DNA from: Pedobacter cryoconitis
Lineage (GTDB): Bacteria > Bacteroidota > Bacteroidia > Sphingobacteriales > Sphingobacteriaceae
DNA: 64,000 bases
Direction: 5' to 3'
Assembly: GCF_014200595.1 (NCBI RefSeq)
Contig: NZ_JACHCG010000004.1
Coordinates: forward strand, 310,001-374,000
The notes under the pieces: model-generated
Seen by the model: only the letters and a program-made list of their open reading frames with translations
What the model was told of the DNA's origin: nothing
Database searches by the model: none
Shown: positions 1 to 64,000 of the stretch, piece by piece
Layout of the letters: every line of letters starts with the position of its first letter
Position numbering within the stretch: position 1 is the stretch's first letter
Translations under genes and position numbers: made by a program

Positions 1-217
1 ACAAACGTTTGTATGCACATAATTGAAACTGCTCACGTGCTTTTTTGTTCACGTGTGGTGAACGTAAAACAGTGAAGATTTTCTTTTCTGTTGGCAATGG
101 AATTGGTCCACTAACAACTGCACCCGTAGGTTTTACAGTCTTAACGATTTTCTCAGCAGATTTATCTACTAAGTTGTAATCGTAAGATTTTAATTTAATT
201 CTGATTCTTTGGCTCAT
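1..217 (-). CDS. rpsJ: 30S ribosomal protein S10 (C-terminal part outside window)
   Basis: This is the first 72 codons of S10, a 30S subunit protein also used with NusB in antitermination. The translation opens [15 protein letters not shown] and continues with [14 protein letters not shown] and [12 protein letters not shown], which are typical S10 blocks. The ATG is at 215-217, and the gene runs off the left edge, so the last quarter or so is missing. It follows fusA after a 62-nt gap, as expected for the last gene of a Bacteroidota str operon or the first of the S10 operon. Confidence 0.95.
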
Positions 218-279
218 CTTATTTTTATTTAAAGCCGCCTGTTAGAGCTATTAATAACAGGCAGCTGATTTATTTTTTA

Positions 280-2394
280 TTAATCAGCAGATTTGATTCT
301 GCCTTTTGATTTAGCAATTACTTCTTCCATTACGTTTCTTGGAGCTGGTTCGTAGTGATCGAACTCCATAGTAGACGTTGCACGGCCTGAAGTGATTGTA
401 CGTAACTGAGTTACATAACCGAACATTTCAGAAAGTGGTACAGTTGCTTTAATTACCTGAGAACCATTACGTGTATCCATACCTAATAATTGACCACGAC
501 GACGGTTCATGTCACCGATAACATCACCCATGTTTTCTTCAGGGGTTAAGATTTCGATTTTCATGATTGGCTCCATCAATACCGGGCTACATTTAGGTAA
601 TGCTTCACGATATGCCATTTTAGCAGCAAGTTCGAAAGATAAAGCATCTGAATCGACTGCGTGGAATGAACCATCAATTAAACGAACTTTCATATCCGGA
701 AGTGGGTATCCAGCTAAAACTCCGTTAGACATTGAAGCAGCAAATCCTTTCTCAACTGAAGGAATAAATTCACGGGGAATAGAACCACCAGTAATTTCGT
801 TTACAAATTGTAAACCACCTTTTTCAAAGTCAGCATCGATTGGCGAAATAACGATTTGAATGTCCGCGAATTTACCACGACCACCAGATTGTTTTTTATA
901 CGTCTCACGGTGTTGAACAGTACCAGTGATTGCTTCTTTGTAAGAAACCTGTGGCGCTCCCTGGTTAACCTCTACTTTAAACTCACGTTTTAAGCGGTCA
1001 ATCAGGATATCTAAGTGAAGCTCACCCATACCAGAGATAATTGTCTGACCAGAATCCTCATCAGTTTGTACTCTGAACGTAGGATCTTCTTCAGCTAATT
1101 TAGAAAGTCCGATACCTAATTTATCAACATCAGCCTGAGTTTTAGGCTCAATAGCTAATCCGATAACCGGCTCAGGGAAGTTCATTGACTCCAGAATGAT
1201 TGGGTTTTTCTCATCACAAAGTGTATCACCTGTTTTGATATCTTTAAAGCCTACAACCGCAGCAATATCACCAGCTCCAACATTTGGAATAGGGTTTTGC
1301 TTGTTTGCATGCATTTGGAAGATACGGGAGATACGCTCTTTGTTCTCAGAACGTGCGTTATATACATATGAACCAGCCTCTAAGTTACCCGAGTAAACAC
1401 GGATAAAACATAAACGACCTACGAAAGGATCTGTTGCAATTTTAAATGCTAAAGCTGCAAAAGGCTCTGCCTCACTTGGTTTACGTAAAACTTCTTCACC
1501 TGTATTTGGATTAGTTCCAACTACACCTTCCTGATCCATTGGTGAAGGCAATAATTCCATCACGTAATCAAGCATGGTCTGAACACCTTTATTTTTGAAA
1601 GATGAACCACAAACCATAGGTACAATTTTAGCATCCAATACTGCCTGGCGTAATGCATCTAAAACTTCACGTTCAGTGATAGTTTCAGGAGCTTCGAAGA
1701 ATTTCTCCATCAAAGTCTCATCATACTCAGCAACAGATTCTAATAATTTTTCTCTCCATTCAGCAACTTCATCCAGCATATCTTCTGGAATTGGCACTTC
1801 AGTAAAGGTCATCCCTTTATCATGCTCATTCCAAACGATACCACGGTTATTGATTAAATCAACAACCCCTTTAAAGCCTTCTTCAGCACCGATAGGTAAT
1901 TGTAAAGGAACTGCATTACTGCCTAACATGCTTTTAACCTGTCCAACAACTTTCAAGAAATCTGCACCATTACGGTCCATCTTGTTTACGAAGCCAATAC
2001 GGGCAACGTTGTAGTTGTTAGCCAAACGCCAGTTAGTTTCAGATTGAGGCTCAACACCATCAACCGCAGAAAATAAGAATACCAATCCATCCAATACACG
2101 AAGTGAACGGTTTACCTCAACGGTAAAATCCACGTGACCCGGTGTATCAATGATGTTAATATGGTAATCTTGTCCTCTATATTTCCAACCAACAGTAGTA
2201 GCAGCAGAAGTAATAGTGATACCACGTTCCTGTTCCTGTGCCATCCAGTCCATTGTTGCAGCACCTTCGTGCACTTCACCAATTTTGTGACTAACACCAG
2301 CATAATAAAGGATACGCTCTGTAGTAGTGGTTTTACCAGCATCAATGTGCGCAGCAATACCAATGTTTCTTGTGAATTTTAAATCTCTTGACAT
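280..2394 (-). CDS. fusA: Elongation factor G
   Basis: EF-G is the GTPase that drives ribosomal translocation and, with RRF, ribosome recycling. The 704-residue length is normal. The GTPase motifs are all visible: AHIDAGKTT near residue 15, RGITI near 58, DTPGH near 85 and NKMD near 137. Domain IV and V blocks such as [14 protein letters not shown] and [10 protein letters not shown] are near the C terminus. It lies 16 nt downstream of rpsG in the same operon. No truncation or missing key residue is seen. A paralogous EF-G copy elsewhere cannot be excluded, but the str context marks this as the principal gene. Confidence 0.98.
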
Positions 2395-2410
2395 CTTATG
2401 TTTTCAGTAA

Positions 2411-2878
2411 TTAAAAACGGAAATGTGAGAACGCTTTGTTGGCTTCAGCCATTTTATGCGTATCTTCTTTCTTTTTAACAGCAGCACCTTCACCTTTAGC
2501 AGCTGAAACGATTTCTCCTGCTAATTTTTCTTTCATGGTTTTTTCACCACGTCTGCGTGCATAAGAAATTAACCATTTCATGCCTAAAGCAATTTTACGG
2601 TCCGGACGAACTTCAGTAGGAACCTGGAAGTTAGCACCACCAACACGGCGTGACTTAACCTCTACAGCAGGCATTACATTTGTTAAAGCACGTTTCCATA
2701 CTTCTAATCCATTTTCACCAGCTTTTTTCTCAGCTAATTCTACTGCATCATAAAAAATAGAGTAAGCGATAGATTTTTTTCCATCGTACATCATATTATT
2801 TACAAATCTCGTCACCTGAACATCGTTAAATTTCGGATCAGGAAGGATAATTCTCTTTTTTGGTTTTGACTTTCTCAT
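2411..2878 (-). CDS. rpsG: 30S ribosomal protein S7
   Basis: S7 is the primary 16S rRNA 3'-domain binding protein, and in many bacteria it regulates the str operon. The 155-residue product starts [10 protein letters not shown] and carries the S7 blocks [33 protein letters not shown] and [15 protein letters not shown]. The C terminus ends in the usual [14 protein letters not shown]. It lies 16 nt downstream of rpsL and 16 nt upstream of fusA, so all three are surely cotranscribed. Confidence 0.98.
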
Positions 2879-2894
2879 TTTCTGTTCCTCCTAA

Positions 2895-3308
2895 TTATTT
2901 CTTTTTACCTTTTGTTGGTGCGGCAGCTACCTGACCTGGTTTAGGACGTTTAGTACCGTATTTTGAACGACGTTGGTTACGACCAGCAACTCCTGAAGTA
3001 TCTAATGCTCCACGGATGATGTGATAACGTACACCTGGTAAATCTTTAACACGACCACCACGGATCAATACAATGGAGTGCTCCTGTAAGTTGTGACCTT
3101 CTCCAGGAATATAAGCGTTAACTTCTTTTCCATTGGTCAAACGTACACGTGCAACTTTACGCATTGCTGAGTTTGGTTTTTTAGGGGTAGTGGTATATAC
3201 ACGTGTACATACACCTCTTCGCTGTGGACAGCTGTCCAACGCAGGAGACTTACTCTTGAACTCCAGTGCTACTCTACCTTTTCTAACTAATTGTTGAATG
3301 GTTGGCAT
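2895..3308 (-). CDS. rpsL: 30S ribosomal protein S12
   Basis: S12 contributes to decoding accuracy at the 30S A site and is the streptomycin target protein. The 137-residue product begins [12 protein letters not shown]. It contains the two loops where streptomycin-resistance mutations usually fall, TTPKKPNSA and [10 protein letters not shown]. Both conserved lysines are present, so the sequence looks wild type for streptomycin. It is the first gene of the str operon and has its own well-formed promoter about 60 nt upstream. The C terminus carries the basic tail usual for Bacteroidota. Confidence 0.98.
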
Positions 3309-3365
3309 TGTTTTTTGTTTTTTTCTATATTGTTATTAAAAACTTTACCCCTCAATAAGGGACTG

Positions 3366-3396
3366 CAAAGGTAAGACAATACAATTTATAAATCAA
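3366..3396 (-). promoter_or_regulatory. Promoter of the str operon (rpsL-rpsG-fusA-rpsJ)
   Basis: On the minus strand a TTG (3394-3396) is followed after exactly 20 nt by TACCTTTG (3366-3373). This is a perfect match to the Bacteroidota -7 consensus TAnnTTTG with standard spacing. Transcription would start near 3360, giving a leader of about 50 nt before rpsL. The start site is inferred. Confidence 0.8.
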
Positions 3397-3529
3397 GGGG
3401 TTAACTATAATTTAATCCATTTGAAACATAAAAAAACGAAAACACAGACTTACAGGGTATTTACGGGTTACAGAATGTGTAGTTTACCCGCAGGGGAAGG
3501 AAAATTTCTTTACAACTCAGGCAAAGCTT

Positions 3530-3751
3530 TTAATGAAAAGTATCCAGATAAAGTTTCTCTACTTTTTTACGCGCCCACTCTGTCTTCCTCAAAAAGGTCA
3601 GACTCGACTTCAAGCTCGGATCATTGTTAAAACAAGCAATTTTTATCATTGCCCCCATTTCCGGCCATCCATAATGCCACACCAGCTGTTTAAGAATAAA
3701 CTCCAATGTTTTCCCATGTAATGGGTTATTAACCTGTTTCTCTTCTGCCAT
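3530..3751 (-). CDS. VF530-type (DUF2132) small DNA-binding-like protein
   Basis: This 73-residue protein matches the VF530/DUF2132 family from memory of its hallmark blocks: [45 protein letters not shown] and KKVEKLYL. The family is small and soluble; a structure-based DNA-binding role was proposed, but the cellular role is not established. The open frame extends upstream to 3862. I chose the ATG at 3749-3751 because family similarity begins right after it and a purine-rich GAAAG precedes it. The gene stands alone between the str operon and a divergent gene. Confidence 0.8.
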
Positions 3752-3926
3752 AAAATTTCTTTCGATGGCCAAAGATAAAAAACTTGTCCCATATACTACC
3801 CTCCGCCACTGCAAAATGAGAGGAAAAGCAGTATAAGACAATTCAATCCCCTTCCCTCCCATTTATTCTATATAATTCCTTAGGTTTGTATGAATAGCAT
3901 AACTATTCCATTAATAAAACAATCAT

Positions 3927-4571
3927 ATGAACTTCAACTTAGGTGATTTCGTACGTTTCGTAGACGAAAATATAGAAGGGTACATTACCCGCATCATTGA
4001 CAAAGACACGATCGGTGTTACAGACTCCAATGATTTCGAAATTCCTGTACAAGCCTCTAAAGTAACTTTGGTACACGGTGAAATTCCAGACGAGAATACT
4101 GTTGTGACTAACCGTCAGGCTACCGTTGTTCCAGTTGCAGAATTTATCAAAGAAGGCGTTTACCTGGGCTTGATCACTGATCAGCACAGTACAGCAGTTG
4201 CACACTTCAACCTGGTCAACGAAACCTCTTTCCAGTTACTCGCTACTTTAACCACAGAAAAAGGTGGAAATTTCAAAGGTGAATTTGCAGCCGTAATTCC
4301 TGCACACAGTACTAAAAAGATCTTTTCTGCCAACCTTGGCGATATCCAGTTATGGCCAAAATTCAATATCGAAGTTTTGTTCTCCACTGGCGCTAACGTT
4401 GAACCTCCTGCTCCACTGATCTATCGCGAGAACATCAAAGGAAAAGACCTTTCCGTAGCAAAAGTAGAGATCGCATTACTGAAACAAAAAGGCTGGTTAA
4501 TCAGACTCGACGAACCAGAACCATTAATTGATGCACAAAAATTAAAAGAAAGCTTTTTTAAAGCACGCTAA
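3927..4571 (+). CDS. DUF2027-family protein lacking the Smr domain
   Basis: The first half (FNLGDFVRFVDENIEGYITRI, then FEIPVQASKVTLVHG) matches the N-terminal module of Bacteroidota DUF2027 proteins. In those proteins this module is usually followed by a C-terminal Smr nuclease-like domain. Here the protein stops at 214 residues after VEIALLKQKGWLIRL, and no Smr DLH-type motif is present. No frameshifted Smr remnant is seen before the next gene at 4606. A short inverted repeat (AAGGCTT-CC-AAGCCTT, 4576-4591) follows the stop but has no T-tract. No signal peptide is seen, so the protein is probably cytoplasmic. The function is unknown. Confidence 0.7.
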   Translation: MNFNLGDFVRFVDENIEGYITRIIDKDTIGVTDSNDFEIPVQASKVTLVHGEIPDENTVVTNRQATVVPVAEFIKEGVYLGLITDQHSTAVAHFNLVNETSFQLLATLTTEKGGNFKGEFAAVIPAHSTKKIFSANLGDIQLWPKFNIEVLFSTGANVEPPAPLIYRENIKGKDLSVAKVEIALLKQKGWLIRLDEPEPLIDAQKLKESFFKAR

Positions 4572-4605
4572 AAATAAGGCTTCCAAGCCTTGCTGAGGAA
4601 CATGA

Positions 4606-5937
4606 ATGAGAGGATTTAAATTTGCACATACTTTAAATACGAGCAGCCGATGGACTTATAACCTGCTGGTCAAATGGGGAGTGCCCGAAGATCTGGCAGC
4701 TTTTGTCAATCTTTTTCTGCTGATGTTTGCACTGCTCATTATTGTATATATCTTTCACCATACGGTGAGAAGGATATTGAGGATCATTTTGATCCGTGCC
4801 AGCAAACGCTCAAAATTTAAGTTCTTTCATCATCTGCTCAACAACAGGTTCCCCCATTTCCTGGCGCAATGCGCACCCTTGGTCCTGGTTAATGCACTCA
4901 TTCCGATCCTCTTTCTGGATTTCCCGGACATGATCAAACCCATGAATGCCATTACTGATGTTTACATGGTATTTATTGTGATCTGGATAGCGATGACACT
5001 GATCAAAGCCAGTGGTGACGACCTGCGGACGAAATCAACTTTCCGTGAAAAACCCATAGACAGTTATATCCAGGTAGTGCGGATGATCCTTTACCTGATT
5101 GGTGCAGTAGTGATTTTCTCTCACCTGACCGGACAATCCCCAATTGCCTTTTTCACTGCAATGGGTGCTATATCAGCTGTGCTGCTATTGATGTTTAAAG
5201 ACACGATTATGGGTTTTGTAGCCAGCATCCAGGTTACAGCCAACGATACGGTCAGAATTGGCGACTGGATTACCATGACTAAATATGGGGCAGACGGAGA
5301 TGTGGTTGCGATTAACCTGACGACTGTAAAAGTGCAGAACTTTGATAAAACGATCACTACTATCCCTACCTATTCCCTGATTTCAGATTCTTTTCAGAAC
5401 TGGCGCGGGATGAGTGAAGCAGGTGGAAGGAGAATCAAAAGGGCGATCCTGATCAAGCAAGCTACCATCAGGTTTATTACCCCTGCTGAAGTTGAAGAAT
5501 TCAAGAAAATACAATCCCTTACCAGTTATATCGAACACCGCCAAAAAGACATCGATAAAAACAACGAACGTTTAGGGATTGACAAATCTCTTTTAATTAA
5601 CGGCAGAAATCTGACTAATGCCGGGCTGTACCGGAAATATATTGACAACTACCTGAACAACCACTCGGGAACACATAAAAAGATGACCATGATGGTCAGG
5701 CATCTTGCGCCTACACCAAATGGATTGCCTATCGAGCTTTACGCTTTTACCAGCACCACAAAATGGGCTGACTATGAATATATCATGGCCGATATTTTTG
5801 ATCACCTGATTGCTGCCGCCCGTTACTTCGACCTCCAGATTTATGAAACAGAAGCTTCTGGTGACACAACCAGTATTAGTTTTAATGATCCCCTGACCGT
5901 TAGCCGTCCGCCGGCCTCCCGTCAGGGAAATCCTTAG
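4606..5937 (+). CDS. MscS-family mechanosensitive channel, YbdG-like
   Basis: The 443-residue protein has hydrophobic segments at about residues 30-50, 85-105, 115-135, 155-175 and 180-200. A typical MscS pore and beta-domain follows: AVLLLMFKDTIMGFVASIQV, RIGDWITM, VVAINLTTVKVQNFDKTITTIP and SFQNWRGM. The long insertion and large C-terminal domain resemble E. coli YbdG rather than the short MscS. The likely role is an inner-membrane channel that releases solutes on hypo-osmotic shock. The start at 4606 follows a GAGGAA-like purine stretch. It is convergent with the adenylation gene and the two stop codons overlap by 4 nt. Confidence 0.88.
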   Translation: MRGFKFAHTLNTSSRWTYNLLVKWGVPEDLAAFVNLFLLMFALLIIVYIFHHTVRRILRIILIRASKRSKFKFFHHLLNNRFPHFLAQCAPLVLVNALIPILFLDFPDMIKPMNAITDVYMVFIVIWIAMTLIKASGDDLRTKSTFREKPIDSYIQVVRMILYLIGAVVIFSHLTGQSPIAFFTAMGAISAVLLLMFKDTIMGFVASIQVTANDTVRIGDWITMTKYGADGDVVAINLTTVKVQNFDKTITTIPTYSLISDSFQNWRGMSEAGGRRIKRAILIKQATIRFITPAEVEEFKKIQSLTSYIEHRQKDIDKNNERLGIDKSLLINGRNLTNAGLYRKYIDNYLNNHSGTHKKMTMMVRHLAPTPNGLPIELYAFTSTTKWADYEYIMADIFDHLIAAARYFDLQIYETEASGDTTSISFNDPLTVSRPPASRQGNP

Positions 5938-7307
5938 TTTATCAGCTGAATTGCTGTGCCGTAATCGATCTTGCCATTCGGCGTTAAAGGGACCGACTCC
6001 ACAAATTTCACTTTGACCATACTTGGGTGTACATTTAACTTTTCTTTGAGTATTTGTTTAACCTGTTCAGTGGCTAGTTCTTCGTTTAAATGCAATACCA
6101 GGATTGATTTATCCTCAATCCCCATACATACAAAAGTTTCTCCGCCCAATGCATTTTTAAGGATCAGTTCTACTTCATCCAGGTTCATCCGGGTACCAAA
6201 TAATTTCACAATCCTTTTGATCCTTCCGATAATATAATAATAACCATCTTCATCTTTCCGCCCGACATCGCCCGTTTGCAGGCGTTCAGCTTGTTGAAAT
6301 GTAATCAGATCTTCCAGTTTTCGGGCATAACCTCCAAAAATGTTAGGACCAAGGTAAATCAGCTCATTGCTATCCGGATCAATCTCGAAACTCCCATTTT
6401 TAATAGGTATTCCTATAGAAGTATTTTTAGTAAACAGATCTTCTGGTGGCAGGTAAGCCATTCTTCCCGCAGCTTCAGTCTGGCCATACATGACGAAAAA
6501 CTGCGTTTGCTGCCTTTTACCATGTTCAGCCAGTACCTGAACCAGGGTGTGGTTCAGAATCCCCCCTGTTTGTGTCATATACCTTAACGAAGGATACTCT
6601 TTTTTGAAAAAACCAATCCTGTTCAACATCTCATAAACATAAGGGACACCTCCGATAGAAGTGCACTCATACTTATCAAAATCTGCCCAGAATTCCTTTT
6701 GTAAGATATCCCGGTTCGTACAAATCATTTTTCCACCCGCAATACAATTGCTGGTAAAAATGGATAACCCATAGACAAAAATAACCGGCACATTAAGCGG
6801 CGTCACATCAGTTGCTTTGATCGGAAGGAATTCCAAAATGGAATAGGCATTTTGTACCAGATTTTCATCTGATAGCTTCACAAACTTTGGAGAACCCGTA
6901 GTTCCCGAAGTACTCAATAATAACTTGATTTCCTCATGGACAGGATAATCAGGCTCAGTCAGGTTTTTAAACAGCTGAATTCTGGAAGAAGCTTTATAAG
7001 CTTCAAAGCCAGCTATTGCTGCTCTGGAAGGATCATAGATATAATAAGGCTGATAAGCCTCTTCTAATTCCAGTTTAAACTGAATATCCAGTTGCGGGCT
7101 TAGCAGGGTAACCGTAAAACGGCTCTGTAAGAAGTTTAAAAACACTTCTACCGAGCCTATCATATTATCAGTATATAAGAAAACCACAGCTTTCCGGTCA
7201 TCAATTGTGATTGATTGATGAAATTCATTGACCCCATACGACGTATCCGTTAAGGCATCAACATAAACCAGGTTTTTATTGCTTAAAATTAAATCGTAAA
7301 GTCTCAT
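5934..7307 (-). CDS. AMP-dependent acyl/aryl ligase of the siderophore operon
   Basis: This 457-residue protein belongs to the ANL adenylating superfamily. Visible core motifs in order are STSGTTGSPKFV (A3, near residue 132), MYGQTEAAGRMAY (A5), TGDVG (A7), GRIKRIVKLFGTRMNLDEVE (A8) and PLTPNGKIDY (A10, catalytic Lys). It would activate a carboxylic acid as acyl-AMP and transfer it to a thiol. The gene sits 34 nt downstream of an ACP gene, so the acceptor is probably that ACP rather than CoA. No transmembrane segment is seen. It is the last gene of the NIS operon. The substrate cannot be read from sequence. Pairing an ANL ligase and ACP with two NIS synthetases recalls AsbC/AsbD of petrobactin, but AsbE and AsbF equivalents are absent. 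Confidence 0.85.
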   Translation of the reverse strand: MRLYDLILSNKNLVYVDALTDTSYGVNEFHQSITIDDRKAVVFLYTDNMIGSVEVFLNFLQSRFTVTLLSPQLDIQFKLELEEAYQPYYIYDPSRAAIAGFEAYKASSRIQLFKNLTEPDYPVHEEIKLLLSTSGTTGSPKFVKLSDENLVQNAYSILEFLPIKATDVTPLNVPVIFVYGLSIFTSNCIAGGKMICTNRDILQKEFWADFDKYECTSIGGVPYVYEMLNRIGFFKKEYPSLRYMTQTGGILNHTLVQVLAEHGKRQQTQFFVMYGQTEAAGRMAYLPPEDLFTKNTSIGIPIKNGSFEIDPDSNELIYLGPNIFGGYARKLEDLITFQQAERLQTGDVGRKDEDGYYYIIGRIKRIVKLFGTRMNLDEVELILKNALGGETFVCMGIEDKSILVLHLNEELATEQVKQILKEKLNVHPSMVKVKFVESVPLTPNGKIDYGTAIQLIN

Positions 7308-7341
7308 GCTGTTTATATCTTAGTCAAAAAGAGCGGTTTAG

Positions 7342-7581
7342 TCAGATTTCGACCCCGTACTTTTGCAAGCCGGAGATCACATTAGGTATGCTGTTCATTT
7401 CCAGCAGATCTTCTGTTTCAATTGCAATAGCATAGCTGGATTCCAGTTCTGCTATCAATATCATATGCGACATGGAATCCCATTCAGGGATACTCTGATA
7501 AGCTAAATCAGCTGTGATCTGATCTGAAGGGATTGCTAAGGCAGTAGCAAAAACTTCTTGTAATTTTGGTGACATGTTCAT
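7342..7581 (-). CDS. Acyl carrier protein of the siderophore operon
   Basis: This 79-residue acidic protein shows the phosphopantetheine attachment motif EWDSMSHM, with the modified serine at about residue 36. The usual ACP helices surround it (AELESSYAIAIETEDLLEM). The DSM form, rather than the DSL of fatty-acid ACP, is common in stand-alone carrier proteins paired with a dedicated AMP ligase. It lies between the MATE exporter and the ligase, so it probably carries the acyl group activated by the ligase. It needs a phosphopantetheinyl transferase encoded elsewhere. The start could be the ATG at 7579-7581 (used here) or the one two codons on. Confidence 0.88.
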   Translation of the reverse strand: MNMSPKLQEVFATALAIPSDQITADLAYQSIPEWDSMSHMILIAELESSYAIAIETEDLLEMNSIPNVISGLQKYGVEI

Positions 7582-7626
7582 GGTATTTGTTTTTTTTAGT
7601 TAGGATGAAGCAAAGCTTCCCATTTC

Positions 7627-9033
7627 TTAGACTTTTGTTTTCTTCCAGTCACCTCTTCTAAAGATGACAATACAAGCAATGGCCAGTACCAGTTCGGAAG
7701 TGAGAATCGCAATAAAGACACCTTTAGTTCCCCAGTCCATACTAATTCCAAGGAACCAGGCCAAAGGAAGCTGAGTGATATAAAACATCAGGACATAAAG
7801 CATGGTTAACTGCTTCACATTTCCCGCAGCATTCAATGCTCTGGAAATAACCATTGTATACCCCAGCAAGACATAAGCAATAGACAGGTATTGAATATAC
7901 ATGACCCCATTTTGAAGGATACCCGGCACATGCGTAAAAATGCCAATCACATCCTTCGCAAAAAACAGCCAGAATACAGCAACCAGACTTAAAAAGCACA
8001 TATTAAACCAACCTGCTCTCCATACGGTCTGTTCTGCACGTTCAGGTTGATTGGCACCCATATTTTGTCCGGTTAAAACACCCGCCGCATTTCCAATACC
8101 CCAGGCCGGCATTGTAGCTACTGAAGCTACCCGCTGCGCAATAATATAACCTGCAAAAGCATCGGCTCCGAAATGGGTAATGATTTTAGTCATGATCAGC
8201 CAGCTCGAAGAAGGGATCAGGTATTGAAAAGTCCCTGCAAAGCCTAAACGCAAAATGCTTTTTACAATTTCCGGTGCAAAAGCAAGCTGCGCTTTTTTGA
8301 TTACAATGATAGTTTTCCCTTTAATCAAATACCAAAATTGATAAATAACACCGATCACCCTGGCAATTACGGTAGCAAGCGCAACTCCGGTTAAGCCAAA
8401 AGCAGGAATAAAACCCAGGCCAAAAATCAGAACCGGGCAGAGTATAATATTAATCAGATTGGAAACCCATAAATTACGCATCGCCATAGCTGCATCACCT
8501 GCACCCCTGAAAATCCCGTTTAACAGCATTCTCAGGATCAGTAAAAAGACACTGCCCAGCATCAGCTGAGTAAAGACATGTCCCTGTACAATCAAAGCAT
8601 CCGCAGCACCTACTGCGCGTAATACCTGTGTAGAGAAAATACATAATAAAAGTGCAATGGTTCCCCCAATACTCACCCCTACATAAATGGCCTGCATAGC
8701 AGCAGAACCGGCACTTTCGAATTTAGCTTCTCCAATACGCCTGGCAATAATAGTGGATGCGGCGATACTCAGGCCCATGGCTACAGAATAAGCGACCGCA
8801 GTAATAGACTGCGTGATGCCCACAATCAGAATCGCACCCGCACCAAGCTTGCTGACAAAAAAGATATTAACGAAAACAAAAAGAGACTCCATGGTCAGTT
8901 CCAGTACCATTGGTACAGATAACAGTACAATGGCCCGGTTAATACCACCGGTAGTGAATTTCTTCTCTGTGCCTTGTAACGCCTGACGAAGCAAAAGCAG
9001 TACTGACCGCGTTTGCAAAATAAGTGTCTTCAT
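7627..9033 (-). CDS. MATE-family efflux transporter, probable siderophore exporter
   Basis: The 468-residue protein has about 12 hydrophobic segments and the MATE family pattern, with two similar halves (VPMVLELTMESLFVFVNIFFV in the first, GFAGTFQYLIPSSSWLIMTKII in the second). MATE proteins export small molecules through the inner membrane using a Na+ or H+ gradient. The start ATG overlaps the stop of the upstream NIS synthetase by one base (TAATG), so translation is probably coupled. That context makes export of the siderophore or an intermediate the best guess. The substrate is inferred only from the operon. Confidence 0.88.
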   Translation of the reverse strand: MKTLILQTRSVLLLLRQALQGTEKKFTTGGINRAIVLLSVPMVLELTMESLFVFVNIFFVSKLGAGAILIVGITQSITAVAYSVAMGLSIAASTIIARRIGEAKFESAGSAAMQAIYVGVSIGGTIALLLCIFSTQVLRAVGAADALIVQGHVFTQLMLGSVFLLILRMLLNGIFRGAGDAAMAMRNLWVSNLINIILCPVLIFGLGFIPAFGLTGVALATVIARVIGVIYQFWYLIKGKTIIVIKKAQLAFAPEIVKSILRLGFAGTFQYLIPSSSWLIMTKIITHFGADAFAGYIIAQRVASVATMPAWGIGNAAGVLTGQNMGANQPERAEQTVWRAGWFNMCFLSLVAVFWLFFAKDVIGIFTHVPGILQNGVMYIQYLSIAYVLLGYTMVISRALNAAGNVKQLTMLYVLMFYITQLPLAWFLGISMDWGTKGVFIAILTSELVLAIACIVIFRRGDWKKTKV

Positions 9034-10859
9034 TAATTTTCTTTTAATGCTTCGGTTTCAGCAGTTCTGAACAAGGTCAGCGGATTGCTTAACTGTCCGC
9101 TTTTAAATGATCTTGCGAAGCCTGTAGTCTCTTTATAACCATTGAACAAGCGCTGACTATTGATATTTAAACGCTTAAAATGTGGCACAAACAGATTATA
9201 TCTTTCAAATTTTGCATTTAGCTCCGGATGTGCCTCCTGGTAAGTTTGAATCACCTCATAGACACATTTCCAGAATGATTTTTCCGGATAACCGGCCGTA
9301 GTGTGGAAGATATCCCCTAAATACCTGAAATATGCTTCAAACACCCCGATCAAAATCACCAGGGGTACATTTTCAGGGTTGGAAGAAAGAATCATATTTT
9401 CAGAGAAGTCTTTCGGCAATTTTGCCTGAGCTTCTTCATTGAGCAAGATATCACCCGCAAAATCTTTGAGCACAATACGGACAGGCACATAGTTTTCCAT
9501 AATCAGTATTACGTTTTCCCCATGCGGGTTTACACAAACGGCATGTTGATAATAGATATGCAGCAACGGTTTCAGGTAAGCATTCAGATAGGTCATTAAC
9601 CATTCTTCAGCCGTAAGCCTCGATCTTTCAATCAGCTCCTGTACAAAGCTTTTTCCGGCATCATCTATATATAAAAGCGAAGCCATGGTCATTAACTTTT
9701 CTCCCGGCTTTAAGAATTTCCCGGGACTTTCTCTCCACAATACGCCCAGGTATTCATTGTATTGAAATGGCGGATCTATAATCCCGGTATAGTTAGGATG
9801 TAAGTAACCAATGGTAGCCACTTCGCCTAAAAGCACTAAACCCAGCTCCTGCAAATATGTATCAGTTAATAAGATACTTTTAAGCCATGCCGTTAAACGT
9901 GGTGCAATAGCGAGTTGCTTTGGCGGCAAACCTCTTACTGTTCCGGTGTTCAGGATAGAAATAGCCGTCTTTACATAATGTTTATCAGGGTGGCTCAGGT
10001 TAAAAAATGTACGGATACTTTGCTGAGGGGAATAAAGGTCATCCCCAAATGCTAAAGGAACTAACAACTGACTGGCAATATCAGCCGCAAATAAGATCAG
10101 CAGTTTATTATTCCACTGCCACTCATGTGCTGGCATCAGCAGATAATCTGAAGGTACTAACCCCTTTGCGGATAAATAGTTGTTAAATGTATTGATTTTC
10201 TCTTTGCCTAATTCAGCTTCAAAAAACTCTTGCTCATCGATCTCCTCTACCGCTTTAAAGGCAGCACGGCTTCTATGTACCGCAATCCACATCAACCTGA
10301 TATCCTGGTTTGCTTCCGGTGCATAGTTAAGGTAATCTTCTTGATTAAAATCAAGCCTTCCCTTATTGACAATAATCCAGGGGTGCCCCTCCATCTGATG
10401 CTCAATGGTCTGATAATCTGCCTCAGCTAAAGTACCCGCTGCCATCCGTCCTCTGGACTGAATAAAAGCATCTGCGTATAAAGTATGCAGGATTTCTTCT
10501 ATGTAATGTGCAAGTGTAAAAGAGTTAAGACCAAAGGTCTGCTGTACTTCGGTAAAAAAAGCCGGCACATCTGTTGCTGGTTTTGCCAGCCCATTTACAT
10601 GCTTCAGGATCGAAGGTTTAAGGATATGCCAGTAATCCAGCAGCCGGGGGTAAGCTGAAAAAGTATAATAGATATTTTCATGATCAGTATTCAGCCTGAA
10701 GTGAATCAGTCCGTCCTGCTCTTCACTGATAATTTGTGGAAGCGCAATCTGCTCATGCATCAATTCTGTTAATGTTTTGGCAAAAAGATCCGTATTCACT
10801 TTTTCCCATATCGGAAGATGAAGAGGCATTACGCTCTTCAGTAAATTTGTCGTTGTCAT
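9033..10859 (-). CDS. IucA/IucC-type NIS siderophore synthetase
   Basis: The 608-residue length is normal for an NRPS-independent siderophore synthetase. These enzymes use ATP to adenylate a citrate- or succinate-type carboxylate and condense it with an amine or alcohol. Family blocks include MEGHPWIIVNKGR near residue 155, LLMPAHEWQWNN, SIRTFFNLSHPDKHYVKTAI (nucleotide-binding region), and the C-terminal VNPHGENVILIMENYVP plus LKDFAGDI, typical of the FhuF-like domain. It lies 2 nt downstream of the fused synthetase, so the pair is cotranscribed. Two synthetases in one operon suggest two sequential condensations. The A/B/C subtype was not determined. Confidence 0.92.
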   Translation of the reverse strand: MTTTNLLKSVMPLHLPIWEKVNTDLFAKTLTELMHEQIALPQIISEEQDGLIHFRLNTDHENIYYTFSAYPRLLDYWHILKPSILKHVNGLAKPATDVPAFFTEVQQTFGLNSFTLAHYIEEILHTLYADAFIQSRGRMAAGTLAEADYQTIEHQMEGHPWIIVNKGRLDFNQEDYLNYAPEANQDIRLMWIAVHRSRAAFKAVEEIDEQEFFEAELGKEKINTFNNYLSAKGLVPSDYLLMPAHEWQWNNKLLILFAADIASQLLVPLAFGDDLYSPQQSIRTFFNLSHPDKHYVKTAISILNTGTVRGLPPKQLAIAPRLTAWLKSILLTDTYLQELGLVLLGEVATIGYLHPNYTGIIDPPFQYNEYLGVLWRESPGKFLKPGEKLMTMASLLYIDDAGKSFVQELIERSRLTAEEWLMTYLNAYLKPLLHIYYQHAVCVNPHGENVILIMENYVPVRIVLKDFAGDILLNEEAQAKLPKDFSENMILSSNPENVPLVILIGVFEAYFRYLGDIFHTTAGYPEKSFWKCVYEVIQTYQEAHPELNAKFERYNLFVPHFKRLNINSQRLFNGYKETTGFARSFKSGQLSNPLTLFRTAETEALKEN

Positions 10860-10861
10860 TT

Positions 10862-13324
10862 CTAAGATGTTTTAGGCTTAAGTGCTGGGACCAGTTCGTT
10901 TCGAAAATCTTTGGCTGCCGGGAATTTTGCCCAGTACCATTCCCGATAACAGAAATTCAGGTTGGCTTTCTTGTCTGGCAATTCGATTACCTTTTCAATT
11001 TTGAACCCAACATGTGCCTTATTCATAATCGAAGCCATAGAATCTACAGAACCCTCTCCAACCATTTTCCCGACCTTTGGTTCTGCAAAAACATAATCCA
11101 GTATGGATTGCGTAGATGGAGAAGCAAATTTCAATTTAGGATCAACGGGTGCGATAAACTGGTGTGTACCGTAATCAGTTGGTAAAGCATCATAGTATTT
11201 ACCTACTAAATCGCGGCAGGCCCAATAAACTTCAAAGTTGAAAGTAGGTACACCATTAGCTTCCCCGATATAGCTGTTCACTACATTTCCAGCCAGTAAA
11301 GTGCGGTAAAATGTTTCCAGTTCACGGATTGGCCAGTTCATTTTCCAGATCTTTAATGCATGTTCACGGTGGAACCACTCATGCAGCATTTCCAGATCAC
11401 GGTCCAGGTCTAAAGGACGGATAGTGATTTCAACATCCTCTTTCGGAAAGTAACGGCTAAAAACAACATCTTTCCCTTTTGGATTGATCAGTTCTTTAGA
11501 AAACACCTTTTTATTCAGCGGATTAGGAAATTCTTTATAAACAGCGGGATGTGTTCTGGGCGCACTGGCCTCATCCATATTATTCAGATTGGTCAGCAAA
11601 TTCCCTTTGATAGTTAATATGGTACTATTCAGCAGATGCGCAACTAAACCTGTGGTATCGGCTTCTTCTTCTGCCCAATAGGCATCATATAACAAGCTGA
11701 TTAACACCTGCTCATCTGCCAGTCCGCTTCTGCCTAAAGCATTTACAATACCTAACAGATGATTCACCAGCAGGTAATAGCTATGGAAATTAATCAATCT
11801 TGGCTCTCCGATAAAAGATCTGCTGTCAATCCCAAAATCAGGAATGACGGTATAAAGTTCTTCTACTTTACCCTGGCGGAAAAAATAGCCCTGATTATCC
11901 CTGAAGTGCAATCTGGCCGGGAAAAGCTGAGCGTCAAACTCAACCAGCATATTCTGCTGATGATACTCCCCGCCCAGCCCATATTTATTAAAGACACCGA
12001 CTAACGGTTTAATGGTAATTTTCAAATACTGCGTAAACCAGGCAATCGCAACTTCCTGAACGGGTTTTCCCTGGCGGCTTGCGGCTTCTGTGATCAAATT
12101 CAGCATTCTTGGCGCTTGTCCTAATACACCATCCTGAGTTAAAGAAGCAACCATGCCTACATTCTTTTTCGAAGCTGCTCCGCGGAAAGGATTTTGACGG
12201 ATACTTGTGCTAAAGCCATCAATCACCTGTCCCTGGTAACTCACCATAATAAATGCAGGGTCTGTCATCAAGTTTATCTCCGGAAAATCTTTCCCAATCC
12301 CCTGACCCCAGGCTGTTTTTAATAAAACACTCGCATCATATCCACGGTGTAGCTCATGCGGATAATTGACGCGGAAAGAATTGGTGATTTTAACATGCAA
12401 AGAGAATTTATACATCCATTCGCTCTCTTCATTGTACACGGTACGAACCGATGAAGTTGCTGTAAACAAGGGGCCGAATGAACCCAGACGATGTAAAAGT
12501 CCTGCCGCCTGCATTTCCTTTACTTCCGACAGTGTTAATAAATATTCAGACTCCCATGGATGTACCGGAACAACTTTCCAGTCTGGGTACTGCGTCAATA
12601 TATTCTTTAAAGTTTCGTCATCACCGGCCAGCAGGCCATTTCTGAGCTGCACCGTAGTCAGTACCGCTTCAGAACTCTTTTCAATGACATAGTCCGGATG
12701 AATCAGGAAGTAACTTAACTGAAACTTTCCACCGGTTTCCGGAGAATACTTAGCCAGCTCTGCTTCCGTAAACCCTTCTCTGCTTTTTGGCAGCGGATGT
12801 ACGCTGTGCCCCAATATCAAGGACTGTTCTGCCTCAATAAACGACATTTCAGGCTGGTTAGCTTTGCGGTTATTCGACTGGAAATCGAAAAGATAACCCC
12901 TTAAATTGTGAATACTATTTTCAAGCCGCCCCAAGGTAATCTCCGGATCGACATCAGGATAGGCATCCTTAGCAAACGCCGCAATCAATTCTACAAACCG
13001 CTTCGGATCTATGGCCCGAATTACATCTGTTTGACAATTGCGTTCTACAATCGGATAAAAGAAAGAGTGAACCCCACTCTCAGAAAAATAAGCAAGAGGT
13101 ACGAAAACTTCTATGCCTATACCTGTAAAATCAAATCTTAGAAATGAGGTGTAACCACTTGATCTCATATAATCGGCCAGCGCCACATCATATTTTGGAA
13201 TACCTTCATAGCGGCTCCAATTGTCAAACTCCCGGCAGCAGCAATTAATCAGTGATTTAAAATTAACTTGTTCTGCCTGTGTACGCAGCTCAGTTAAGTC
13301 GAAAATAGTACTTGTTGTTTTCAT
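10862..13324 (-). CDS. NIS siderophore synthetase fused to IucB-like N-acyltransferase
   Basis: At 820 residues this is about 200 longer than a plain NIS synthetase. Residues up to about 610 form an IucA/IucC domain, with VHPLPKSREGFTEAELAKYS (substrate loop), VPVHPWESEYLL, ATSSVRTVYNEESEWMYKFS, KITNSFRVNYPHE and the C-terminal YHQQNMLVEFD. Residues about 630-815 form a GNAT domain of the IucB/AlcB/RhbD type, shown by LHEWFHREHALKIWKMNWP, FNFEVYWACRDLVGKYYDA and MVGEGSVDSM. That domain normally acylates an N-hydroxylated diamine or lysine to make a hydroxamate. It is the first gene of the operon, with a palindromic operator-promoter about 90 nt upstream. No hydroxylase gene is in this window. 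Confidence 0.92.
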   Translation of the reverse strand: MKTTSTIFDLTELRTQAEQVNFKSLINCCCREFDNWSRYEGIPKYDVALADYMRSSGYTSFLRFDFTGIGIEVFVPLAYFSESGVHSFFYPIVERNCQTDVIRAIDPKRFVELIAAFAKDAYPDVDPEITLGRLENSIHNLRGYLFDFQSNNRKANQPEMSFIEAEQSLILGHSVHPLPKSREGFTEAELAKYSPETGGKFQLSYFLIHPDYVIEKSSEAVLTTVQLRNGLLAGDDETLKNILTQYPDWKVVPVHPWESEYLLTLSEVKEMQAAGLLHRLGSFGPLFTATSSVRTVYNEESEWMYKFSLHVKITNSFRVNYPHELHRGYDASVLLKTAWGQGIGKDFPEINLMTDPAFIMVSYQGQVIDGFSTSIRQNPFRGAASKKNVGMVASLTQDGVLGQAPRMLNLITEAASRQGKPVQEVAIAWFTQYLKITIKPLVGVFNKYGLGGEYHQQNMLVEFDAQLFPARLHFRDNQGYFFRQGKVEELYTVIPDFGIDSRSFIGEPRLINFHSYYLLVNHLLGIVNALGRSGLADEQVLISLLYDAYWAEEEADTTGLVAHLLNSTILTIKGNLLTNLNNMDEASAPRTHPAVYKEFPNPLNKKVFSKELINPKGKDVVFSRYFPKEDVEITIRPLDLDRDLEMLHEWFHREHALKIWKMNWPIRELETFYRTLLAGNVVNSYIGEANGVPTFNFEVYWACRDLVGKYYDALPTDYGTHQFIAPVDPKLKFASPSTQSILDYVFAEPKVGKMVGEGSVDSMASIMNKAHVGFKIEKVIELPDKKANLNFCYREWYWAKFPAAKDFRNELVPALKPKTS

Positions 13325-13400
13325 GTAGTAGCAGATGTAGGGTTAAGAATTCGTCAATCAATAAACTATTCTTATTTAGAACAATTAAAATTAACAAGGG

Positions 13401-13432
13401 TAAACGTATTTATAATAATTATAAATAACAAA
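13401..13432 (-). promoter_or_regulatory. Promoter of the siderophore operon
   Basis: On the minus strand TTTG (13429-13432) is followed by 20 nt and then TACGTTTA (13401-13408), one mismatch from the Bacteroidota -7 element TAnnTTTG. Transcription would start near 13394, leaving a leader of about 70 nt before the ATG at 13324. The start site is inferred. Confidence 0.65.
13407..13427. promoter_or_regulatory. Perfect 21-bp palindrome, candidate Fur operator
   Basis: The arms TATTTATAAT and ATTATAAATA are exact reverse complements around a single central A (13417). The inner 19 bp have the 9-1-9 geometry of the classical Fur box and match its consensus at 11 of 19 positions. The site fills the spacer between the predicted -33 and -7 elements, where a bound repressor would block RNA polymerase. 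Fur control is an inference from geometry and from the iron-related operon. The site is AT-rich, so another dimeric regulator remains possible. Confidence 0.55.
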
Positions 13433-13494
13433 TAAAACTTCGCGTAACGAAAGAATTAGTGAAATCGTATTTCCTATTAAGATTTTAGCGAAAC

Positions 13495-13564
13495 TTCCAA
13501 GAAACAGCTTTAAACCTTATCAGGTGATAAGTTCTGAGCAAAAGCATAGCTGGAAACCTTGGAA
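13495..13564. repeat. Nested inverted repeats in the NIS/catalase intergenic region
   Basis: Three inverted pairs are nested here: TTCCAAG (13495-13501) with CTTGGAA (13558-13564), GCTTT (13508-13512) with AAAGC (13541-13545), and CTTATCA (13516-13522) with TGATAAG (13525-13531) around GG. They lie outside both predicted transcripts of the divergent genes. They could be an operator, a small RNA or chance. No known riboswitch signature is recognised. The rest of 13325-13675 holds only the two promoters described separately. Confidence 0.35.
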
Positions 13565-13626
13565 TAATAGTCATATTCAGGCGAAAACAATATCTTTTTT
13601 TTCTATATCAATATCAAAACTAATGA

Positions 13627-13658
13627 TTTGTTTGAGCTGTCAACCGCAGATACCTTTG
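13627..13658 (+). promoter_or_regulatory. Promoter of the catalase gene
   Basis: TTTG (13627-13630) is followed by 20 nt and TACCTTTG (13651-13658), a perfect TAnnTTTG match at standard spacing. Transcription would begin about 12 nt before the catalase ATG at 13676, giving a very short leader. This supports an independent promoter divergent from the siderophore operon. Confidence 0.75.
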
Positions 13659-13675
13659 GCTTATAAAAAAATTAT

Positions 13676-15205
13676 ATGCGAATAAATTACTCTTCATTCT
13701 TATTACTTTCTTTAGTAACAGCAACTTCATTTGCACAAGTTAAATCCTTAACAACAAATACAGGAGCTCCTGTCGGAGATAATCAAAACTCTAAAACATT
13801 AGGCAACAATGGCCCGGTTTTATTGGAAGACATTCACTTAATAGAAAAACTTGCAGCTTTTGACAGAGAGCGTATTCCTGAGCGTGTAGTACATCCAAGA
13901 GGTGCTGGTGCTTTTGGAGAATTTATAAGTGCCGGAGATTTCTCTGCTTATACAAAAGCCACACTTTTTGCTGAAAAAGGTAAAACAACGCCAGTTTTCA
14001 CCAGGTTCTCGACGGTAATTAATAGTAAAGGTTCTCCTGAAACTTTAAGAGACCCGCGCGGTTTTGCCGTTAAATTTTATACAGACAATGGAAATTACGA
14101 TATCGTAGGTAATGATCTTCCTATCTTTTTTATTCGTGATGCCATGAAGTTTCCAGATATGGTTCATTCTTTGAAACCATCACCTATTACCAACAGACAG
14201 GACCCAACCCGTTACTTCGACTTTTTCTCCCAGGTTCCGGAATCTACGCATATGCTTACCCGCTTATATACTGAACTCGGTATTCCGGCTAATTACCGTC
14301 AGATGGATGGTTCAAGCGTCCACGCATTTAAATGGGTAAATGCAAAGGGGGAGATTACTTATGTAAAGTATACCTGGAAAACGATGCAAGGGGTCAAAGG
14401 ATTGACTTCGGAAGAGGCTGCCGCCATACAGGCAACCGATTTCCAGAGCGCTACACATGACTTGTATGCACAGATTACCAAAGGCAATTTCCCTGCCTGG
14501 GAGTTGTACGTACAAATGCTGAAGCCACAGGATTTTGATAAACTGGACTATAATCCTTTAGATCCGACCAAAGTATGGCCGGAAAAAGATGCGAAACTCG
14601 TATTAGTTGGCAAGATGATTTTGAATAAATGGCCGGATAATTTTTTTGAGGAAGTAGAAGAGTCTGCATTTTCCCCGGCAACACTTGTGCCTGGAATTGA
14701 GCCTTCGGAAGATAAACTGTTACAAGGACGTCTTTTCTCTTACTTCGATACGCAACGTTACCGTATAGGGGCTAACTTTCAATCACTCCCTGTCAATGCG
14801 CCTAAAGTAAAAGTGAATTCTCATAACCAGGATGGTGCATTGAGCAACAGGCAAAAAGCAACAGATATAAACTATCAGCCAAGTACAATTGAAAGCGGTT
14901 ACAAAGATGATAATACTTATAAATACGCTTCCAATACATACAAGGATGCGACTACTGTACAACACAAAATAGATAAGCCCGATGATTTTAAGCAAGCTGG
15001 TGAGTTTTACCGCAGCTTGTCTGAAGCCCAGAAAGTAAATCTGGTGAAAAACCTATACGATGATTTAGTACAGGTGACCAAACGGGATATTATTGTAAGA
15101 ATGGTTAGTAATTTTTATAGAGCAGACACAGACTTTGGTAAAAGATTGGCTGCACTATTGAAAGTAACCAGAGCAGAAGCAGAAGCTAGTTTGAGTTCAA
15201 AGTAA
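13676..15205 (+). CDS. Secreted haem catalase (KatB-like)
   Basis: This 509-residue protein is a monofunctional haem catalase (2 H2O2 to 2 H2O + O2) with an N-terminal signal peptide (MRINYSSFLLLSLVTATSFA), so it acts in the periplasm. The distal-side block RVVHPRGAGAFGEF holds the catalytic His at residue 73, and RDAMKFPDMVHSLKP follows. The proximal haem ligand is the Tyr in LFSYFDTQRYR (residue 356). The size matches small-subunit catalases. Its stop codon overlaps the start of an ankyrin gene by one base, the same pairing as katB-ankB in Pseudomonas. It has its own promoter and is divergent from the siderophore operon. Confidence 0.93.
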   Translation: MRINYSSFLLLSLVTATSFAQVKSLTTNTGAPVGDNQNSKTLGNNGPVLLEDIHLIEKLAAFDRERIPERVVHPRGAGAFGEFISAGDFSAYTKATLFAEKGKTTPVFTRFSTVINSKGSPETLRDPRGFAVKFYTDNGNYDIVGNDLPIFFIRDAMKFPDMVHSLKPSPITNRQDPTRYFDFFSQVPESTHMLTRLYTELGIPANYRQMDGSSVHAFKWVNAKGEITYVKYTWKTMQGVKGLTSEEAAAIQATDFQSATHDLYAQITKGNFPAWELYVQMLKPQDFDKLDYNPLDPTKVWPEKDAKLVLVGKMILNKWPDNFFEEVEESAFSPATLVPGIEPSEDKLLQGRLFSYFDTQRYRIGANFQSLPVNAPKVKVNSHNQDGALSNRQKATDINYQPSTIESGYKDDNTYKYASNTYKDATTVQHKIDKPDDFKQAGEFYRSLSEAQKVNLVKNLYDDLVQVTKRDIIVRMVSNFYRADTDFGKRLAALLKVTRAEAEASLSSK

Positions 15206-15738
15206 TGAAGAAAAAGATATTGGTGTCGCTGTTTTTACTCTGCATTGCCCGTGCAGGCCTGGCACAGGATATTTTTGAGGCTGCACGTACGAATGACACC
15301 GTAAGCCTGGCTAAATTCCTAAAAACAGGCAATAAAATTGACACAACAGATCAGCGGGGTTCTACTCCGTTGATCATTGCCGTTTATTATGAAAATGAAG
15401 AGGCTGCCAGGTTTCTGCTTCAGAACGGAGCTTCTCCCGATGCAAAAGATAAGTCTGGCAATACTGCCATGATGGGTGCCTGTTTTAAAGGCTATTTAAA
15501 CCTTGTTGATTTGCTGTATCAATACCATGCTGCAATCAATACCTTAAATTCAAATCATGCCACAGCACTCGTGTTTGCTGCTACTTTTGGACAATTGAAA
15601 ATTGCAGATTATCTTTTAGAAAAAGGAGCTGACCGTAATCTCAGGGATAACCGTGGAAAGTCTGCACTCGATTATGCCATCAATCAGGAATATCAGCCGA
15701 TGATAGACTTGCTGAAAAAACAAACGGGCAAACTTTAA
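15205..15738 (+). CDS. Exported ankyrin-repeat protein, AnkB-like catalase partner
   Basis: The 177-residue product has a signal peptide (MKKKILVSLFLLCIARAGLA) followed by four to five ankyrin repeats, visible as DQRGSTPLIIAVYYENEEAA, KDKSGNTAMMGACFKGYLNL, NSNHATALVFAATFGQLKIA and DNRGKSALDYAINQEYQPM. The ATG shares its A with the catalase TAA stop (TAATG), so the two are translationally coupled. In Pseudomonas aeruginosa an ankyrin partner is needed for full activity of periplasmic catalase, and the same role is inferred here. The gene ends inside a strong hairpin. Confidence 0.85.
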   Translation: MKKKILVSLFLLCIARAGLAQDIFEAARTNDTVSLAKFLKTGNKIDTTDQRGSTPLIIAVYYENEEAARFLLQNGASPDAKDKSGNTAMMGACFKGYLNLVDLLYQYHAAINTLNSNHATALVFAATFGQLKIADYLLEKGADRNLRDNRGKSALDYAINQEYQPMIDLLKKQTGKL

Positions 15739-15756
15739 GTAAAGTTTGCCCGTTTG
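15721..15756. terminator. Bidirectional terminator between ankB-like gene and M1 peptidase
   Basis: A perfect 16-bp stem (CAAACGGGCAAACTTT, 15721-15736, with its complement at 15741-15756) closes a 4-nt loop. It is followed by a T run on the plus strand and preceded by an A run, so it can stop transcription from both convergent genes. It contains the ankyrin gene's stop codon. Confidence 0.9.
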
Positions 15757-15771
15757 TTTTTCTCTGCCCTG

Positions 15772-17742
15772 TTATTTAAACCAGGTATTGTTGGTCACAT
15801 CGACATCCGGTAAAACTTTTTCCGGATCTAATTCAGCAGACAACAACTCTACAGTAGTAGGATAATTAATTGTCCAGCTCTTATTCCGCATCCAGACATC
15901 TACAGGTACTTTAATGTTCCCTACCTTGCCATTCTTATCTTTTACTTGTAAGATAATAGGCATTGGCAATTGTTCCAGGTTAGTAATCACGATATTATAG
16001 CTTTCCAGCTGACCCCCATTTTTAACTGGTGTTACACTGGTAATCGCCTGGTCCATGATCCAGTTCTCCAGGAACCAGCCTTTCCAAAACCAGGAAAGAT
16101 CCTCTCCTGCCCCATTTTCCATAGACCTGAAAAAGTCTGTTGGTGTAGGGTGTTTAAAAGCCCAGGCTTTGATATAATTTCTAAATGCATAATCAAAACG
16201 ATCAGCTCCTAATACCTCATTTCTTAAGAGCTGAAGCCCCATTGCTGGTTTAAAATACAAGTTCTGGCCAATGTTGGTTTCCCCCATTGCATCCGGAGTT
16301 AACAGAATAAATTCTTTGTCCGGTTTTGCCATCGCCTTAGCTGCCGCCTGTATGTTCTGTCTTGAACTTTTATATTCACCTTTGTTAAAAGCTTCAGAAG
16401 ATAACCCGTTGATGAAAGTATTGAAACCTTCATCCATCCAGCCATATTTACGCTCATTGCTTCCCACAATCATCGGGAACCAGCTATGTCCAAATTCATG
16501 ATCTACTACACCCCAGGTTTCTTCATTCTTAGCCTTCCAGCCACAGAAAACAATTCCCGGATACTCCATACCACTAATATTAGAAGCAATATTTACTGCC
16601 ATTGGATAAGGATATTCAAACCATTTGTCAGAATAATGCTCAATACATGCTTTCACATATTCTACTCCTCTTCCATAACCATCTTTTCCATTACTCTCTA
16701 TGGGCTGTGCAGAAACTGCCAGGGATTTTTTACCACTTGGCAAATTAATCTTCGCTGCATCCAGTACAAAAGCTTTCGAAGAAGCAAAAGCCACATCTCT
16801 TGTATTTGACATTCTATATTTCCAGGTCAACTGAGTTTTTGCAGGACGCGATTTAGGATCAGTCACTTCATCAGCTGTACGGATGGCTACCGTCTGATCA
16901 CTTAATTTTGCCGCATTCCATCTCTTTAATTGCACCGCTGTAAATACTTCTTCAGGATTTAACAATTCTCCTGAACCCATTAAGATATGACTGGCAGGTG
17001 CCGTAATGCTATAGTTGACATCTCCATATTCACAGTAAAACTCTCCTGCTCCCCAGTAAGGCAGCGTATTCCAACCTAACACATCATCATAGACACACAA
17101 TCTTGGAAACCACTGTGCGATAGAATAGATCTCTCCATTTTGTGTGGTCAGGTGTCCCATCCGGTCTGATCCGTTTATTGGAATCACAAAGGAGTAATTC
17201 ATTTTAATAGTAATCGTCTCCCCATTTCCCGCCAAAGGTTTATCCAGACGAATCTGCATCCTGGTATCTTCCACGATAGAGGTAAACTTTACGCCTTGTG
17301 TTTTCTGAGAAACCGCAAGGCCGGTAATCTTGTACCCGCCATTTACCTTTTCGCCTCTTGCACCATATCGGCTACCAGCTTTGATTACGCCGTTACCTCT
17401 GGAATTTTCTTCAAAAAGGTTCTGATCTAATTGCAGCCAGATATAAGGCAACTGATCCGGGCTGTTATTCTTATAAGTAATCGTTACTGTACCTGTTACT
17501 GTATTTTTCTGATCATCCAATGTAGCAGAAATGTTATAATCTGCACGGTTTTGCCAGTATTTAGCGCCTGGATATCCACTTGCTGAGCGGAATTCGTTCC
17601 CATTCTGTGTATAAAACGAGGGGCCAAAAGCCAGATGTGGATCATAATTACTGTCAGCAGCTGTTTTTTGTGCCTGCGAATTGATACTAAAAGCAAAAAA
17701 CACTACAAAAAGGAGTGTTCTCTGGATAAATTGATAATTCAT
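15772..17742 (-). CDS. Secreted M1-family zinc metallopeptidase
   Basis: The 656-residue protein carries a signal peptide (ending INSQAQ) and a gluzincin active site: HEFGH at residues 415-419 and the third zinc ligand Glu at 438 (in YGWMDEGF), the HEXXH-18-E spacing of M1 aminopeptidases. The N-terminal part ([23 protein letters not shown]) is the beta-sandwich domain of the family. The exopeptidase GAMEN motif appears as the variant ISGMEYPG. It is probably a periplasmic aminopeptidase. It precedes an 18510-17773 gene on the same strand by 30 nt, so the two may be cotranscribed. Confidence 0.9.
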
Positions 17743-17772
17743 TATATCGGGTTTTATGATTGCAAAAAGGGG

Positions 17773-18510
17773 TTATTGCCCTGTTAACTTCTTCATATTT
17801 GGTAATTTCCTTTGTTCCGGAGGTAATTTTAACCAGGTCTGATAAGCCACAGCAATATAGTAATCATAATTGAAAGGATCATCAGCCTTAACCCTTTCCA
17901 CTGTAGGTCTGTAAAGCTCAATAAACTCTTTAAGCTCTTGTCCCTGTAGCTTAATTAAACTATTGACATGCTCTTCATTAAAGTACTGACTGATTTCAGC
18001 TTCATAAGCGCCCCGTTCTTCCAGTGCCCTTTCTTTTGCTTTTTCCCTTCTCACTTTTCCAGAACCAAAGGCCAGGCCAATTCCGCCTGCACGCTGAACG
18101 TTCTGTGTCGGCGCAATTCCATGCACACGCTCAAAACCTTTTGCATTGGGATTTTTCAGGTTCAGATCTTTAGAAAGTTTCGCACTCTGGATATCTACTT
18201 GTTTTAAAGTAGTAGAGGCGGCAGGAAGATAAATAGTTTTGGACAACATATTAGTCAGATACAAAGTATCGGTATGAAAACCCGGCAAAGAGAATTCCAG
18301 TAAGTCGCCTTTTTTTGCTTTAATCATGAACTGCCCGGCAGCACCGGTCGATGTTGTTTCATGTGTGTTCAGATTCTTTACCGTTACTTTTTGTAACGGG
18401 AAGCTCTTGTTGTCATAGTCAAATACACCTCCGGTAATTCCGGTCTGCGCAAATGTATATAGTGGTATTGTCAGAAACAATACGACGATCAGTTGTTTAA
18501 AAGTTTTCAT
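17773..18510 (-). CDS. Secreted protein with carboxypeptidase-regulatory-like domain
   Basis: The 245-residue protein begins with a signal peptide (MKTFKQLIVVLFLTIPLYTFA). Residues about 22-100 form a beta-sandwich of the carboxypeptidase D regulatory type (GVFDYDNKSFPLQKVTVKNL, AAGQFMIKAKKGDLLEFSLPG), like the plug-leading domain of SusC proteins but without any barrel. The remainder is charged and helical (REKAKERALEERGAYEAE) with no recognised motif. A TATATTTG at 18587-18594 on the minus strand may be its -7 element, though no clear -33 element is seen. Function is unknown; it is possibly a periplasmic partner of the adjacent peptidase. Confidence 0.75.
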   Translation of the reverse strand: MKTFKQLIVVLFLTIPLYTFAQTGITGGVFDYDNKSFPLQKVTVKNLNTHETTSTGAAGQFMIKAKKGDLLEFSLPGFHTDTLYLTNMLSKTIYLPAASTTLKQVDIQSAKLSKDLNLKNPNAKGFERVHGIAPTQNVQRAGGIGLAFGSGKVRREKAKERALEERGAYEAEISQYFNEEHVNSLIKLQGQELKEFIELYRPTVERVKADDPFNYDYYIAVAYQTWLKLPPEQRKLPNMKKLTGQ

Positions 18511-18650
18511 GGTATTTCTTTTTCGTTTTGCTGTTGTTCCCCTTTTCGGAAAATCCAGAAAAAACGTGGTTTACAGGTGATAACCCCAAATATAATTTAG
18601 TTTAACGTTTCACCTTATTTTTTAACAAAAATTAACAGGTAATGGTTTCC

Positions 18651-19004
18651 CTATTTCAATAATTTGCTATATAATTCTTCATCGAAGCTGATCAGGATTG
18701 CTTTTCCCTGCTGCTCTACCACAGGGCGTTTAATCATACTGGTATGGTTTAATAAAACTGCAATGGCTGATTTTTCATCTTTAACCGCTGCTTGCTGATC
18801 AGGGGTCAGCTTTTTCCAGGTAGTTCCTTTTTTGTTTAAAACTACTTCCCAGCCAAAGGCCGCGCACCACTGCTGAAGTTTCTCCGCAGTAATCCCCTGC
18901 TTTTTGAAATCATGAAACTCGTAGTCAATGCCATTGTCTGTCAACCACGTTCTTGCTTTTTTAACTGTATTACAATTCGGAATTCCGTAAACTATCATCT
19001 GCAT
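18651..19004 (-). CDS. ArsC/Spx/YffB-family thioredoxin-fold protein
   Basis: The 117-residue protein matches the ArsC/YffB group: IVYGIPNCNTVKKARTWL with a single N-terminal Cys near residue 11, DYEFHDFKKQGIT, LLNHTSMIKRPVVE and the C-terminal ISFDEELY. Members are glutaredoxin-like, and some are arsenate reductases. The single Cys and short form fit the YffB/Spx-like branch rather than true ArsC, so arsenate reduction should not be assumed. An alternative ATG lies two codons downstream. It stands alone, divergent from the LytS-type kinase. Confidence 0.85.
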   Translation of the reverse strand: MQMIVYGIPNCNTVKKARTWLTDNGIDYEFHDFKKQGITAEKLQQWCAAFGWEVVLNKKGTTWKKLTPDQQAAVKDEKSAIAVLLNHTSMIKRPVVEQQGKAILISFDEELYSKLLK

Positions 19005-19040
19005 AAAATAAACGTAAAGATACCTATATTTCCCTATTCG

Positions 19041-19078
19041 TCACATTTTTTGAGGCATTCATCACATTTTGACGGCAT
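19041..19078. repeat. Two imperfect direct repeats, 21-bp period, upstream of the LytS/LytTR pair
   Basis: TCACATTTTTTGAGGCAT (19041-19058) and TCACATTTTGACGGCAT (19062-19078) repeat with a start-to-start distance of 21 bp. LytTR-domain regulators are known to bind pairs of 9-bp direct repeats spaced by 12-13 bp, the same geometry. The second unit fits the LytTR half-site loosely (7 of 9 in ACATTTTGA) and the first fits less well. They lie about 80-120 nt before the kinase start, so autoregulation is plausible but unproved. Confidence 0.4.
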
Positions 19079-19158
19079 AAAGAAAAACCCTTTGTAGTAT
19101 TGTAGAGGAAACAGGATAAAATGGCCATGATTCCAACGCTTCACAAAATTATAAGCTA

Positions 19159-20661
19159 ATGAAAATCGATATTAAAGACCTCAGCAAAATAGAATTCTGG
19201 ACCGTAAGTATTATGTATGGCTTTGCCATCATGATGCTCATTTCAAACGGTTCAAATAATAATCACTATACGCCCTATAATTTTGAACAGGCCAAAATCA
19301 GTTTCAGTTATCTTTCCAACTATTTTCTGCCAGGGTTGTTTAAGTATTCTATTCTTTATTTCAGTTTTCTGCTGCTTAATTTCTGCTGCCTGCCTCCTTT
19401 ATATCAAAGAAAAAACACAGGGATCAATCTTTCTATTTTATTCGGCGTTTTCTTATTCTCCGGGCTGGTATTGAGCATTGCACAGACTTATAGTCATGCC
19501 TATATGCTCGTTCAATATGATGAGCTGGATGAAGCTTATAACTATATTTTCTTTCAGGGTTTTACTTATGCGGGCTGGATGATTGTACTTACCGCTATTT
19601 ATGTGGCCATCAAGAAACTAATCATTTATCTGATTGAGAACAAGGAAGAAGAAAGTAATAAATCAATGAAACTGGAAATTGCATTTGCTTCGGCCTTCTG
19701 GTTCCTGGGTATATTGGTCTGGCTGGCTATAGGTGTAGACTTCAGGGTAATTCTTGCCTGGACTTTAGTAGTCGCCTCATGTTCTTTCCTGACTATCTAT
19801 GGTATTTATTATCTAATCCCAAATACACTGGCTCAGGGAAAGAAATTCCGCAATTACATAGGTAAAAACATGTTATTAGCGTTGATTTTTTGTATTCCCC
19901 TTGGCTTAATAGCTGTGGTGATTACAGGAGAGGGCGAAATGTTCCCGATCGTAAATGCTTTTCATTTGATGGCGCAACTCGCAATCAGTACGCCATTGGC
20001 CTGGTATGTCTATAAAACGAGAAATGCAACAGAAGAACAGATCTTTGCGCTTAAAAAAGAGCTCGGAAAATCAGATGCCAATCTTGGATTCCTTAAATCA
20101 CAAATCAATCCTCATTTTCTCTTTAATGCACTCAATACCTTATATGGAACTGCTTTGCAGGAGAAAGCGGAACGTACCGGAGAAGGGATACAAAAATTAG
20201 GGGATATGATGCGTTTTATGCTGCATGAAAATATGCAGGACAAAATCTCCCTGATCAGAGATATAGATTATCTGAATAACTATATAGAATTACAGAAGCT
20301 GAGAACTTCTACTACAGTAGATATTAATATCAAAACGGAAATTGAGGAACAATTAATGGATCTTAAGATTTCACCGATGTTATTAATCCCATTTGTTGAA
20401 AATGCTTTTAAGCATGGGATTAGCTTACAATCTCCTTCACATATCAAAGTGACCTTACAAACCAAAGCAAATATGCTCTATTTTGATGTCAATAACAGTA
20501 TCCACCTGAAGGCTGACGGTGATCCTGAGAAAATCAATAGTGGCATAGGCCTGGAAAATGTAAAACAGCGCTTAAGTTTATTGTACCCGAAAAAACATGA
20601 ACTGATCATCAGAGAAAGTGCAAAAGAGTTTTTCGTACATTTAACGCTGAATCTAAATTAA
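19159..20661 (+). CDS. LytS-type membrane sensor histidine kinase
   Basis: The 500-residue protein has six or seven hydrophobic segments in its first 290 residues. A His_kinase (PF06580-type) domain follows, with the phospho-acceptor His at residue 319 in KSQINPHFLFNALNTL. The ATPase part includes SPMLLIPFVENAFKHGIS (N box) and NSGIGLENVKQRLSLLYP (G box). It lies 3 nt upstream of a LytTR response regulator, so the two form a two-component system. The signal sensed is unknown; the N-terminal membrane domain matches no named sensor that I recognise. Confidence 0.9.
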   Translation: MKIDIKDLSKIEFWTVSIMYGFAIMMLISNGSNNNHYTPYNFEQAKISFSYLSNYFLPGLFKYSILYFSFLLLNFCCLPPLYQRKNTGINLSILFGVFLFSGLVLSIAQTYSHAYMLVQYDELDEAYNYIFFQGFTYAGWMIVLTAIYVAIKKLIIYLIENKEEESNKSMKLEIAFASAFWFLGILVWLAIGVDFRVILAWTLVVASCSFLTIYGIYYLIPNTLAQGKKFRNYIGKNMLLALIFCIPLGLIAVVITGEGEMFPIVNAFHLMAQLAISTPLAWYVYKTRNATEEQIFALKKELGKSDANLGFLKSQINPHFLFNALNTLYGTALQEKAERTGEGIQKLGDMMRFMLHENMQDKISLIRDIDYLNNYIELQKLRTSTTVDINIKTEIEEQLMDLKISPMLLIPFVENAFKHGISLQSPSHIKVTLQTKANMLYFDVNNSIHLKADGDPEKINSGIGLENVKQRLSLLYPKKHELIIRESAKEFFVHLTLNLN

Positions 20662-20664
20662 AAA

Positions 20665-21348
20665 ATGATTGCCATAGCGATAGATGACGAGCCCATAGCG
20701 TTGGATATAGTAAAGTCCCATGCCTCCAAAGTTTCTTTTATTACACTTCAGGCGGTATTTACCAATGCTTTTGATGCTATCGCATATTTGCAGCAAAATG
20801 TGGTAGACCTGATTTTTCTGGATATTAAAATGCCGGATATCAATGGAATCGATTTTCTGAACAGCCTGAGCAACCCTCCGCTGGTCATTTTCACCACTGC
20901 TTATGCAGAACATGCGGTGAAGGGATTTGAATTGAACGCACTGGATTATCTGCTTAAACCTTTCTCGTTAGCCCGTTTTTTAAAAGCTTGCAATAAAGCC
21001 GAAGAACTGCATAGTTTACGCAAAAAAGCTGTTGTCGCCAGTCAGCCTGTCTATATCTTTATTAAAGATGGGTATGAGCAGATTAAAGTCGCTATTGATG
21101 ATATTGTTTTTATTGAAGCCGCGGGTAATTACACACAAATTAACCTCCTGAATAATCCCTCGCTGAGTACGAGAATGCCAATCAGTGAAATGCAGGCACT
21201 GCTCCCTGCACAGAAATTCATCCGGACACACCGCGCATTTATAGTTGCTAAAAATGCGGTGACTAAATTTGACAGAAATCAGATCTGGATCGGCGAAAAA
21301 ATCATTCCCATCGGCCCTACTTATGCCCAATGTTTGCTGGAACTCTAA
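20665..21348 (+). CDS. LytTR-family response regulator
   Basis: The 227-residue protein has a receiver domain (AIAIDDEPIALDIV, phospho-acceptor Asp53 in LIFLDIKMPD, TTAY, and Lys in YLLKPF). A LytTR DNA-binding domain follows at about residues 130-227 (FIEAAGNYTQINL, FIRTHRAFIVAKNAVTKFD). It starts 3 nt after the LytS-type kinase stop. It should bind paired direct repeats; a candidate site lies upstream of the kinase gene at 19041-19078. Its targets are unknown. Confidence 0.92.
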   Translation: MIAIAIDDEPIALDIVKSHASKVSFITLQAVFTNAFDAIAYLQQNVVDLIFLDIKMPDINGIDFLNSLSNPPLVIFTTAYAEHAVKGFELNALDYLLKPFSLARFLKACNKAEELHSLRKKAVVASQPVYIFIKDGYEQIKVAIDDIVFIEAAGNYTQINLLNNPSLSTRMPISEMQALLPAQKFIRTHRAFIVAKNAVTKFDRNQIWIGEKIIPIGPTYAQCLLEL

Positions 21349-21534
21349 GAATTTGTGTAAATTTTTAACGCCTGCTTAAAATTACCAGTCAATTTTCGGC
21401 CTTACTCCCGGGGATGCGTATTTATCAGTATAATTGTCTTGCATTTTAATAGTTTCAGTACTTGTTTATCTTTTTCAGATTAAACATAAACCATGAACAC
21501 TAAACATTTTAATTATCTGATTTTTTAACTACAT

Positions 21535-24500
21535 ATGTTCAAATTAACGTTTAAACAGCAGGTATTGACAGGCTTTGTTATTTCCCTGCTATTTGTTCTG
21601 CTTTCTGCGGTTACTTCTTATTACAGCATCGAGCTGATGAATGAAGACGCGAAATGGGAAAACCATACTTATGATGTAATTGATGTTGCCCAGGATATTG
21701 AATTGAAAGTCCTGAATTCTGAGACTTCTTTAAGAGGTTATATCATTACCCAGCGTAGTCAATATCTGGAAACTTATACTAAAAATATCCACCAGATTCT
21801 GCCAAAAGTTAAGGAAATGCAGCGGCTGACCGTTGATAATCTGAGTCAGCAGCAGCGGCTTGACTCGCTTGAATTTTATTCCGCACAAAAAATCAAGGAT
21901 ATGGAAGATATCCTTCTGACCAATAACACCAAAGGTAAAGAAGCTGCTGTACAGATGATCATGACCGACAAAGGGAAAGCATTTAAAACAAATATGCTCC
22001 GGGTCAATAATGCGGCTATCCATGCAGAAGAAGCACTGCTTAGTGTAAGAACAGCAAAAAGGGTAAAAAGTGCTACGCAATCTACCATTATCGTAGTAGC
22101 GAGTTCAGTGATTATTTTCGGTTTGATTTTATACCTGTTCAGCTTCATCAAAAGAACGTTTGATGAACAAAAGTTAACAGAAATTACTATTAGAGAAAAC
22201 AATGCACAGCTAGAGACGCTTTCAGAAGAAAACAAACAAAAGAACTGGCTATTATCCGGTGCATCCGCAATTAACGAATCTATGCGTGGAGAACAGGAAA
22301 CCGATGAGCTGTCCACACATATTATTACTGAATTGTGTACTTATTTAGCTGCCTCTGTAGGTGCGCTATACCTTTTCAATCCTAATAGACAAACTTTACA
22401 GCTGAGTGGAGCTTATGCTTACCAGGTGAAAAAAGGTAAAATCAGGGAGATTGAACTTGGTGAAGGTCTAGTTGGCCAGGTTGCGTTAGAAAAACGCAGC
22501 AAACAACTCAACGATGTTCCCTCAGATTATCTGAAAATATCTTCTGGTTTGGGCGACACTGCGCCAAAAACTATTGTCATTATCCCTGTTCTTTTTGAAG
22601 AAGAGACTATTGCAGTAATCGAATTGGGGCTTTCTGCCGAACCTGATGAAATTGTGAACCTTTTCTTAAGTACCATTACCGAGAGTATAGGGGTTGGAAT
22701 TAATAGTGCAGTAGCAAGGGCACAATTACGTGATTTGTTTATGCAGACCCAGCAACAGGCAGAAGAATTGGAAAGCCAGCAGGAAGAATTGCGCACCACC
22801 AATGAAGAGCTGATCCATAAATCTGAAGAATTGCAGGCTTCCGAAGAAGAGCTTAGAGTACAACAGGAAGAACTTCGTCAAACCAATGCCGAACTGGAAG
22901 AAAAAGCCAGCTTGCTCGAAGAACGGAATATCTCTGTCAATGAGGCTAGAGAAGCCATGAGTTTAAAAGCTGAGGAACTCGAAGTATCCAGCAAGTATAA
23001 ATCAGAATTCCTGGCTAATATGAGCCATGAATTAAGAACTCCGCTAAACAGTATCCTGATCCTGGCAAGAATTTTAAAAGAAAACAGGCCCGAAAACTTA
23101 AATGAAGAACAGCTTAAATATGCCGGGGTTATCCATAATGCAGGAAGTGACCTGCTGACTTTAATCAATGACATCCTTGACCTGTCTAAAATTGAATCCG
23201 GAAAGGTTGATCTGGATATTGAACCAGTCAGACCTCAGGAGGTTAAGCAAAACATGGAGTCTCTATTTATGGAAATTGCCAGAAGCAAAAAGATAGATTA
23301 CCAGATTATTCTTGGTCAGGGCCTTCCAGAACGCATCCTGACTGATTTATCAAGAGCAGAACAGATCATCAAGAACCTCTTATCAAATGCCTTTAAATTC
23401 ACCCCGGAAAACGGAGAAATTAAACTGGAAATTGATATAGCAGATCAGCAACTTAAATATTACTCGGAGAATCTTAAAAATAGTAAACAGCAGATTATCT
23501 CTTTCAGTGTTAAAGATTCTGGAATAGGGATTCCGCAAGACAAGCAAAAACTAATATTTGAAGCCTTCAAACAGGCCGATGGTACAACCAGCAGAAAGTA
23601 TGGAGGTACGGGTCTTGGGCTTTCTATTAGTAAAGAACTTGCCAATATTTTAGGTGGAGAGATCCAGGTGAATAGCGGAGCGGGCATCGGAAGTTGTTTT
23701 ACACTTTATCTGCCAGTAGTACATCAGTCTCCTGAACAGGAAACTGCTCCCCATCCTGAACCGGTTGTTTTGCCGTTTATTTCGGAAGAACCAATTTTGG
23801 CGCCTGTAAATAAGAACAGAAAACAAACCTTATTAATCGTGGAAGATGATTTGGTGTTCGCTGATGTTTTGAAAGATTATGCAATTGAAAAGGGTTTCGA
23901 ACCTTTATTGGCGCATAGTGGTGATGTAGGGCTGGAAATGGCAGTAAAAGACCTTCCGGATGCGATTATTCTGGATGTCATGCTCCCGGTAATGGACGGA
24001 TGGAGTATCCTGAAAAGATTAAAAGATAATCCGCAAACCAAACATATCCCGATTCATATGATGTCGGCTGGTGAAGTTAAAGGAGAAAAAGCTTTAAAAG
24101 AAGGAGCAATTGGCTTCCTGAAAAAACCAATTGAGCAAGATCAGTTAGACCATGCTTTCTCAGTTTTAAATTCAGGCCACATTCTATATAACTTCCAGAC
24201 TGTATTGATTATTGAAGATCATGAACTGCAAAGTCTTGCTGTTAAAGAGCAGCTGGTAGAAAAAGGGATTGAAGTCGCGCAGGCTTTTACTGGCCAGGAA
24301 GCTTTGGACATGCTGGAAAACCAGACATTTGATTGTATTATCCTCGACTTAAATCTTCCTGATGCATCTGGTTTCGATTTACTCGATCAGATTAAAACAC
24401 AGGATAGGTTCACCCATATTCCTGTTATTATCAACACAGCAATGGAACTCGATCAGGATAAGATTGCACATATCATGAGATACTCTGAGGCCATGGTATT

Positions 24501-25008
24501 GAAGTCAAACAAATCTAATGACAGATTGATTGACGAGGTAAGTCTGTTCATGAACAAATTAAAAAAACAGGACAAATTCCAAACTTCTGCTAAAGGGTCT
24601 GTGAAAAACAAAACGGTTTCTACGATAGAGAAGGTATTGAAAGACAAAACGATCTTGATCACGGATGATGATATGCGAAATATCTTTGCATTATCCAGTG
24701 CTTTGCAGGTTTACGACATCAATATTGTGATTGCCAACAATGGCAGGGAAGCCATTGAAAAACTCGAAGAGACTGCAAATATTGACCTGGTATTAATGGA
24801 CATTATGATGCCTGAGATGGATGGTTATGAAGCCATGCGAACGATCAGGGAAAAGCGGGAATATAAGAAACTACCAATTATAGCGTTAACCGCTAAGGCG
24901 ATGAAGAATGACCGGGAAAAATGTATTGAAGCCGGAGCTAATGATTATATAGCTAAACCTGTTGATATTGATCAGTTATTATCCATGTTAAGAGTTTGGT
25001 TAAGTTAA
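21535..25008 (+). CDS. CHASE3-GAF hybrid histidine kinase with three receiver domains
   Basis: This 1157-residue protein has TM1 at about residues 13-32, a periplasmic CHASE3-type sensor (LNSETSLRGYIITQRSQYLETY), TM2 near 183-205 and a GAF-like domain at about 240-395. A coiled coil of repeated EEL units follows at about 405-480. The HisKA His498 lies in ANMSHELRTP, and the ATPase domain has NLLSNAFKF, DSGIGIP and GGTGLGLSI. Three receivers follow with acceptor Asp at residues 814, 938 and 1089; the second has KS in place of the usual KP after its final strand. CheR and a second hybrid kinase follow directly, so this is the head of a phosphorelay operon. Confidence 0.92.
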   Translation: MFKLTFKQQVLTGFVISLLFVLLSAVTSYYSIELMNEDAKWENHTYDVIDVAQDIELKVLNSETSLRGYIITQRSQYLETYTKNIHQILPKVKEMQRLTVDNLSQQQRLDSLEFYSAQKIKDMEDILLTNNTKGKEAAVQMIMTDKGKAFKTNMLRVNNAAIHAEEALLSVRTAKRVKSATQSTIIVVASSVIIFGLILYLFSFIKRTFDEQKLTEITIRENNAQLETLSEENKQKNWLLSGASAINESMRGEQETDELSTHIITELCTYLAASVGALYLFNPNRQTLQLSGAYAYQVKKGKIREIELGEGLVGQVALEKRSKQLNDVPSDYLKISSGLGDTAPKTIVIIPVLFEEETIAVIELGLSAEPDEIVNLFLSTITESIGVGINSAVARAQLRDLFMQTQQQAEELESQQEELRTTNEELIHKSEELQASEEELRVQQEELRQTNAELEEKASLLEERNISVNEAREAMSLKAEELEVSSKYKSEFLANMSHELRTPLNSILILARILKENRPENLNEEQLKYAGVIHNAGSDLLTLINDILDLSKIESGKVDLDIEPVRPQEVKQNMESLFMEIARSKKIDYQIILGQGLPERILTDLSRAEQIIKNLLSNAFKFTPENGEIKLEIDIADQQLKYYSENLKNSKQQIISFSVKDSGIGIPQDKQKLIFEAFKQADGTTSRKYGGTGLGLSISKELANILGGEIQVNSGAGIGSCFTLYLPVVHQSPEQETAPHPEPVVLPFISEEPILAPVNKNRKQTLLIVEDDLVFADVLKDYAIEKGFEPLLAHSGDVGLEMAVKDLPDAIILDVMLPVMDGWSILKRLKDNPQTKHIPIHMMSAGEVKGEKALKEGAIGFLKKPIEQDQLDHAFSVLNSGHILYNFQTVLIIEDHELQSLAVKEQLVEKGIEVAQAFTGQEALDMLENQTFDCIILDLNLPDASGFDLLDQIKTQDRFTHIPVIINTAMELDQDKIAHIMRYSEAMVLKSNKSNDRLIDEVSLFMNKLKKQDKFQTSAKGSVKNKTVSTIEKVLKDKTILITDDDMRNIFALSSALQVYDINIVIANNGREAIEKLEETANIDLVLMDIMMPEMDGYEAMRTIREKREYKKLPIIALTAKAMKNDREKCIEAGANDYIAKPVDIDQLLSMLRVWLS

Positions 25009-25009
25009 G

Positions 25010-25846
25010 ATGAGTGCGTCAGAAGAAAACCCGGAAGATGTAATTAGCTATGAAGAGCTGGAAAGCCTCACTAGTTTCATCTACAATATTCATGGATTTG
25101 ACTTTAGTGATTACTCTGCCGCCTCACTCAAACGAAGAGTGACAAGAATTATGCAGTTACAACAACTAAGTTTGTTTGAATTACGTACCTTATTGACTAA
25201 TGACCATGACTACTTTGAATATTTTCTGATTGAAGTTACGGTGAACGTAACCGAAATGTTCAGAGATCCGGTTTTTTATAAATCTGTTGCTGAACATGTC
25301 ATTCCCTATCTGAGATCTTATCAAAGGATAAAAGTATGGAATGCGGGTTGTTCAACGGGAGAAGAACTTTATTCATTTGCGATTCTGTTTGCTGAACAGC
25401 ATCTCTATGAACGGAGTTTTTTCTACGGAACTGACATCAATGCTGATGTTTTAGAGTTTGCTAAAAATGGGATATACGACTTGCAGAAGATGAAGCATTA
25501 TTCAGAGAACTATCAGAAAACCGGTGCGTTACATACCCTTGCAGATTATTATACGGCACGTTACGGGGCAGCATCAATTAATCATTCTTTGAAAAAGAAT
25601 ATGTTATTTTCAGCACATAATCTGGCTTCCGACGGGGTCTTTAATGAATTTCAGCTGATATCATGCCGCAATGTGCTGATTTACTTCAATACTACTCTTC
25701 AAAAAAAGGTGATTGACCTTTTTTACAATAGTTTGGCTAACTTTGGCTTTCTTTGTTTAGGCTCCAAAGAAACATTAAGAAGTTCAGAAATTGGCCGTTT
25801 TAAGGTCGTGGATAAAAAAAATAACATTTACCAAAAAATAGCATAA
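25010..25846 (+). CDS. CheR-type protein-glutamate methyltransferase
   Basis: The 278-residue protein has the CheR helical N-terminal domain (ASLKRRVTRIMQ) and the SAM-binding domain (VWNAGCSTGEELYSFAILFAEQ, FYGTDINADVLEFAK, ISCRNVLIYFN, LGSKETL). CheR uses S-adenosylmethionine to methylate glutamates on chemoreceptors or related coiled-coil sensors. It begins 1 nt after the hybrid kinase stop, so the two are tightly coupled. No receptor or CheB methylesterase gene is beside it, which suggests a non-chemotaxis role. The coiled coil of the neighbouring kinase is one possible target (inference). Confidence 0.92.
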   Translation: MSASEENPEDVISYEELESLTSFIYNIHGFDFSDYSAASLKRRVTRIMQLQQLSLFELRTLLTNDHDYFEYFLIEVTVNVTEMFRDPVFYKSVAEHVIPYLRSYQRIKVWNAGCSTGEELYSFAILFAEQHLYERSFFYGTDINADVLEFAKNGIYDLQKMKHYSENYQKTGALHTLADYYTARYGAASINHSLKKNMLFSAHNLASDGVFNEFQLISCRNVLIYFNTTLQKKVIDLFYNSLANFGFLCLGSKETLRSSEIGRFKVVDKKNNIYQKIA

Positions 25847-25877
25847 GTCTTTTCAGAAAGATACTCCCTTAAAAATT

Positions 25878-27479
25878 ATGGAAAAGATTAATATTCTTAT
25901 TGTTGATGACAGACCAGAGAACATAATAGCATTGGAAGCCTTGTTGGAAAGAGATGATGTAAATCTGATTTCCACCACCCTGCCTAACGAAGCCTTAAGG
26001 CTTGCCTGGGAAATGGACATTGCTATTGCTTTAGTGGATGTACAGATGCCTGAGATGGATGGTTTTGAGCTGGTAGAAATCCTGAAAAGTAATCCCAGAA
26101 CAAAAGATATCCTTGTCATTTTTGTTACAGCTATTTCAACGGATGCCAAATATGCAGTAAAAGGGTTGAATGCCGGAGCAGTTGATTACCTGTATAAACC
26201 GTTAAATCCTTACGTGACCTCTGCAAAAGTAGATTCCTTTTTACAATTTGTAAGAACACAAAGGGATATTGTTAAAAAGAATAAAGAACTTGAAGCTTAT
26301 CAAAAAGAGCTGATTAAAGCCAAAGAACTTGCTGAGCAGGGAAAGAAAATAAAAGAGAATTTCCTGGCCAATATGAGTCATGAAATCCGTACACCTATCA
26401 ATGGTATTATTGGTCTGGCTAATTTGCTGGAGAAAACAACACTTACTCCTGAGCAGAACGAAATGATTTCACTGCTGCAAATCTCTTCCAATTCATTATT
26501 GGGTGTCATTAATGATATTCTTGATTTATCAAAGATTGATGCCGGAATGTTCAAGATCAACCGGACTGCAACCGACCTGTCAGAAGTTTGCCATGCGGTG
26601 ATCAATCTCTTAAGTATAAGGGCGAAAGAAAAAGATCTGGAACTGATTACGTCCTTCGATCCGGATCTGCCTAAAAATGTATCCGCCGATTCTTTAAGGC
26701 TCAACCAGATTCTGATGAACCTGATTGGCAATGCGATCAAATTTACCAACAAAGGCAGTGTAACGCTGAAAGTAGAAATAATGGACCGCAAAGGAAATAA
26801 CCTGCAAATCAGATTTTCCGTTACTGATACAGGAATTGGCATCCCTACGGATAAAATTGAGAAGATCTTCGAAACCTTTGAACAGGCAGATGAAAGTACA
26901 ACGATGAACTTTGGAGGTACAGGTTTAGGTCTTTCTATTGTTAAGAACCTGGCCCGGCTGAAAGGTGGCGTATTGACTGTTGATAGTTGTGAAGGACAGG
27001 GAAGTACTTTCTGTTTTGTCAACTGGTATGAAGTCTTGCAGGACCTGCCGGAGCCAAAAGAGAAACAGCTGGATAAACTTTTACCTTTTACCAATGTAAG
27101 GATCCTGGTTGCTGAAGATAACCCGATCAATAAATTCCTGATCGTTAAAATTATGAAAGACTGGGACGTGATTACTGATTTCGCTGAAAATGGACAGGAA
27201 GCACTGGATAAACTCAGAGATAACAATTATGATCTGATTCTGATGGATACCTTTATGCCGGTGATGAGCGGGCTGGAGGCTACTAAACTAATCAGAACTG
27301 ATTACATACCGGGTAAAAAAGATATCCCTATTATTACTTTCTCCGCAGCAGTTATGGAAAATGATAAAAAGGCAGCCATTGATGCGGGTGCAAATGATGT
27401 AATAAGCAAACCTTTTGAACTCCGCTTGTTACATGAAAAGATCACCCACTTTGTAGATAAAAAGGCATTAATGCTTTAA
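25878..27479 (+). CDS. Soluble hybrid response regulator/histidine kinase (REC-HisKA-HATPase-REC)
   Basis: The 533-residue protein has no membrane segment. An N-terminal receiver (Asp54 in ALVDVQMPEMDGF, KP in YLYKPL) is followed by a short coiled coil. Then come HisKA (His168 in ANMSHEIRTPINGII), the ATPase domain (NLIGNAIKFTNKG, DTGIGIP, GGTGLGLSI) and a C-terminal receiver (VAEDNPINKFLI, Asp457 in LILMDTFMPVMSG). It lies 31 nt after cheR. Its N-terminal receiver makes it a likely downstream partner of the CHASE3 hybrid kinase. No DNA-binding domain is present, so the final output is elsewhere. Confidence 0.92.
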   Translation: MEKINILIVDDRPENIIALEALLERDDVNLISTTLPNEALRLAWEMDIAIALVDVQMPEMDGFELVEILKSNPRTKDILVIFVTAISTDAKYAVKGLNAGAVDYLYKPLNPYVTSAKVDSFLQFVRTQRDIVKKNKELEAYQKELIKAKELAEQGKKIKENFLANMSHEIRTPINGIIGLANLLEKTTLTPEQNEMISLLQISSNSLLGVINDILDLSKIDAGMFKINRTATDLSEVCHAVINLLSIRAKEKDLELITSFDPDLPKNVSADSLRLNQILMNLIGNAIKFTNKGSVTLKVEIMDRKGNNLQIRFSVTDTGIGIPTDKIEKIFETFEQADESTTMNFGGTGLGLSIVKNLARLKGGVLTVDSCEGQGSTFCFVNWYEVLQDLPEPKEKQLDKLLPFTNVRILVAEDNPINKFLIVKIMKDWDVITDFAENGQEALDKLRDNNYDLILMDTFMPVMSGLEATKLIRTDYIPGKKDIPIITFSAAVMENDKKAAIDAGANDVISKPFELRLLHEKITHFVDKKALML

Positions 27480-27481
27480 AC

Positions 27482-27504
27482 GCTTTTAATTATTTATTAA
27501 AAGC
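27482..27504. terminator. Hairpin between convergent hybrid kinase and pth genes
   Basis: GCTTTTAAT (27482-27490) pairs perfectly with ATTAAAAGC (27496-27504) across a 5-nt loop. It lies 2 nt after the kinase stop and overlaps the pth 3' end. It has no clear external T-tract, so terminator function is uncertain. Confidence 0.4.
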
Positions 27505-28050
27505 AGTCATCGTATGCGCTGGTCCGACAGTTACAAAACTCTGGATCAGTGCTACACTTTTTTCAACCAGCGCAGGCAATTCCGGCAATTCATCTTTATC
27601 AAATCCATCCAGTACGTAATCAGCTTGTCTGCCTTTGGCAAAGTTATCACTTACGCCAAAACGTAACCTTGGATAATCCTGGCTTCCGCAACTGGCCTCT
27701 ATACTTTTCAGTCCGTTATGTCCCGCACTGCTTCCTTTTAATTTAAGTCTCAGCTTGCCTAACGGCAGTGCAATATCATCTACAATAACCAGCACATTTT
27801 CCAGTGGGATATTTAATTCCTGCATCCAGTAGTTGACTGCTCTCCCACTTAAATTCATGTAAGTAGTAGGTTTGATTACATGCAGTTTTCTGCCCTTCCA
27901 GGATACTTCTGAATAATAGGCTAACCGTATATTAGAAAAGGAACCTCCAAGCTGTTTAACCAGTTCATCTGCAATTTCAAATCCTATATTATGTCTGGTA
28001 CCTACGTACTCCGCTCCTATATTTCCCAGGCCAACTATCAAATATTTCAT
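27490..28050 (-). CDS. pth: Peptidyl-tRNA hydrolase
   Basis: Pth cleaves the ester bond of peptidyl-tRNA released from stalled ribosomes. The 186-residue protein shows the family signatures: LIVGLGNIGAEYVGTRHNIGF with the catalytic His near residue 21, KPTTYMNLSG, LVIVDDIALPLGKLRLK and GSSAGHNGLKSI. It is downstream of prs and rplY on the same strand, a common bacterial grouping. A hairpin after rplY suggests partial termination before it. Confidence 0.96.
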   Translation of the reverse strand: MKYLIVGLGNIGAEYVGTRHNIGFEIADELVKQLGGSFSNIRLAYYSEVSWKGRKLHVIKPTTYMNLSGRAVNYWMQELNIPLENVLVIVDDIALPLGKLRLKLKGSSAGHNGLKSIEASCGSQDYPRLRFGVSDNFAKGRQADYVLDGFDKDELPELPALVEKSVALIQSFVTVGPAHTMTAFNK

Positions 28051-28126
28051 GTATCACTGTTTCTTTCCCGCAAAGATAACAGTTTCTATGAAACCTGCTA
28101 CTGACGGGGATTTAAGGCACAAAAAA

Positions 28127-28152
28127 AGCAGCACTGAAAATTCAGTGCTGCT
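28127..28152 (-). terminator. Terminator or attenuator after rplY
   Basis: AGCAGCACTGAA (28127-28138) and TTCAGTGCTGCT (28141-28152) form a perfect inverted repeat. Read on the minus strand it is followed by a run of Ts, as in an intrinsic terminator. It lies between rplY and pth, so it would end or reduce transcription from prs-rplY. Confidence 0.8.
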
Positions 28153-28174
28153 CTCTGTTAAGCTATAGTTCAGC

Positions 28175-28753
28175 TTATTTTTTACCTGCTTGTTGTTCAG
28201 CTTGTTTAAGAGCTCTTGACATACCAACAGAAACGATTGTATCTTCTGGAGTGTTAGTAATAGTGTATGCTGCTTTTGCAAGGTCACGTACACGGAATAA
28301 ATTACCTACTTCTAATTTAGCAATGCTAACGTCAACAACCTGTGGCATATCTTTCGGGAAAGATTTAACACGAAGTTTACGTAATTTCTGAACTAATTTA
28401 CCACCCATTTTAACACCTGGAGAAGTTCCTTCTAATCTTACAGGAATTTCCATAACGATTTCTTTGTCATCAAATAACTGAAGAAAATCTACGTGTAATA
28501 ATACGTCTGTTAATGGGTGAAATTGTAACTCTTTTATGATTGCTTTGGTTTTTGTACCATTGATATCAATTTCTAAAAAGTTTGCTTCAGGAGTGTAAAT
28601 AGCATCTTTTAATTCTGTAATAACTACAGCAAAATGTGCTTGTTCTTTACCACCATACAATACTGCAGGAACTTTACCTTCATAGCGAAGCTCTTTAGCA
28701 TCGCGTTTCCCTACGTTCTCTCTTGGAGAACCGCTAATTGCGATTATTTTCAT
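28175..28753 (-). CDS. rplY: 50S ribosomal protein L25 (Ctc-type)
   Basis: The 192-residue protein is the long Ctc form of L25, a 5S rRNA-binding protein of the 50S subunit. Recognised blocks are ISGSPRENVGKRDAKELR, VPAVLYGG, HVDFLQLFDDKEIVMEIPV and VKSFPKDMPQVVDVSIAKL. The C-terminal domain ends with a lysine after EQQAGK. It follows prs by 33 nt on the same strand, and this prs-rplY-pth order is widespread. Confidence 0.95.
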   Translation of the reverse strand: MKIIAISGSPRENVGKRDAKELRYEGKVPAVLYGGKEQAHFAVVITELKDAIYTPEANFLEIDINGTKTKAIIKELQFHPLTDVLLHVDFLQLFDDKEIVMEIPVRLEGTSPGVKMGGKLVQKLRKLRVKSFPKDMPQVVDVSIAKLEVGNLFRVRDLAKAAYTITNTPEDTIVSVGMSRALKQAEQQAGKK

Positions 28754-28786
28754 TATATATATTTATTTATTTGTTTGTTTCTAATA

Positions 28787-29728
28787 TTAAACTCTAAACA
28801 GATCACTGATTGATCCATGCTCATTTACATTGGCAATTGCCTTTGCAAATAAACTTGCTGTACTCAGTACTCTTATTTTTGGACTTTCCTGTTTTAAAGG
28901 AATAGTATCCGTTACAATCAATTCGGTAAGCATAGAGTTTTCTACTGTCTCATAAGCTTTACCAGATAATACCGGGTGTGTACAAACTGCTCTTACACTT
29001 TTTGCACCTTTTTCCATGATTAAAGCCGCAGCTTTAGCCAATGTCCCTGCTGTATCACAAATATCGTCAATTAAAACAATATCCATTCCCGTTACATCTC
29101 CAATAATCGACATAGACTCAATTTCATTGGCACGTTTACGGCGTTTATCACAAATCACAACCTCCGCATTAAAGAATTTCGCAAAAGTACGTGCTCTGTA
29201 TGATCCACCCATATCCGGAGAAGCAATAGTCAGATTTTCCAGTCCTAAACTTTTGATATAAGGAACGAAGATTACTGAACCATCTAAGTGATCTACAGGA
29301 ATATCAAAGAAGCCTTGTATCTGTGCTGCGTGCAGGTCCATCGTCATAATACGGTGGATACCAGCAGATTTCAACAAATTAGCTACTAACTTTGCCCCTA
29401 TGGCAACTCTTGGTTTATCTTTTCTATCCTGTCTGGCCAAACCGTAATAAGGAACAACAGCTGTGATATAATGCGCAGAAGCTCTCTTTGCGGCATCAAT
29501 CATCAACAAAAGTTCCATTAAATTATCAGAAGGCTGGTAGGTAGATTGGATCAGGAATACATCACATCCTCTTACTGTTTCATCATAAGAAGGCTGAAAC
29601 TCACCATCGCTAAACCTGCTTAAGGTTACATTACCGAGTGGTTTGCCGTAACTTTCGGCAATTTTGTGTGCTAATGCTTTTGTACCGGTTCCGGCGAAAA
29701 GTTTAACGGGATTAAATTGCAAGGGCAT
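28787..29728 (-). CDS. prs: Ribose-phosphate pyrophosphokinase
   Basis: This enzyme makes PRPP from ribose 5-phosphate and ATP for nucleotide, His and Trp synthesis. The 313-residue protein shows the flexible-loop region YGLARQDRKDKPR, the binding motif VLIDDICDTAGTL (PRPP loop), DLHAAQIQGFFDIPVDHLDG and ASPDMGGSYRARTFAKFFNAE. The length is standard. A terminator serving the upstream tRNA gene lies 34 nt before its start, so it probably has a separate promoter that I could not identify. Confidence 0.97.
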   Translation of the reverse strand: MPLQFNPVKLFAGTGTKALAHKIAESYGKPLGNVTLSRFSDGEFQPSYDETVRGCDVFLIQSTYQPSDNLMELLLMIDAAKRASAHYITAVVPYYGLARQDRKDKPRVAIGAKLVANLLKSAGIHRIMTMDLHAAQIQGFFDIPVDHLDGSVIFVPYIKSLGLENLTIASPDMGGSYRARTFAKFFNAEVVICDKRRKRANEIESMSIIGDVTGMDIVLIDDICDTAGTLAKAAALIMEKGAKSVRAVCTHPVLSGKAYETVENSMLTELIVTDTIPLKQESPKIRVLSTASLFAKAIANVNEHGSISDLFRV

Positions 29729-29762
29729 GATTAGACGGGTATCAATGCTGGGTTACGAAAAA

Positions 29763-29790
29763 ATCGGATTGTGATTACTCACAATCCGAT
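29763..29790 (-). terminator. Terminator downstream of tRNA-Gln
   Basis: ATCGGATTGTG (29763-29773) and CACAATCCGAT (29780-29790) form a perfect 11-bp stem with a 6-nt loop. On the minus strand it is followed by TTTTTT. It starts 12 nt beyond the tRNA 3' end and precedes prs. Confidence 0.88.
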
Positions 29791-29802
29791 ATATTGTTTA
29801 GT

Positions 29803-29872
29803 TGCCCGACCAGGATTCGAACCTAGACAAACGGTACCAAAAACCGTTGTACTACCTTTATACTATCGGGCA
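29803..29872 (-). tRNA. tRNA-Gln, anticodon TTG
   Basis: The minus strand folds into a cloverleaf of 70 nt. The acceptor stem is TGCCCGA/TCGGGCA and the D arm is GTAT-AAAGGTA-GTAC. The anticodon stem ACGGT/ACCGT encloses the 7-nt loop TTTTGGT, and the T arm is CTAGG-TTCGAAT-CCTGG. The anticodon TTG (29838-29840) reads CAA, hence glutamine. The terminal CCA is not encoded. Confidence 0.93.
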
Positions 29873-29914
29873 ATCTTCCGTAGAAATAACCATGAGTTGT
29901 TTCGTTTGGGAATG

Positions 29915-29945
29915 CAAATATACGTACCTTTTTGATAAATGCAAA
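29915..29945 (-). promoter_or_regulatory. Promoter of tRNA-Gln
   Basis: On the minus strand TTTG (29942-29945) is followed by 19 nt and TATATTTG (29915-29922), a perfect TAnnTTTG. The start would be near 29908, about 35 nt before the mature tRNA 5' end. The remainder of the region up to 30103 is AT-rich; I see no gene there. Confidence 0.7.
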
Positions 29946-30103
29946 TCTTCCGTAAAAAAAAATAAAATATTTTTGAAAACAGCCTTTAAACACCCTTAAC
30001 ACATTAAAATTTGTTAATGTAGTTGTATATATGTACTATTATCAATCTATTTGATTATTTTCGGCTGCATTTTTAAAAGCCAAATTTTATATTTAAGAAA
30101 GAA

Positions 30104-33100
30104 ATGAATTATACTAAAATTAATAACCTTACAGGATGGATGTGCTTTATCCTGGCGGCCCTCACCTATATACTCACCTTAGAACCTTCTGTAAGTTTCT
30201 GGGACTGTGGAGAGTTTATAGCCTCTGCACTTAAAATGCAGGTTGTTCACCAACCAGGTGCGCCTTTGTTCTTAATGATTCAACGCTTCTTCTCGATCTT
30301 TGCATTTGGCGATATTCATAAAATAGCTTATTTCATGAATGTGGGTTCTGCCCTTGCAAGTGCGGCTACGATCTTATTTTTATTCTGGACAATTACTGCC
30401 CTGGCTAAAAAGATGGTCATTAAAACTGAAGCAGACCTGACTATCGGAAACCTGATCACCGTAATGGGTGCAGGAGTTGTAGGTGCAATGGCTTATACTT
30501 TCTCAGACAGTTTCTGGTTCTCCGCAGTAGAATCGGAAGTTTATGCGCTTTCTTCTCTGTTTACAGCAATTGTATTCTGGGGTATCCTGAAATGGGAAGC
30601 ACATGCTGATGAGCCCCGTGCAGACAGGTGGTTACTATTTATTGCCTATATCATGGGTTTATCCATCGGTATTCACTTATTGAACTTATTGACTATCCCG
30701 GCGATAGCTTTTGTATATTATTTTAAGAAAACGCCAAAACCAACAAACTTCGGTATCATCAAAACCTTTATTGTAGGGGTACTGATCCTTGCCTTTGTTC
30801 AATATGGTATCATCCAGTATGTGGTTTCTTTCGGTGCTTACTTCGATTTATTCTTCGTCAACACTTTAGGAATGGGATTTGGAACAGGTGTGGTTTTTTT
30901 CGCTGCCATTTTAATCGGCGCGCTGACCTGGGGAATTATGTATTCCATTAAACACCGCAACAAGTTCTTAAACCTTGCTTTACTTTCCACAGCACTGATT
31001 ATTTTCGGTTACTGTTCTTTCGCAATGATTATTATCAGAGCTAAAGCCAGCCCTAACCTGAACAATAGTAACCCTGACAATGCCTTCTCATTTTTAAGTT
31101 ATTTAAACAGAGAGCAATATGGAGACAGACCATTGTTATTTGGTCCTAACTATAACTCTGAAAAGGTTAGCTTGAAAGAAGGTAAAAACATTTACAGAAA
31201 AGGAGACACTAAATACGAAGTTGCTGGTAAAAAGACTGACTACGAGTATGACAGAACAACCCCTTTCCCGAGGATGTACAGTGATGATCCAAGGCACGTA
31301 CAGGAATATAAAAGCTTAATGGGCTTTGACGATTCACATTTCGCTGGTATTTTCGACAACGTTTCTTACTTGTTTAAATACCAGATCGGTAATATGTACA
31401 TGCGTTATTTCATGTGGAACTTTGTTGGTCGTCAGAATGATGACCAGGGTGCCGGTATTTACCAGGGACAATTTTTAAGTGGTATTAAACCTATTGATGC
31501 GATGATGCTGGGTGACCAGAGCCACCTGCCTCCTTCTATTGTAGAAAGCAGTGCTTATACCCGCTTTTTCTTCCTTCCATTGATCTTAGGCTTATTAGGT
31601 GCAGTATGGCACTTCAAACGCAATGAAAAAGATGCTGGTATTGTTGGTCTGTTATTTTTCTTTACAGGTCTTGCCATTGTATTATATCTGAACCAGAAAC
31701 CATTAGAGCCAAGAGAGCGTGATTATGCTTATGCAGGATCTTTCTATGCCTTTGCCATCTGGGTCGGTTTTGGGGTACTCGCCTTAAGGGAATGGGTATT
31801 CAGTAAATTTACACCGAAAAACGGGGCTATTGCAGCGACAACGATTTCTTTATTTGCAGGCCCGGTAATTATGGGTGCGCAAGGGTGGAAAGCACATAAC
31901 CGTTCAGAGAAAATGGTTGCACACGATATTGCAGTGGATTATCTGGAATCATGTGCACCAAATGCAATCCTGTTTACTTACGGTGATAATGATACTTATC
32001 CGCTTTGGTATATCCAGGAAGTTGAAAATGTGAGACCGGATGTAAGACTGGTTAACCTGAGTTTATTTGATACAGACTGGTATATTGACGGTATGAAACG
32101 TAAGCAAAATGAATCTGCTCCGCTTCCGATCAGTATGAAACCTTCTCAGTATGTACAAGGCGTCAGAGATGTAATGTACTATCAGGATTATAAACTTGCA
32201 GGTTCAGTAGAATTGAAAAATATTCTTGATGTCTTGTTATCAGATGATGATGATGATAAGATTCCATTGCAAAACGGAACTAAAGAAAATTTCATCCCGA
32301 CTAAAAATTTCAAGCTGACCATCAACCCTGAAGATGTAATTAAAACAGGAACGGTTAAAGCATCGGATGCTTCAAAAATCACCCCTGTGATGGAATGGAA
32401 ATTCAATAAGAGTTATGTCACTAAAGGTACACTGGCTATGCTGGACATCCTGGTACATAACAACTGGAAAAGACCTATCTATTTTGCAAGTACAGTTCCT
32501 TCAGACCAATTTAACGGTTTAGACAACTACTTATATACAGAAGGTCTTGCGATGCGCTTATTACCGCTTAAAACGGATTCAGCATCAAGCAGAGGGGATT
32601 TAGTGAATACTGATATCCTTTACCATAACATGTACACCAAATTCAAATGGGGTAATGTTAAAAATGCGAGCTACCTTGATCCGCAATCATCGGATGATAT
32701 CTCCATCTTCAATAATGTGTTCAACACTACAATTTCCGGATTGATTAAAGAAGGAAAAATCGCTGATGCGAAAAAAGTAGTTGCCCGTTATTTCGAAGTA
32801 ATGCCTGAGCGTTTCTACGGTATGCGTTCTATGATGGGTGTTTATTTCCTTGCAGAAAACCTGTACACTTTGGGGGATACGAACAAGGCAAATATGCTGA
32901 TTGAAAAATCTGCTGATTATATCCAGAAAGAACTGACTTATCTGGCAGATGTATCCAAAAGCAAAAACAGGTTCGTTGGCGGACAGAATGTTCAGTTAGG
33001 TTTGCAGTTCCTTAACCAGATGGTTAAAACTACGGCAGAGAAAAAGCAAACGAAGCTTTCTCAGAAACTTGCACAGCAGTTCCAGGGCCTTGAGTCAAGG

Positions 33101-33172
33101 TTCTCAGTTTACTTTGCACAGCAAGCTCAGGAAGAACAACAAGCACCTGCGCCACAAGCTCCGGAAGAATAA
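30104..33172 (+). CDS. DUF2723 multi-spanning membrane protein, putative glycosyltransferase-like
   Basis: The 1022-residue protein opens with a DUF2723 domain: WMCFILAALTYILTLEPSVS, then FWDCGEFIASALKMQVVHQPGAPLF, which holds the conserved acidic residues of the family in the first external loop. About a dozen membrane spans fill residues 10-600. A soluble C-terminal part follows, with helical repeats after residue 850. Bacteroidota DUF2723 proteins are distantly related to protein O-mannosyltransferases and to animal TMEM260, so lipid-linked sugar transfer to exported proteins is a reasonable guess. No substrate can be assigned. It is a single gene with a terminator right after it. Confidence 0.82.
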   Translation: MNYTKINNLTGWMCFILAALTYILTLEPSVSFWDCGEFIASALKMQVVHQPGAPLFLMIQRFFSIFAFGDIHKIAYFMNVGSALASAATILFLFWTITALAKKMVIKTEADLTIGNLITVMGAGVVGAMAYTFSDSFWFSAVESEVYALSSLFTAIVFWGILKWEAHADEPRADRWLLFIAYIMGLSIGIHLLNLLTIPAIAFVYYFKKTPKPTNFGIIKTFIVGVLILAFVQYGIIQYVVSFGAYFDLFFVNTLGMGFGTGVVFFAAILIGALTWGIMYSIKHRNKFLNLALLSTALIIFGYCSFAMIIIRAKASPNLNNSNPDNAFSFLSYLNREQYGDRPLLFGPNYNSEKVSLKEGKNIYRKGDTKYEVAGKKTDYEYDRTTPFPRMYSDDPRHVQEYKSLMGFDDSHFAGIFDNVSYLFKYQIGNMYMRYFMWNFVGRQNDDQGAGIYQGQFLSGIKPIDAMMLGDQSHLPPSIVESSAYTRFFFLPLILGLLGAVWHFKRNEKDAGIVGLLFFFTGLAIVLYLNQKPLEPRERDYAYAGSFYAFAIWVGFGVLALREWVFSKFTPKNGAIAATTISLFAGPVIMGAQGWKAHNRSEKMVAHDIAVDYLESCAPNAILFTYGDNDTYPLWYIQEVENVRPDVRLVNLSLFDTDWYIDGMKRKQNESAPLPISMKPSQYVQGVRDVMYYQDYKLAGSVELKNILDVLLSDDDDDKIPLQNGTKENFIPTKNFKLTINPEDVIKTGTVKASDASKITPVMEWKFNKSYVTKGTLAMLDILVHNNWKRPIYFASTVPSDQFNGLDNYLYTEGLAMRLLPLKTDSASSRGDLVNTDILYHNMYTKFKWGNVKNASYLDPQSSDDISIFNNVFNTTISGLIKEGKIADAKKVVARYFEVMPERFYGMRSMMGVYFLAENLYTLGDTNKANMLIEKSADYIQKELTYLADVSKSKNRFVGGQNVQLGLQFLNQMVKTTAEKKQTKLSQKLAQQFQGLESRFSVYFAQQAQEEQQAPAPQAPEE

Positions 33173-33197
33173 TAGCAATAGCTTATCAATAAAAAAA

Positions 33198-33225
33198 GGG
33201 TTGTATCATAATAGTGGTACAACCC
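33198..33225 (+). terminator. Terminator of the DUF2723 gene
   Basis: GGGTTGTA (33198-33205) pairs with TACAACCC (33218-33225), flanked by an A run and a T run that extend the stem. The T run follows on the plus strand, 26 nt after the stop codon. Confidence 0.88.
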
Positions 33226-33334
33226 TTTTTTATTCGGGCTAAGATTACTTAATTAAACTATTTATTAACAATAGAGATATTTATTACCTTTTAAAAACAA
33301 AACACAGTTAACTTGCCCTAAATCATTAAGAATT

Positions 33335-34237
33335 ATGTCAGCAAGTACAAATAAATACATTGATCCATTATCAGATTTTGGATTCAAACATCTTTTTGGC
33401 AGTGAACCTAACAAAGAGATCATGATTGCTTTTTTAAACGCCTTGTTTGAAGGGGAAAAACACATTACCGATATTATCTACAACCCAACTGAAATTGCCG
33501 GGGATGAAAGGGAACATAAAAAGGTCAGTTTCGATTTGCTGTGCACTGGTGACAATGGAGAGCAGTTCATTGTAGAAATGCAGCGGGCAGATCATGATAA
33601 TTTCGAGGACCGTTGTATTTTTTAACTGAGCCGGCTAATTCACCAGCAAAAGCTAAAGAGTAATCGTCACTGGGAAGTTAAGATGAAAGAAGTTTTCCTG
33701 ATTGCGATCCTTGATTTTAACATGAAGAATTGTCTGAGTGACCATTATTTGCAAAGCATTTCCCTGGTCAATACCGGTACAGGTAAAATATTCCACAATG
33801 GACTGGGATTTAAGTTTTTGGAACTGCCTAAATTTGGAAAGAAAGAAGATGAACTGGAAACTGAGCTGGACAAATGGGTTTATCTGCTTAAACACATGCA
33901 CAGCCTGGATCAGATTCCTAAATATCTGGATAAACGGGTTTTTGAAAAAATATTTAATATCGCCGAAATGAAGAAACTATCACCAGAACAACAATTTGTA
34001 TACGACTCGATTTTACAACGGGAAGAAGACGATTATAGCCGGCTTAAATCTGCCGAACGCAGAGGAATGAGAGAAGGAATAGAAAAGGGAAAAGAAGAAG
34101 GGATAGAGCGGGGAATGGAGCAGGGAAAACATGAAACTGCGCTGGTCATTGCAAGGAAAATGAAAGAAGATAATTTTGAGCTTATTAAAATTGCCAGGTT
34201 TACTGCACTTTCAATTGAGGAAATAGAAAGTCTTTAA
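33335..34237 (+). pseudogene. Rpn/PDDEXK nuclease-family transposase, interrupted by one in-frame stop
   Basis: The frame from 33335 to 34237 would encode about 300 residues of the Rpn-type PD-(D/E)XK family. The N-terminal part has YIDPLSDFGFKHLFG, ALFEGEKHITDI, KKVSFDLLCTGDNGEQFIVEMQRA (Asp and E-x-Q catalytic core) and DRCIF. A TAA at codon 97 (33623-33625) interrupts it. Translation then continues in the same frame with LSRLIHQQ, KEVFLIAILDF, GFKFLELPKFGKKEDELET and the charged tail EGIEKGKEEGIERGMEQG. Family members usually have Tyr at the stop position (DRSVYY type), so one base change of TAT or TAC explains the break. No frameshift is needed. A sequencing error or readthrough remains possible. 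Confidence 0.85.
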
Positions 34238-34243
34238 CCACAA

Positions 34244-34281
34244 AAAAGGCTCAGCCATTTGATTAAGTAGCTGAGCCTTTT
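34244..34281. terminator. Bidirectional terminator between Rpn pseudogene and accA
   Basis: AAAAGGCTCAGC (34244-34255) and GCTGAGCCTTTT (34270-34281) form a perfect 12-bp stem with a 14-nt loop between two convergent genes. A and T runs at the two ends allow termination in both directions. Confidence 0.88.
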
Positions 34282-34308
34282 CCTTTCCTTTAAACAGGAG
34301 GATTGACT

Positions 34309-35271
34309 TTACTCTACGACTACGCCCATTGCACAGAACTTATCAATTCTGTTAGCGATCATCTTTTCAGTTTTTTCTTTTCCTAATGCTTTGATATCTT
34401 TCAGGATCTGAACTTTAATCGTTTCGCCCATAGCTGCCGGATCCTGATGTGCACCTCCCAGCGGTTCTTGAATCACACCGTCGATCAGTTTGTTTTTTAA
34501 CATATCTTTTGAAGTCAGCTTCAGGCATTCTGCTGCTTTCTCTTTGAAATCCCAGCTGCGCCACAAAATTGAGGAACATGATTCCGGAGAAATTACCGAA
34601 TACCAGGTATGCTCCAGCATGTATACTTTATCACCGATACCGATACCCAATGCACCACCAGATGCACCTTCACCAATAATCAAACAGATGATAGGCACTT
34701 TCAATACAGACATTTCCATCAGGTTTCTGGCAATAGCTTCTCCCTGTCCACGTTCTTCGGCCTCAATACCCGGGTAAGCACCCATCGTATCAATGAAAGA
34801 AATAACTGGCTTATTGAATTTCTCTGCAAGGCGCATTAACCTTAATGCTTTACGGTACCCCTCAGGATTTGCCATTCCGAAATTGCGGTACTGACGTTCT
34901 TTAGTATTTTTACCTTTCTGATGACCGATAACCATGACTGTTTCGCCACCTATAGTAGCAAAACCACCAATAATCGCTTTATCATCCTTTACTGTACGGT
35001 CACCGTGCAATTCGATAAAATCATCACAGATCATTCCGATGTAATCCAGCGTTTGAGGCCTTTCCGGATGACGTGATAATTGTACTTCCTGCCAGCCTGT
35101 AAGACTTGCATAAAGTGCGTTCTGCGTTTTAGACAGCTTATCTTCAAGCTCAATCAGTGTAGCAGACATATCTACTTTTGTTTTATCAGCAACCTGTTTA
35201 ACCTTTTCAATTTGCTGCATCAGTTCAGCAATAGGTTTTTCAAAATCAAATGACGTTTTTATCTGTTCCAT
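34309..35271 (-). CDS. accA: Acetyl-CoA carboxylase carboxyltransferase subunit alpha
   Basis: AccA pairs with AccD to move the carboxyl group from biotin to acetyl-CoA, making malonyl-CoA for fatty-acid synthesis. The 320-residue protein has the expected length and blocks: [79 protein letters not shown] and [14 protein letters not shown]. It is monocistronic between a terminator and the S10 peptidase. An inverted repeat and a 26-bp element shared with another gene lie directly upstream. Confidence 0.97.
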
Positions 35272-35302
35272 AAGTGGGCGGTAAAAATAGGTATTTTATT
35301 TT

Positions 35303-35341
35303 GAGTCTGTTTAAATTTATCATCTAAATTTAAACAGGCTC
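35303..35341. repeat. Inverted repeat upstream of accA
   Basis: GAGTCTGTTTAAATTTA (35303-35319) and TAAATTTAAACAGGCTC (35325-35341) are complementary at 16 of 17 positions around a 5-nt loop. No T-tract follows in either direction, so it does not look like a simple terminator of the upstream peptidase gene. Its right arm is part of an element repeated at 61459. Confidence 0.6.
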
Positions 35342-35348
35342 TTACAAA
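35323..35348 (-). repeat. 26-bp element, copy 1 (upstream of accA)
   Basis: This stretch reads TCTAAATTTAAACAG then GCTCTTACAAA and is identical at 24 of 26 positions to 61459-61484. Both copies have the same orientation relative to a downstream minus-strand gene. The start of accA is 52 nt away. A promoter-linked or regulatory role is inferred. Confidence 0.55.
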
Positions 35349-35352
35349 GAGT

Positions 35353-36900
35353 CTAAAATTTTGAAGCTACTCCGGCTTTAGGTAAAGATTTACTGATAAA
35401 ATCCCTCAGATCGTTATTTCCTTTTTCCAGATCAGCGCTTCTTAAATACATCATATGGCCGCTTTCATAACCTTTCCAACTCATTCTGTCTTTCAATTTA
35501 CCTCCCGGATCCATTTGCCACATATTATATTTTGCATTAAAATAATCACATGCCCCATCAAAATAACCAGACTGTACCATTAAATGCAGCGAAGGATTTT
35601 GTGCCATTGCATCCCGCAAATTCTCTGCTGTACGATTTCCTGTATTATCCCAGGGATAAACTGAGCCAAACATATTATACTTTAAATCAGTTTTATAGTT
35701 GAGCTCGTTGCGGATATACATATTGATTGCAGGAGTAAAAGAATGCAACCAGGAACTTAGTTCTGCATTATAATCGGGATCTTCTCCAGCATCCTGCTTA
35801 TCCATTCCACGATATCTGGAATCCAGACGGCCTATCGTAAAACCCTGATCACGGAGTAGTTCCTTCCAAAAGAAACCTGGTGGGACATCCAGGTTATGCT
35901 GGAGAATCGTTTTTTCACTCAGGCCCGAAAAAGCAGCCATCTTCGCAGCCATCAGTTTTTTCTGTTCCTCTCCAAGCTGACTTCCTTTCGCCAGGGCCGG
36001 AATCAGTTCATTCATCGTAAACTGCTCCACTTCCGGTAATAAGGTACTTAAGGTTTTTGCTTGTAAATCTGATTTTAAGGCTTTATGATACCAGGCCGTA
36101 GCAGCGAAATAAGGTAAACGTAAAGCAGCAGATAGTGCATCTCCTCTTTCTATCCCTAAAGTAGTTGGTGAAACCAGTACTACCCCATTCAAGTACATCC
36201 ATTGTGAATTTTGAAGTTCCAGTGCCAGTCCCGAAACCCGGGTGGTGCCGTAACTCTCCCCGATCAGAAACTTAGGAGACCCCCAGCGGTTGTTTCGGGT
36301 GACAAAGGTATTGATCCATTCAGCAAGGTATTTAATATCTGCGTTTACCCCAAAGAATTTACTGCCCGGTATATCTTTATTAATTGCTCTGGAATATCCA
36401 GTATTCACCGGATCGATATAAACAATGTCGGCAACATCCAGGATCGAAGACTTATTTTCTTTGTAGCCATAAGGCTGAACAGGATAGCCTTCGTCATCAA
36501 TGTTTAACAATACAGGGCCTGTATAAGCAATATGCATCCATACCGACGCGGAACCCGGGCCACCATTAAAGGAGATAACCAGCGGCCTGTTAGTCCGGTC
36601 TTTGACATCAGACCGCTCATAATAAGTATAAAACAGACCTGCAATAGCTTTGCCTGTTTCATCCCAAACCGGCAAAGTACCAGTTACAGCTTTATAAGGG
36701 ATGCGCTGACCCTTAATAGTCACCTGGTGTTGGGTAACTACCGTACTTTCGGTTACAATTTTTCGGGAATTGACTTCAGTGTTGATTGAAGTATCACTCT
36801 TCTTAGTCTCAGGAATTGATTTGACAGGCTGCATTTTTTGCGCATTTGCCGTCTGACAAACACACCATCCAGCCAGGATTAACGTGTAAAATAGTTTCAT
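35353..36900 (-). CDS. Secreted S10-family serine carboxypeptidase
   Basis: The 515-residue protein has a signal peptide (MKLFYTLILAGWCVCQTANA) and the S10 fold motifs. These are VISFNGGPGSASVW (oxyanion region), LIGESYGTTRVSG with nucleophile Ser216, QSGYFDGACDY (Asp region) and the C-terminal YESGHMMYLR with the catalytic His. S10 enzymes remove C-terminal residues, usually at acidic pH. The protein would act in the periplasm or outside. It lies 70 nt downstream of the MFS gene of the starch locus on the same strand but is functionally unrelated to it. Confidence 0.93.
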   Translation of the reverse strand: MKLFYTLILAGWCVCQTANAQKMQPVKSIPETKKSDTSINTEVNSRKIVTESTVVTQHQVTIKGQRIPYKAVTGTLPVWDETGKAIAGLFYTYYERSDVKDRTNRPLVISFNGGPGSASVWMHIAYTGPVLLNIDDEGYPVQPYGYKENKSSILDVADIVYIDPVNTGYSRAINKDIPGSKFFGVNADIKYLAEWINTFVTRNNRWGSPKFLIGESYGTTRVSGLALELQNSQWMYLNGVVLVSPTTLGIERGDALSAALRLPYFAATAWYHKALKSDLQAKTLSTLLPEVEQFTMNELIPALAKGSQLGEEQKKLMAAKMAAFSGLSEKTILQHNLDVPPGFFWKELLRDQGFTIGRLDSRYRGMDKQDAGEDPDYNAELSSWLHSFTPAINMYIRNELNYKTDLKYNMFGSVYPWDNTGNRTAENLRDAMAQNPSLHLMVQSGYFDGACDYFNAKYNMWQMDPGGKLKDRMSWKGYESGHMMYLRSADLEKGNNDLRDFISKSLPKAGVASKF

Positions 36901-36970
36901 TTTAAAGGGATGGTTTAGGTCCCTTAAATATCAAAATAAGATCAGAATAATTGGTAATAACTTAAAAAAG

Positions 36971-38320
36971 TTACTTCTCTTTACTCCCGCGGATATATAA
37001 AACTGAGATCGCACCCAGAATCATGAATATTCCTGCGATTACAATCGCATAAATAGCCTCCCCATTGTAAAACTGCTTCACAATCAATCCGCCGAAAATA
37101 CCGTTGACAATTTGCGGCATGGTAATAAAGAAATTAAATATCCCCATGTAAACACCCATTTTGCGTGGTGGTATTGCACTCGACAAAATCGCATAAGGCA
37201 TCGAAAGTATACTTCCCCAGGCCAAACCAATTCCAATCATAGAATAAATCAGATGATCCGGATTGGTGATGAAATAAATAGAAAGCAGACCTGCCCCTCC
37301 TGCCAGTAAAGAAAAAGCATGTGCCATTTTACGGCTTGTTGCCCTGGCAATTGCCGGCAGAATTAAAGCATAAATAGCAGAAACCCCATTGTAAACTCCA
37401 AAAAGAATACCAACCCAGTTTCCTGCATCCGCGAATTTCACCGAAGATGTATCTCCGGGAAGCACCTTATAAATATGTTGTGCGATAGCAGGCGTTGTAA
37501 ATACCCACATCGAGAATAAAGCAAACCAGGAGAAAAACTGAACGAGTCCAAGCTGTTTCATCGTTAACGGCATATTAGAAAAATCTGTCAGGATAGATAG
37601 TAATCCCTTTTGCTCCTCTATCTCCGGCTCCGCAGCATGGTATAAAGCCATTTCTTCTGGCGGATATTCTTTAGTAGTCAAAACTGTCCACAGGATCGTC
37701 AGTATTAAAATCGCGGCTCCAGCATAAAAAGAGTAAATCACATTGTGAGGAACCTGTCCTGCTGCTGCAACTTTCGAAGCACCCAGATATTCAGAAAAGA
37801 TATAAGGCAGCCACGAACCAGAGATAGCCCCTGCCCCGATTAAAAAGGTTTGCATAGAGAATCCAAAGCTTCTTTGACTCTCTGGTAATTTATCAGCAAC
37901 CAATGCCCTGAAAGGTTCCATTGCGACATTGATAGAAGCATCCATAATCATCAGCATTCCTGCCCCGATGATAATAGGCGGAAGGAAACTGGCCATCGCC
38001 CCCGAATTAGGCATCAGGATTAATGCGATAGCTGTTAGAATAGCTCCGATCAGGAAATAAGGTCTTCTTCTGCCAAAACGATTCCAGGTCTTATCACTAT
38101 AATAGCCGATGATTGGTTGTACAATCATCCCGGTTAAAGGTGCTGCCAGCCAGAAAAGTGAAAGATGCTCCACATCTGCACCAAAAGTTTGCAGGATTCT
38201 GGAAGCATTTCCATTTTGCAGGGCGAAACCAAACTGTATCCCGAAAAATCCAACACTCATATTAAATATCTGTGTATTAGATAATCTTGGTTTGGAGGCA
38301 ACGGCTTTATTTTGTTCCAT
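36971..38320 (-). CDS. MFS sugar transporter, SLC45/maltose-type
   Basis: The 449-residue protein has 12 predicted membrane spans and the MFS loop motif DKTWNRFGRRRPYFLIGAIL between spans 2 and 3. The N-terminal GFFGIQFGFALQNGNASRIL and DASINVAMEPFRALVAD are typical of the bacterial SLC45-like maltose or sucrose carriers. It is the last gene of the starch/maltose locus, behind a GH13 and the GH65 phosphorylase, so it most likely brings maltose into the cytoplasm by proton symport. Substrate specificity is inferred from context. Confidence 0.88.
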   Translation of the reverse strand: MEQNKAVASKPRLSNTQIFNMSVGFFGIQFGFALQNGNASRILQTFGADVEHLSLFWLAAPLTGMIVQPIIGYYSDKTWNRFGRRRPYFLIGAILTAIALILMPNSGAMASFLPPIIIGAGMLMIMDASINVAMEPFRALVADKLPESQRSFGFSMQTFLIGAGAISGSWLPYIFSEYLGASKVAAAGQVPHNVIYSFYAGAAILILTILWTVLTTKEYPPEEMALYHAAEPEIEEQKGLLSILTDFSNMPLTMKQLGLVQFFSWFALFSMWVFTTPAIAQHIYKVLPGDTSSVKFADAGNWVGILFGVYNGVSAIYALILPAIARATSRKMAHAFSLLAGGAGLLSIYFITNPDHLIYSMIGIGLAWGSILSMPYAILSSAIPPRKMGVYMGIFNFFITMPQIVNGIFGGLIVKQFYNGEAIYAIVIAGIFMILGAISVLYIRGSKEK

Positions 38321-38354
38321 AAGGATCTATTTGGTTTGAAGGTTGAGAGATTGT

Positions 38355-40112
38355 TTAGAATGCTATTATTTGTGCTTGCATTGGTAATACCCAGATCGGT
38401 ATTGTGTTATCTTTAAGATCAGTTAATTTCAAGTCCGATAATTGATCTGTGGCAGTGGTCAAAGGACGGTTTTGTAAAATCTCTGCCGGAATCTGCACCT
38501 GGCTTTCCATTCTGTAATGACGGTCAAAATTTACCAGGATCAGTAAACGCTGATTTGCTGTATAACGCACATAACCATACATTCTTTTATTCATATTACC
38601 ACCAACCGGGATTTCCCACAACTGGCCTTTCGCAACAGCCTCAGATTTACCTGAAAACTGAAGCAGTCTTTTATAATAATTACGAAGCTCCTTTTGCTGA
38701 TCACCTAATTTTGCACCATCAAAAGCACCGTCATTCATCCACTTCTGATGTTCCGGAATTCCCCAGTAATCAAAAATAGTAGTCCGGTTATCTTCTCCGC
38801 CAAAGCCTTCTGCCCCTCTTCCGGGTTCACCCACTTCCTGACCAAAATACGTCATGACAGGCCCACCAGATAAAGTAGCTGAAACGACCATCGCAGGCAG
38901 TGCTAATTCCGCCTGTCCGGCAAAACCAGCAGAAGCAATCCGCTCCTCATCATGGTTTTCCAGGAAACGCAGCATTTGATCTCTAAAGCCAGCACTTTCC
39001 TGCTGCCATACTTTTCTAATGTCATTCACATCTGCCTGGTCTTCACTTCTGATCAGTTTTTTTAACCCGTCATACAAACCAACCTTATCATATAAATAAT
39101 CAAATTTACCTGTAGTCAGGAATGATTTGTAAGTAGCAGGATCGTAAGCTTCTCCAATAAAAACAAGTTCAGGCTTTACTTTTTTCACTTCTGGGATTAC
39201 CCAGTTCCAAAAAGCAAGCGGAACCATTTCTGCCATATCACAACGGAAACCATCTACACCTTTTGCTGTCCAGAAAACCAGGATATCTCTCATCTTAGTC
39301 CAGACCGCAGGCGTTGGTGTAAAATATTGCTTTGCCCCGTTCTGCTGATCTACGCCATAGTTCAATTTGATCGTTTCATACCAATCATCAACCGAAGGGC
39401 TTGCTGAAAAAACATTATTTCCTGTAGCTTTTGCAGGTGATTCTGCATAATGTGCTTGCTGCAAAACAGAAAGAGGCATTTGCTGAGCAGATTTAGGAGC
39501 CGGAACAACAAAATCCTGTCCGGGTACATAATAATAATCATTAGCCGGGCTGAAAGCCACATGCACATCATCACCTTCCCCAAAATCTTTAACTCCGGCA
39601 GGCTTCATTTTTGACTGATACTGACGGGCAACATGGTTAGGCACAAAGTCAATAATTACTTTAAGCCCTTTTTCATGGGTCCTTTTAATGAGTGCCTCAA
39701 ATTCAGCCATCCTGTGGTTAACATCTACGGATAAATCAGGATCTACATCATAATAATCTCTGACCGCATAAGGGGAACCAGCCCTGCCTTTAACTACCCT
39801 TGCATTATTTGCAGGTAATCCAGCCTGACTGTAATCCGTTAACGTAGCATGGGAAATTACCCCGGTATACCAAACATAAGTAGTCCCGAGTTCCTTAATT
39901 CCATCCAATGCCTGTGCAGTGATGTCATTAAACTTACCACTGCCATTTTGCTCAATAGTTCCATAAGGAACATTACTTTGCTGCTTATTGCCAAATAACC
40001 TTGGCAAAAGCTGATAGATCATTATTTTTTCCTGCTGTTGCGCCATACTTCTATTTATAAATCCTGAAAACAATAAAACAACTACAGTTAAAGTCCGGTA
40101 ATGGCTTTTCAT
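38355..40112 (-). CDS. Secreted GH13 alpha-amylase-family enzyme
   Basis: The 585-residue protein has a signal peptide (ending NRSMAQ) with no lipobox, so it is probably periplasmic. GH13 motifs are present in order: VIIDFVPNHVARQ, GVDGFRCDMAEMVP (nucleophile Asp), LVFIGEAYDP (acid/base Glu) and RFLENHDEERI (third Asp). It should hydrolyse alpha-1,4 links in starch oligosaccharides. Its ATG overlaps the GH65 stop by 4 nt (ATGA), so they are coupled. A transglycosylating activity cannot be excluded from sequence. Confidence 0.9.
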   Translation of the reverse strand: MKSHYRTLTVVVLLFSGFINRSMAQQQEKIMIYQLLPRLFGNKQQSNVPYGTIEQNGSGKFNDITAQALDGIKELGTTYVWYTGVISHATLTDYSQAGLPANNARVVKGRAGSPYAVRDYYDVDPDLSVDVNHRMAEFEALIKRTHEKGLKVIIDFVPNHVARQYQSKMKPAGVKDFGEGDDVHVAFSPANDYYYVPGQDFVVPAPKSAQQMPLSVLQQAHYAESPAKATGNNVFSASPSVDDWYETIKLNYGVDQQNGAKQYFTPTPAVWTKMRDILVFWTAKGVDGFRCDMAEMVPLAFWNWVIPEVKKVKPELVFIGEAYDPATYKSFLTTGKFDYLYDKVGLYDGLKKLIRSEDQADVNDIRKVWQQESAGFRDQMLRFLENHDEERIASAGFAGQAELALPAMVVSATLSGGPVMTYFGQEVGEPGRGAEGFGGEDNRTTIFDYWGIPEHQKWMNDGAFDGAKLGDQQKELRNYYKRLLQFSGKSEAVAKGQLWEIPVGGNMNKRMYGYVRYTANQRLLILVNFDRHYRMESQVQIPAEILQNRPLTTATDQLSDLKLTDLKDNTIPIWVLPMQAQIIAF

Positions 40113-42430
40113 ACCAATAGTCCTCTGTAGTTAATTACGGTTTCACCTGCCTGAACAGGTTGTAACTTATTAAATATATTGATGTGCAGCAACTCCTTGC
40201 AGGTCGTATTGATAATGATTTCGTCTTTAGTGACTTTCACATTGAACTGATTTCCGCGGAAACCAATTGTAAATGCGAATGAAGTCCATTGTTCAGGAAG
40301 GAAAGGGTTAAAGCAAAGCGTATCGTTTTTCACGCGCATTCCGCCAAAACCTTCTACAATACTCATCCATGTTCCTGCCATAGAAGTAATGTGCAGACCG
40401 TCTTCCGTATCATTGTTATAATCATCCAGGTCTAAACGTGAGGTACGCAAGTAAAACTCATATGCTCTGTCTCCATCATTCAGTTTCGCTGCTAAAATAC
40501 TATGGACACAAGGCGACAAAGAACTTTCATGAACGGTACGCGACTCATAAAAATCAAAATTCCTTCTTAACGATTCCAGGTCATAGTCATCTTCAAAGAA
40601 ATACATCCCCTGTAAAACATCTGCCTGCTTAATATAACATGAACGCAAAATTCTGTCCCAGCTCCATTTCTGATTTAACGGACGCTCTGATGCCGGAAGA
40701 TCTTTCACCAGAATCTGTTCTTTGTCCAGATATCCGTCCTGCTGAAGGAATACCCCCTGTTCTTCATCATAGGGAAGATAAATGTTTGCCGAAATTTCCT
40801 TCCAGTCCGCAAATTCTTTCTCTTCTGCTAAGGATGTCTTAGCCACAATGCGCTGGTATTGCTCCGGATCTTTTTCCTTCACGATTTCAGCAGCCTCCAT
40901 AGCATATTTTAAACACCAGCCAGCTAATGTATTTGTATACCAGTTGTTATTGATATTGTTTTCATACTCATTAGGCCCGGTTACACCCAACATCACATAT
41001 TGCTTTTTATCTGCACTCCAGTTTACCCTTTGTTTCCAGAAACGGGCTATACCGATCAGCACTTCCAGACCATATTCTTTCAAATAAGAAGCATCACCTG
41101 TGTACCTGATATAGTTGAAAATTGCAAAAGCAATTGCTCCGTTCCTATGGATCTCTTCGAAAGTAATTTCCCACTCGTTGTGACACTCCTCACCATTCAT
41201 AGTCACCATCGGATACAAAGCAGCTCCTTTATTAAAGCCTAACTTCTCTGCATTCTCAATCGCTTTCTCCAAATGTTTATAACGATAAACCAGCAGATTT
41301 TTAGAAACCTCCTGTGGCGCGGTCGATAAGTAGAAAGGAATACAATAAGCTTCTGTATCCCAATAAGTCGAGCCTCCGTATTTTTCACCAGTAAAGCCTT
41401 TCGGGCCAATATTTAACCTCGCATCTTTTCCTGTATAAGTCTGATTTAGCTGGAAGATATTGAAACGGATTGCTTGCTGTGCAGCCACATCCCCTTCGAT
41501 AATAATATCACCTTCCTGCCATTTTGTTGCCCATGCAGCAGCTTGTTCCTTTAACAATTCGTCAAAGCCTTTCACTACCCCAGCCTCAACTACTGCTTTA
41601 GCCTGCGCTAATAAATCAGCAGTCGCATAATTTTGTGACGACAGGTTAGTTGCTATTTTATAAATATCAATTCCTTCGTTTAAGCTTAGCTCTACTGATC
41701 CGCTTTCTGAAAGATATTTTTCACGGGATTGCTCATCTATAGCAAGATTAACCGTTTTACTATTTTTTAGCACTACAGTTTTAACGCCTGTGATTACATC
41801 AAAAGCTGTTTTTTTAGTACGCAGTGTCAAATAAGATCCGCTTTCGTCTTGTGCGCGGCTTACCTCATCCCAAAATTTCTCTTCGTAATTAGAATCCTGG
41901 TTTTTCACATCTCCATCTATAAAAGATATCAAATCCAGTTTCCCCGAAAAATTAAGAGGTGTTAATTGATAGTGTAAAGCTGCCAGCTCATCATTAGCGA
42001 TACTAAAGAACCGCTTAGCTTTTACCTGCACTTGTTTTCCTGAAGCCAGTTCAGCAGTGAATGTACGTTCCAGATAACCTTCTTTCATATTCAGCACTCT
42101 CTGGAATGCCGTTACTTTACATAAGCTTAAATCTAAAACTTCTCCATCCAGCTTCAACGCTAACCCCATCCAGTCTGCTGCATTCAGTACTTTGGCAAAA
42201 TATTCAGGATATCCGTTTTTCCACCAGCCAACGCGGGTTTTATCCGGATAATAAACGCCTGCAACGTAATTCCCTTGTAAAGAATCGCCACTGTAAGTTT
42301 CTTCAAAATTTGCGCGCTGCCCCATGCGGCCATTACCAAGGCTAAATATACTTTCCGATATCTTATTCAAATGAGGATCAAAACCACTCTCTATGATATT
42401 CCACTCTTCTGCTTGTATGTAATTCTTCAT
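40109..42430 (-). CDS. GH65 maltose phosphorylase
   Basis: The 773-residue length fits GH65 phosphorylases, which convert maltose and phosphate to beta-glucose 1-phosphate and glucose in the cytoplasm. Motifs include SIFSLGNGRMGQRANFEE, YWDTEAYCIPFYL, VTGPNEYENNINNNWYTN (catalytic Glu) and the phosphate-site HESSLSPCVHSI. No signal peptide is present. The adjacent beta-phosphoglucomutase, separated by 2 nt, uses exactly this product. That supports maltose rather than another disaccharide, although kojibiose or trehalose phosphorylase activity is possible within the family. Confidence 0.9.
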   Translation of the reverse strand: MKNYIQAEEWNIIESGFDPHLNKISESIFSLGNGRMGQRANFEETYSGDSLQGNYVAGVYYPDKTRVGWWKNGYPEYFAKVLNAADWMGLALKLDGEVLDLSLCKVTAFQRVLNMKEGYLERTFTAELASGKQVQVKAKRFFSIANDELAALHYQLTPLNFSGKLDLISFIDGDVKNQDSNYEEKFWDEVSRAQDESGSYLTLRTKKTAFDVITGVKTVVLKNSKTVNLAIDEQSREKYLSESGSVELSLNEGIDIYKIATNLSSQNYATADLLAQAKAVVEAGVVKGFDELLKEQAAAWATKWQEGDIIIEGDVAAQQAIRFNIFQLNQTYTGKDARLNIGPKGFTGEKYGGSTYWDTEAYCIPFYLSTAPQEVSKNLLVYRYKHLEKAIENAEKLGFNKGAALYPMVTMNGEECHNEWEITFEEIHRNGAIAFAIFNYIRYTGDASYLKEYGLEVLIGIARFWKQRVNWSADKKQYVMLGVTGPNEYENNINNNWYTNTLAGWCLKYAMEAAEIVKEKDPEQYQRIVAKTSLAEEKEFADWKEISANIYLPYDEEQGVFLQQDGYLDKEQILVKDLPASERPLNQKWSWDRILRSCYIKQADVLQGMYFFEDDYDLESLRRNFDFYESRTVHESSLSPCVHSILAAKLNDGDRAYEFYLRTSRLDLDDYNNDTEDGLHITSMAGTWMSIVEGFGGMRVKNDTLCFNPFLPEQWTSFAFTIGFRGNQFNVKVTKDEIIINTTCKELLHINIFNKLQPVQAGETVINYRGLLV

Positions 42431-42432
42431 GT

Positions 42433-43113
42433 TTACCCTTTTACGCTATGCTTTTCTTTAACCAGATTAATCAGTTCTTCAACGGTAACCGTTGAAAGGT
42501 CTTTATGGAACTCGTCGGCACCCGGCAAATTCTCTTCCGTTCCAATACCTATTACAGCCATTTTCGCTGCGATTGCTGCCTGCACACCTGCTGCTGCATC
42601 TTCAAAAACGATACAATCAGCTGCTGCTGCATTCAATAATTCCGCTCCTTTAATGAAAACTTCAGGATCAGGTTTTGAAGTGGTTACGGCATTGCCATCT
42701 ACAATAGCATCAAAGAAATGTGCCAGCTCCGTTCTTTCCAGGATTAAGCCTGAATTTTTACTTGCCGACCCCAATGCGATTTTAATACCCTGCGCCTTTA
42801 ATGCTTTTAACAAGTCTAATGAGCCTGGCAAGACCTCCGAAACAGACATCTTACTGATCATTGCAACATACCAGCTATTTTTCAAAGTCGCCAGTTCTTC
42901 TTTCTCAGCAGTAGTTTTGGTTACTCCTCCCCAGTTTAAAATCATATCCAGAGAACGCATTCTGTTTACGCCTTTCAGCTGTTCATTTTGCGCCTCAGTA
43001 AAATCAAAACCCAATGAGTTAGCCAGTTTTTTCCATGCCTGATAATGATAAACAGCCGTATCTACCAATACGCCATCCAAATCAAAAATGCACGCTATAG
43101 TTGTATCTTTCAT
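42433..43113 (-). CDS. pgmB: Beta-phosphoglucomutase
   Basis: The 226-residue HAD-family protein converts beta-glucose 1-phosphate to glucose 6-phosphate. The nucleophile motif FDLDGVLVDTAVYHYQAW lies near residue 11 and the second Asp is the general acid/base. GVNRMRSLDMIL, LGSASKNS and VFEDAAAGVQAAIAA are typical. It sits between the GH65 phosphorylase and a GH13 gene with gaps of 2 and 1 nt, so translation is tightly coupled and the pathway role is clear. Confidence 0.95.
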   Translation of the reverse strand: MKDTTIACIFDLDGVLVDTAVYHYQAWKKLANSLGFDFTEAQNEQLKGVNRMRSLDMILNWGGVTKTTAEKEELATLKNSWYVAMISKMSVSEVLPGSLDLLKALKAQGIKIALGSASKNSGLILERTELAHFFDAIVDGNAVTTSKPDPEVFIKGAELLNAAAADCIVFEDAAAGVQAAIAAKMAVIGIGTEENLPGADEFHKDLSTVTVEELINLVKEKHSVKG

Positions 43114-43114
43114 A

Positions 43115-44968
43115 TTAATTCAATTCTAGTACCAGTGTTGTTTTAGCAGGGACACTGATGTTCTTCACCGTATTTATTTTCTCTCCGCTGATCACGTTGA
43201 TCGCCGAGCTTGTATTTTTCATTCTTTCTGCAAACCTTGAAGTATCCAGTATTTTGGCTTTATCTTCACTATTTAAGATCACCATCACGTCTTTACCTTG
43301 CTTTCCTTCAGTAATATACCTGAAATAAACATACAGACCATCTTCAGGAACAAATTGCATCATTTTTCCAGTTTGCAGTGCTTCACTCTTCGTACGGTAA
43401 ACAGCCAGTTTACTTACATAATTCCAGGCTTCATTTTCTTGTGGCGTACGTCCGGCAGCCGTAAACTTATCTTTGGTATCCCCTTTCCATCCACCCGGGA
43501 AATCTGAACGGACCAAACCATCAGGATCAGAAAAATTCTTCATCAGAATTTCTGTTCCATAATACAGTTGAGGAATACCGCGCATCGTCAATAAAACCGC
43601 CATACCCGATTTATACTTGTTCATATCTTCCTGGATCATCGAATAAAAACGGCTCATATCATGGTTATCCCAATAGATAACGTTGCGCGTTGGATCCTGA
43701 TACAGGAAATCTTGTGAAATCACATTATATAATCTGAAGATACCATCTGTCCAGCCATTTTTGCTATTTAAAGCTTCATAAACAGCACTTTTCATCATAT
43801 TATCAGTTACACCCGGTAAATGCGTATCAAAACCTCTGTTCACTGTATTTCCTTGCGTGAAATAAGCTTGTGAGGCTACTGAATTTACCAGAGTCTCGCC
43901 GAAAATAGATAAAGAAGGAAATTCAGCTTTCAATTTTAAAGCCCAGTCAGCCATATATTCCGGATCATTATAAGCATAAGTATCCAGCCTTAACCCATCA
44001 ATTCCAGCATACTCTATCCACCAGATATGGTTTTGAGTAAGGTAATTCTGTACATAAGGGTTTCTTTCATTCAAATCAGGCATACTGGGTACAAACCAGC
44101 CGTCCAGTTGTTTTTTTCTATCTGCTGCTGAAGCATGCGGATCCATGACCGGTTCATCGCGGTAGCTCGTTTGTGTATAAGCCGGCCATTGATTCACCCA
44201 GTCTTTCATTGGCATATCTTTAAAGATCCAGTGTCCTGTTCCAATATGATTATGCACAATATCTTTAATAACTTTCATGCCTTTAGCATGTACCTTGTCC
44301 ACATAAGTTTTATACAAGGCATTTGTTCCGTAACGCGGATCAATTTTATAATGATCAGTTACGGCATAACCATGATAAGACGCTGAGGCCATATCATTTT
44401 CTATTTCTGGTGTCATCCAGATCGTGGTCACTCCTGTTGCTTTTAAATAATCCAGGTGATTGATCACCCCCTGGATATCTCCTCCATGACGGTAGTACAT
44501 AGAATCACGGTTCATCTTGGTTTCTGCGAGCCCTTTAACTACGTCATTTGATGGATCTCCATTGGAGAAGCGGTCAGGCATCAGCAAATAAATAAAGTCT
44601 TTATTGGTGACCCCCTGAATTCTTGAAGCAGACTGATCTCTGTTTTTCAGTTCATAACTATACTCCGATACTTTCTTTCCTTTATCCATAAAAGAGATTG
44701 GAAATTTACCTGCCTTAGCTTCCGCAGTAATCTCCAGATCAATAAACAGATAATTCGGGTTCTCTACCTGATGCACTTCTATTAATTTTACCCCGGGATA
44801 ATTCAACTGTACTTTATAGTCAGTTATATTTTTGCCATGAACCAAGAGCTGGAGCTTTGGGTTTTTCATTCCTGCCCACCAGAACATTGGTTCTACATGG
44901 TCCAGTTTTACCTGTGCCCATGCATTTGCAGTAAACAGAACAAATAGTACAATTAATAGTTTCTTCAT
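43115..44968 (-). CDS. Secreted GH13 neopullulanase/cyclomaltodextrinase-like enzyme (SusA-like)
   Basis: The 617-residue protein has a signal peptide (MKKLLIVLFVLFTANAWAQ) and an N-terminal beta-sandwich of the cyclomaltodextrinase type (VEPMFWWAGMKNPKLQLLVHG). The GH13 barrel follows: VIKDIVHNHIGTGHW, GIDGLRLDTYAYND (nucleophile Asp), SIFGETLVN (acid/base Glu) and YWDNHDMSRF. It resembles periplasmic SusA of Bacteroides, which trims imported malto-oligosaccharides. It is downstream of the susE-like gene after 82 nt and directly upstream of pgmB. Confidence 0.92.
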   Translation of the reverse strand: MKKLLIVLFVLFTANAWAQVKLDHVEPMFWWAGMKNPKLQLLVHGKNITDYKVQLNYPGVKLIEVHQVENPNYLFIDLEITAEAKAGKFPISFMDKGKKVSEYSYELKNRDQSASRIQGVTNKDFIYLLMPDRFSNGDPSNDVVKGLAETKMNRDSMYYRHGGDIQGVINHLDYLKATGVTTIWMTPEIENDMASASYHGYAVTDHYKIDPRYGTNALYKTYVDKVHAKGMKVIKDIVHNHIGTGHWIFKDMPMKDWVNQWPAYTQTSYRDEPVMDPHASAADRKKQLDGWFVPSMPDLNERNPYVQNYLTQNHIWWIEYAGIDGLRLDTYAYNDPEYMADWALKLKAEFPSLSIFGETLVNSVASQAYFTQGNTVNRGFDTHLPGVTDNMMKSAVYEALNSKNGWTDGIFRLYNVISQDFLYQDPTRNVIYWDNHDMSRFYSMIQEDMNKYKSGMAVLLTMRGIPQLYYGTEILMKNFSDPDGLVRSDFPGGWKGDTKDKFTAAGRTPQENEAWNYVSKLAVYRTKSEALQTGKMMQFVPEDGLYVYFRYITEGKQGKDVMVILNSEDKAKILDTSRFAERMKNTSSAINVISGEKINTVKNISVPAKTTLVLELN

Positions 44969-45050
44969 TTTTAAGAGTTGAGGATCGAATTTGTAAAACG
45001 GGATTAACGAATGAAATGCCCTGAATCATCATCAGGGCATTCCGGTATTT

Positions 45051-46088
45051 TTATTGTTTAATAATTGTGTACGTATAACTACCCGGCACACTCAAGTTCA
45101 GAGTGATCTTATAATTACCCGCAGCAGCTACAGGAATGTTATCACCTCCATATTTTAAATGGCCATCGGCAGGCTTGTTATCACCGAAATTAATCGTATA
45201 GTTACCATTGGCCCTGAACTTAAGTTCACCGGCCGATAAAACTTTGGTTACCGTCCAGACTTTATTTGCTGCATCGTAAGTCATCGGGGTTTCATTGTCC
45301 CATGATCCGGTTGCATCGCCAATAACTGCCCAAACCGTTTTGGTAGCTGTCCAGGTTAATCCTTTAGTATCCGCTTTCAGTAAATAATAACCAGCACCTG
45401 CAACTTTAAGATTATCACCTGACCCTGCGATAAACGTACCAGGGCTTAAAGTACCATAATTGATGTGGTTAAAATCAGGAGCAGAAGTAAATTTAAACTC
45501 ATTGCTGGCATCTGGCAGATTGATATAGCCTTCATATTGCTGATCGTCTTTAACAGAAGCGATCGTTACTGCTGTTGCACCCGACCAGTTGGAATAAGCA
45601 CCGATCACGTATAATACCGGGGTTAACTTGATAACCTGGTATGGCGTAACCACAACCGGAGTAATACCAGAATAAGCAGGTGCATAAGCATCACCAATAC
45701 TCGCTTTAATCCGGATTTCAAGTTTACCGGCCACATCAGGCTTAAAACCCATTTGAACTAATATAGTATTCAATTCTACAACAGTAAATGTTTTAGTCAG
45801 AACCTGCGCTAAAGCAATCTCTACTGGTTTTGCGAAATTCTTTCCTGCACTATCCAGCTGCACGGTGTAAGATACACCCGCATTGTAACCAAATGAAGAG
45901 GCAGTCCAGTTCAATACCGTCGCTGGTTGCGCAGAATTGGCCACCGTCAAGACCAGGTTATTTTGTGAAGACGTTAAAACTGGTGCAGTACCAGTACTGG
46001 CCACCACTTTAGTTTCATCCTTTTTACATGACACAAATAAAAGCAGGAACAAACTATAGACCATGCTTTTGATAAATAATGATTTCAT
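45051..46088 (-). CDS. SusE/SusF-like starch-binding lipoprotein
   Basis: The 345-residue protein has a lipoprotein signal (LLLFVSC, Cys near residue 21) followed by KKDE. The N-terminal Ig-like SusE domain (PVLTSSQNNLVLT) leads to two starch-binding modules, near residues 160-250 (VIGAYSNWSGA, EFKFTSAPDFNHINYG) and 255-345 (AVIGDATGSWDN, LKFRANGNYTINFGDN). It would sit on the cell surface and bind starch with SusD. It lies 20 nt after the susD-like gene. Confidence 0.88.
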   Translation of the reverse strand: MKSLFIKSMVYSLFLLLFVSCKKDETKVVASTGTAPVLTSSQNNLVLTVANSAQPATVLNWTASSFGYNAGVSYTVQLDSAGKNFAKPVEIALAQVLTKTFTVVELNTILVQMGFKPDVAGKLEIRIKASIGDAYAPAYSGITPVVVTPYQVIKLTPVLYVIGAYSNWSGATAVTIASVKDDQQYEGYINLPDASNEFKFTSAPDFNHINYGTLSPGTFIAGSGDNLKVAGAGYYLLKADTKGLTWTATKTVWAVIGDATGSWDNETPMTYDAANKVWTVTKVLSAGELKFRANGNYTINFGDNKPADGHLKYGGDNIPVAAAGNYKITLNLSVPGSYTYTIIKQ

Positions 46089-46107
46089 CTCTATAATAGA
46101 TTTTAAA

Positions 46108-47688
46108 TTAATAACCAGGATTTTGAGTCAGATTAGGATTGGAGATTAAATCTGCCGATGGCAATGGGAAAATACTACGTGTTGATTCTGTACCACGTCC
46201 AGCTTTAACACCCCCTTTATAAGGCCATAGATAAGAAGCATCAGTAAATTTGCCAAAACGTACCAGATCTGTACGTCTGTAACCTTCCCAGAAAAACTCT
46301 TTAGCTCTTTCAGCTAAGATATTATCCAAAGTCAATGAGGATACGTTTCCTGAATCATTACCATAAGCACGGTGACGTAAAAGGTTAACGTAAGTAACAG
46401 CCTGGCTCAATGAACCACTACCACCACGTAAAACAGCTTCAGCATAATTCAGGTAAGCTTCAGGTAAACGGAATAAAGGAAAATCTATAGAACAGAAAGT
46501 CCCGTTGTTTGAAGGCGCAGTAACATTTGCCTTGTTCACGTTTCTGAACTTTATAGCACGTAAACCATCAGTAAACACACCCACGTCATCATTCGCAACT
46601 TTATCACCAAAAAACATCGCTCTGGAATCCGGATTAGTAGTAAAAGCACCAGTAATACCAAATATAGCAGGTAACGTTGAGCGCGTACGAATACCACCCC
46701 AGCCACCACTTGGAACACCAAAATTCGCAGGGTTCATATCACCATTGATAGAAGCATTGGTCAGGAAAGTTGTCCCTCCAAAATTCTGAGTCAGCAAACC
46801 ATCATAGTTGATAGACAAGATCACTTCAGGATTATTCAGATTATTATCAGCAAGAAATAGATTTTTGTATACAGGATTTAATGAATATCCAGCTCCGATT
46901 ACTTTACTCGCATAAGCAGCAGCCTCTGTATTTTTAGCTGTTCCTGTATAAACTGAAGCATTCAGATAAACGCGGGACAATAATATCTGGTCCGCTCCTT
47001 TTGTTACTCTTCCATAGTCACTAGTAGCTGGTAACTCAGATTCTATCGCTAACAATTCACTTTCCACATATTTAAATAAATCTGCACGTTTGATTTGCTG
47101 AGGGGCAACTTTACCAATCTCATTTGCTTCTGTAATAAATGGAGGATTACCATAAAGATCCATTAATACCCAGTATTGGTAAGCACGTAAAAATCTTGCT
47201 TCTGCTCTGTAAGCTGTAATATTCGTGGCATCTGCGCCAGTGATATTACGGGAAGCCAGTTTATCAGGTGTACTTTCACGTAAAAACTCATTGATTACAG
47301 TGATCTGGTATAAACTTCTTGTATATAAACCACGAAGGATCACATTATCTGAAGTGTAAGTCTGAAAATTTAAGTCATAAACTCCAGGATCATTCCAAAC
47401 ACAAATTCCCTCATCGGAAGTTAGTTCCTGGGCATTCCAGTATAAACGAATAAAATCTGAGGCACCAGCGTCAATACCACCAAGGTCACTGCTTCCTGAA
47501 CCGCCACCACCAGTGGTCGCAAAACTTCCGTAGATCTTAGCCAGAACCTGTTTGTACCCATCCGGAGTAGAATAAGCTACATCCGAGATGATATCATTAG
47601 TTGGCTTTAAGTTCAGGTCTTTTTTACAAGACGAAAAGGTAGCCAGTAATACGGCAGTTGCCGCAAATATTTTAAATAGATTTTTCAT
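46108..47688 (-). CDS. SusD/RagB-family nutrient-binding outer membrane lipoprotein
   Basis: The 526-residue protein has a lipobox (ATFSSC, Cys near residue 21) followed by KKDL, and the SusD signatures. These are the TPR-like helices in TAYRAEARFLRAYQYWVLMD, then LPEAYLNYAEAVLRGG, ILAERAKEFFWEGYRRTDLVR and the C-terminal FPLPSADLISNPNLTQNPGY. SusD caps the SusC barrel and captures glycan. It lies 33 nt downstream of the susC-like gene. Confidence 0.95.
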   Translation of the reverse strand: MKNLFKIFAATAVLLATFSSCKKDLNLKPTNDIISDVAYSTPDGYKQVLAKIYGSFATTGGGGSGSSDLGGIDAGASDFIRLYWNAQELTSDEGICVWNDPGVYDLNFQTYTSDNVILRGLYTRSLYQITVINEFLRESTPDKLASRNITGADATNITAYRAEARFLRAYQYWVLMDLYGNPPFITEANEIGKVAPQQIKRADLFKYVESELLAIESELPATSDYGRVTKGADQILLSRVYLNASVYTGTAKNTEAAAYASKVIGAGYSLNPVYKNLFLADNNLNNPEVILSINYDGLLTQNFGGTTFLTNASINGDMNPANFGVPSGGWGGIRTRSTLPAIFGITGAFTTNPDSRAMFFGDKVANDDVGVFTDGLRAIKFRNVNKANVTAPSNNGTFCSIDFPLFRLPEAYLNYAEAVLRGGSGSLSQAVTYVNLLRHRAYGNDSGNVSSLTLDNILAERAKEFFWEGYRRTDLVRFGKFTDASYLWPYKGGVKAGRGTESTRSIFPLPSADLISNPNLTQNPGY

Positions 47689-47720
47689 GAGTATGAAATT
47701 TTATTTTATCTGTTATGTGC

Positions 47721-50705
47721 TTAAAACCCTACGTTAAGACCTAAACTATACGTTCTTGGTCTTGGATATAAATTATAATCTATACCAGTAGTGCTCTCCG
47801 GATCAATCCCTTTATACTTAGAGATTATAAATACATTCTGAACGTTTGCGGTAATACGCAGATTTGCTTTAGAATTTGGTGACAAGCGGCCAAAATTATA
47901 AGCAAGACCAGCATTATCCATTTTCAGGAAAGAAGCATTGTGAATATAATAATCACTCAGGTATTGGTTATTTGTAAAGTTCGTATCGAAAAATGTGCTG
48001 CTTGCATTATTAATTAATCCACTAGGGCTCAACACATTCCTATTCACACCAAGATTAGAAGAAACATTATCATAGATATAGTTACCGATATTACCACGTA
48101 ACACTGTACTCAATGTTAATTTTTTATAACTGAATGAAGTTGTGAAGCCTAAAATAAATTTAGGTACAGGAGATTTGTCAAAGTACCTATCCTGATCATT
48201 CACGATACCATCATTGTTCAGGTCAGCATACACGCCTTCAATAGGTTTTCCCTGCGCATTGTAAACCTGCTTATAAACAAAGAAAGAACCAGGATTGTAA
48301 TTAGCAGCATTCCATTTCAGCGTAGTACCAGTTGCGCCTGTAATATCTCCGGCACCCACCTTAAAGTTAGGATCCGGATTTAAGCTTAAATTGGTTACTT
48401 TATTTTTATTGTAAGTAAAGTTAAAGCCCATATCCCACTTCACATCATCCGTTTTAATAATACCAACGTTGATACTAGCTTCAATACCTTTATTTTCCAT
48501 GTTACCTACATTAGTTACCAATTGATTGCTAAAGTTCGTTCCAACCGCAATAGGCACCAGACTTAATAAATCCTTAGTCTTTTTGTAGTACACGTCTACA
48601 CTACCATAAACTCTTCCGCCAAATAATCCATAATCAATCCCAGCGTTATAAGTCGTAGACGTTTCCCATTTCAGGTCTTTATCATATTGTATCGGCGTGA
48701 ACATATGGTAAAACTGGTTTCCTATCTGGTACTGCGCTTCATTTACACTGGTATAGTAATTAGGCAGATAAGTATAATTACCAAAACCATCCTGCTGACC
48801 AGTCACCCCGTAACTTAAACGAAGTTTCAAATCAGAAAACACTTTACTGTCTTTCAGGAATGACTCATCAATTGCTCTCCAGGTAAATCCTGCTGATGGA
48901 AAATATCCCCATCTTCCTGCTTCACTAAATTTCGAAGACCCATCCGCACGCATTGTTCCTGACAAAATATACTTATCATCAAAAGTGTATACTAAACGTC
49001 CATAATATGATAATAATCGATTTTGCTGTCTGTCAAAAGGAAATACAGGTACTTTTTGTACATTCCCAACTGCGTTATAGTCAGTAAAATTATAGGTCGT
49101 AGTAGAATTCTCGTAGAAGCCATATCCCGCAGTTGCATTAATATTACTTCTGATGTCTTTCAAATCTTTAACATAACTAAAGAAAGCTTCAGCTACTTTG
49201 TTATGTTGAACAGCCTCATATTGTGTAGCTGTTCCTAAAGTTGCATTACTTTGTGCAGCATAGGCAGGGACCCTTACCGTTCCGTACCCTTTAGAAACAT
49301 CGTATCCACCATTTACGTTGAAATGCAATTCAGGTAAGAAATGAAAAGAATAGTCCAGTCTTAAATTACCAAAACTTCTGTCCGCTTTACCATTATTCTG
49401 TTTTTCTTCAATTAATCCCAGTGGATTTTTAGGTGCATTAGGATTCAATTGTCCAGTAGAACCGATCCATTCATAATAGCCACCATACGCATTGTTTGCA
49501 TATACTGGTTGTGTAGGGTCAAACGAAATTGCATTAGATACCGCATCTGTATTTGCAAAACGTGTTTCACTTAACGATCCTTTTAAGTTTAAATCAACTT
49601 TCAGATGATTATCAAAGAAAGTAGGATTTAATGTAATTCCGGCAGTAGCCCTTGTCATACGATCGGTACGTAATAAACCTTTCTGATCAAGGTAACCACC
49701 AGAAATCCTGTAAGGGACTTTTTTAAAGCTTCCGGAAATACTTAAATTATTATCTGTTGTGAATGCATTGTTATAAATTACATTCTGCCAGTCTGTATTA
49801 GCTGTTCCCAACAATGCTTTCTGAGCAGCAGTACCATTCGCGTTTACATAATCACGAATCTGATCCGCACTTAATACGCTGACCTTTTTTGCCACAGTTG
49901 CATAAGAGTTCACAGTACTGAAATCAATTGAAAGTTCACCAGATTTACCTTTTTTAGTGGTGATCAGAATAACTCCGTTTGAAGCTCTTGATCCGTAAAT
50001 TGCAGTTGCGTTCGCATCCTTCAATACGGTAAAAGTTTCAATGTCATTTGGGTTAATTAAGCTTAAAGGATTACTAACACCTGCTATCACATTACCACTT
50101 ACCGCACCAACGGTCAGATTGTTTCCAAAAGGAACACCGTCAATAACGATCAAAGGATCATTACTTGCAGTCAGAGAAGCGCCGCCACGAATACGGATCA
50201 CACTTCCTGATCCTGGCTGTCCTCCATTGGATACAATAGATACACCAGCAACTTTACCTGCAATTAACTGCTCAGGAGAAGTAATGTTACCTGCCTGGAA
50301 GTCTTTGGAGCTTACTGTAGTAATTGATCCCGTCAGGTCTTTTTTCTGTGAAGTACCATAACCGATTACGACTACTTCATTTAAGTTCTGTGCATCTGGC
50401 TTCAGCGAGAAATTTGCTACTGTATTTCCCTTTACTGTAACGTTAAGATCAAGAGAGCTGTAGCCAATATAGCTTGCCGTTAAGGTAACCGGACCATTAG
50501 GTACACCAACGATTTTGAAGTTACCATTGGCATCCGTACTAGCGCTTCTGCCCTGGCCTTTAACCAGTACCGAAGCTCCCGGAAGTCCAAGACCGGTTTC
50601 ATCAATAATTTTACCAGTTATTGCACCGGTTTGTGCTTGTACTGCCAATGCTGATATAGTTAAAACCAATAGCAAACAGTACCTCATCACGTAAAATACT
50701 TTCAT
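47721..50705 (-). CDS. SusC/RagA-family TonB-linked outer membrane transporter
   Basis: The 994-residue protein has a signal peptide (ending ALAVQAQ), then a carboxypeptidase-regulatory-like domain (GAITGKIIDETGLGLPGASV). The TonB-box region NLNEVVVIGYGTSQKKDLTGS leads into the plug (IRIRGGASLTASNDPLIVIDG) and a long beta-barrel ending in RPRTYSLGLNVGF. It imports oligosaccharides using TonB energy. With susD, susE and GH13/GH65 genes after it, starch or maltodextrin is the likely substrate. The transcript probably starts about 225 nt upstream. Confidence 0.95.
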   Translation of the reverse strand: MKVFYVMRYCLLLVLTISALAVQAQTGAITGKIIDETGLGLPGASVLVKGQGRSASTDANGNFKIVGVPNGPVTLTASYIGYSSLDLNVTVKGNTVANFSLKPDAQNLNEVVVIGYGTSQKKDLTGSITTVSSKDFQAGNITSPEQLIAGKVAGVSIVSNGGQPGSGSVIRIRGGASLTASNDPLIVIDGVPFGNNLTVGAVSGNVIAGVSNPLSLINPNDIETFTVLKDANATAIYGSRASNGVILITTKKGKSGELSIDFSTVNSYATVAKKVSVLSADQIRDYVNANGTAAQKALLGTANTDWQNVIYNNAFTTDNNLSISGSFKKVPYRISGGYLDQKGLLRTDRMTRATAGITLNPTFFDNHLKVDLNLKGSLSETRFANTDAVSNAISFDPTQPVYANNAYGGYYEWIGSTGQLNPNAPKNPLGLIEEKQNNGKADRSFGNLRLDYSFHFLPELHFNVNGGYDVSKGYGTVRVPAYAAQSNATLGTATQYEAVQHNKVAEAFFSYVKDLKDIRSNINATAGYGFYENSTTTYNFTDYNAVGNVQKVPVFPFDRQQNRLLSYYGRLVYTFDDKYILSGTMRADGSSKFSEAGRWGYFPSAGFTWRAIDESFLKDSKVFSDLKLRLSYGVTGQQDGFGNYTYLPNYYTSVNEAQYQIGNQFYHMFTPIQYDKDLKWETSTTYNAGIDYGLFGGRVYGSVDVYYKKTKDLLSLVPIAVGTNFSNQLVTNVGNMENKGIEASINVGIIKTDDVKWDMGFNFTYNKNKVTNLSLNPDPNFKVGAGDITGATGTTLKWNAANYNPGSFFVYKQVYNAQGKPIEGVYADLNNDGIVNDQDRYFDKSPVPKFILGFTTSFSYKKLTLSTVLRGNIGNYIYDNVSSNLGVNRNVLSPSGLINNASSTFFDTNFTNNQYLSDYYIHNASFLKMDNAGLAYNFGRLSPNSKANLRITANVQNVFIISKYKGIDPESTTGIDYNLYPRPRTYSLGLNVGF

Positions 50706-50937
50706 ATTTAATAACTTATTTAGGTTATATATTTGGATAATATAGACTGTGTATCACACACATCGTAAATTTACATTCGAGGATCATATTTCAAAATTTA
50801 ATATCAAATAATTTTTTAACACAATATTTAATATTACAAAAAGACCAAAATACCTTAATAAATTCTACGTGTTTTTCCAACGCACACCTCCAAAACACTA
50901 AATCAAAAAACTGTAAATCAACAATTTAGCTCTGATT

Positions 50938-50945
50938 CAAACCTA
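50938..50945 (-). promoter_or_regulatory. Candidate -7 element of the susC operon
   Basis: On the minus strand TAGGTTTG matches TAnnTTTG exactly. No TTG is found at the expected -33 position, which suggests a promoter that needs an activator. Transcription from here would give a leader of about 225 nt. The rest of 50706-51127 is AT-rich without a gene. Confidence 0.45.
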
Positions 50946-50989
50946 ATAAAAGTGTTTTTTTTACACTAAGTCTTTTTCAGATGAATTTC

Positions 50990-51015
50990 CGGGAACGATA
51001 CCGGGAACGTTCCCG
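50990..51015. promoter_or_regulatory. Tandem palindromic operators, probable LacI-family binding sites
   Basis: CGGGAACGTTCCCG (51002-51015) is a perfect 14-bp palindrome with the central CG typical of LacI/GalR operators. A second copy, CGGGAACGATACCG (50990-51003), overlaps it and matches at 12 of 14 positions, offset by 12 bp. They lie between the LacI-type gene and susC, about 45-75 bp upstream of the candidate -7 element. That position fits activation better than blocking. Confidence 0.65.
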
Positions 51016-51127
51016 AAGTAAAGGAACCTTATTAACAATGGCGACAGGAAAAAAAACTTAAATTCTGCGTATTTCCGGAGAACCCAGGAAATTTCTGCTT
51101 AAAAAGTCTCGATTTAGTAATAGAAAT

Positions 51128-52156
51128 TTAACGTTTTTTTAACGGCAGAACAGCGGTAGAATTCCGCTTCATTAATTTAGAGTCAAGTACTATTTTTTCA
51201 TTGACATTTACCGACTCCGGGTGTTCCAGCATCTTGAATAAAAGCGATGCTGCCTCCACCCCTATCGTTGTAGCCGGCTGAGTCACCGTCGTTAAAGAAG
51301 GGTTAAGCAACGGCGCTATTTCCAGGCTTGAAAAACCCACCACTTTCACCTGATCAGGGATAGTAATTTCCAGATCATGACAAGCATAATAAGTGGCAAA
51401 TGCCAGACGCTCAACCGAAGTAAAGACCCCATCCGGCTTCAGCCTTTTGAACATATCCTTCAGAATTACATTATTCCGTTTATAACTATTCGTGCAATCC
51501 ACGATCAGCCTGTCATCAAAAGGGATATTATATTTTTCAAGTGCATCCAGATAACCCTGCATCCTGGTTTTACCAATCGATAAGTTCTTATTGATAACCA
51601 GGCACGCGATCCGTTCACAGCCCTGCTTAATTAAATGCTGAACCGCCGAAAAGCTACTGTCATAGTCATTGGTGATCACCCTTGGTGTAATAATATCTTC
51701 ATAAACCCGGTCAAAGAAAACCAGTGGTAACCGCTGCTGATTCAGCTCATTCAGATAATTATGATCATTCGCCTCTCCCGATACCGACATAATAATCCCA
51801 TCTGCGCGCCCATTGTGTAAATGCCTGATAAAAGATACTTCTTTCTCATAATCATCATCTGTAGCATAGATCAGAATATGGTACCCCTTAGCTCTGGCTA
51901 CGCCTTCAATCCCATGAATTACCTGTGAAAAGAAATGATTGGCTAATTCGGGAACAATAACTGCGATCGTTTTACTGCGCTGTTCCCTTAAATTGCTTGC
52001 ATAATGATTCGGCTGATAATTCAGCTCTTTAGCCGCAGTCAGAATCTTATCCTTCGTTTCTTTGCTAATATCACTATTATCCCGAAAAGCCCTGGAAACA
52101 GTTGAAGTCGATAAATTAAGCGCTTTCGCCAGTTCTTTGATATTGATATTACGCAT
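51128..52156 (-). CDS. LacI-family transcriptional regulator of the starch locus
   Basis: The 342-residue protein has an N-terminal LacI helix-turn-helix (IKELAKALNLSTSTVSRAFR) with hinge region PNHYASNLREQRSKTIAV. A periplasmic-binding-protein-like sugar sensor domain follows (VIVPELANHFFSQVIHGIEG, VFFDRVYEDI, GVFTSVERLAFATYYACH, LTTVTQPATTIG). It is on the same strand as susC and separated by 422 bp holding palindromic operators. Maltose or a derivative is the likely effector. Bacteroides uses SusR here instead, so the regulator type differs. Confidence 0.92.
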   Translation of the reverse strand: MRNINIKELAKALNLSTSTVSRAFRDNSDISKETKDKILTAAKELNYQPNHYASNLREQRSKTIAVIVPELANHFFSQVIHGIEGVARAKGYHILIYATDDDYEKEVSFIRHLHNGRADGIIMSVSGEANDHNYLNELNQQRLPLVFFDRVYEDIITPRVITNDYDSSFSAVQHLIKQGCERIACLVINKNLSIGKTRMQGYLDALEKYNIPFDDRLIVDCTNSYKRNNVILKDMFKRLKPDGVFTSVERLAFATYYACHDLEITIPDQVKVVGFSSLEIAPLLNPSLTTVTQPATTIGVEAASLLFKMLEHPESVNVNEKIVLDSKLMKRNSTAVLPLKKR

Positions 52157-52531
52157 CTACGCTTTTGCAATTATTTTTTACAGCGTAAATATAACCGAAA
52201 ATCAGTAACCTCTCCTAATTTAAATAGAGTTGCCCTACCTGAGTCCTCTCTTTTCAGAGGACAGCGCACCAGTCCATTATCTGACGATATAGCTACCAGA
52301 AATAAGTCAAAAAAAGAGCCTGAATACACCTGTTGCAACTCATTGACAATCAATGCACTAGACCTACCTTGTTCAGACGTCATTCGGAGAGCTTTCACAG
52401 GCCCTTCAAACTTCACCCAATCGCTATCGAATAACAACTAAACTAAAGGTGAATTATTTTTTAAACAAAAATTATTTACTACACTATTGTTTAATATTTA
52501 CGTATATTGTTGAAACTAACCAAACAAGATT
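52157..52531. other. Intergenic region with one doubtful ORF
   Basis: An open frame of 88 codons runs on the minus strand from 52437 to 52171. It starts with TTG, has no visible ribosome-binding site and resembles no family that I recognise (for example LIVNELQQVYSGSFFDLFLV), so I do not call it a gene. A hairpin of 7 bp, GTCCTCT-CTTTTC-AGAGGAC, lies near 52245. The 90 bp before the next gene are AT-rich and should hold its promoter. Confidence 0.4.
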
Positions 52532-53182
52532 ATGGCAATTTTACAGGAAGGCTCTTTATTAGCAGGTATCAGAGGAAGAATAGGAAATATTGTGATTTAT
52601 GAATGGAAGAATAAGATATGTGCCCGCACATTACCTGCAAAGCAACATAAAAAAAAGGTTAGGACTATCCCTCAGCAGGCACAAAACGGCAAAATGAAGG
52701 TATTAACCCCCTTTTTAAAAAATGTTAAGCCATTCCTGAGAACAGGATTCAAACATATAGCAGAAGAGCGGAACATTACTGCAAACAATGCCGCCAAATC
52801 TGTTAATCTGCTGCATGCAATTAAGGGAGAATTCCCGAACCAGGAAATAAACTGGAACGCTGTGTTAGTCGCAGACGGAGCACTGCTGAAACCCGAAAAC
52901 GTAAAGGTCAACGTATCTGAAAACGCCTTTAACTTCACCTGGGATCAGGATATTACAGCTACAGGTAATCCAAACGACCGTACTATCATTTTATTATACA
53001 ACAAAAAATTCGGGCGTGTGCATGCTAATTACAGCGGTGCACAAAGAGATGAACTCAGCCACAATTTTCCCATGAAACCCGGTTATATCAAAGATAACAC
53101 TTATGAAGTATTCATCGCTTTTAAAGACATCATGAGTGACGAAGTTTCTAAAAGCGTGTATTGCGGAAGATTCACAAATTAA
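52532..53182 (+). CDS. DUF6266-family protein
   Basis: The 216-residue protein matches the Bacteroidota-restricted DUF6266 family from memory of its start, MAILQEGSLLAGIRGRIGN followed by VIYEWKNKICART. The block after it, QQAQNGKMKVLTPFLKNVKPFL, and the C-terminal half with YEVFIAFKDIMSDEVSKSVYCG also fit. The second half looks like an Ig-like beta domain. No signal peptide or membrane segment is visible. The function is unknown. The gene stands alone. Confidence 0.75.
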   Translation: MAILQEGSLLAGIRGRIGNIVIYEWKNKICARTLPAKQHKKKVRTIPQQAQNGKMKVLTPFLKNVKPFLRTGFKHIAEERNITANNAAKSVNLLHAIKGEFPNQEINWNAVLVADGALLKPENVKVNVSENAFNFTWDQDITATGNPNDRTIILLYNKKFGRVHANYSGAQRDELSHNFPMKPGYIKDNTYEVFIAFKDIMSDEVSKSVYCGRFTN

Positions 53183-53300
53183 ATTACCAGAACAGTATCA
53201 CAGCCTGATCGTAGTGAGCAGGCAGTTCCTATCAAATACCATATTCCGCTAATCTTTCCAGCCGGTCAGGTATTCCTATTATCTATCCTGGCCATCCTGA

Positions 53301-53354
53301 ATAACTATCCCTACAGGCAATCCTACCATAACTATCCCTACCTAGAATCCTACC
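53301..53354. repeat. 27-bp tandem imperfect direct repeat
   Basis: Units 53301-53327 and 53328-53354 both read ATAACTATCCCTAC, then four variable bases (AGGC or CTAG), then AATCCTACC. They match at 23 of 27 positions and lie back to back. No gene is seen in 53183-53395. Confidence 0.75.
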
Positions 53355-53395
53355 TAACCATCCTGCCACCCCCCACTACAAATATGGAGATACCA

Positions 53396-53491
53396 GAAAA
53401 AAAAGCAATATACCAATGTGAGGACATTCATTCCGAGCCCTCTTCGGGCGAAGGCAATGTCGGCCGAACATGGTTATATTGCTTTTTTTTC
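53396..53491. terminator. Long nested hairpin between DUF6266 and M28 peptidase genes
   Basis: A perfect 17-bp outer stem (GAAAAAAAAGCAATATA, 53396-53412, with its complement at 53475-53491) encloses ordered inner pairs. These are CC/GG with ATGT/ACAT, then GACATT (53423-53428) with AATGTC (53456-53461), then CC/GG and GCCC (53437-53440) with GGGC (53446-53449) around a small loop. The T run on each strand would allow termination of both convergent genes. It is far larger than the other terminators in this window and may be a mobile palindromic repeat or a structured RNA. Confidence 0.6.
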
Positions 53492-53507
53492 GGATCGGAG
53501 GAACGAC

Positions 53508-54959
53508 TTATTTATCCCACTTCCACTCCCCAGCAATCTTTAGCGGCTCCTCTAACTTATTCTGTCTCAAAAACCCTTTCAAATCCTCATCAGACTGTTT
53601 TCCAACCGGAAGCACCTTCGTATTAGCCAACCCATAAGTCAACATTGCACTATACCTGACCGTATTCTTCAAACCCTGCTCATCAACCAACTTGAAACTA
53701 TCCCCATCAGAATGATAAAACTGTCCCGAATGATTAGGCAGTTCCCCACCAGCACCACCACCAGTAGGGATCCCTTCCAACATGAATGGCTGGTGATCAC
53801 TATGCAACCACGCCCCAAAAACAAATACATTCTTGAAACCCGTATCAATCTTCACAATCTCCTCACCCCAACTCGTAAACAACCCCTTCATCTCAGCCCT
53901 GCTTGTTGCAAAACCCTTAGGATCGTTTGTCATATCATAATTCAACATAAACTTCACCTTACCCAGCTCACCCTTCTTCTCTGCCTGTGCGATATAAGCC
54001 TTAGAGCCTAACAGCCCCTGCTCTTCCCCCATAAACAAAATAAACTCTACCGTTCTCTTCGTCTTCAACTTCAGCGCCTTAAAAGACCTTGCCATATCCA
54101 TTACCGCAAAAGAACCAATTCCATTATCAATTGCACCAGTAGCCAGATCCCAGCTATCCAGATGCCCGCCAACTAAAATCTTTTCATCCGGCAAAGAATC
54201 ACCCTTTAAAGTGGCAATTACATTTCTCGCTTTAATCATACCCGAGAAATTCGTCATAGTCAAACTCGCAAACTGAGGCCTGGATTTCAACTCCTCCTTT
54301 AAACGCATTCCATCCTCTAACCCAATACAAACCGCAGGAATAGAAATTAACTTGCCCGTTACCGAAGCCGTTCCCGTCAACAACACACCGCCCTTAACCC
54401 CGTTAATAATGATAATCCCAACAGCACCATGACTAATCGCAAGCGCCGTCTTCTCAGAACGGTGTAAAGAAGCAGTACCCGCAGGAGATCCCGGTAATAC
54501 CCCCAGGTAAACCAAAGCAATCTTACCTTTCACTAAACCAGCATCCTTCGTATAATCACTCTCCAAACCATTACCCAAATCAACCAGACCAGCCGAAACA
54601 GCAGACTTTACCGGAGAATGTGCCAAAGCCACAGAAGGAATAACCTTTAACGAACCAGTCCCATCACCTACTTTAGTTTCATTGCTGATTCTGCTCCAGC
54701 TCTCTACTTCGAAAGGCTGATAACGCACATCATATCCGTAAGATTTAAATAAATTAAAAGCATAAGCTTCCGCTTTGGCCCCATTTGCAGAACCAGTTAA
54801 ACGGTGACCAATAGTTTCTGTAGCAGACTTCAAAGTGCTATAAGCCTTCGAATGTTCCTGTACATCTGTATTAATCTGACTAAAAGCTTTACCGAAATTA
54901 TCCTGAGCATGTGCAGAAACTGCCAGCCCGGCGAAAAAGAGAGAGAAAAGTATCTTCAT
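53508..54959 (-). CDS. Secreted M28-family zinc aminopeptidase
   Basis: The 483-residue protein has a signal peptide (MKILFSLFFAGLAVSAHAQ). A PA-type insert lies at about residues 120-250 (VSAGLVDLGNGLESDYTKD, KGKIALVYLG). The M28 metal-binding core follows: GGHLDSWDLATGAIDNGIGS (first ligands), FMGEEQGLLGSKAY (catalytic Glu), MLNYDMTNDPKG and the final His in NHSGQFYHSDGDS. It would release N-terminal amino acids from peptides in the periplasm. Much of the gene uses G-ending codons (AAG, GAG, TTG, GCG) more than its neighbours seem to. Confidence 0.92.
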   Translation of the reverse strand: MKILFSLFFAGLAVSAHAQDNFGKAFSQINTDVQEHSKAYSTLKSATETIGHRLTGSANGAKAEAYAFNLFKSYGYDVRYQPFEVESWSRISNETKVGDGTGSLKVIPSVALAHSPVKSAVSAGLVDLGNGLESDYTKDAGLVKGKIALVYLGVLPGSPAGTASLHRSEKTALAISHGAVGIIIINGVKGGVLLTGTASVTGKLISIPAVCIGLEDGMRLKEELKSRPQFASLTMTNFSGMIKARNVIATLKGDSLPDEKILVGGHLDSWDLATGAIDNGIGSFAVMDMARSFKALKLKTKRTVEFILFMGEEQGLLGSKAYIAQAEKKGELGKVKFMLNYDMTNDPKGFATSRAEMKGLFTSWGEEIVKIDTGFKNVFVFGAWLHSDHQPFMLEGIPTGGGAGGELPNHSGQFYHSDGDSFKLVDEQGLKNTVRYSAMLTYGLANTKVLPVGKQSDEDLKGFLRQNKLEEPLKIAGEWKWDK

Positions 54960-55031
54960 GGAAATATATTTCGATTAAAATAAGCTTTTAATTAAAATAT
55001 ATAACGACAAAAAGATACTGTATGGGAATTG

Positions 55032-56003
55032 TTACTTTTTACGTTCCGTTGTATAACGAACTAATTGTTCAAGCCCTGTTCTGGCTTCACTCTCTTCAAA
55101 AGTATATAGGATATCAAACGCTTCCTGCTGATACTGTGCCATTTTTTCATTGGCATAATGTACCCCCTGCTTTTCATTCACAAAATCAATGATCTGCTGT
55201 ATTTTAGCAGGCTCATCATTGTGATTCTTCACCAGGTTAATCATTTTCTTTTTCTCCGCCTTGTCTGCACGATTTAAAGCATAAATTAAAGGAAGTGTAA
55301 CTTTCTTTTCCTTAATATCTATCCCTAAAGGTTTACCCACATCGTCCGTTCCAAAATCGAAAGTATCATCCTTAATCTGGAAAGCAATACCAACCTTCTC
55401 TCCGAATAAACGCATCTTTTCAATCGTCTCATCGTCCGCACCAGCTGATGCAGCACCACAAGCACAACAAGAAGCAATCAGTGAGGCGGTCTTCTGACGG
55501 ATAACATCAAAATAAAGTTCTTCCCCGATGTCCATCCTGCGCACCTTCTCAATTTGTAACAACTCTCCCTCACTCATCTGCTTAACCGCTTCAGAAACGA
55601 TTTGCAAAAGACGGAATTCATTGTTATTTACAGAAAGCAAAAGCCCTTTGGCCAGCAAATAATCACCAACCAGCACCGCAATCTTATTTTTCCACAAAGC
55701 ATTGATAGAAAAGAAGCCCCTGCGCTCATAAGCATTATCGACTACATCATCATGAACAAGTGTTGCGGTATGTAATAACTCAACCAGGGCAGCACCACGA
55801 TGTGTGGATTCAATAATCCCCCCGCAAAGTTTAGCGGCAAAGAAAACAAACATAGGTCTGATCTGCTTACCTTTTCTCTTGACGATATAGTGTGTGATCC
55901 GATCCAATAATGGAGCATCACTGTGCATGGAGGCCTTGAACTTTTCTTCAAAGACTGCTATATCTGCGGCTATGGGTTTCTTAATCTGATTTATTCCCGG
56001 CAT
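55032..56003 (-). CDS. Polyprenyl diphosphate synthase
   Basis: The 323-residue trans-prenyltransferase extends allylic diphosphates with isopentenyl diphosphate, probably for the menaquinone side chain. The first aspartate-rich motif is in ATLVHDDVVDNAYERRG near residue 80, and the second is FQIKDDTFDFGTDD near 210. GKQIRPMFVFFAAKL is the family's substrate-binding block. The length fits octaprenyl/heptaprenyl (IspB-like) synthases; chain length cannot be read reliably. It is a single gene. Confidence 0.93.
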   Translation of the reverse strand: MPGINQIKKPIAADIAVFEEKFKASMHSDAPLLDRITHYIVKRKGKQIRPMFVFFAAKLCGGIIESTHRGAALVELLHTATLVHDDVVDNAYERRGFFSINALWKNKIAVLVGDYLLAKGLLLSVNNNEFRLLQIVSEAVKQMSEGELLQIEKVRRMDIGEELYFDVIRQKTASLIASCCACGAASAGADDETIEKMRLFGEKVGIAFQIKDDTFDFGTDDVGKPLGIDIKEKKVTLPLIYALNRADKAEKKKMINLVKNHNDEPAKIQQIIDFVNEKQGVHYANEKMAQYQQEAFDILYTFEESEARTGLEQLVRYTTERKK

Positions 56004-56082
56004 TCAGGTTTGAAATATTTGCAAACTTAACTAAATTCAGTTAATTCTGCTTGAATGAAATTTTAAAATTGAATTATTAAGT

Positions 56083-57051
56083 CTAGTGCTTTAAAGTAAT
56101 GTGCTGAAAGATCTGTTCTGCATGAATCCTGGAATTTTCAATAAACCATTTATGCGTGTCCATCCCTCCGCAAACTACCCCTGCAAGATATAGACCCGGC
56201 AAGTTTGTTTCCATAGTTTCCGGATTATAAGCCGGAGCTGTACCTGATTCACCATCCAGTTTTACGCCCAGTTTTTTCAGCATCCCAAAATCAGGCTGAT
56301 AACCAGTCATCGCAATCACCCAGTCATTGGCTATAGTGATCGTTTCTTCAGGAGTTTTGATAGTCACGCTATCTTCAGTAATCGCAATTACTTCTGAATT
56401 GAAATAAGCTTTGATCTCTCCTTCTTTAATCCTGTTCTCGATATCCGGGCGCACCCAGTATTTGACATAAGAGCCAATTTCAGAATTACGGATAACCAGC
56501 GTAACCTTCGCGCCCTTCCGGTAAGTTTCCAGCGCAGCATCTATACCAGAATTATTTGCACCAATCACCACGACGTTCTGGAAAGCATATAAATGCGGAT
56601 CTTTATAGTAATGTGCAACTTTAGGCAAACTCTCTCCAGGAATATCCATTAAAAGAGGCACATCATAAAATCCTGTGGATATAATCACATTTTTAGCTTT
56701 ATAGGACCTTTTAGAAGTCTGAACCTCAAATTCACCGGTTGCTATTTTACTAACTTCCTGTACTTTTTCAAAAAGATTAATTTGTAAATCAAATTTCTCT
56801 GCTACCCGGCGATAATATTCTACCGCCTCATTCCGGTTCGGCTTAGGGTTGATACTCACAAACGGCACTTCTCCAATCTCTAACTTTTGAGAAGTAGAGA
56901 AAAAAGTCATAAAAACAGGGTAATTATACAAGCTGTTCACCAGCGCACCCTTTTCTACAATAATATATTTAAGTCCTGCCTTTTGGGCTGCTATTCCACA
57001 AGCCATACCAATCGGGCCAGCACCAATGATCAGCACATCATATTCTTCCAT
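56083..57051 (-). CDS. YpdA-family NADPH:disulfide oxidoreductase (putative bacillithiol disulfide reductase)
   Basis: The 322-residue flavoprotein has an FAD-binding motif near the N terminus (IIGAGPIGMACGIAAQKAGL) and an NADPH-binding motif in the middle (VVIGANNSGIDAALETYRKG), and no CxxC redox pair. This is the YpdA/Bdr type, known to reduce bacillithiol disulfide in Firmicutes and found in many Bacteroidota. I chose the ATG at 57049-57051 over the upstream TTG at 57057. The start is 7 nt after a persulfide dioxygenase-like gene, so the two probably form a thiol/persulfide unit. Confidence 0.82.
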   Translation of the reverse strand: MEEYDVLIIGAGPIGMACGIAAQKAGLKYIIVEKGALVNSLYNYPVFMTFFSTSQKLEIGEVPFVSINPKPNRNEAVEYYRRVAEKFDLQINLFEKVQEVSKIATGEFEVQTSKRSYKAKNVIISTGFYDVPLLMDIPGESLPKVAHYYKDPHLYAFQNVVVIGANNSGIDAALETYRKGAKVTLVIRNSEIGSYVKYWVRPDIENRIKEGEIKAYFNSEVIAITEDSVTIKTPEETITIANDWVIAMTGYQPDFGMLKKLGVKLDGESGTAPAYNPETMETNLPGLYLAGVVCGGMDTHKWFIENSRIHAEQIFQHITLKH

Positions 57052-57058
57052 TAACAAA

Positions 57059-58474
57059 TCAGGATTTAAGTTCTTTGGCTGACGCAGCGTTATCTGTGCG
57101 TTTCAGACCTGTGGAACGGATGGCAGCATAACCGCCTTTGATATCAATTACGTTCTCTACCCCTCTTGCTTTAAGGATAGACGCGGCAATCATTGACCGG
57201 TAACCTCCTGCGCAGTGGATATAATAAGTTGCTGAAGGATTGATTTCATTCGTCCAGTCATTGATATAATCCAGCGGACGGGTTAAAGTACACTCTAAAT
57301 GTCCGGCTTCATATTCTCCGGGCTTACGGACATCCAGTACTTTCAAATCCGGATGAGCGTGCATCATTTCTTCAAATTCAGACACAGATACTGAACCAAT
57401 AGTTTCTACATCCTTACCCGCTTTTATCCATGCAGCAATACCACCTTCCAGATAACCAATAGTATGGTCATAGCCGACTCTGGCCAGACGGGTAATCGCC
57501 TCTTCCGCTTTTCCTTCTTCTACAATGAGCAGTAAAGGTTGCTTCAAATCCGTAATCAATGCACCTACCCAGGGGGCAAACTGTCCGTTCAGCCCAATGT
57601 TAATTGACGATGGGATAAAAGACCGGGCAAAGTCCTGCGGGTCCCTGGTATCCAGGATTAATGCGCCCATGTGATTTACAGTAGCTTCAAATTCTTCCGG
57701 TTCCATTGGGATTAATCCCTTTTCTTTCACCTGGGCGAAACTTTCATAGCCATTTTTATTGATGGCTGCATTCTTCGCAAAATATTGTGGCGGAGGTAAA
57801 GTACCTTCCGTTACTTGTTGAATAAAATCTTCGCGGTTAGCTGTTTTAAGCGCGTAATTAACTTCTTTCTGATGCCCTAAAGTATCAAATGTTTCTTTAC
57901 TCATATGTTTACCACAGGCAGAACCTGCACCATGGGCCGGGTAAACCAGCACATCATCCGGTAAAGAAAGAATTTTCGATTGTAAAGAATCATATAAGAT
58001 TCCAGCCATCTCTTCGGCTGTTTGTGCTCCTTTTTGTACCAGGTCTGGTCTGCCTACGTCTCCGATAAAAAGTGTATCCCCTGTAAAAATACAGTAAGGC
58101 TTGCCATCTTTATCACTCAGTAAATAGGTTGTAGATTCAGGGGTATGGCCCGGCGTATGTAAAGTCGTAATTGTTAAATCCCCGATTTTAAACGTTTCTC
58201 CATCCTGTGCAATATGAGAATCAAAAGTTGTTTGTGCAGTAGGTCCGTAAATAATTTTCGCACCTGAATGCTGGGCAAGATCAACGTGCCCGGAAACGAA
58301 ATCAGCATGAAAATGTGTTTCAAAGATATATTTGATGGTTGCACCAGCCAGCTTAGCTTTTTTAAGATAAGGCTGAACTTCCCTTAAAGGATCAATAATT
58401 GCCGCCTCTCCATTGCTCTCAATATAATAAGCTGCCTCGGCCAGACAGCCCGTATAAATTTGCTCTATCTTCAT
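57059..58474 (-). CDS. MBL-fold persulfide dioxygenase with two rhodanese domains (CstB-like)
   Basis: The 471-residue protein has an N-terminal metallo-beta-lactamase domain of the ETHE1/persulfide dioxygenase type: THFHADFVSGH (iron ligands), HTPGHTPES and FTGDTLFIGDVGRPDL. Rhodanese domain 1 (LILDTRDPQDFARSF, residues about 260-355) lacks the active-site Cys, which is replaced in LLLIVEEGKAEE. Domain 2 (LKVLDVRKPGEYEAGHLE) has Cys in YIHCAGGYRS. An active dioxygenase, a pseudo-rhodanese and an active rhodanese in this order match S. aureus CstB, which oxidises persulfides to thiosulfate. Confidence 0.88.
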   Translation of the reverse strand: MKIEQIYTGCLAEAAYYIESNGEAAIIDPLREVQPYLKKAKLAGATIKYIFETHFHADFVSGHVDLAQHSGAKIIYGPTAQTTFDSHIAQDGETFKIGDLTITTLHTPGHTPESTTYLLSDKDGKPYCIFTGDTLFIGDVGRPDLVQKGAQTAEEMAGILYDSLQSKILSLPDDVLVYPAHGAGSACGKHMSKETFDTLGHQKEVNYALKTANREDFIQQVTEGTLPPPQYFAKNAAINKNGYESFAQVKEKGLIPMEPEEFEATVNHMGALILDTRDPQDFARSFIPSSINIGLNGQFAPWVGALITDLKQPLLLIVEEGKAEEAITRLARVGYDHTIGYLEGGIAAWIKAGKDVETIGSVSVSEFEEMMHAHPDLKVLDVRKPGEYEAGHLECTLTRPLDYINDWTNEINPSATYYIHCAGGYRSMIAASILKARGVENVIDIKGGYAAIRSTGLKRTDNAASAKELKS

Positions 58475-58492
58475 CTAGAATATGTTTTTATA

Positions 58493-59509
58493 TTACGCTG
58501 TTAACTCACCGCGCAAAGATTGCTCCATTAGCCCGGCAATTTCAGTATTTGTAAGATTTTGACCCATCAAATACATTAGCTTGGTTACTGTCGCCTCAAA
58601 TGTCATATCAAATCCGCTGATAATGCCCATTTGCTGTAATTTTTTACTTGTTTCATATTTACCCAGTTCAACTGATCCTCCCTGACATTGCGAAATGTCA
58701 ACAATCAGTTTACCCTGATCTATGGCAGCTTGCAAGCTGTCAATAAACCATTTTGCAGTCGTGGTATTACCCGAACCAAAGGTTTCCAGGACAATTGCAT
58801 CTACTGATGACGTGGTAATCGCCTGAACAGCCTGCGGGGTAATACCCGGATACAACTTCAGCACCCCGATATTAGCATTGAAGTTAGATTGTACCACTAA
58901 AGGTTCTTGCGGAAGATCGTGAATATAATTCGTATAGAAAGAAAGGCTTACTCCCGCTTCTGCCAGAATGTGATAGTTTGGAGATTGAAAAGCTTCAAAC
59001 TTCTCTGAATTATACTTGATGGAGCGGTTTCCGCGGAACAGCTGATAATCGAAATAAATACAAACTTCTGGCACCATTGCTACGCCGTTAATTTTAGTAG
59101 CAACAATTTCAAGGGCAGTGATTAAATTCTCTTTGGCATCTGTCCGGATTTCTCCAATAGGCAGCTGCGAACCAGTCAGTACCACTGGTTTGGCCAGGTT
59201 CTTCAGCATAAAGCTCAGTGCAGAAGCCGTATAAGCCATCGTATCAGAACCGTGCAACACAACAAATCCATCATAATCGTCATAGGTGTCTTCTATAATT
59301 CTGGCCAGCTCTGCCCAGATAACCGGGTCCATGTTGGAAGAATCCAGAATGGGATTAAAAGAGTGTACCGACAAATGATAATTCAAACGGGCCAGTTCAG
59401 GTACATTCTGCTGGATCTGTTCAAAATCAAAAGGAATTAATGAACCCGTTAGCGGGTTGTTGACCATACCGATAGTTCCACCTGTATAGATAATGAGAAT
59501 TTTTGTCAT
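58493..59509 (-). CDS. ansA: Type I (cytoplasmic) L-asparaginase
   Basis: The 338-residue enzyme hydrolyses asparagine to aspartate and ammonia. The first catalytic motif IIYTGGTIGM contains the nucleophile Thr near residue 11, and the second, GFVVLHGSDTMAYTASALSF, holds the Thr/Lys/Asp group. There is no signal peptide, which fits the type I cytoplasmic form. It lies 18 nt upstream of the CstB-like gene and 6 nt downstream of tatD, so these four minus-strand genes could be one transcript. Confidence 0.93.
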   Translation of the reverse strand: MTKILIIYTGGTIGMVNNPLTGSLIPFDFEQIQQNVPELARLNYHLSVHSFNPILDSSNMDPVIWAELARIIEDTYDDYDGFVVLHGSDTMAYTASALSFMLKNLAKPVVLTGSQLPIGEIRTDAKENLITALEIVATKINGVAMVPEVCIYFDYQLFRGNRSIKYNSEKFEAFQSPNYHILAEAGVSLSFYTNYIHDLPQEPLVVQSNFNANIGVLKLYPGITPQAVQAITTSSVDAIVLETFGSGNTTTAKWFIDSLQAAIDQGKLIVDISQCQGGSVELGKYETSKKLQQMGIISGFDMTFEATVTKLMYLMGQNLTNTEIAGLMEQSLRGELTA

Positions 59510-59515
59510 GTAAAG

Positions 59516-60283
59516 CTAGACGTTAAATATTTTTATAGAATTAGCTGTAGTTACTTCTGCTACTTTTTCCACAGGGATATGATAAATGTCAGCAACCTTC
59601 TGTGCAATGTGTACCAGGTAACTGCTTTCGTTAGGTTTACCTCTGTAAGGTACAGGCGCAAGATATGGTGAATCTGTTTCCAGTACCAGGTGTTCCAGGT
59701 CTATATGTGAAAGTACTTCGTCCAGGCCAGCCTTTTTATAAGTAACCACACCACCTATCCCTAAGTAGAAGCCTAATTCAATAGTTCTTTGTGCTTGCTC
59801 CAGGTTACCGGTAAAACAATGAAGGATTCCTCTAAGATCTTCTCCTTTTTCCGCTTCCAGTACTTCAAATACTTCATCAAAAGCTTCGCGGCAATGAATC
59901 ACAATCGGAAGCTTTAATTCCTTAGCCCATCTGATTTGTTCATAAAAGGCATCCTGTTGCATTGCAAGCGTAGTTTTATCCCAGTAAAGGTCAATACCGA
60001 TCTCGCCAATAGCGTAAATCTTTCTGCCTTCAATGCTTTGATGAATTTCTTTTAGTACTTCCTGATAGCCTTCTTTGACCTCGCAAGGATGCAGGCCTGC
60101 CATTGCAAAACAATTATCAGGATACTTTCTGACCAGGTCATCGATCTTTGCGATGGAAGAGATATCAACATTAGGAAGGAATAAACGGTCTATTTTATTT
60201 TCGAAACAGCGCTGAAAAAGCAGCGCCTGTTTTTCCTCCTCCGTTTCGTAATACAAATGCGTATGCGTATCGGTTAAAAACAT
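59516..60283 (-). CDS. TatD-family metal-dependent deoxyribonuclease
   Basis: The 255-residue protein shows the TatD metal-site motifs in order: DTHTHLYYETEEE, AIGEIGIDLYWDK, IVIHCREAFDE, GILHCFTGN and LETDSPYLAPVPYRGKPNES. Family members are 3'-5' exonucleases acting on DNA or D-aminoacyl-DNA or -tRNA products. It follows a terminator that ends the FKBP gene, so transcription probably starts in the short gap at 60284-60300 or by readthrough. Confidence 0.93.
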   Translation of the reverse strand: MFLTDTHTHLYYETEEEKQALLFQRCFENKIDRLFLPNVDISSIAKIDDLVRKYPDNCFAMAGLHPCEVKEGYQEVLKEIHQSIEGRKIYAIGEIGIDLYWDKTTLAMQQDAFYEQIRWAKELKLPIVIHCREAFDEVFEVLEAEKGEDLRGILHCFTGNLEQAQRTIELGFYLGIGGVVTYKKAGLDEVLSHIDLEHLVLETDSPYLAPVPYRGKPNESSYLVHIAQKVADIYHIPVEKVAEVTTANSIKIFNV

Positions 60284-60301
60284 AAAACAAAGTTAATAAA
60301 A

Positions 60302-60331
60302 AAACCCTGTCCGGATTACCGGACAGGGTTT
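60302..60331 (-). terminator. Terminator of the FKBP lipoprotein gene
   Basis: AAACCCTGTCCGG (60302-60314) and CCGGACAGGGTTT (60319-60331) form a perfect 13-bp stem with a 4-nt loop. On the minus strand it is followed by a run of seven Ts. It separates the FKBP gene from tatD. Confidence 0.93.
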
Positions 60332-60353
60332 ATACGTTTGATTAAAATCAAAA

Positions 60354-61346
60354 TTATTTTTTAGCAGCAGGAGCCATAACCGGCGCAGCAGCAGCTGGTG
60401 CACCTGTAGGTTTTTTGATGTCAGTAATTTCAACATCAAAAGCCAATGGAGAGAATGGGGTGATACCGCCTTGTGGCATTCCACCTTCACCGTAAGCTAA
60501 TTTTGAAGGAATGATTAAAGTGATTTTTCCACCTTTACCAATTAACTTCAAACCTTCGTCAAATCCTGGAATTGCTCTTCCAATAGTAAATGGACGCGGG
60601 CCATATTGTGCCATTGCATTGAATTTACCTGATTCTTTAGCCACTTTTTCGATACTTGTATCAAAAATGCTTTCTTTACCATCAGATTTTTTAGTTAGTA
60701 ATTTACCAGTGTAATTTACCATTAAAGTATCTGTAGGTGTAGCTCTTTGTGCATCACCGGGAGCTGTAATTACATATTGTAAACCAGAAGCAGTAGTTTG
60801 TACTTTTAGTTTATTGTCTTCGATAAAGTTTTTGATTTTACCAGCTTCAGCAGCTTTATGTTTAGCAACAGTAGCCTGGAAATCTTTCTGGAAAAACTCA
60901 GTCGCTTTTTTCTGGAAAGTTGAATCCGCTTCACCTTTAGCTTTGTGCATTACTTTTTCGATTTTCACAGTGAAAACCATGTATTTGTCTTTTTGAGTAG
61001 CTGGTTTTGGCTGGTTTGAATATTTAGCCATTGAATCCAGGTCAATTTTGAAAGTAGCACTATCGCCTTCTGCTAATAACATTAAAGCGTCAGAGATATC
61101 TCCTGCCCATTGTTTTTTAGATACAGGGAATACAGCTGGTTGCTGAATATCATAAGTACTGCTGGTTACTGAATCTTTCTCAGTTTTCTGGATTGCATTG
61201 ATTTTGATAATATCACCTTCAACGATTTTGTCTTTTCCTTCAGTCTTGTGGATCGTGTACATCAGGCCTCCCGGACCTTTTTTGAAGTTGTTACAAGCTG
61301 CTAAACCAAGTGTAGCGGCAAAAAGAATTACTAATGTTTTTTTCAT
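60354..61346 (-). CDS. FKBP-type peptidyl-prolyl isomerase lipoprotein
   Basis: I use the ATG at 61344-61346, which starts MKKTLVILFAATLGLAACNN. Its lipobox LAAC fits a lipoprotein, whereas the open frame extends 13 codons further upstream (to 61385) into a charged leader. The 330-residue protein has a helical middle part (AEAGKIKNFIEDNKLKVQ) and a C-terminal FKBP domain (TLMVNYTGKLL, IGRAIPGFDEGLKLIGKGGK, YGEGGMPQGGITPFSPLAFD). It ends in an Ala/Pro-rich tail. It would assist folding in the cell envelope. The 61347-61512 region carries a repeat shared with accA. Confidence 0.88.
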   Translation of the reverse strand: MKKTLVILFAATLGLAACNNFKKGPGGLMYTIHKTEGKDKIVEGDIIKINAIQKTEKDSVTSSTYDIQQPAVFPVSKKQWAGDISDALMLLAEGDSATFKIDLDSMAKYSNQPKPATQKDKYMVFTVKIEKVMHKAKGEADSTFQKKATEFFQKDFQATVAKHKAAEAGKIKNFIEDNKLKVQTTASGLQYVITAPGDAQRATPTDTLMVNYTGKLLTKKSDGKESIFDTSIEKVAKESGKFNAMAQYGPRPFTIGRAIPGFDEGLKLIGKGGKITLIIPSKLAYGEGGMPQGGITPFSPLAFDVEITDIKKPTGAPAAAAPVMAPAAKK

Positions 61347-61458
61347 TTTAGATTTATTGTGTTTTATTTTAATTTCATGAAGCACGCTTCAGCTATCCTG
61401 CAATTTATACAATCTATGCTTTACGTTCCATTTTATTTGTTTGTTTTTTCTTTTAGAG

Positions 61459-61484
61459 TCTAAATTTAAACAGACGCTTACAAA
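61459..61484 (-). repeat. 26-bp element, copy 2 (upstream of FKBP lipoprotein gene)
   Basis: TCTAAATTTAAACAG followed by ACGCTTACAAA matches 35323-35348 at 24 of 26 positions, in the same orientation relative to a downstream minus-strand gene. The start of that gene is 113 nt away. No TAnnTTTG is found at a normal distance, so it may mark a different promoter class or an operator. Confidence 0.55.
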
Positions 61485-61512
61485 AAGCAAGTTTAAGCAA
61501 ACTTTAAATTAA

Positions 61513-62523
61513 TTACTGCAATAATTGTGTTTTATACTCCGGTAAAATAGATTTAAAGTATGCAATCGTATCTTCAAGGTTCAAATCAGAGTATCCGCCA
61601 GCTGCATTTCTATGCCCGCCACCATTGAAAAACTTCTTACAAATCTCATTCGCAGGAAAATCACCCGTTGAGCGCAAAGATAATTTAACTTTATCTGTCC
61701 TTTCAATGATAAAAGCTGCTAATTTAATTCCATTGATGGAAAGTGCATAGTTTACAATTCCCTCTGTATCACCAGTAACGATGCTGAAGCGTTTAAGTTC
61801 TTCGGCAGTAACTGAAATAATAGCAGTATTAAATTCCCTGATGATTTCCAGTTTATTAGTCAGACAGTTCCCCAGGAAACGCAAACGGTTTTCTGTAGCA
61901 TTGTCATAAACTAACTGGTGAATACGCCAGTGCTCTGCTCCCGCATCAATCAGATCAGCACCAATACGGTAAACTGTAGAAGTTGCAGAAGGGAAACGGA
62001 ATGAACCTGAGTCGGTCATAATACCGGTATATAAACAGGTCGCAATGTCTTTATTCATCAGTTCACCATCTTTCAGTTCATTGACAATAAAGTCGTAAAC
62101 CAGCTGGGCCGCTGCACAAGCATTGATACTCCAATGTCTGTAATCGTCAAAATCTTCAGGATCAAGGTGATGATCGATCATAATTTTGTAGGCAGATGAA
62201 TTCCGGATTACTTCTCCAAGCTCGTTGATACGGCTCAGGGTATTGAAGTCCAGACAGAATACCAGCGCAGCATCAGCAACTAATTGCTCTGCTTCTTCTT
62301 TGGCTTCTGTATAAATCATTACATCAGAGTTATTTGGTAACCAGTGTAAGAAATACGGATAATCTGTTGGGGTAATTACTTTGACATGGTGCCCTTTCTG
62401 GATCAAATATGCGTATAAGCCCAAAGAAGAGCCCATAGCATCGCCATCAGGTTTATGGTGTGTAGTAATTACAATTTTCTGCGGCGTTGCCAGCAATGTT
62501 TTGAGTTGGGAAAGGGATAGCAT
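61513..62523 (-). CDS. DHH-family bifunctional oligoribonuclease/PAP phosphatase, NrnA-like
   Basis: The 336-residue protein has the DHH phosphoesterase motifs: ITTHHKPDGDAMGSSLGL (motif I), VFCLDFNTLSRI (motif II), MIDHHLDPEDF (DHH) and the C-terminal DHHA1 signature GGGHRNAAGG. NrnA degrades short RNA oligonucleotides and removes phosphate from pAp. There is no membrane segment. It is divergent from ndk, with 149 bp between them. Confidence 0.92.
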   Translation of the reverse strand: MLSLSQLKTLLATPQKIVITTHHKPDGDAMGSSLGLYAYLIQKGHHVKVITPTDYPYFLHWLPNNSDVMIYTEAKEEAEQLVADAALVFCLDFNTLSRINELGEVIRNSSAYKIMIDHHLDPEDFDDYRHWSINACAAAQLVYDFIVNELKDGELMNKDIATCLYTGIMTDSGSFRFPSATSTVYRIGADLIDAGAEHWRIHQLVYDNATENRLRFLGNCLTNKLEIIREFNTAIISVTAEELKRFSIVTGDTEGIVNYALSINGIKLAAFIIERTDKVKLSLRSTGDFPANEICKKFFNGGGHRNAAGGYSDLNLEDTIAYFKSILPEYKTQLLQ

Positions 62524-62645
62524 AATTTTCGCTGCAAATCTAATAATTTAATGAATAGGAAGCTGTTTAATTTTAATCAGATGTGCCTGAACAATTTTCT
62601 GGTAGCTTCTTTTAATTAGGTGTTTAATATTAACTATAGAAAATG

Positions 62646-62653
62646 TAATTTTG
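62646..62653 (+). promoter_or_regulatory. Candidate -7 element of ndk
   Basis: TAATTTTG matches TAnnTTTG exactly and ends 19 nt before the ndk ATG. No clear TTG is found at the -33 position, so support is partial. Confidence 0.45.
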
Positions 62654-62672
62654 CAAAATAAATAACACAAAG

Positions 62673-63092
62673 ATGACTACAAACAGAACATTTACAATGA
62701 TTAAGCCAGATGCAGTTGCAAATGGACATATCGGAGCAATTATCAATGACATTACTGCTGCTGGTTTTAAAATCATTGCTTTAAAATACACTCATTTAAC
62801 GGCAGAAACTGCTGGTAAATTCTATGAAGTACACAAAGATCGTCCATTTTATGGTGATTTAGTTAGCTTTATGTCTTCTGGACCTATCGTAGCTGCCATT
62901 CTTGAAAAAGATAATGCTATTGAAGACTTCAGAAAATTAATCGGTGCTACAAACCCTGCTGATGCAGCGGAAGGTACTATCCGTCAAAAATATGCTAAAT
63001 CTATCGATGCGAATGCTGTTCACGGATCTGATTCGGACGAGAACGCTGCAATCGAAGGAGATTTCTTCTTCACTGCTGCTGAACGTTTCTAG
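62673..63092 (+). CDS. ndk: Nucleoside diphosphate kinase
   Basis: Ndk balances NTP pools by transferring the ATP gamma-phosphate through a phospho-histidine. The 139-residue protein has the usual blocks: [62 protein letters not shown] and the active-site His117 in [12 protein letters not shown]. The length is standard. A clear terminator lies 21 nt after its stop. Confidence 0.97.
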
Positions 63093-63112
63093 TTTTTGCT
63101 GAATAAAATTAT

Positions 63113-63143
63113 AAAATAAGCACTCTTATGGGGTGCTTATTTT
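63113..63143 (+). terminator. Terminator of ndk
   Basis: AAAATAAGCAC (63113-63123) and GTGCTTATTTT (63133-63143) form a perfect 11-bp stem with a 9-nt loop. The T run lies at the 3' end of the stem. Confidence 0.85.
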
Positions 63144-63174
63144 CGTTACGACAACATTGAACCAATTCTAAAAC

Positions 63175-63897
63175 ATGAAGAAATTAATCATTACCCTTTT
63201 GATTCCTTTTTGCGGTTATGCGGTAACTGCACAGACTAAACGTAAACCTGCAACAAAAAAAGCACTTGTAAAATCAACCGCTGCTCCTGCCAGAATGACC
63301 AGCCTTGCAGATTCAGCAAGTTATGCTTTCGGTATTTCCATGGGCTCCGGCTTAAAAACCAATGGTTTGAAAGCACTGAACTATGATTTACTGATTAAAG
63401 GGTTGAAAGATGCTTTTCAGGGACAAACGCCGTTATTAAATGAGCAGGCTTCACAAAAAGCAATCGGAGATCTATTTAAAACAATTACCATGGAAAAATA
63501 TGCACCACAGATCGCTAAGGAAAAAAACTTCCTGGAAGGCAATCTGAAACAAATCAATGTTAAAAATACGGCAAGTGGCTTACAGTATATTGTAATTACT
63601 CCTGGCGAAGGGCCAAAACCTACTGCTACGGATAATGTATTGGTGAATTATAAAGGCACTTTACTGGACGGAAAACAATTTGACAGTTCTTATGATAGAA
63701 AAGAACCGCTTTCTATTGCAGTTAACAGAGTGATTCCAGGATGGACCGAAGGTTTACAACTGATGTCTCCGGGTTCAAAATATAAATTCTTCATTCCTTA
63801 TCAATTAGCTTACGGCGAACGCGCGATGGGAAAAGACATCCCTCCTTACAGTATGCTGATTTTTGAAGTTGAATTATTAAAAATAAACGGTAAATAA
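63175..63897 (+). CDS. Secreted FKBP-type peptidyl-prolyl isomerase, FkpA/Mip-like
   Basis: The 240-residue protein has a signal peptide (MKKLIITLLIPFCGYAVTAQ) and a Lys/Ala-rich linker. The helical dimerisation domain of Mip/FkpA proteins follows (SLADSASYAFGISMGSGLKT, LLIKGLKDAFQGQTPLL). The C-terminal FKBP domain has VLVNYKGTLLDGKQFDSSYD, VNRVIPGWTEGLQLMSPGSK and IPPYSMLIFEVELL. It should act in the periplasm as a folding catalyst and chaperone. It differs from the other FKBP gene here in having no lipobox. Confidence 0.92.
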   Translation: MKKLIITLLIPFCGYAVTAQTKRKPATKKALVKSTAAPARMTSLADSASYAFGISMGSGLKTNGLKALNYDLLIKGLKDAFQGQTPLLNEQASQKAIGDLFKTITMEKYAPQIAKEKNFLEGNLKQINVKNTASGLQYIVITPGEGPKPTATDNVLVNYKGTLLDGKQFDSSYDRKEPLSIAVNRVIPGWTEGLQLMSPGSKYKFFIPYQLAYGERAMGKDIPPYSMLIFEVELLKINGK

Positions 63898-63953
63898 TAT
63901 TTTTAAAAACCATTTCATAGGCGATTTGTTGTGAGTAAATAAATTAACACACT

Positions 63954-64000
63954 ATGGAAATTAAAAGATATTTACCACTCGCATTTGTAGCTCTGATTAT
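63954..64000 (+). CDS. Start of an unidentified gene, probable exported protein
   Basis: An ATG at 63954 opens a frame that reads MEIKRYLPLAFVALI to the window edge. The short basic start and hydrophobic stretch look like a signal peptide or membrane anchor. The gap after the FKBP gene is 56 nt, so it may be cotranscribed, possibly as another isomerase. Too little is visible for identification. Confidence 0.5.
   Translation, partial: MEIKRYLPLAFVALI

Follow-up and report, generated by a model that had tools for sequence, protein, structure and literature searches.

Why does an NIS siderophore operon of Pedobacter cryoconitis carry an acyl carrier protein (ACP) and an AMP-forming ligase of its own, and how would it obtain hydroxylated diamine arms when it holds neither a diamine decarboxylase nor an N-hydroxylase gene? 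The operon lies in the window analysed here, a stretch of 64,000 nt, and comprises the following features:

10862..13324, minus strand: type A (IucA-like) NIS synthetase with C-terminal GNAT (MbtK/IucB/DfoC type), 820 aa
about 10982-11410, minus strand: GNAT core of the fused type A protein (PF13523, 110 bits)
9033..10859, minus strand: type C NIS synthetase, 608 aa (PF04183, 260 bits)
7627..9033, minus strand: MATE exporter, 468 aa (TIGR00797, 222.5 bits; cutoff 147.4)
7342..7581, minus strand: stand-alone acyl carrier protein, 79 aa (PF00550, PP-binding, 22.5 bits; cutoff 20.8)
5934..7307, minus strand: ANL (AMP-forming) ligase, 457 aa, predicted fumarate:ACP ligase (PF00501, 100 bits; ANL motifs)
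13372..13386, minus strand: putative iron-regulated element AATTGTTCTAAATAA, upstream of the operon

The preliminary description had recognized two IucA/IucC synthetases, one of them fused to a GNAT, a MATE protein, an ACP and an ANL ligase in tight order. We find all five ORFs (minus strand, 5934-13324) intact and confirm their coordinates; neighbouring genes share 1 bp or are separated by 2-45 bp, and as the same order is kept in other genera, the set is not a product of chance. The 820 aa fusion matches the IucA_IucC, FhuF-like and Acetyltransf_8 domains (PF04183 181, PF06276 82 and PF13523 110 bits) and, among solved structures, IucA (167 bits) and the GNAT of DfoC (90 bits), while the nearest solved relatives of the 608 aa synthetase are DfoC (465 bits), DesD and AlcC (451 bits each). 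With respect to the hydroxamate class of NIS systems, two IucA/IucC-family synthetases (type A-like and type C-like) are thus present and the N-hydroxylase lies outside the operon. The MATE gene, which sits between the type C and ACP genes in the ACP-ligase operons examined, probably encodes the siderophore exporter, and the ACP has an EWDSMSH motif whose serine, Ser36, is the candidate phosphopantetheine site.

NIS synthetases are combined with an AMP ligase and a carrier protein in the petrobactin system (AsbA-F), too, but the P. cryoconitis operon differs from it by its GNAT. AsbE and AsbF had been described as absent; indeed, no AsbE/AsbF-like gene occurs among the ORFs scanned around the operon, and a petrobactin-like aryl pathway was rejected. 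Among the matches listed in our literature search (mostly titles and abstract openings) we found no NIS cluster that acylates by means of an ACP-ligase module.

To find the partner of the ACP-ligase pair we compared 41 type A-GNAT fusions with this pair (ACP+) and 22 without it (ACP-); since F. tructae was probably counted twice (L035, L185), the 41 ACP+ rows probably represent 40 organisms. Not counted were two A/GNAT sequences interrupted by a stop within the alignment (DSM 14825 and the second operon of S3M1), the Flavivirga locus, where the A/GNAT is incomplete, and the distant fragments G058 and G059b. From the family that includes Chryseobacterium, 31 genomes with the fusion were sampled and 23 examined in context (19 ACP+, 4 ACP-). 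Identity to the P. cryoconitis GNAT was 70.9-98.4% in 40/40 other ACP+ fusions, but 48.3-56.2% in 22/22 ACP- fusions; for the type A part the ranges were 29.6-93.0% (ACP+) and 47.4-55.1% (ACP-). With Pedobacter M2T3 as reference, the far ACP+ clade (n=19) compared with ACP- (n=17-23) gave 74.6 vs 54.9 for the GNAT, 32.5 vs 49.4 for type A, 64.3 vs 63.3 for the decarboxylase, 57.2 vs 58.1 for the N-hydroxylase and 54.7 vs 55.9 for type C. Judged by sequence, the GNAT alone of the components compared clearly tracks the ACP-ligase pair, and in the GNAT tree ACP+ and ACP- separate at 100/100 support. The ACP+ profile scores higher than the ACP- profile against MbtK (46.0 vs 28.8 bits) and Rv1347c (57.5 vs 36.6 bits) and lower against DfoC (99.4 vs 119 bits) and NcdE (38.3 vs 55.7 bits), so that at profile level it lies nearer to the acyltransferase MbtK and farther from DfoC than the ACP- profile does. 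According to the earlier proposal, the ligase activates an acid that then serves, bound to the ACP, as donor for the GNAT or a synthetase. As the GNAT separates ACP+ from ACP- operons, with a profile that nears MbtK, the comparison supports the former; the synthetase as acceptor is not supported, since the type C enzyme does not separate the two, which disfavours a donor-to-type C reading. The GNAT P-loop was dropped as a test of CoA versus ACP, being by eye degenerate in ACP+, ACP- and DfoC.

The ligase could instead produce an acyl-CoA, fumaryl-CoA or another, as the direct substrate of the GNAT, with the ACP serving another step or being dispensable. DfoC is a CoA-type GNAT and remains the top PDB match of the ACP+ profile, and ligase relatives such as oxalate-CoA ligase are CoA ligases; yet the ACP+ operons examined have the ACP gene between those for MATE and ligase, and the GNAT profile moves from DfoC towards MbtK, so that we regard this as very improbable. 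Transfer from the ACP, which we favour, has a parallel in mycobactin acylation, where MbtL and MbtM are the ACP and AMP ligase partners of MbtK: P. cryoconitis likewise combines a GNAT of this type with an AMP ligase and a stand-alone ACP, the MbtK score of the ACP+ profile being given above. Mycobactin differs, however, in that it is an NRPS-PKS siderophore with a long-chain acyl group on lysine, whereas in P. cryoconitis a type A NIS synthetase carries the GNAT as a fused domain, which probably handles fumarate; no NRPS/PKS genes were found among the ORFs scanned around the operon. The operon would thus work like mycobactin-type acylation, but we do not class it as a member. MbtK itself is described, in the portion of the paper available to us, as a GNAT-type acyltransferase of mycobactin acylation that transfers fatty acids (PMC4376628).

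A seven-gene version of the operon (decarboxylase, A/GNAT, N-hydroxylase, C, MATE, ACP, ligase) was seen in Flavobacterium-type loci, Aquimarina, Pedobacter M2T3 and the Chryseobacterium-including family. Its two synthetases are the only IucA/IucC matches in 23/23 such genomes tested, and in 19 genomes of the latter family the full operon is the only NIS locus found. A lysine 4-hydroxylase (match to PDB 6EUO: 765 bits, 372/372 residues) adjoins 23 of the 24 full operons counted but none of the 23 ACP- operons; Aquimarina and 11 Flavobacterium-type loci, whose sequence reaches no more than about 1 kb beyond the decarboxylase on its upstream side, were left out of this count. According to the accessible part of its description, chryseochelin A from Chryseobacterium consists of citrate, two 3-hydroxycadaverines and two fumaric acids, which form the hydroxamate acyl groups on both arms; the discoverers left its biosynthesis open, and that text assigns no genes to it (PMC9989332). 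The seven-gene operon together with the lysine 4-hydroxylase is a candidate chryseochelin gene cluster, the seven-gene set being our own proposal rather than a published one. Ester formation was considered as the cause of the divergent Chryseobacterium-type type A domain but is not supported: AcsD and IucA score 54 vs 156 bits there and 52 vs 167 in P. cryoconitis, so that AcsD gains hardly anything on IucA.

Which acid does the ligase activate? Its PDB matches are led by oxalate-CoA ligase (85 bits) and VinN (77 bits), whose substrates are small dicarboxylic acids. VinN (vicenistatin) and AfcQ are stand-alone ANL enzymes activating 3-methylaspartate or aspartate, and VinN, like our ligase, is paired with a stand-alone ACP. 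Ligase Arg282, kept in 43/43 NIS-linked ligases, corresponds in the alignment to Arg331 of VinN. This position binds a carboxylate, and in a model of AfcQ its counterpart holds a free carboxylate. The amine-binding Asp230 of VinN, in contrast, aligns with Val178, and the substrate should therefore lack that amine. The AlphaFold model is good (pLDDT 89), yet enzymes of many specificities tie among its Foldseek and VIA-align matches, and the structure thus does not name the substrate. From Arg282, the top PDB matches and the Chryseobacterium product, we predict that the ligase probably activates fumarate and loads it onto the ACP.

Alternatively, ligase and ACP might activate fatty acids, attached by the GNAT or another enzyme to give an amphiphilic citrate siderophore (cf. 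acinetoferrin, synechobactin, chryseochelin C). This would fit the approach of the GNAT profile to MbtK/Rv1347c, given that MbtK transfers fatty acids, and one of the best NCBIfam matches of the ligase, although below cut-off, is to a long-chain fatty-acid-CoA ligase subfamily. Chryseochelin C also bears fatty acids on its primary amine in the excerpt consulted, but their variable chain lengths suit a promiscuous separate acylation, and the dicarboxylic substrates of the ligase's top PDB matches, the alignment of Arg282 and the fumaric acid on both hydroxamate arms of chryseochelin A all argue against fatty acids, which we consider unlikely here.

For fumarate as the predicted acid, an acceptor has to be provided: as the operon has no decarboxylase and no N-hydroxylase, N-hydroxycadaverine must come from elsewhere. 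The sole strong PF13434 match of the genome (399.9 bits) lies in a second NIS operon on another contig (C1:2.91 Mb), which carries both a decarboxylase and an N-hydroxylase; the candidate seven-gene set is therefore split, with five genes in the operon described here and the other two in the second. NCBIfam names were not used for these two, the matches falling below cut-off (decarboxylase RhbB-like, 382 bits, cutoff 900; N-hydroxylase TIGR04439, 443 bits, cutoff 700). All five genomes with the reduced operon in a sample of 118 retain the second operon's decarboxylase and N-hydroxylase, while Pedobacter M2T3 has the full operon and no second one. In PAMC26386 the type C gene of the second operon is reduced to a remnant (3 NIS matches). 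The loss of the two genes is read from gene order shared with ACP- operons and not from the ligase tree (rooted on two relatives), in which the reduced Pedobacter clade falls outside the full-operon ligases with moderate support (81/75). The 15 bases of AATTGTTCTAAATAA also stand upstream of the second operon; AATTNNTCTAAATAA has 9 matches in the genome (2 for the reversed control), and of the other 7 sites, 3 lie ahead of genes for TonB receptors. Both operons probably correspond to Pedobacter NIS 'Group 2' and 'Group 3', for which IucAC/AcD fusions and a second NIS synthetase are described in P. cryoconitis/P. lusitanus, Group 3 with decarboxylase and monooxygenase; the part of that article available to us calls the products unknown and is silent on the ACP, the ligase and fumarate and on any dependence between the clusters (PMC10609062). 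The preliminary description did not address the absent decarboxylase and N-hydroxylase, the second operon as their possible source, the parallel to mycobactin or the connection with chryseochelin and fumarate.

The lack of both genes could also mean that the reduced operon acts on its own and that its product is not a hydroxamate, but e.g. a citrate amide of an unhydroxylated fumaryl diamine. We give this little credence: the five reduced-operon genomes keep the second operon with both genes, the upstream motif is common to both NIS operons, and the GNAT belongs to the 71-98% group with GNATs of full operons that bear their own N-hydroxylase. We hold it to be fairly probable that the operon is a citrate-hydroxamate siderophore operon working like the chryseochelin pathway, with N-hydroxycadaverine supplied from outside it, most simply by the decarboxylase and N-hydroxylase of the second operon. 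The ligase would adenylate fumarate and load the phosphopantetheine arm of the ACP; the GNAT would move the fumaryl group onto the hydroxylamine of N-hydroxycadaverine, a step supported by the comparison, to give an N-hydroxy-N-fumaryl arm. By family, the type A domain would join one arm to citrate, the type C synthetase would add the second to the citryl intermediate and the MATE protein would export the product. Like chryseochelin A, this product would have a citrate core, two cadaverine-type N-hydroxylated arms and fumaric acid hydroxamates (PMC9989332, as far as available). Unlike it, its arms should not be 3-hydroxylated, as no lysine 4-hydroxylase match (E<=1e-10) was found in the genome of P. 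cryoconitis or in 4 other reduced-operon genomes; for this reason P. cryoconitis is not counted as a member of the chryseochelin type. A further difference is that its pathway would be split over two operons. The expected product is a difumaryl siderophore, C24H36N4O13, [M+H]+ 589.235, and this product is probably unusual, as proposed earlier, fumarate being the predicted acid. We see an even chance for a broader reading, in which a mobile module (GNAT, MATE, ACP, fumarate ligase) has been joined to very different type A synthetases across Bacteroidota, yielding fumaryl-hydroxamate siderophores via acyl-ACP, and one Pedobacter branch has split the pathway, so that a single decarboxylase and a single N-hydroxylase serve two co-regulated NIS operons and one intermediate feeds two siderophores, perhaps with mixed acetyl/fumaryl products (e.g. 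[M+H]+ 533.245).

If these results are true, chryseochelin, a siderophore made by plant-protecting bacteria (PMC9989332), would have a candidate gene cluster. Both of its odd building blocks would be explained, 3-hydroxycadaverine by the lysine 4-hydroxylase and fumarate by the dedicated ligase and ACP. An NIS pathway whose hydroxamate acylation depends on an ACP would, to our knowledge, be the first of its kind. The comparison also suggests a rule: from the GNAT subfamily of a Bacteroidota NIS cluster one could predict whether its product should be a fumaryl one. In Pedobacter, the dependence between two operons would make cross-talk between biosynthetic clusters directly testable, and genetic tools for the branch in question are published, according to the available text (PMC12181424).

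The preliminary description had claimed a NIS operon with its own ACP and ANL ligase (hereafter the pair), and this is confirmed, as all five genes were found on the minus strand:

13324-10862, minus strand: type A NIS synthetase with C-terminal GNAT (fusion), 820 aa
10859-9033, minus strand: type C synthetase, 608 aa
9033-7627, minus strand: MATE exporter (by family), 468 aa
7581-7342, minus strand: ACP, 79 aa, with the serine of EWDSMSH
7307-5934, minus strand: ANL ligase, 457 aa, with the usual ANL motifs kept

The ORFs scanned around the operon include a catalase and an ankyrin-repeat gene on one flank, and a mechanosensitive channel, two small genes and S12-S7-EF-G on the opposite flank; no TonB receptor was found among those adjoining it. 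Among the matches listed, strains of Pedobacter cryoconitis are the closest with a name, and the organism is accordingly treated as a Pedobacter of this branch. A hydroxamate pathway requires a diamine decarboxylase and an N-hydroxylase, and neither is present in this operon.

In a scan of named genomes, with the best 80 of 89 matching stretches (79 loci) retained and gene context then read, a full operon with the order decarboxylase, A/GNAT fusion, N-hydroxylase, type C, MATE, ACP, ligase was found in P. cryoconitis M2T3, Aquimarina muelleri and at least 11 Flavobacterium-type loci. The same order occurs in 19 genomes of family f22 and in four of family f49 (G136, G454, G356 and G318), of which G356 is probably F. 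tructae and so already counted among the 11. We take f22 as the family of Chryseobacterium, since the protein P0072 of C. joostei and the fusion of sampled genome G322 share 79% identity over 802/802 residues. The f22 sample contains the fusion in 31 of 197 genomes; 23 of these were read in context, 19 with the full operon and 4 without the pair (G388, G661, G671, G673). In the phylum sample of 395 genomes, matches to the fusion (E<=1e-100) occur in 8 and matches to the ligase (E<=1e-80) in 11, of which 4 lack a fusion. Variants exist: in Flavivirga a TonB receptor separates the N-hydroxylase from a type C gene that lies farther away, and in f22 locus L188 a TonB receptor and a PepSY protein directly follow the ligase. 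The reduced five-gene form is present, among the matches listed, in the window genome, G018, G065 and the Pedobacter strains S3M1, PAMC26386 and DSM 14825.

In operons of the Flavobacterium type, of Aquimarina and of Pedobacter M2T3, the decarboxylase is closely preceded by a nitroreductase-family gene (L183:2884-3519, L186:3008-3640, L026:513-1130, L027:299-943), with no match in the f22 (Chryseobacterium-type) loci; a P. hartonius NIS cluster described in PMC10609062 likewise has a dioxygenase and a nitroreductase. Downstream of the full operon in M2T3, a 378-aa protein (L026:11499-12635) matches the thiol-activated cytolysin family just under the cut-off. In locus L141 of one relative (G059:C16:1434075) a TAA falls within the reported N-hydroxylase match. 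G018 and G065 each contain a fifth NIS synthetase match, apparently unfused (G018:C1:3368882, G065:C1:5488073), which perhaps represents the orphan type A' cluster mentioned in PMC10609062.

The proposal that an acid activated by the ligase and held on the ACP is the donor for the GNAT is supported, at the level of sequence, by a GNAT that tracks the pair. The comparison took in 41 fusions from operons with the pair (ACP+) and 22 from operons without it (ACP-). Apart from the window's own, the 40 ACP+ GNATs are 70.9-98.4% identical to the GNAT of the window and the 22 ACP- GNATs 48.3-56.2%; for the fused type A part the ranges are 29.6-93.0% and 47.4-55.1%. With M2T3 as reference, set against the far f22 ACP+ clade (n=19) and ACP- (n=17-23), the GNAT (74.6 vs 54.9) is the sole part closer to ACP+ by a wide margin (type A 32.5 vs 49.4; decarboxylase 64.3 vs 63.3; N-hydroxylase 57.2 vs 58.1; type C 54.7 vs 55.9). 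The GNAT margin towards ACP+ is 19 points with the F. aquidurense and 24 with the A. muelleri reference, for which the other parts favour ACP+ by 5.2 points at most. Fixed group-private positions number 9/191 in the GNAT and 1/600 in the type A part. The GNAT tree (20 ACP+, 12 ACP- representatives) splits the groups at 100/100. A counterpoint is the type A tree built from these fusions, in which a single short branch (96 SH-aLRT) likewise divides the two groups, so that part of the GNAT signal may reflect shared history. Distinctive, judged by these identities, is that the ACP+ GNAT stays tight across very different type A parts. In mycobactin synthesis MbtK has MbtL (ACP) and MbtM (ligase) as partners, a precedent for ligase-ACP-GNAT teamwork on a siderophore. 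GNAT profiles built from 16 ACP+ (including Flavivirga) and 12 ACP- sequences score MbtK, the mycobactin acyltransferase (PMC4376628), at 46.0 vs 28.8 bits, Rv1347c at 57.5 vs 36.6, SidF at 68.9 vs 63.2, DfoC at 99.4 vs 119 and NcdE at 38.3 vs 55.7.

As to the acid, chryseochelin A, made by three Chryseobacterium isolates, is described in the main text of PMC9989332 as citrate with two N-hydroxylated 3-hydroxycadaverines, fumaric acid being the hydroxamate acyl group on each arm. That main text contains no occurrence of gene cluster, synthetase, monooxygenase or decarboxylase, and no genes are given in the passages covered of other papers that mention the compound (three just cite PMC9989332, one adds a sentence on the NMR). 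The two synthetases of the full operon are the sole IucA/IucC matches in the 23 genomes tested (19 f22, 4 f49). A TauD-family gene adjoins full operons, and its copy in locus L183 matches PDB 6EUO, an L-lysine 4-hydroxylase, with 765 bits over all 372 residues. Where 1.9 kb or more of sequence was available upstream, 23 of 24 full operons have this gene alongside (the exception is L185); of the 23 ACP- operons with 1.85 kb or more, the four of f22 included, none has it. Decarboxylation of 4-hydroxylysine gives 3-hydroxycadaverine; the TauD-family gene and the genes for ligase and ACP would thus account for both odd building blocks of chryseochelin. Fumaryl-CoA is not known as a common metabolite, and the need for a ligase and ACP of the pathway's own would be explained by this. 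PMC12930750 describes dioxygenases that hydroxylate lysine at position 4 from Chitinophaga, Niastella and Flavobacterium, all three with close relatives of the window GNAT.

The best PDB matches of the ligase are oxalate-CoA ligase (85 bits) and VinN (77 bits), a ranking that predates the link to chryseochelin; its best NCBIfam matches are all far under the cut-off and less specific. Arg282 aligns with the Arg of the VinN Lys-Arg pair after the YGQTE motif, identified as Lys330-Arg331 of PMC11253843, and in the VinN relative AfcQ the equivalent arginine was modelled holding the free aspartate carboxylate (PMC12186527). The amine-holding Asp230 of VinN aligns with Val178. Arg282 and Val178 each occur in 43/43 NIS-linked ligases; in relatives from other contexts Arg282 is found in 7/7 and Val178 in 1/7. 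With Arg282 on the VinN Arg and Val178 in place of Asp230, the predicted pocket suits an amine-free dicarboxylic acid, e.g. fumarate, a reading made after fumarate was suspected. Two of the nearest relatives of the ligase outside NIS operons (L023:4535-11048, L190:5214-9925) share Arg282 and neighbour SDR, LuxE and glycosyltransferase genes, with LuxC in L023 and an ACP in L190; these are apparently polysaccharide-type clusters.

The second NIS operon of the window genome, on contig C1, comprises decarboxylase, type A/GNAT fusion, N-hydroxylase and type C, with no MATE, ACP or ligase beside these genes. Its N-hydroxylase is the sole strong PF13434 match in the genome (399.9 bits; the other three 23-27 bits), and the two operons share 55% identity between fusions and 56% between type C enzymes. 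Of 118 sampled genomes, 7 contain the ligase (E<=1e-60) and 21 the N-hydroxylase, and all five reduced-operon genomes of this sample carry a second operon with decarboxylase and N-hydroxylase; since their ligases form one clade in the ligase tree, this is probably one event rather than five. M2T3 has the full operon and no other NIS operon. The type C gene of the second operon in PAMC26386 is reduced to a remnant, so that in this genome, rated 84% complete, the two operons have between them a single copy each of decarboxylase, N-hydroxylase and type C. Judged by gene content, the two operons of reduced-operon genomes appear to be interdependent. In the window genome, AATTGTTCTAAATAA precedes both; matches to AATTNNTCTAAATAA number 9 in this genome (2 for the reversed control), and 3 of the 7 other sites precede TonB-receptor genes. 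We read this motif as a putative iron-regulated element. Given the AATTNNTCTAAATAA site upstream, and with no receptor found adjoining the window operon, the TonB-receptor genes of this genome at L241, L244 and L245 are proposed as candidate receptors for the siderophores of these operons.

A lysine 4-hydroxylase was found neither in the window genome nor in four other reduced-operon genomes, so that the arms expected in the window organism would be plain N-hydroxy-N-fumaryl-cadaverine. The predicted product would be citrate bis(N-hydroxy-N-fumaryl-cadaverine), C24H36N4O13, with [M+H]+ 589.235, and a mixed acetyl/fumaryl form would give [M+H]+ 533.245; we infer all biochemical steps of this pathway. 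Pedobacter NIS clusters with IucAC/AcD fusions have already been described (PMC10609062), and Groups 2 and 3 of that work are probably the two operons of the window genome; its passages on Pedobacter NIS clusters mention neither ACP nor ligase. A NIS citrate hydroxamate is of a known kind, and what would be new here is an ACP-dependent fumarylation together with the split of the pathway over two operons.
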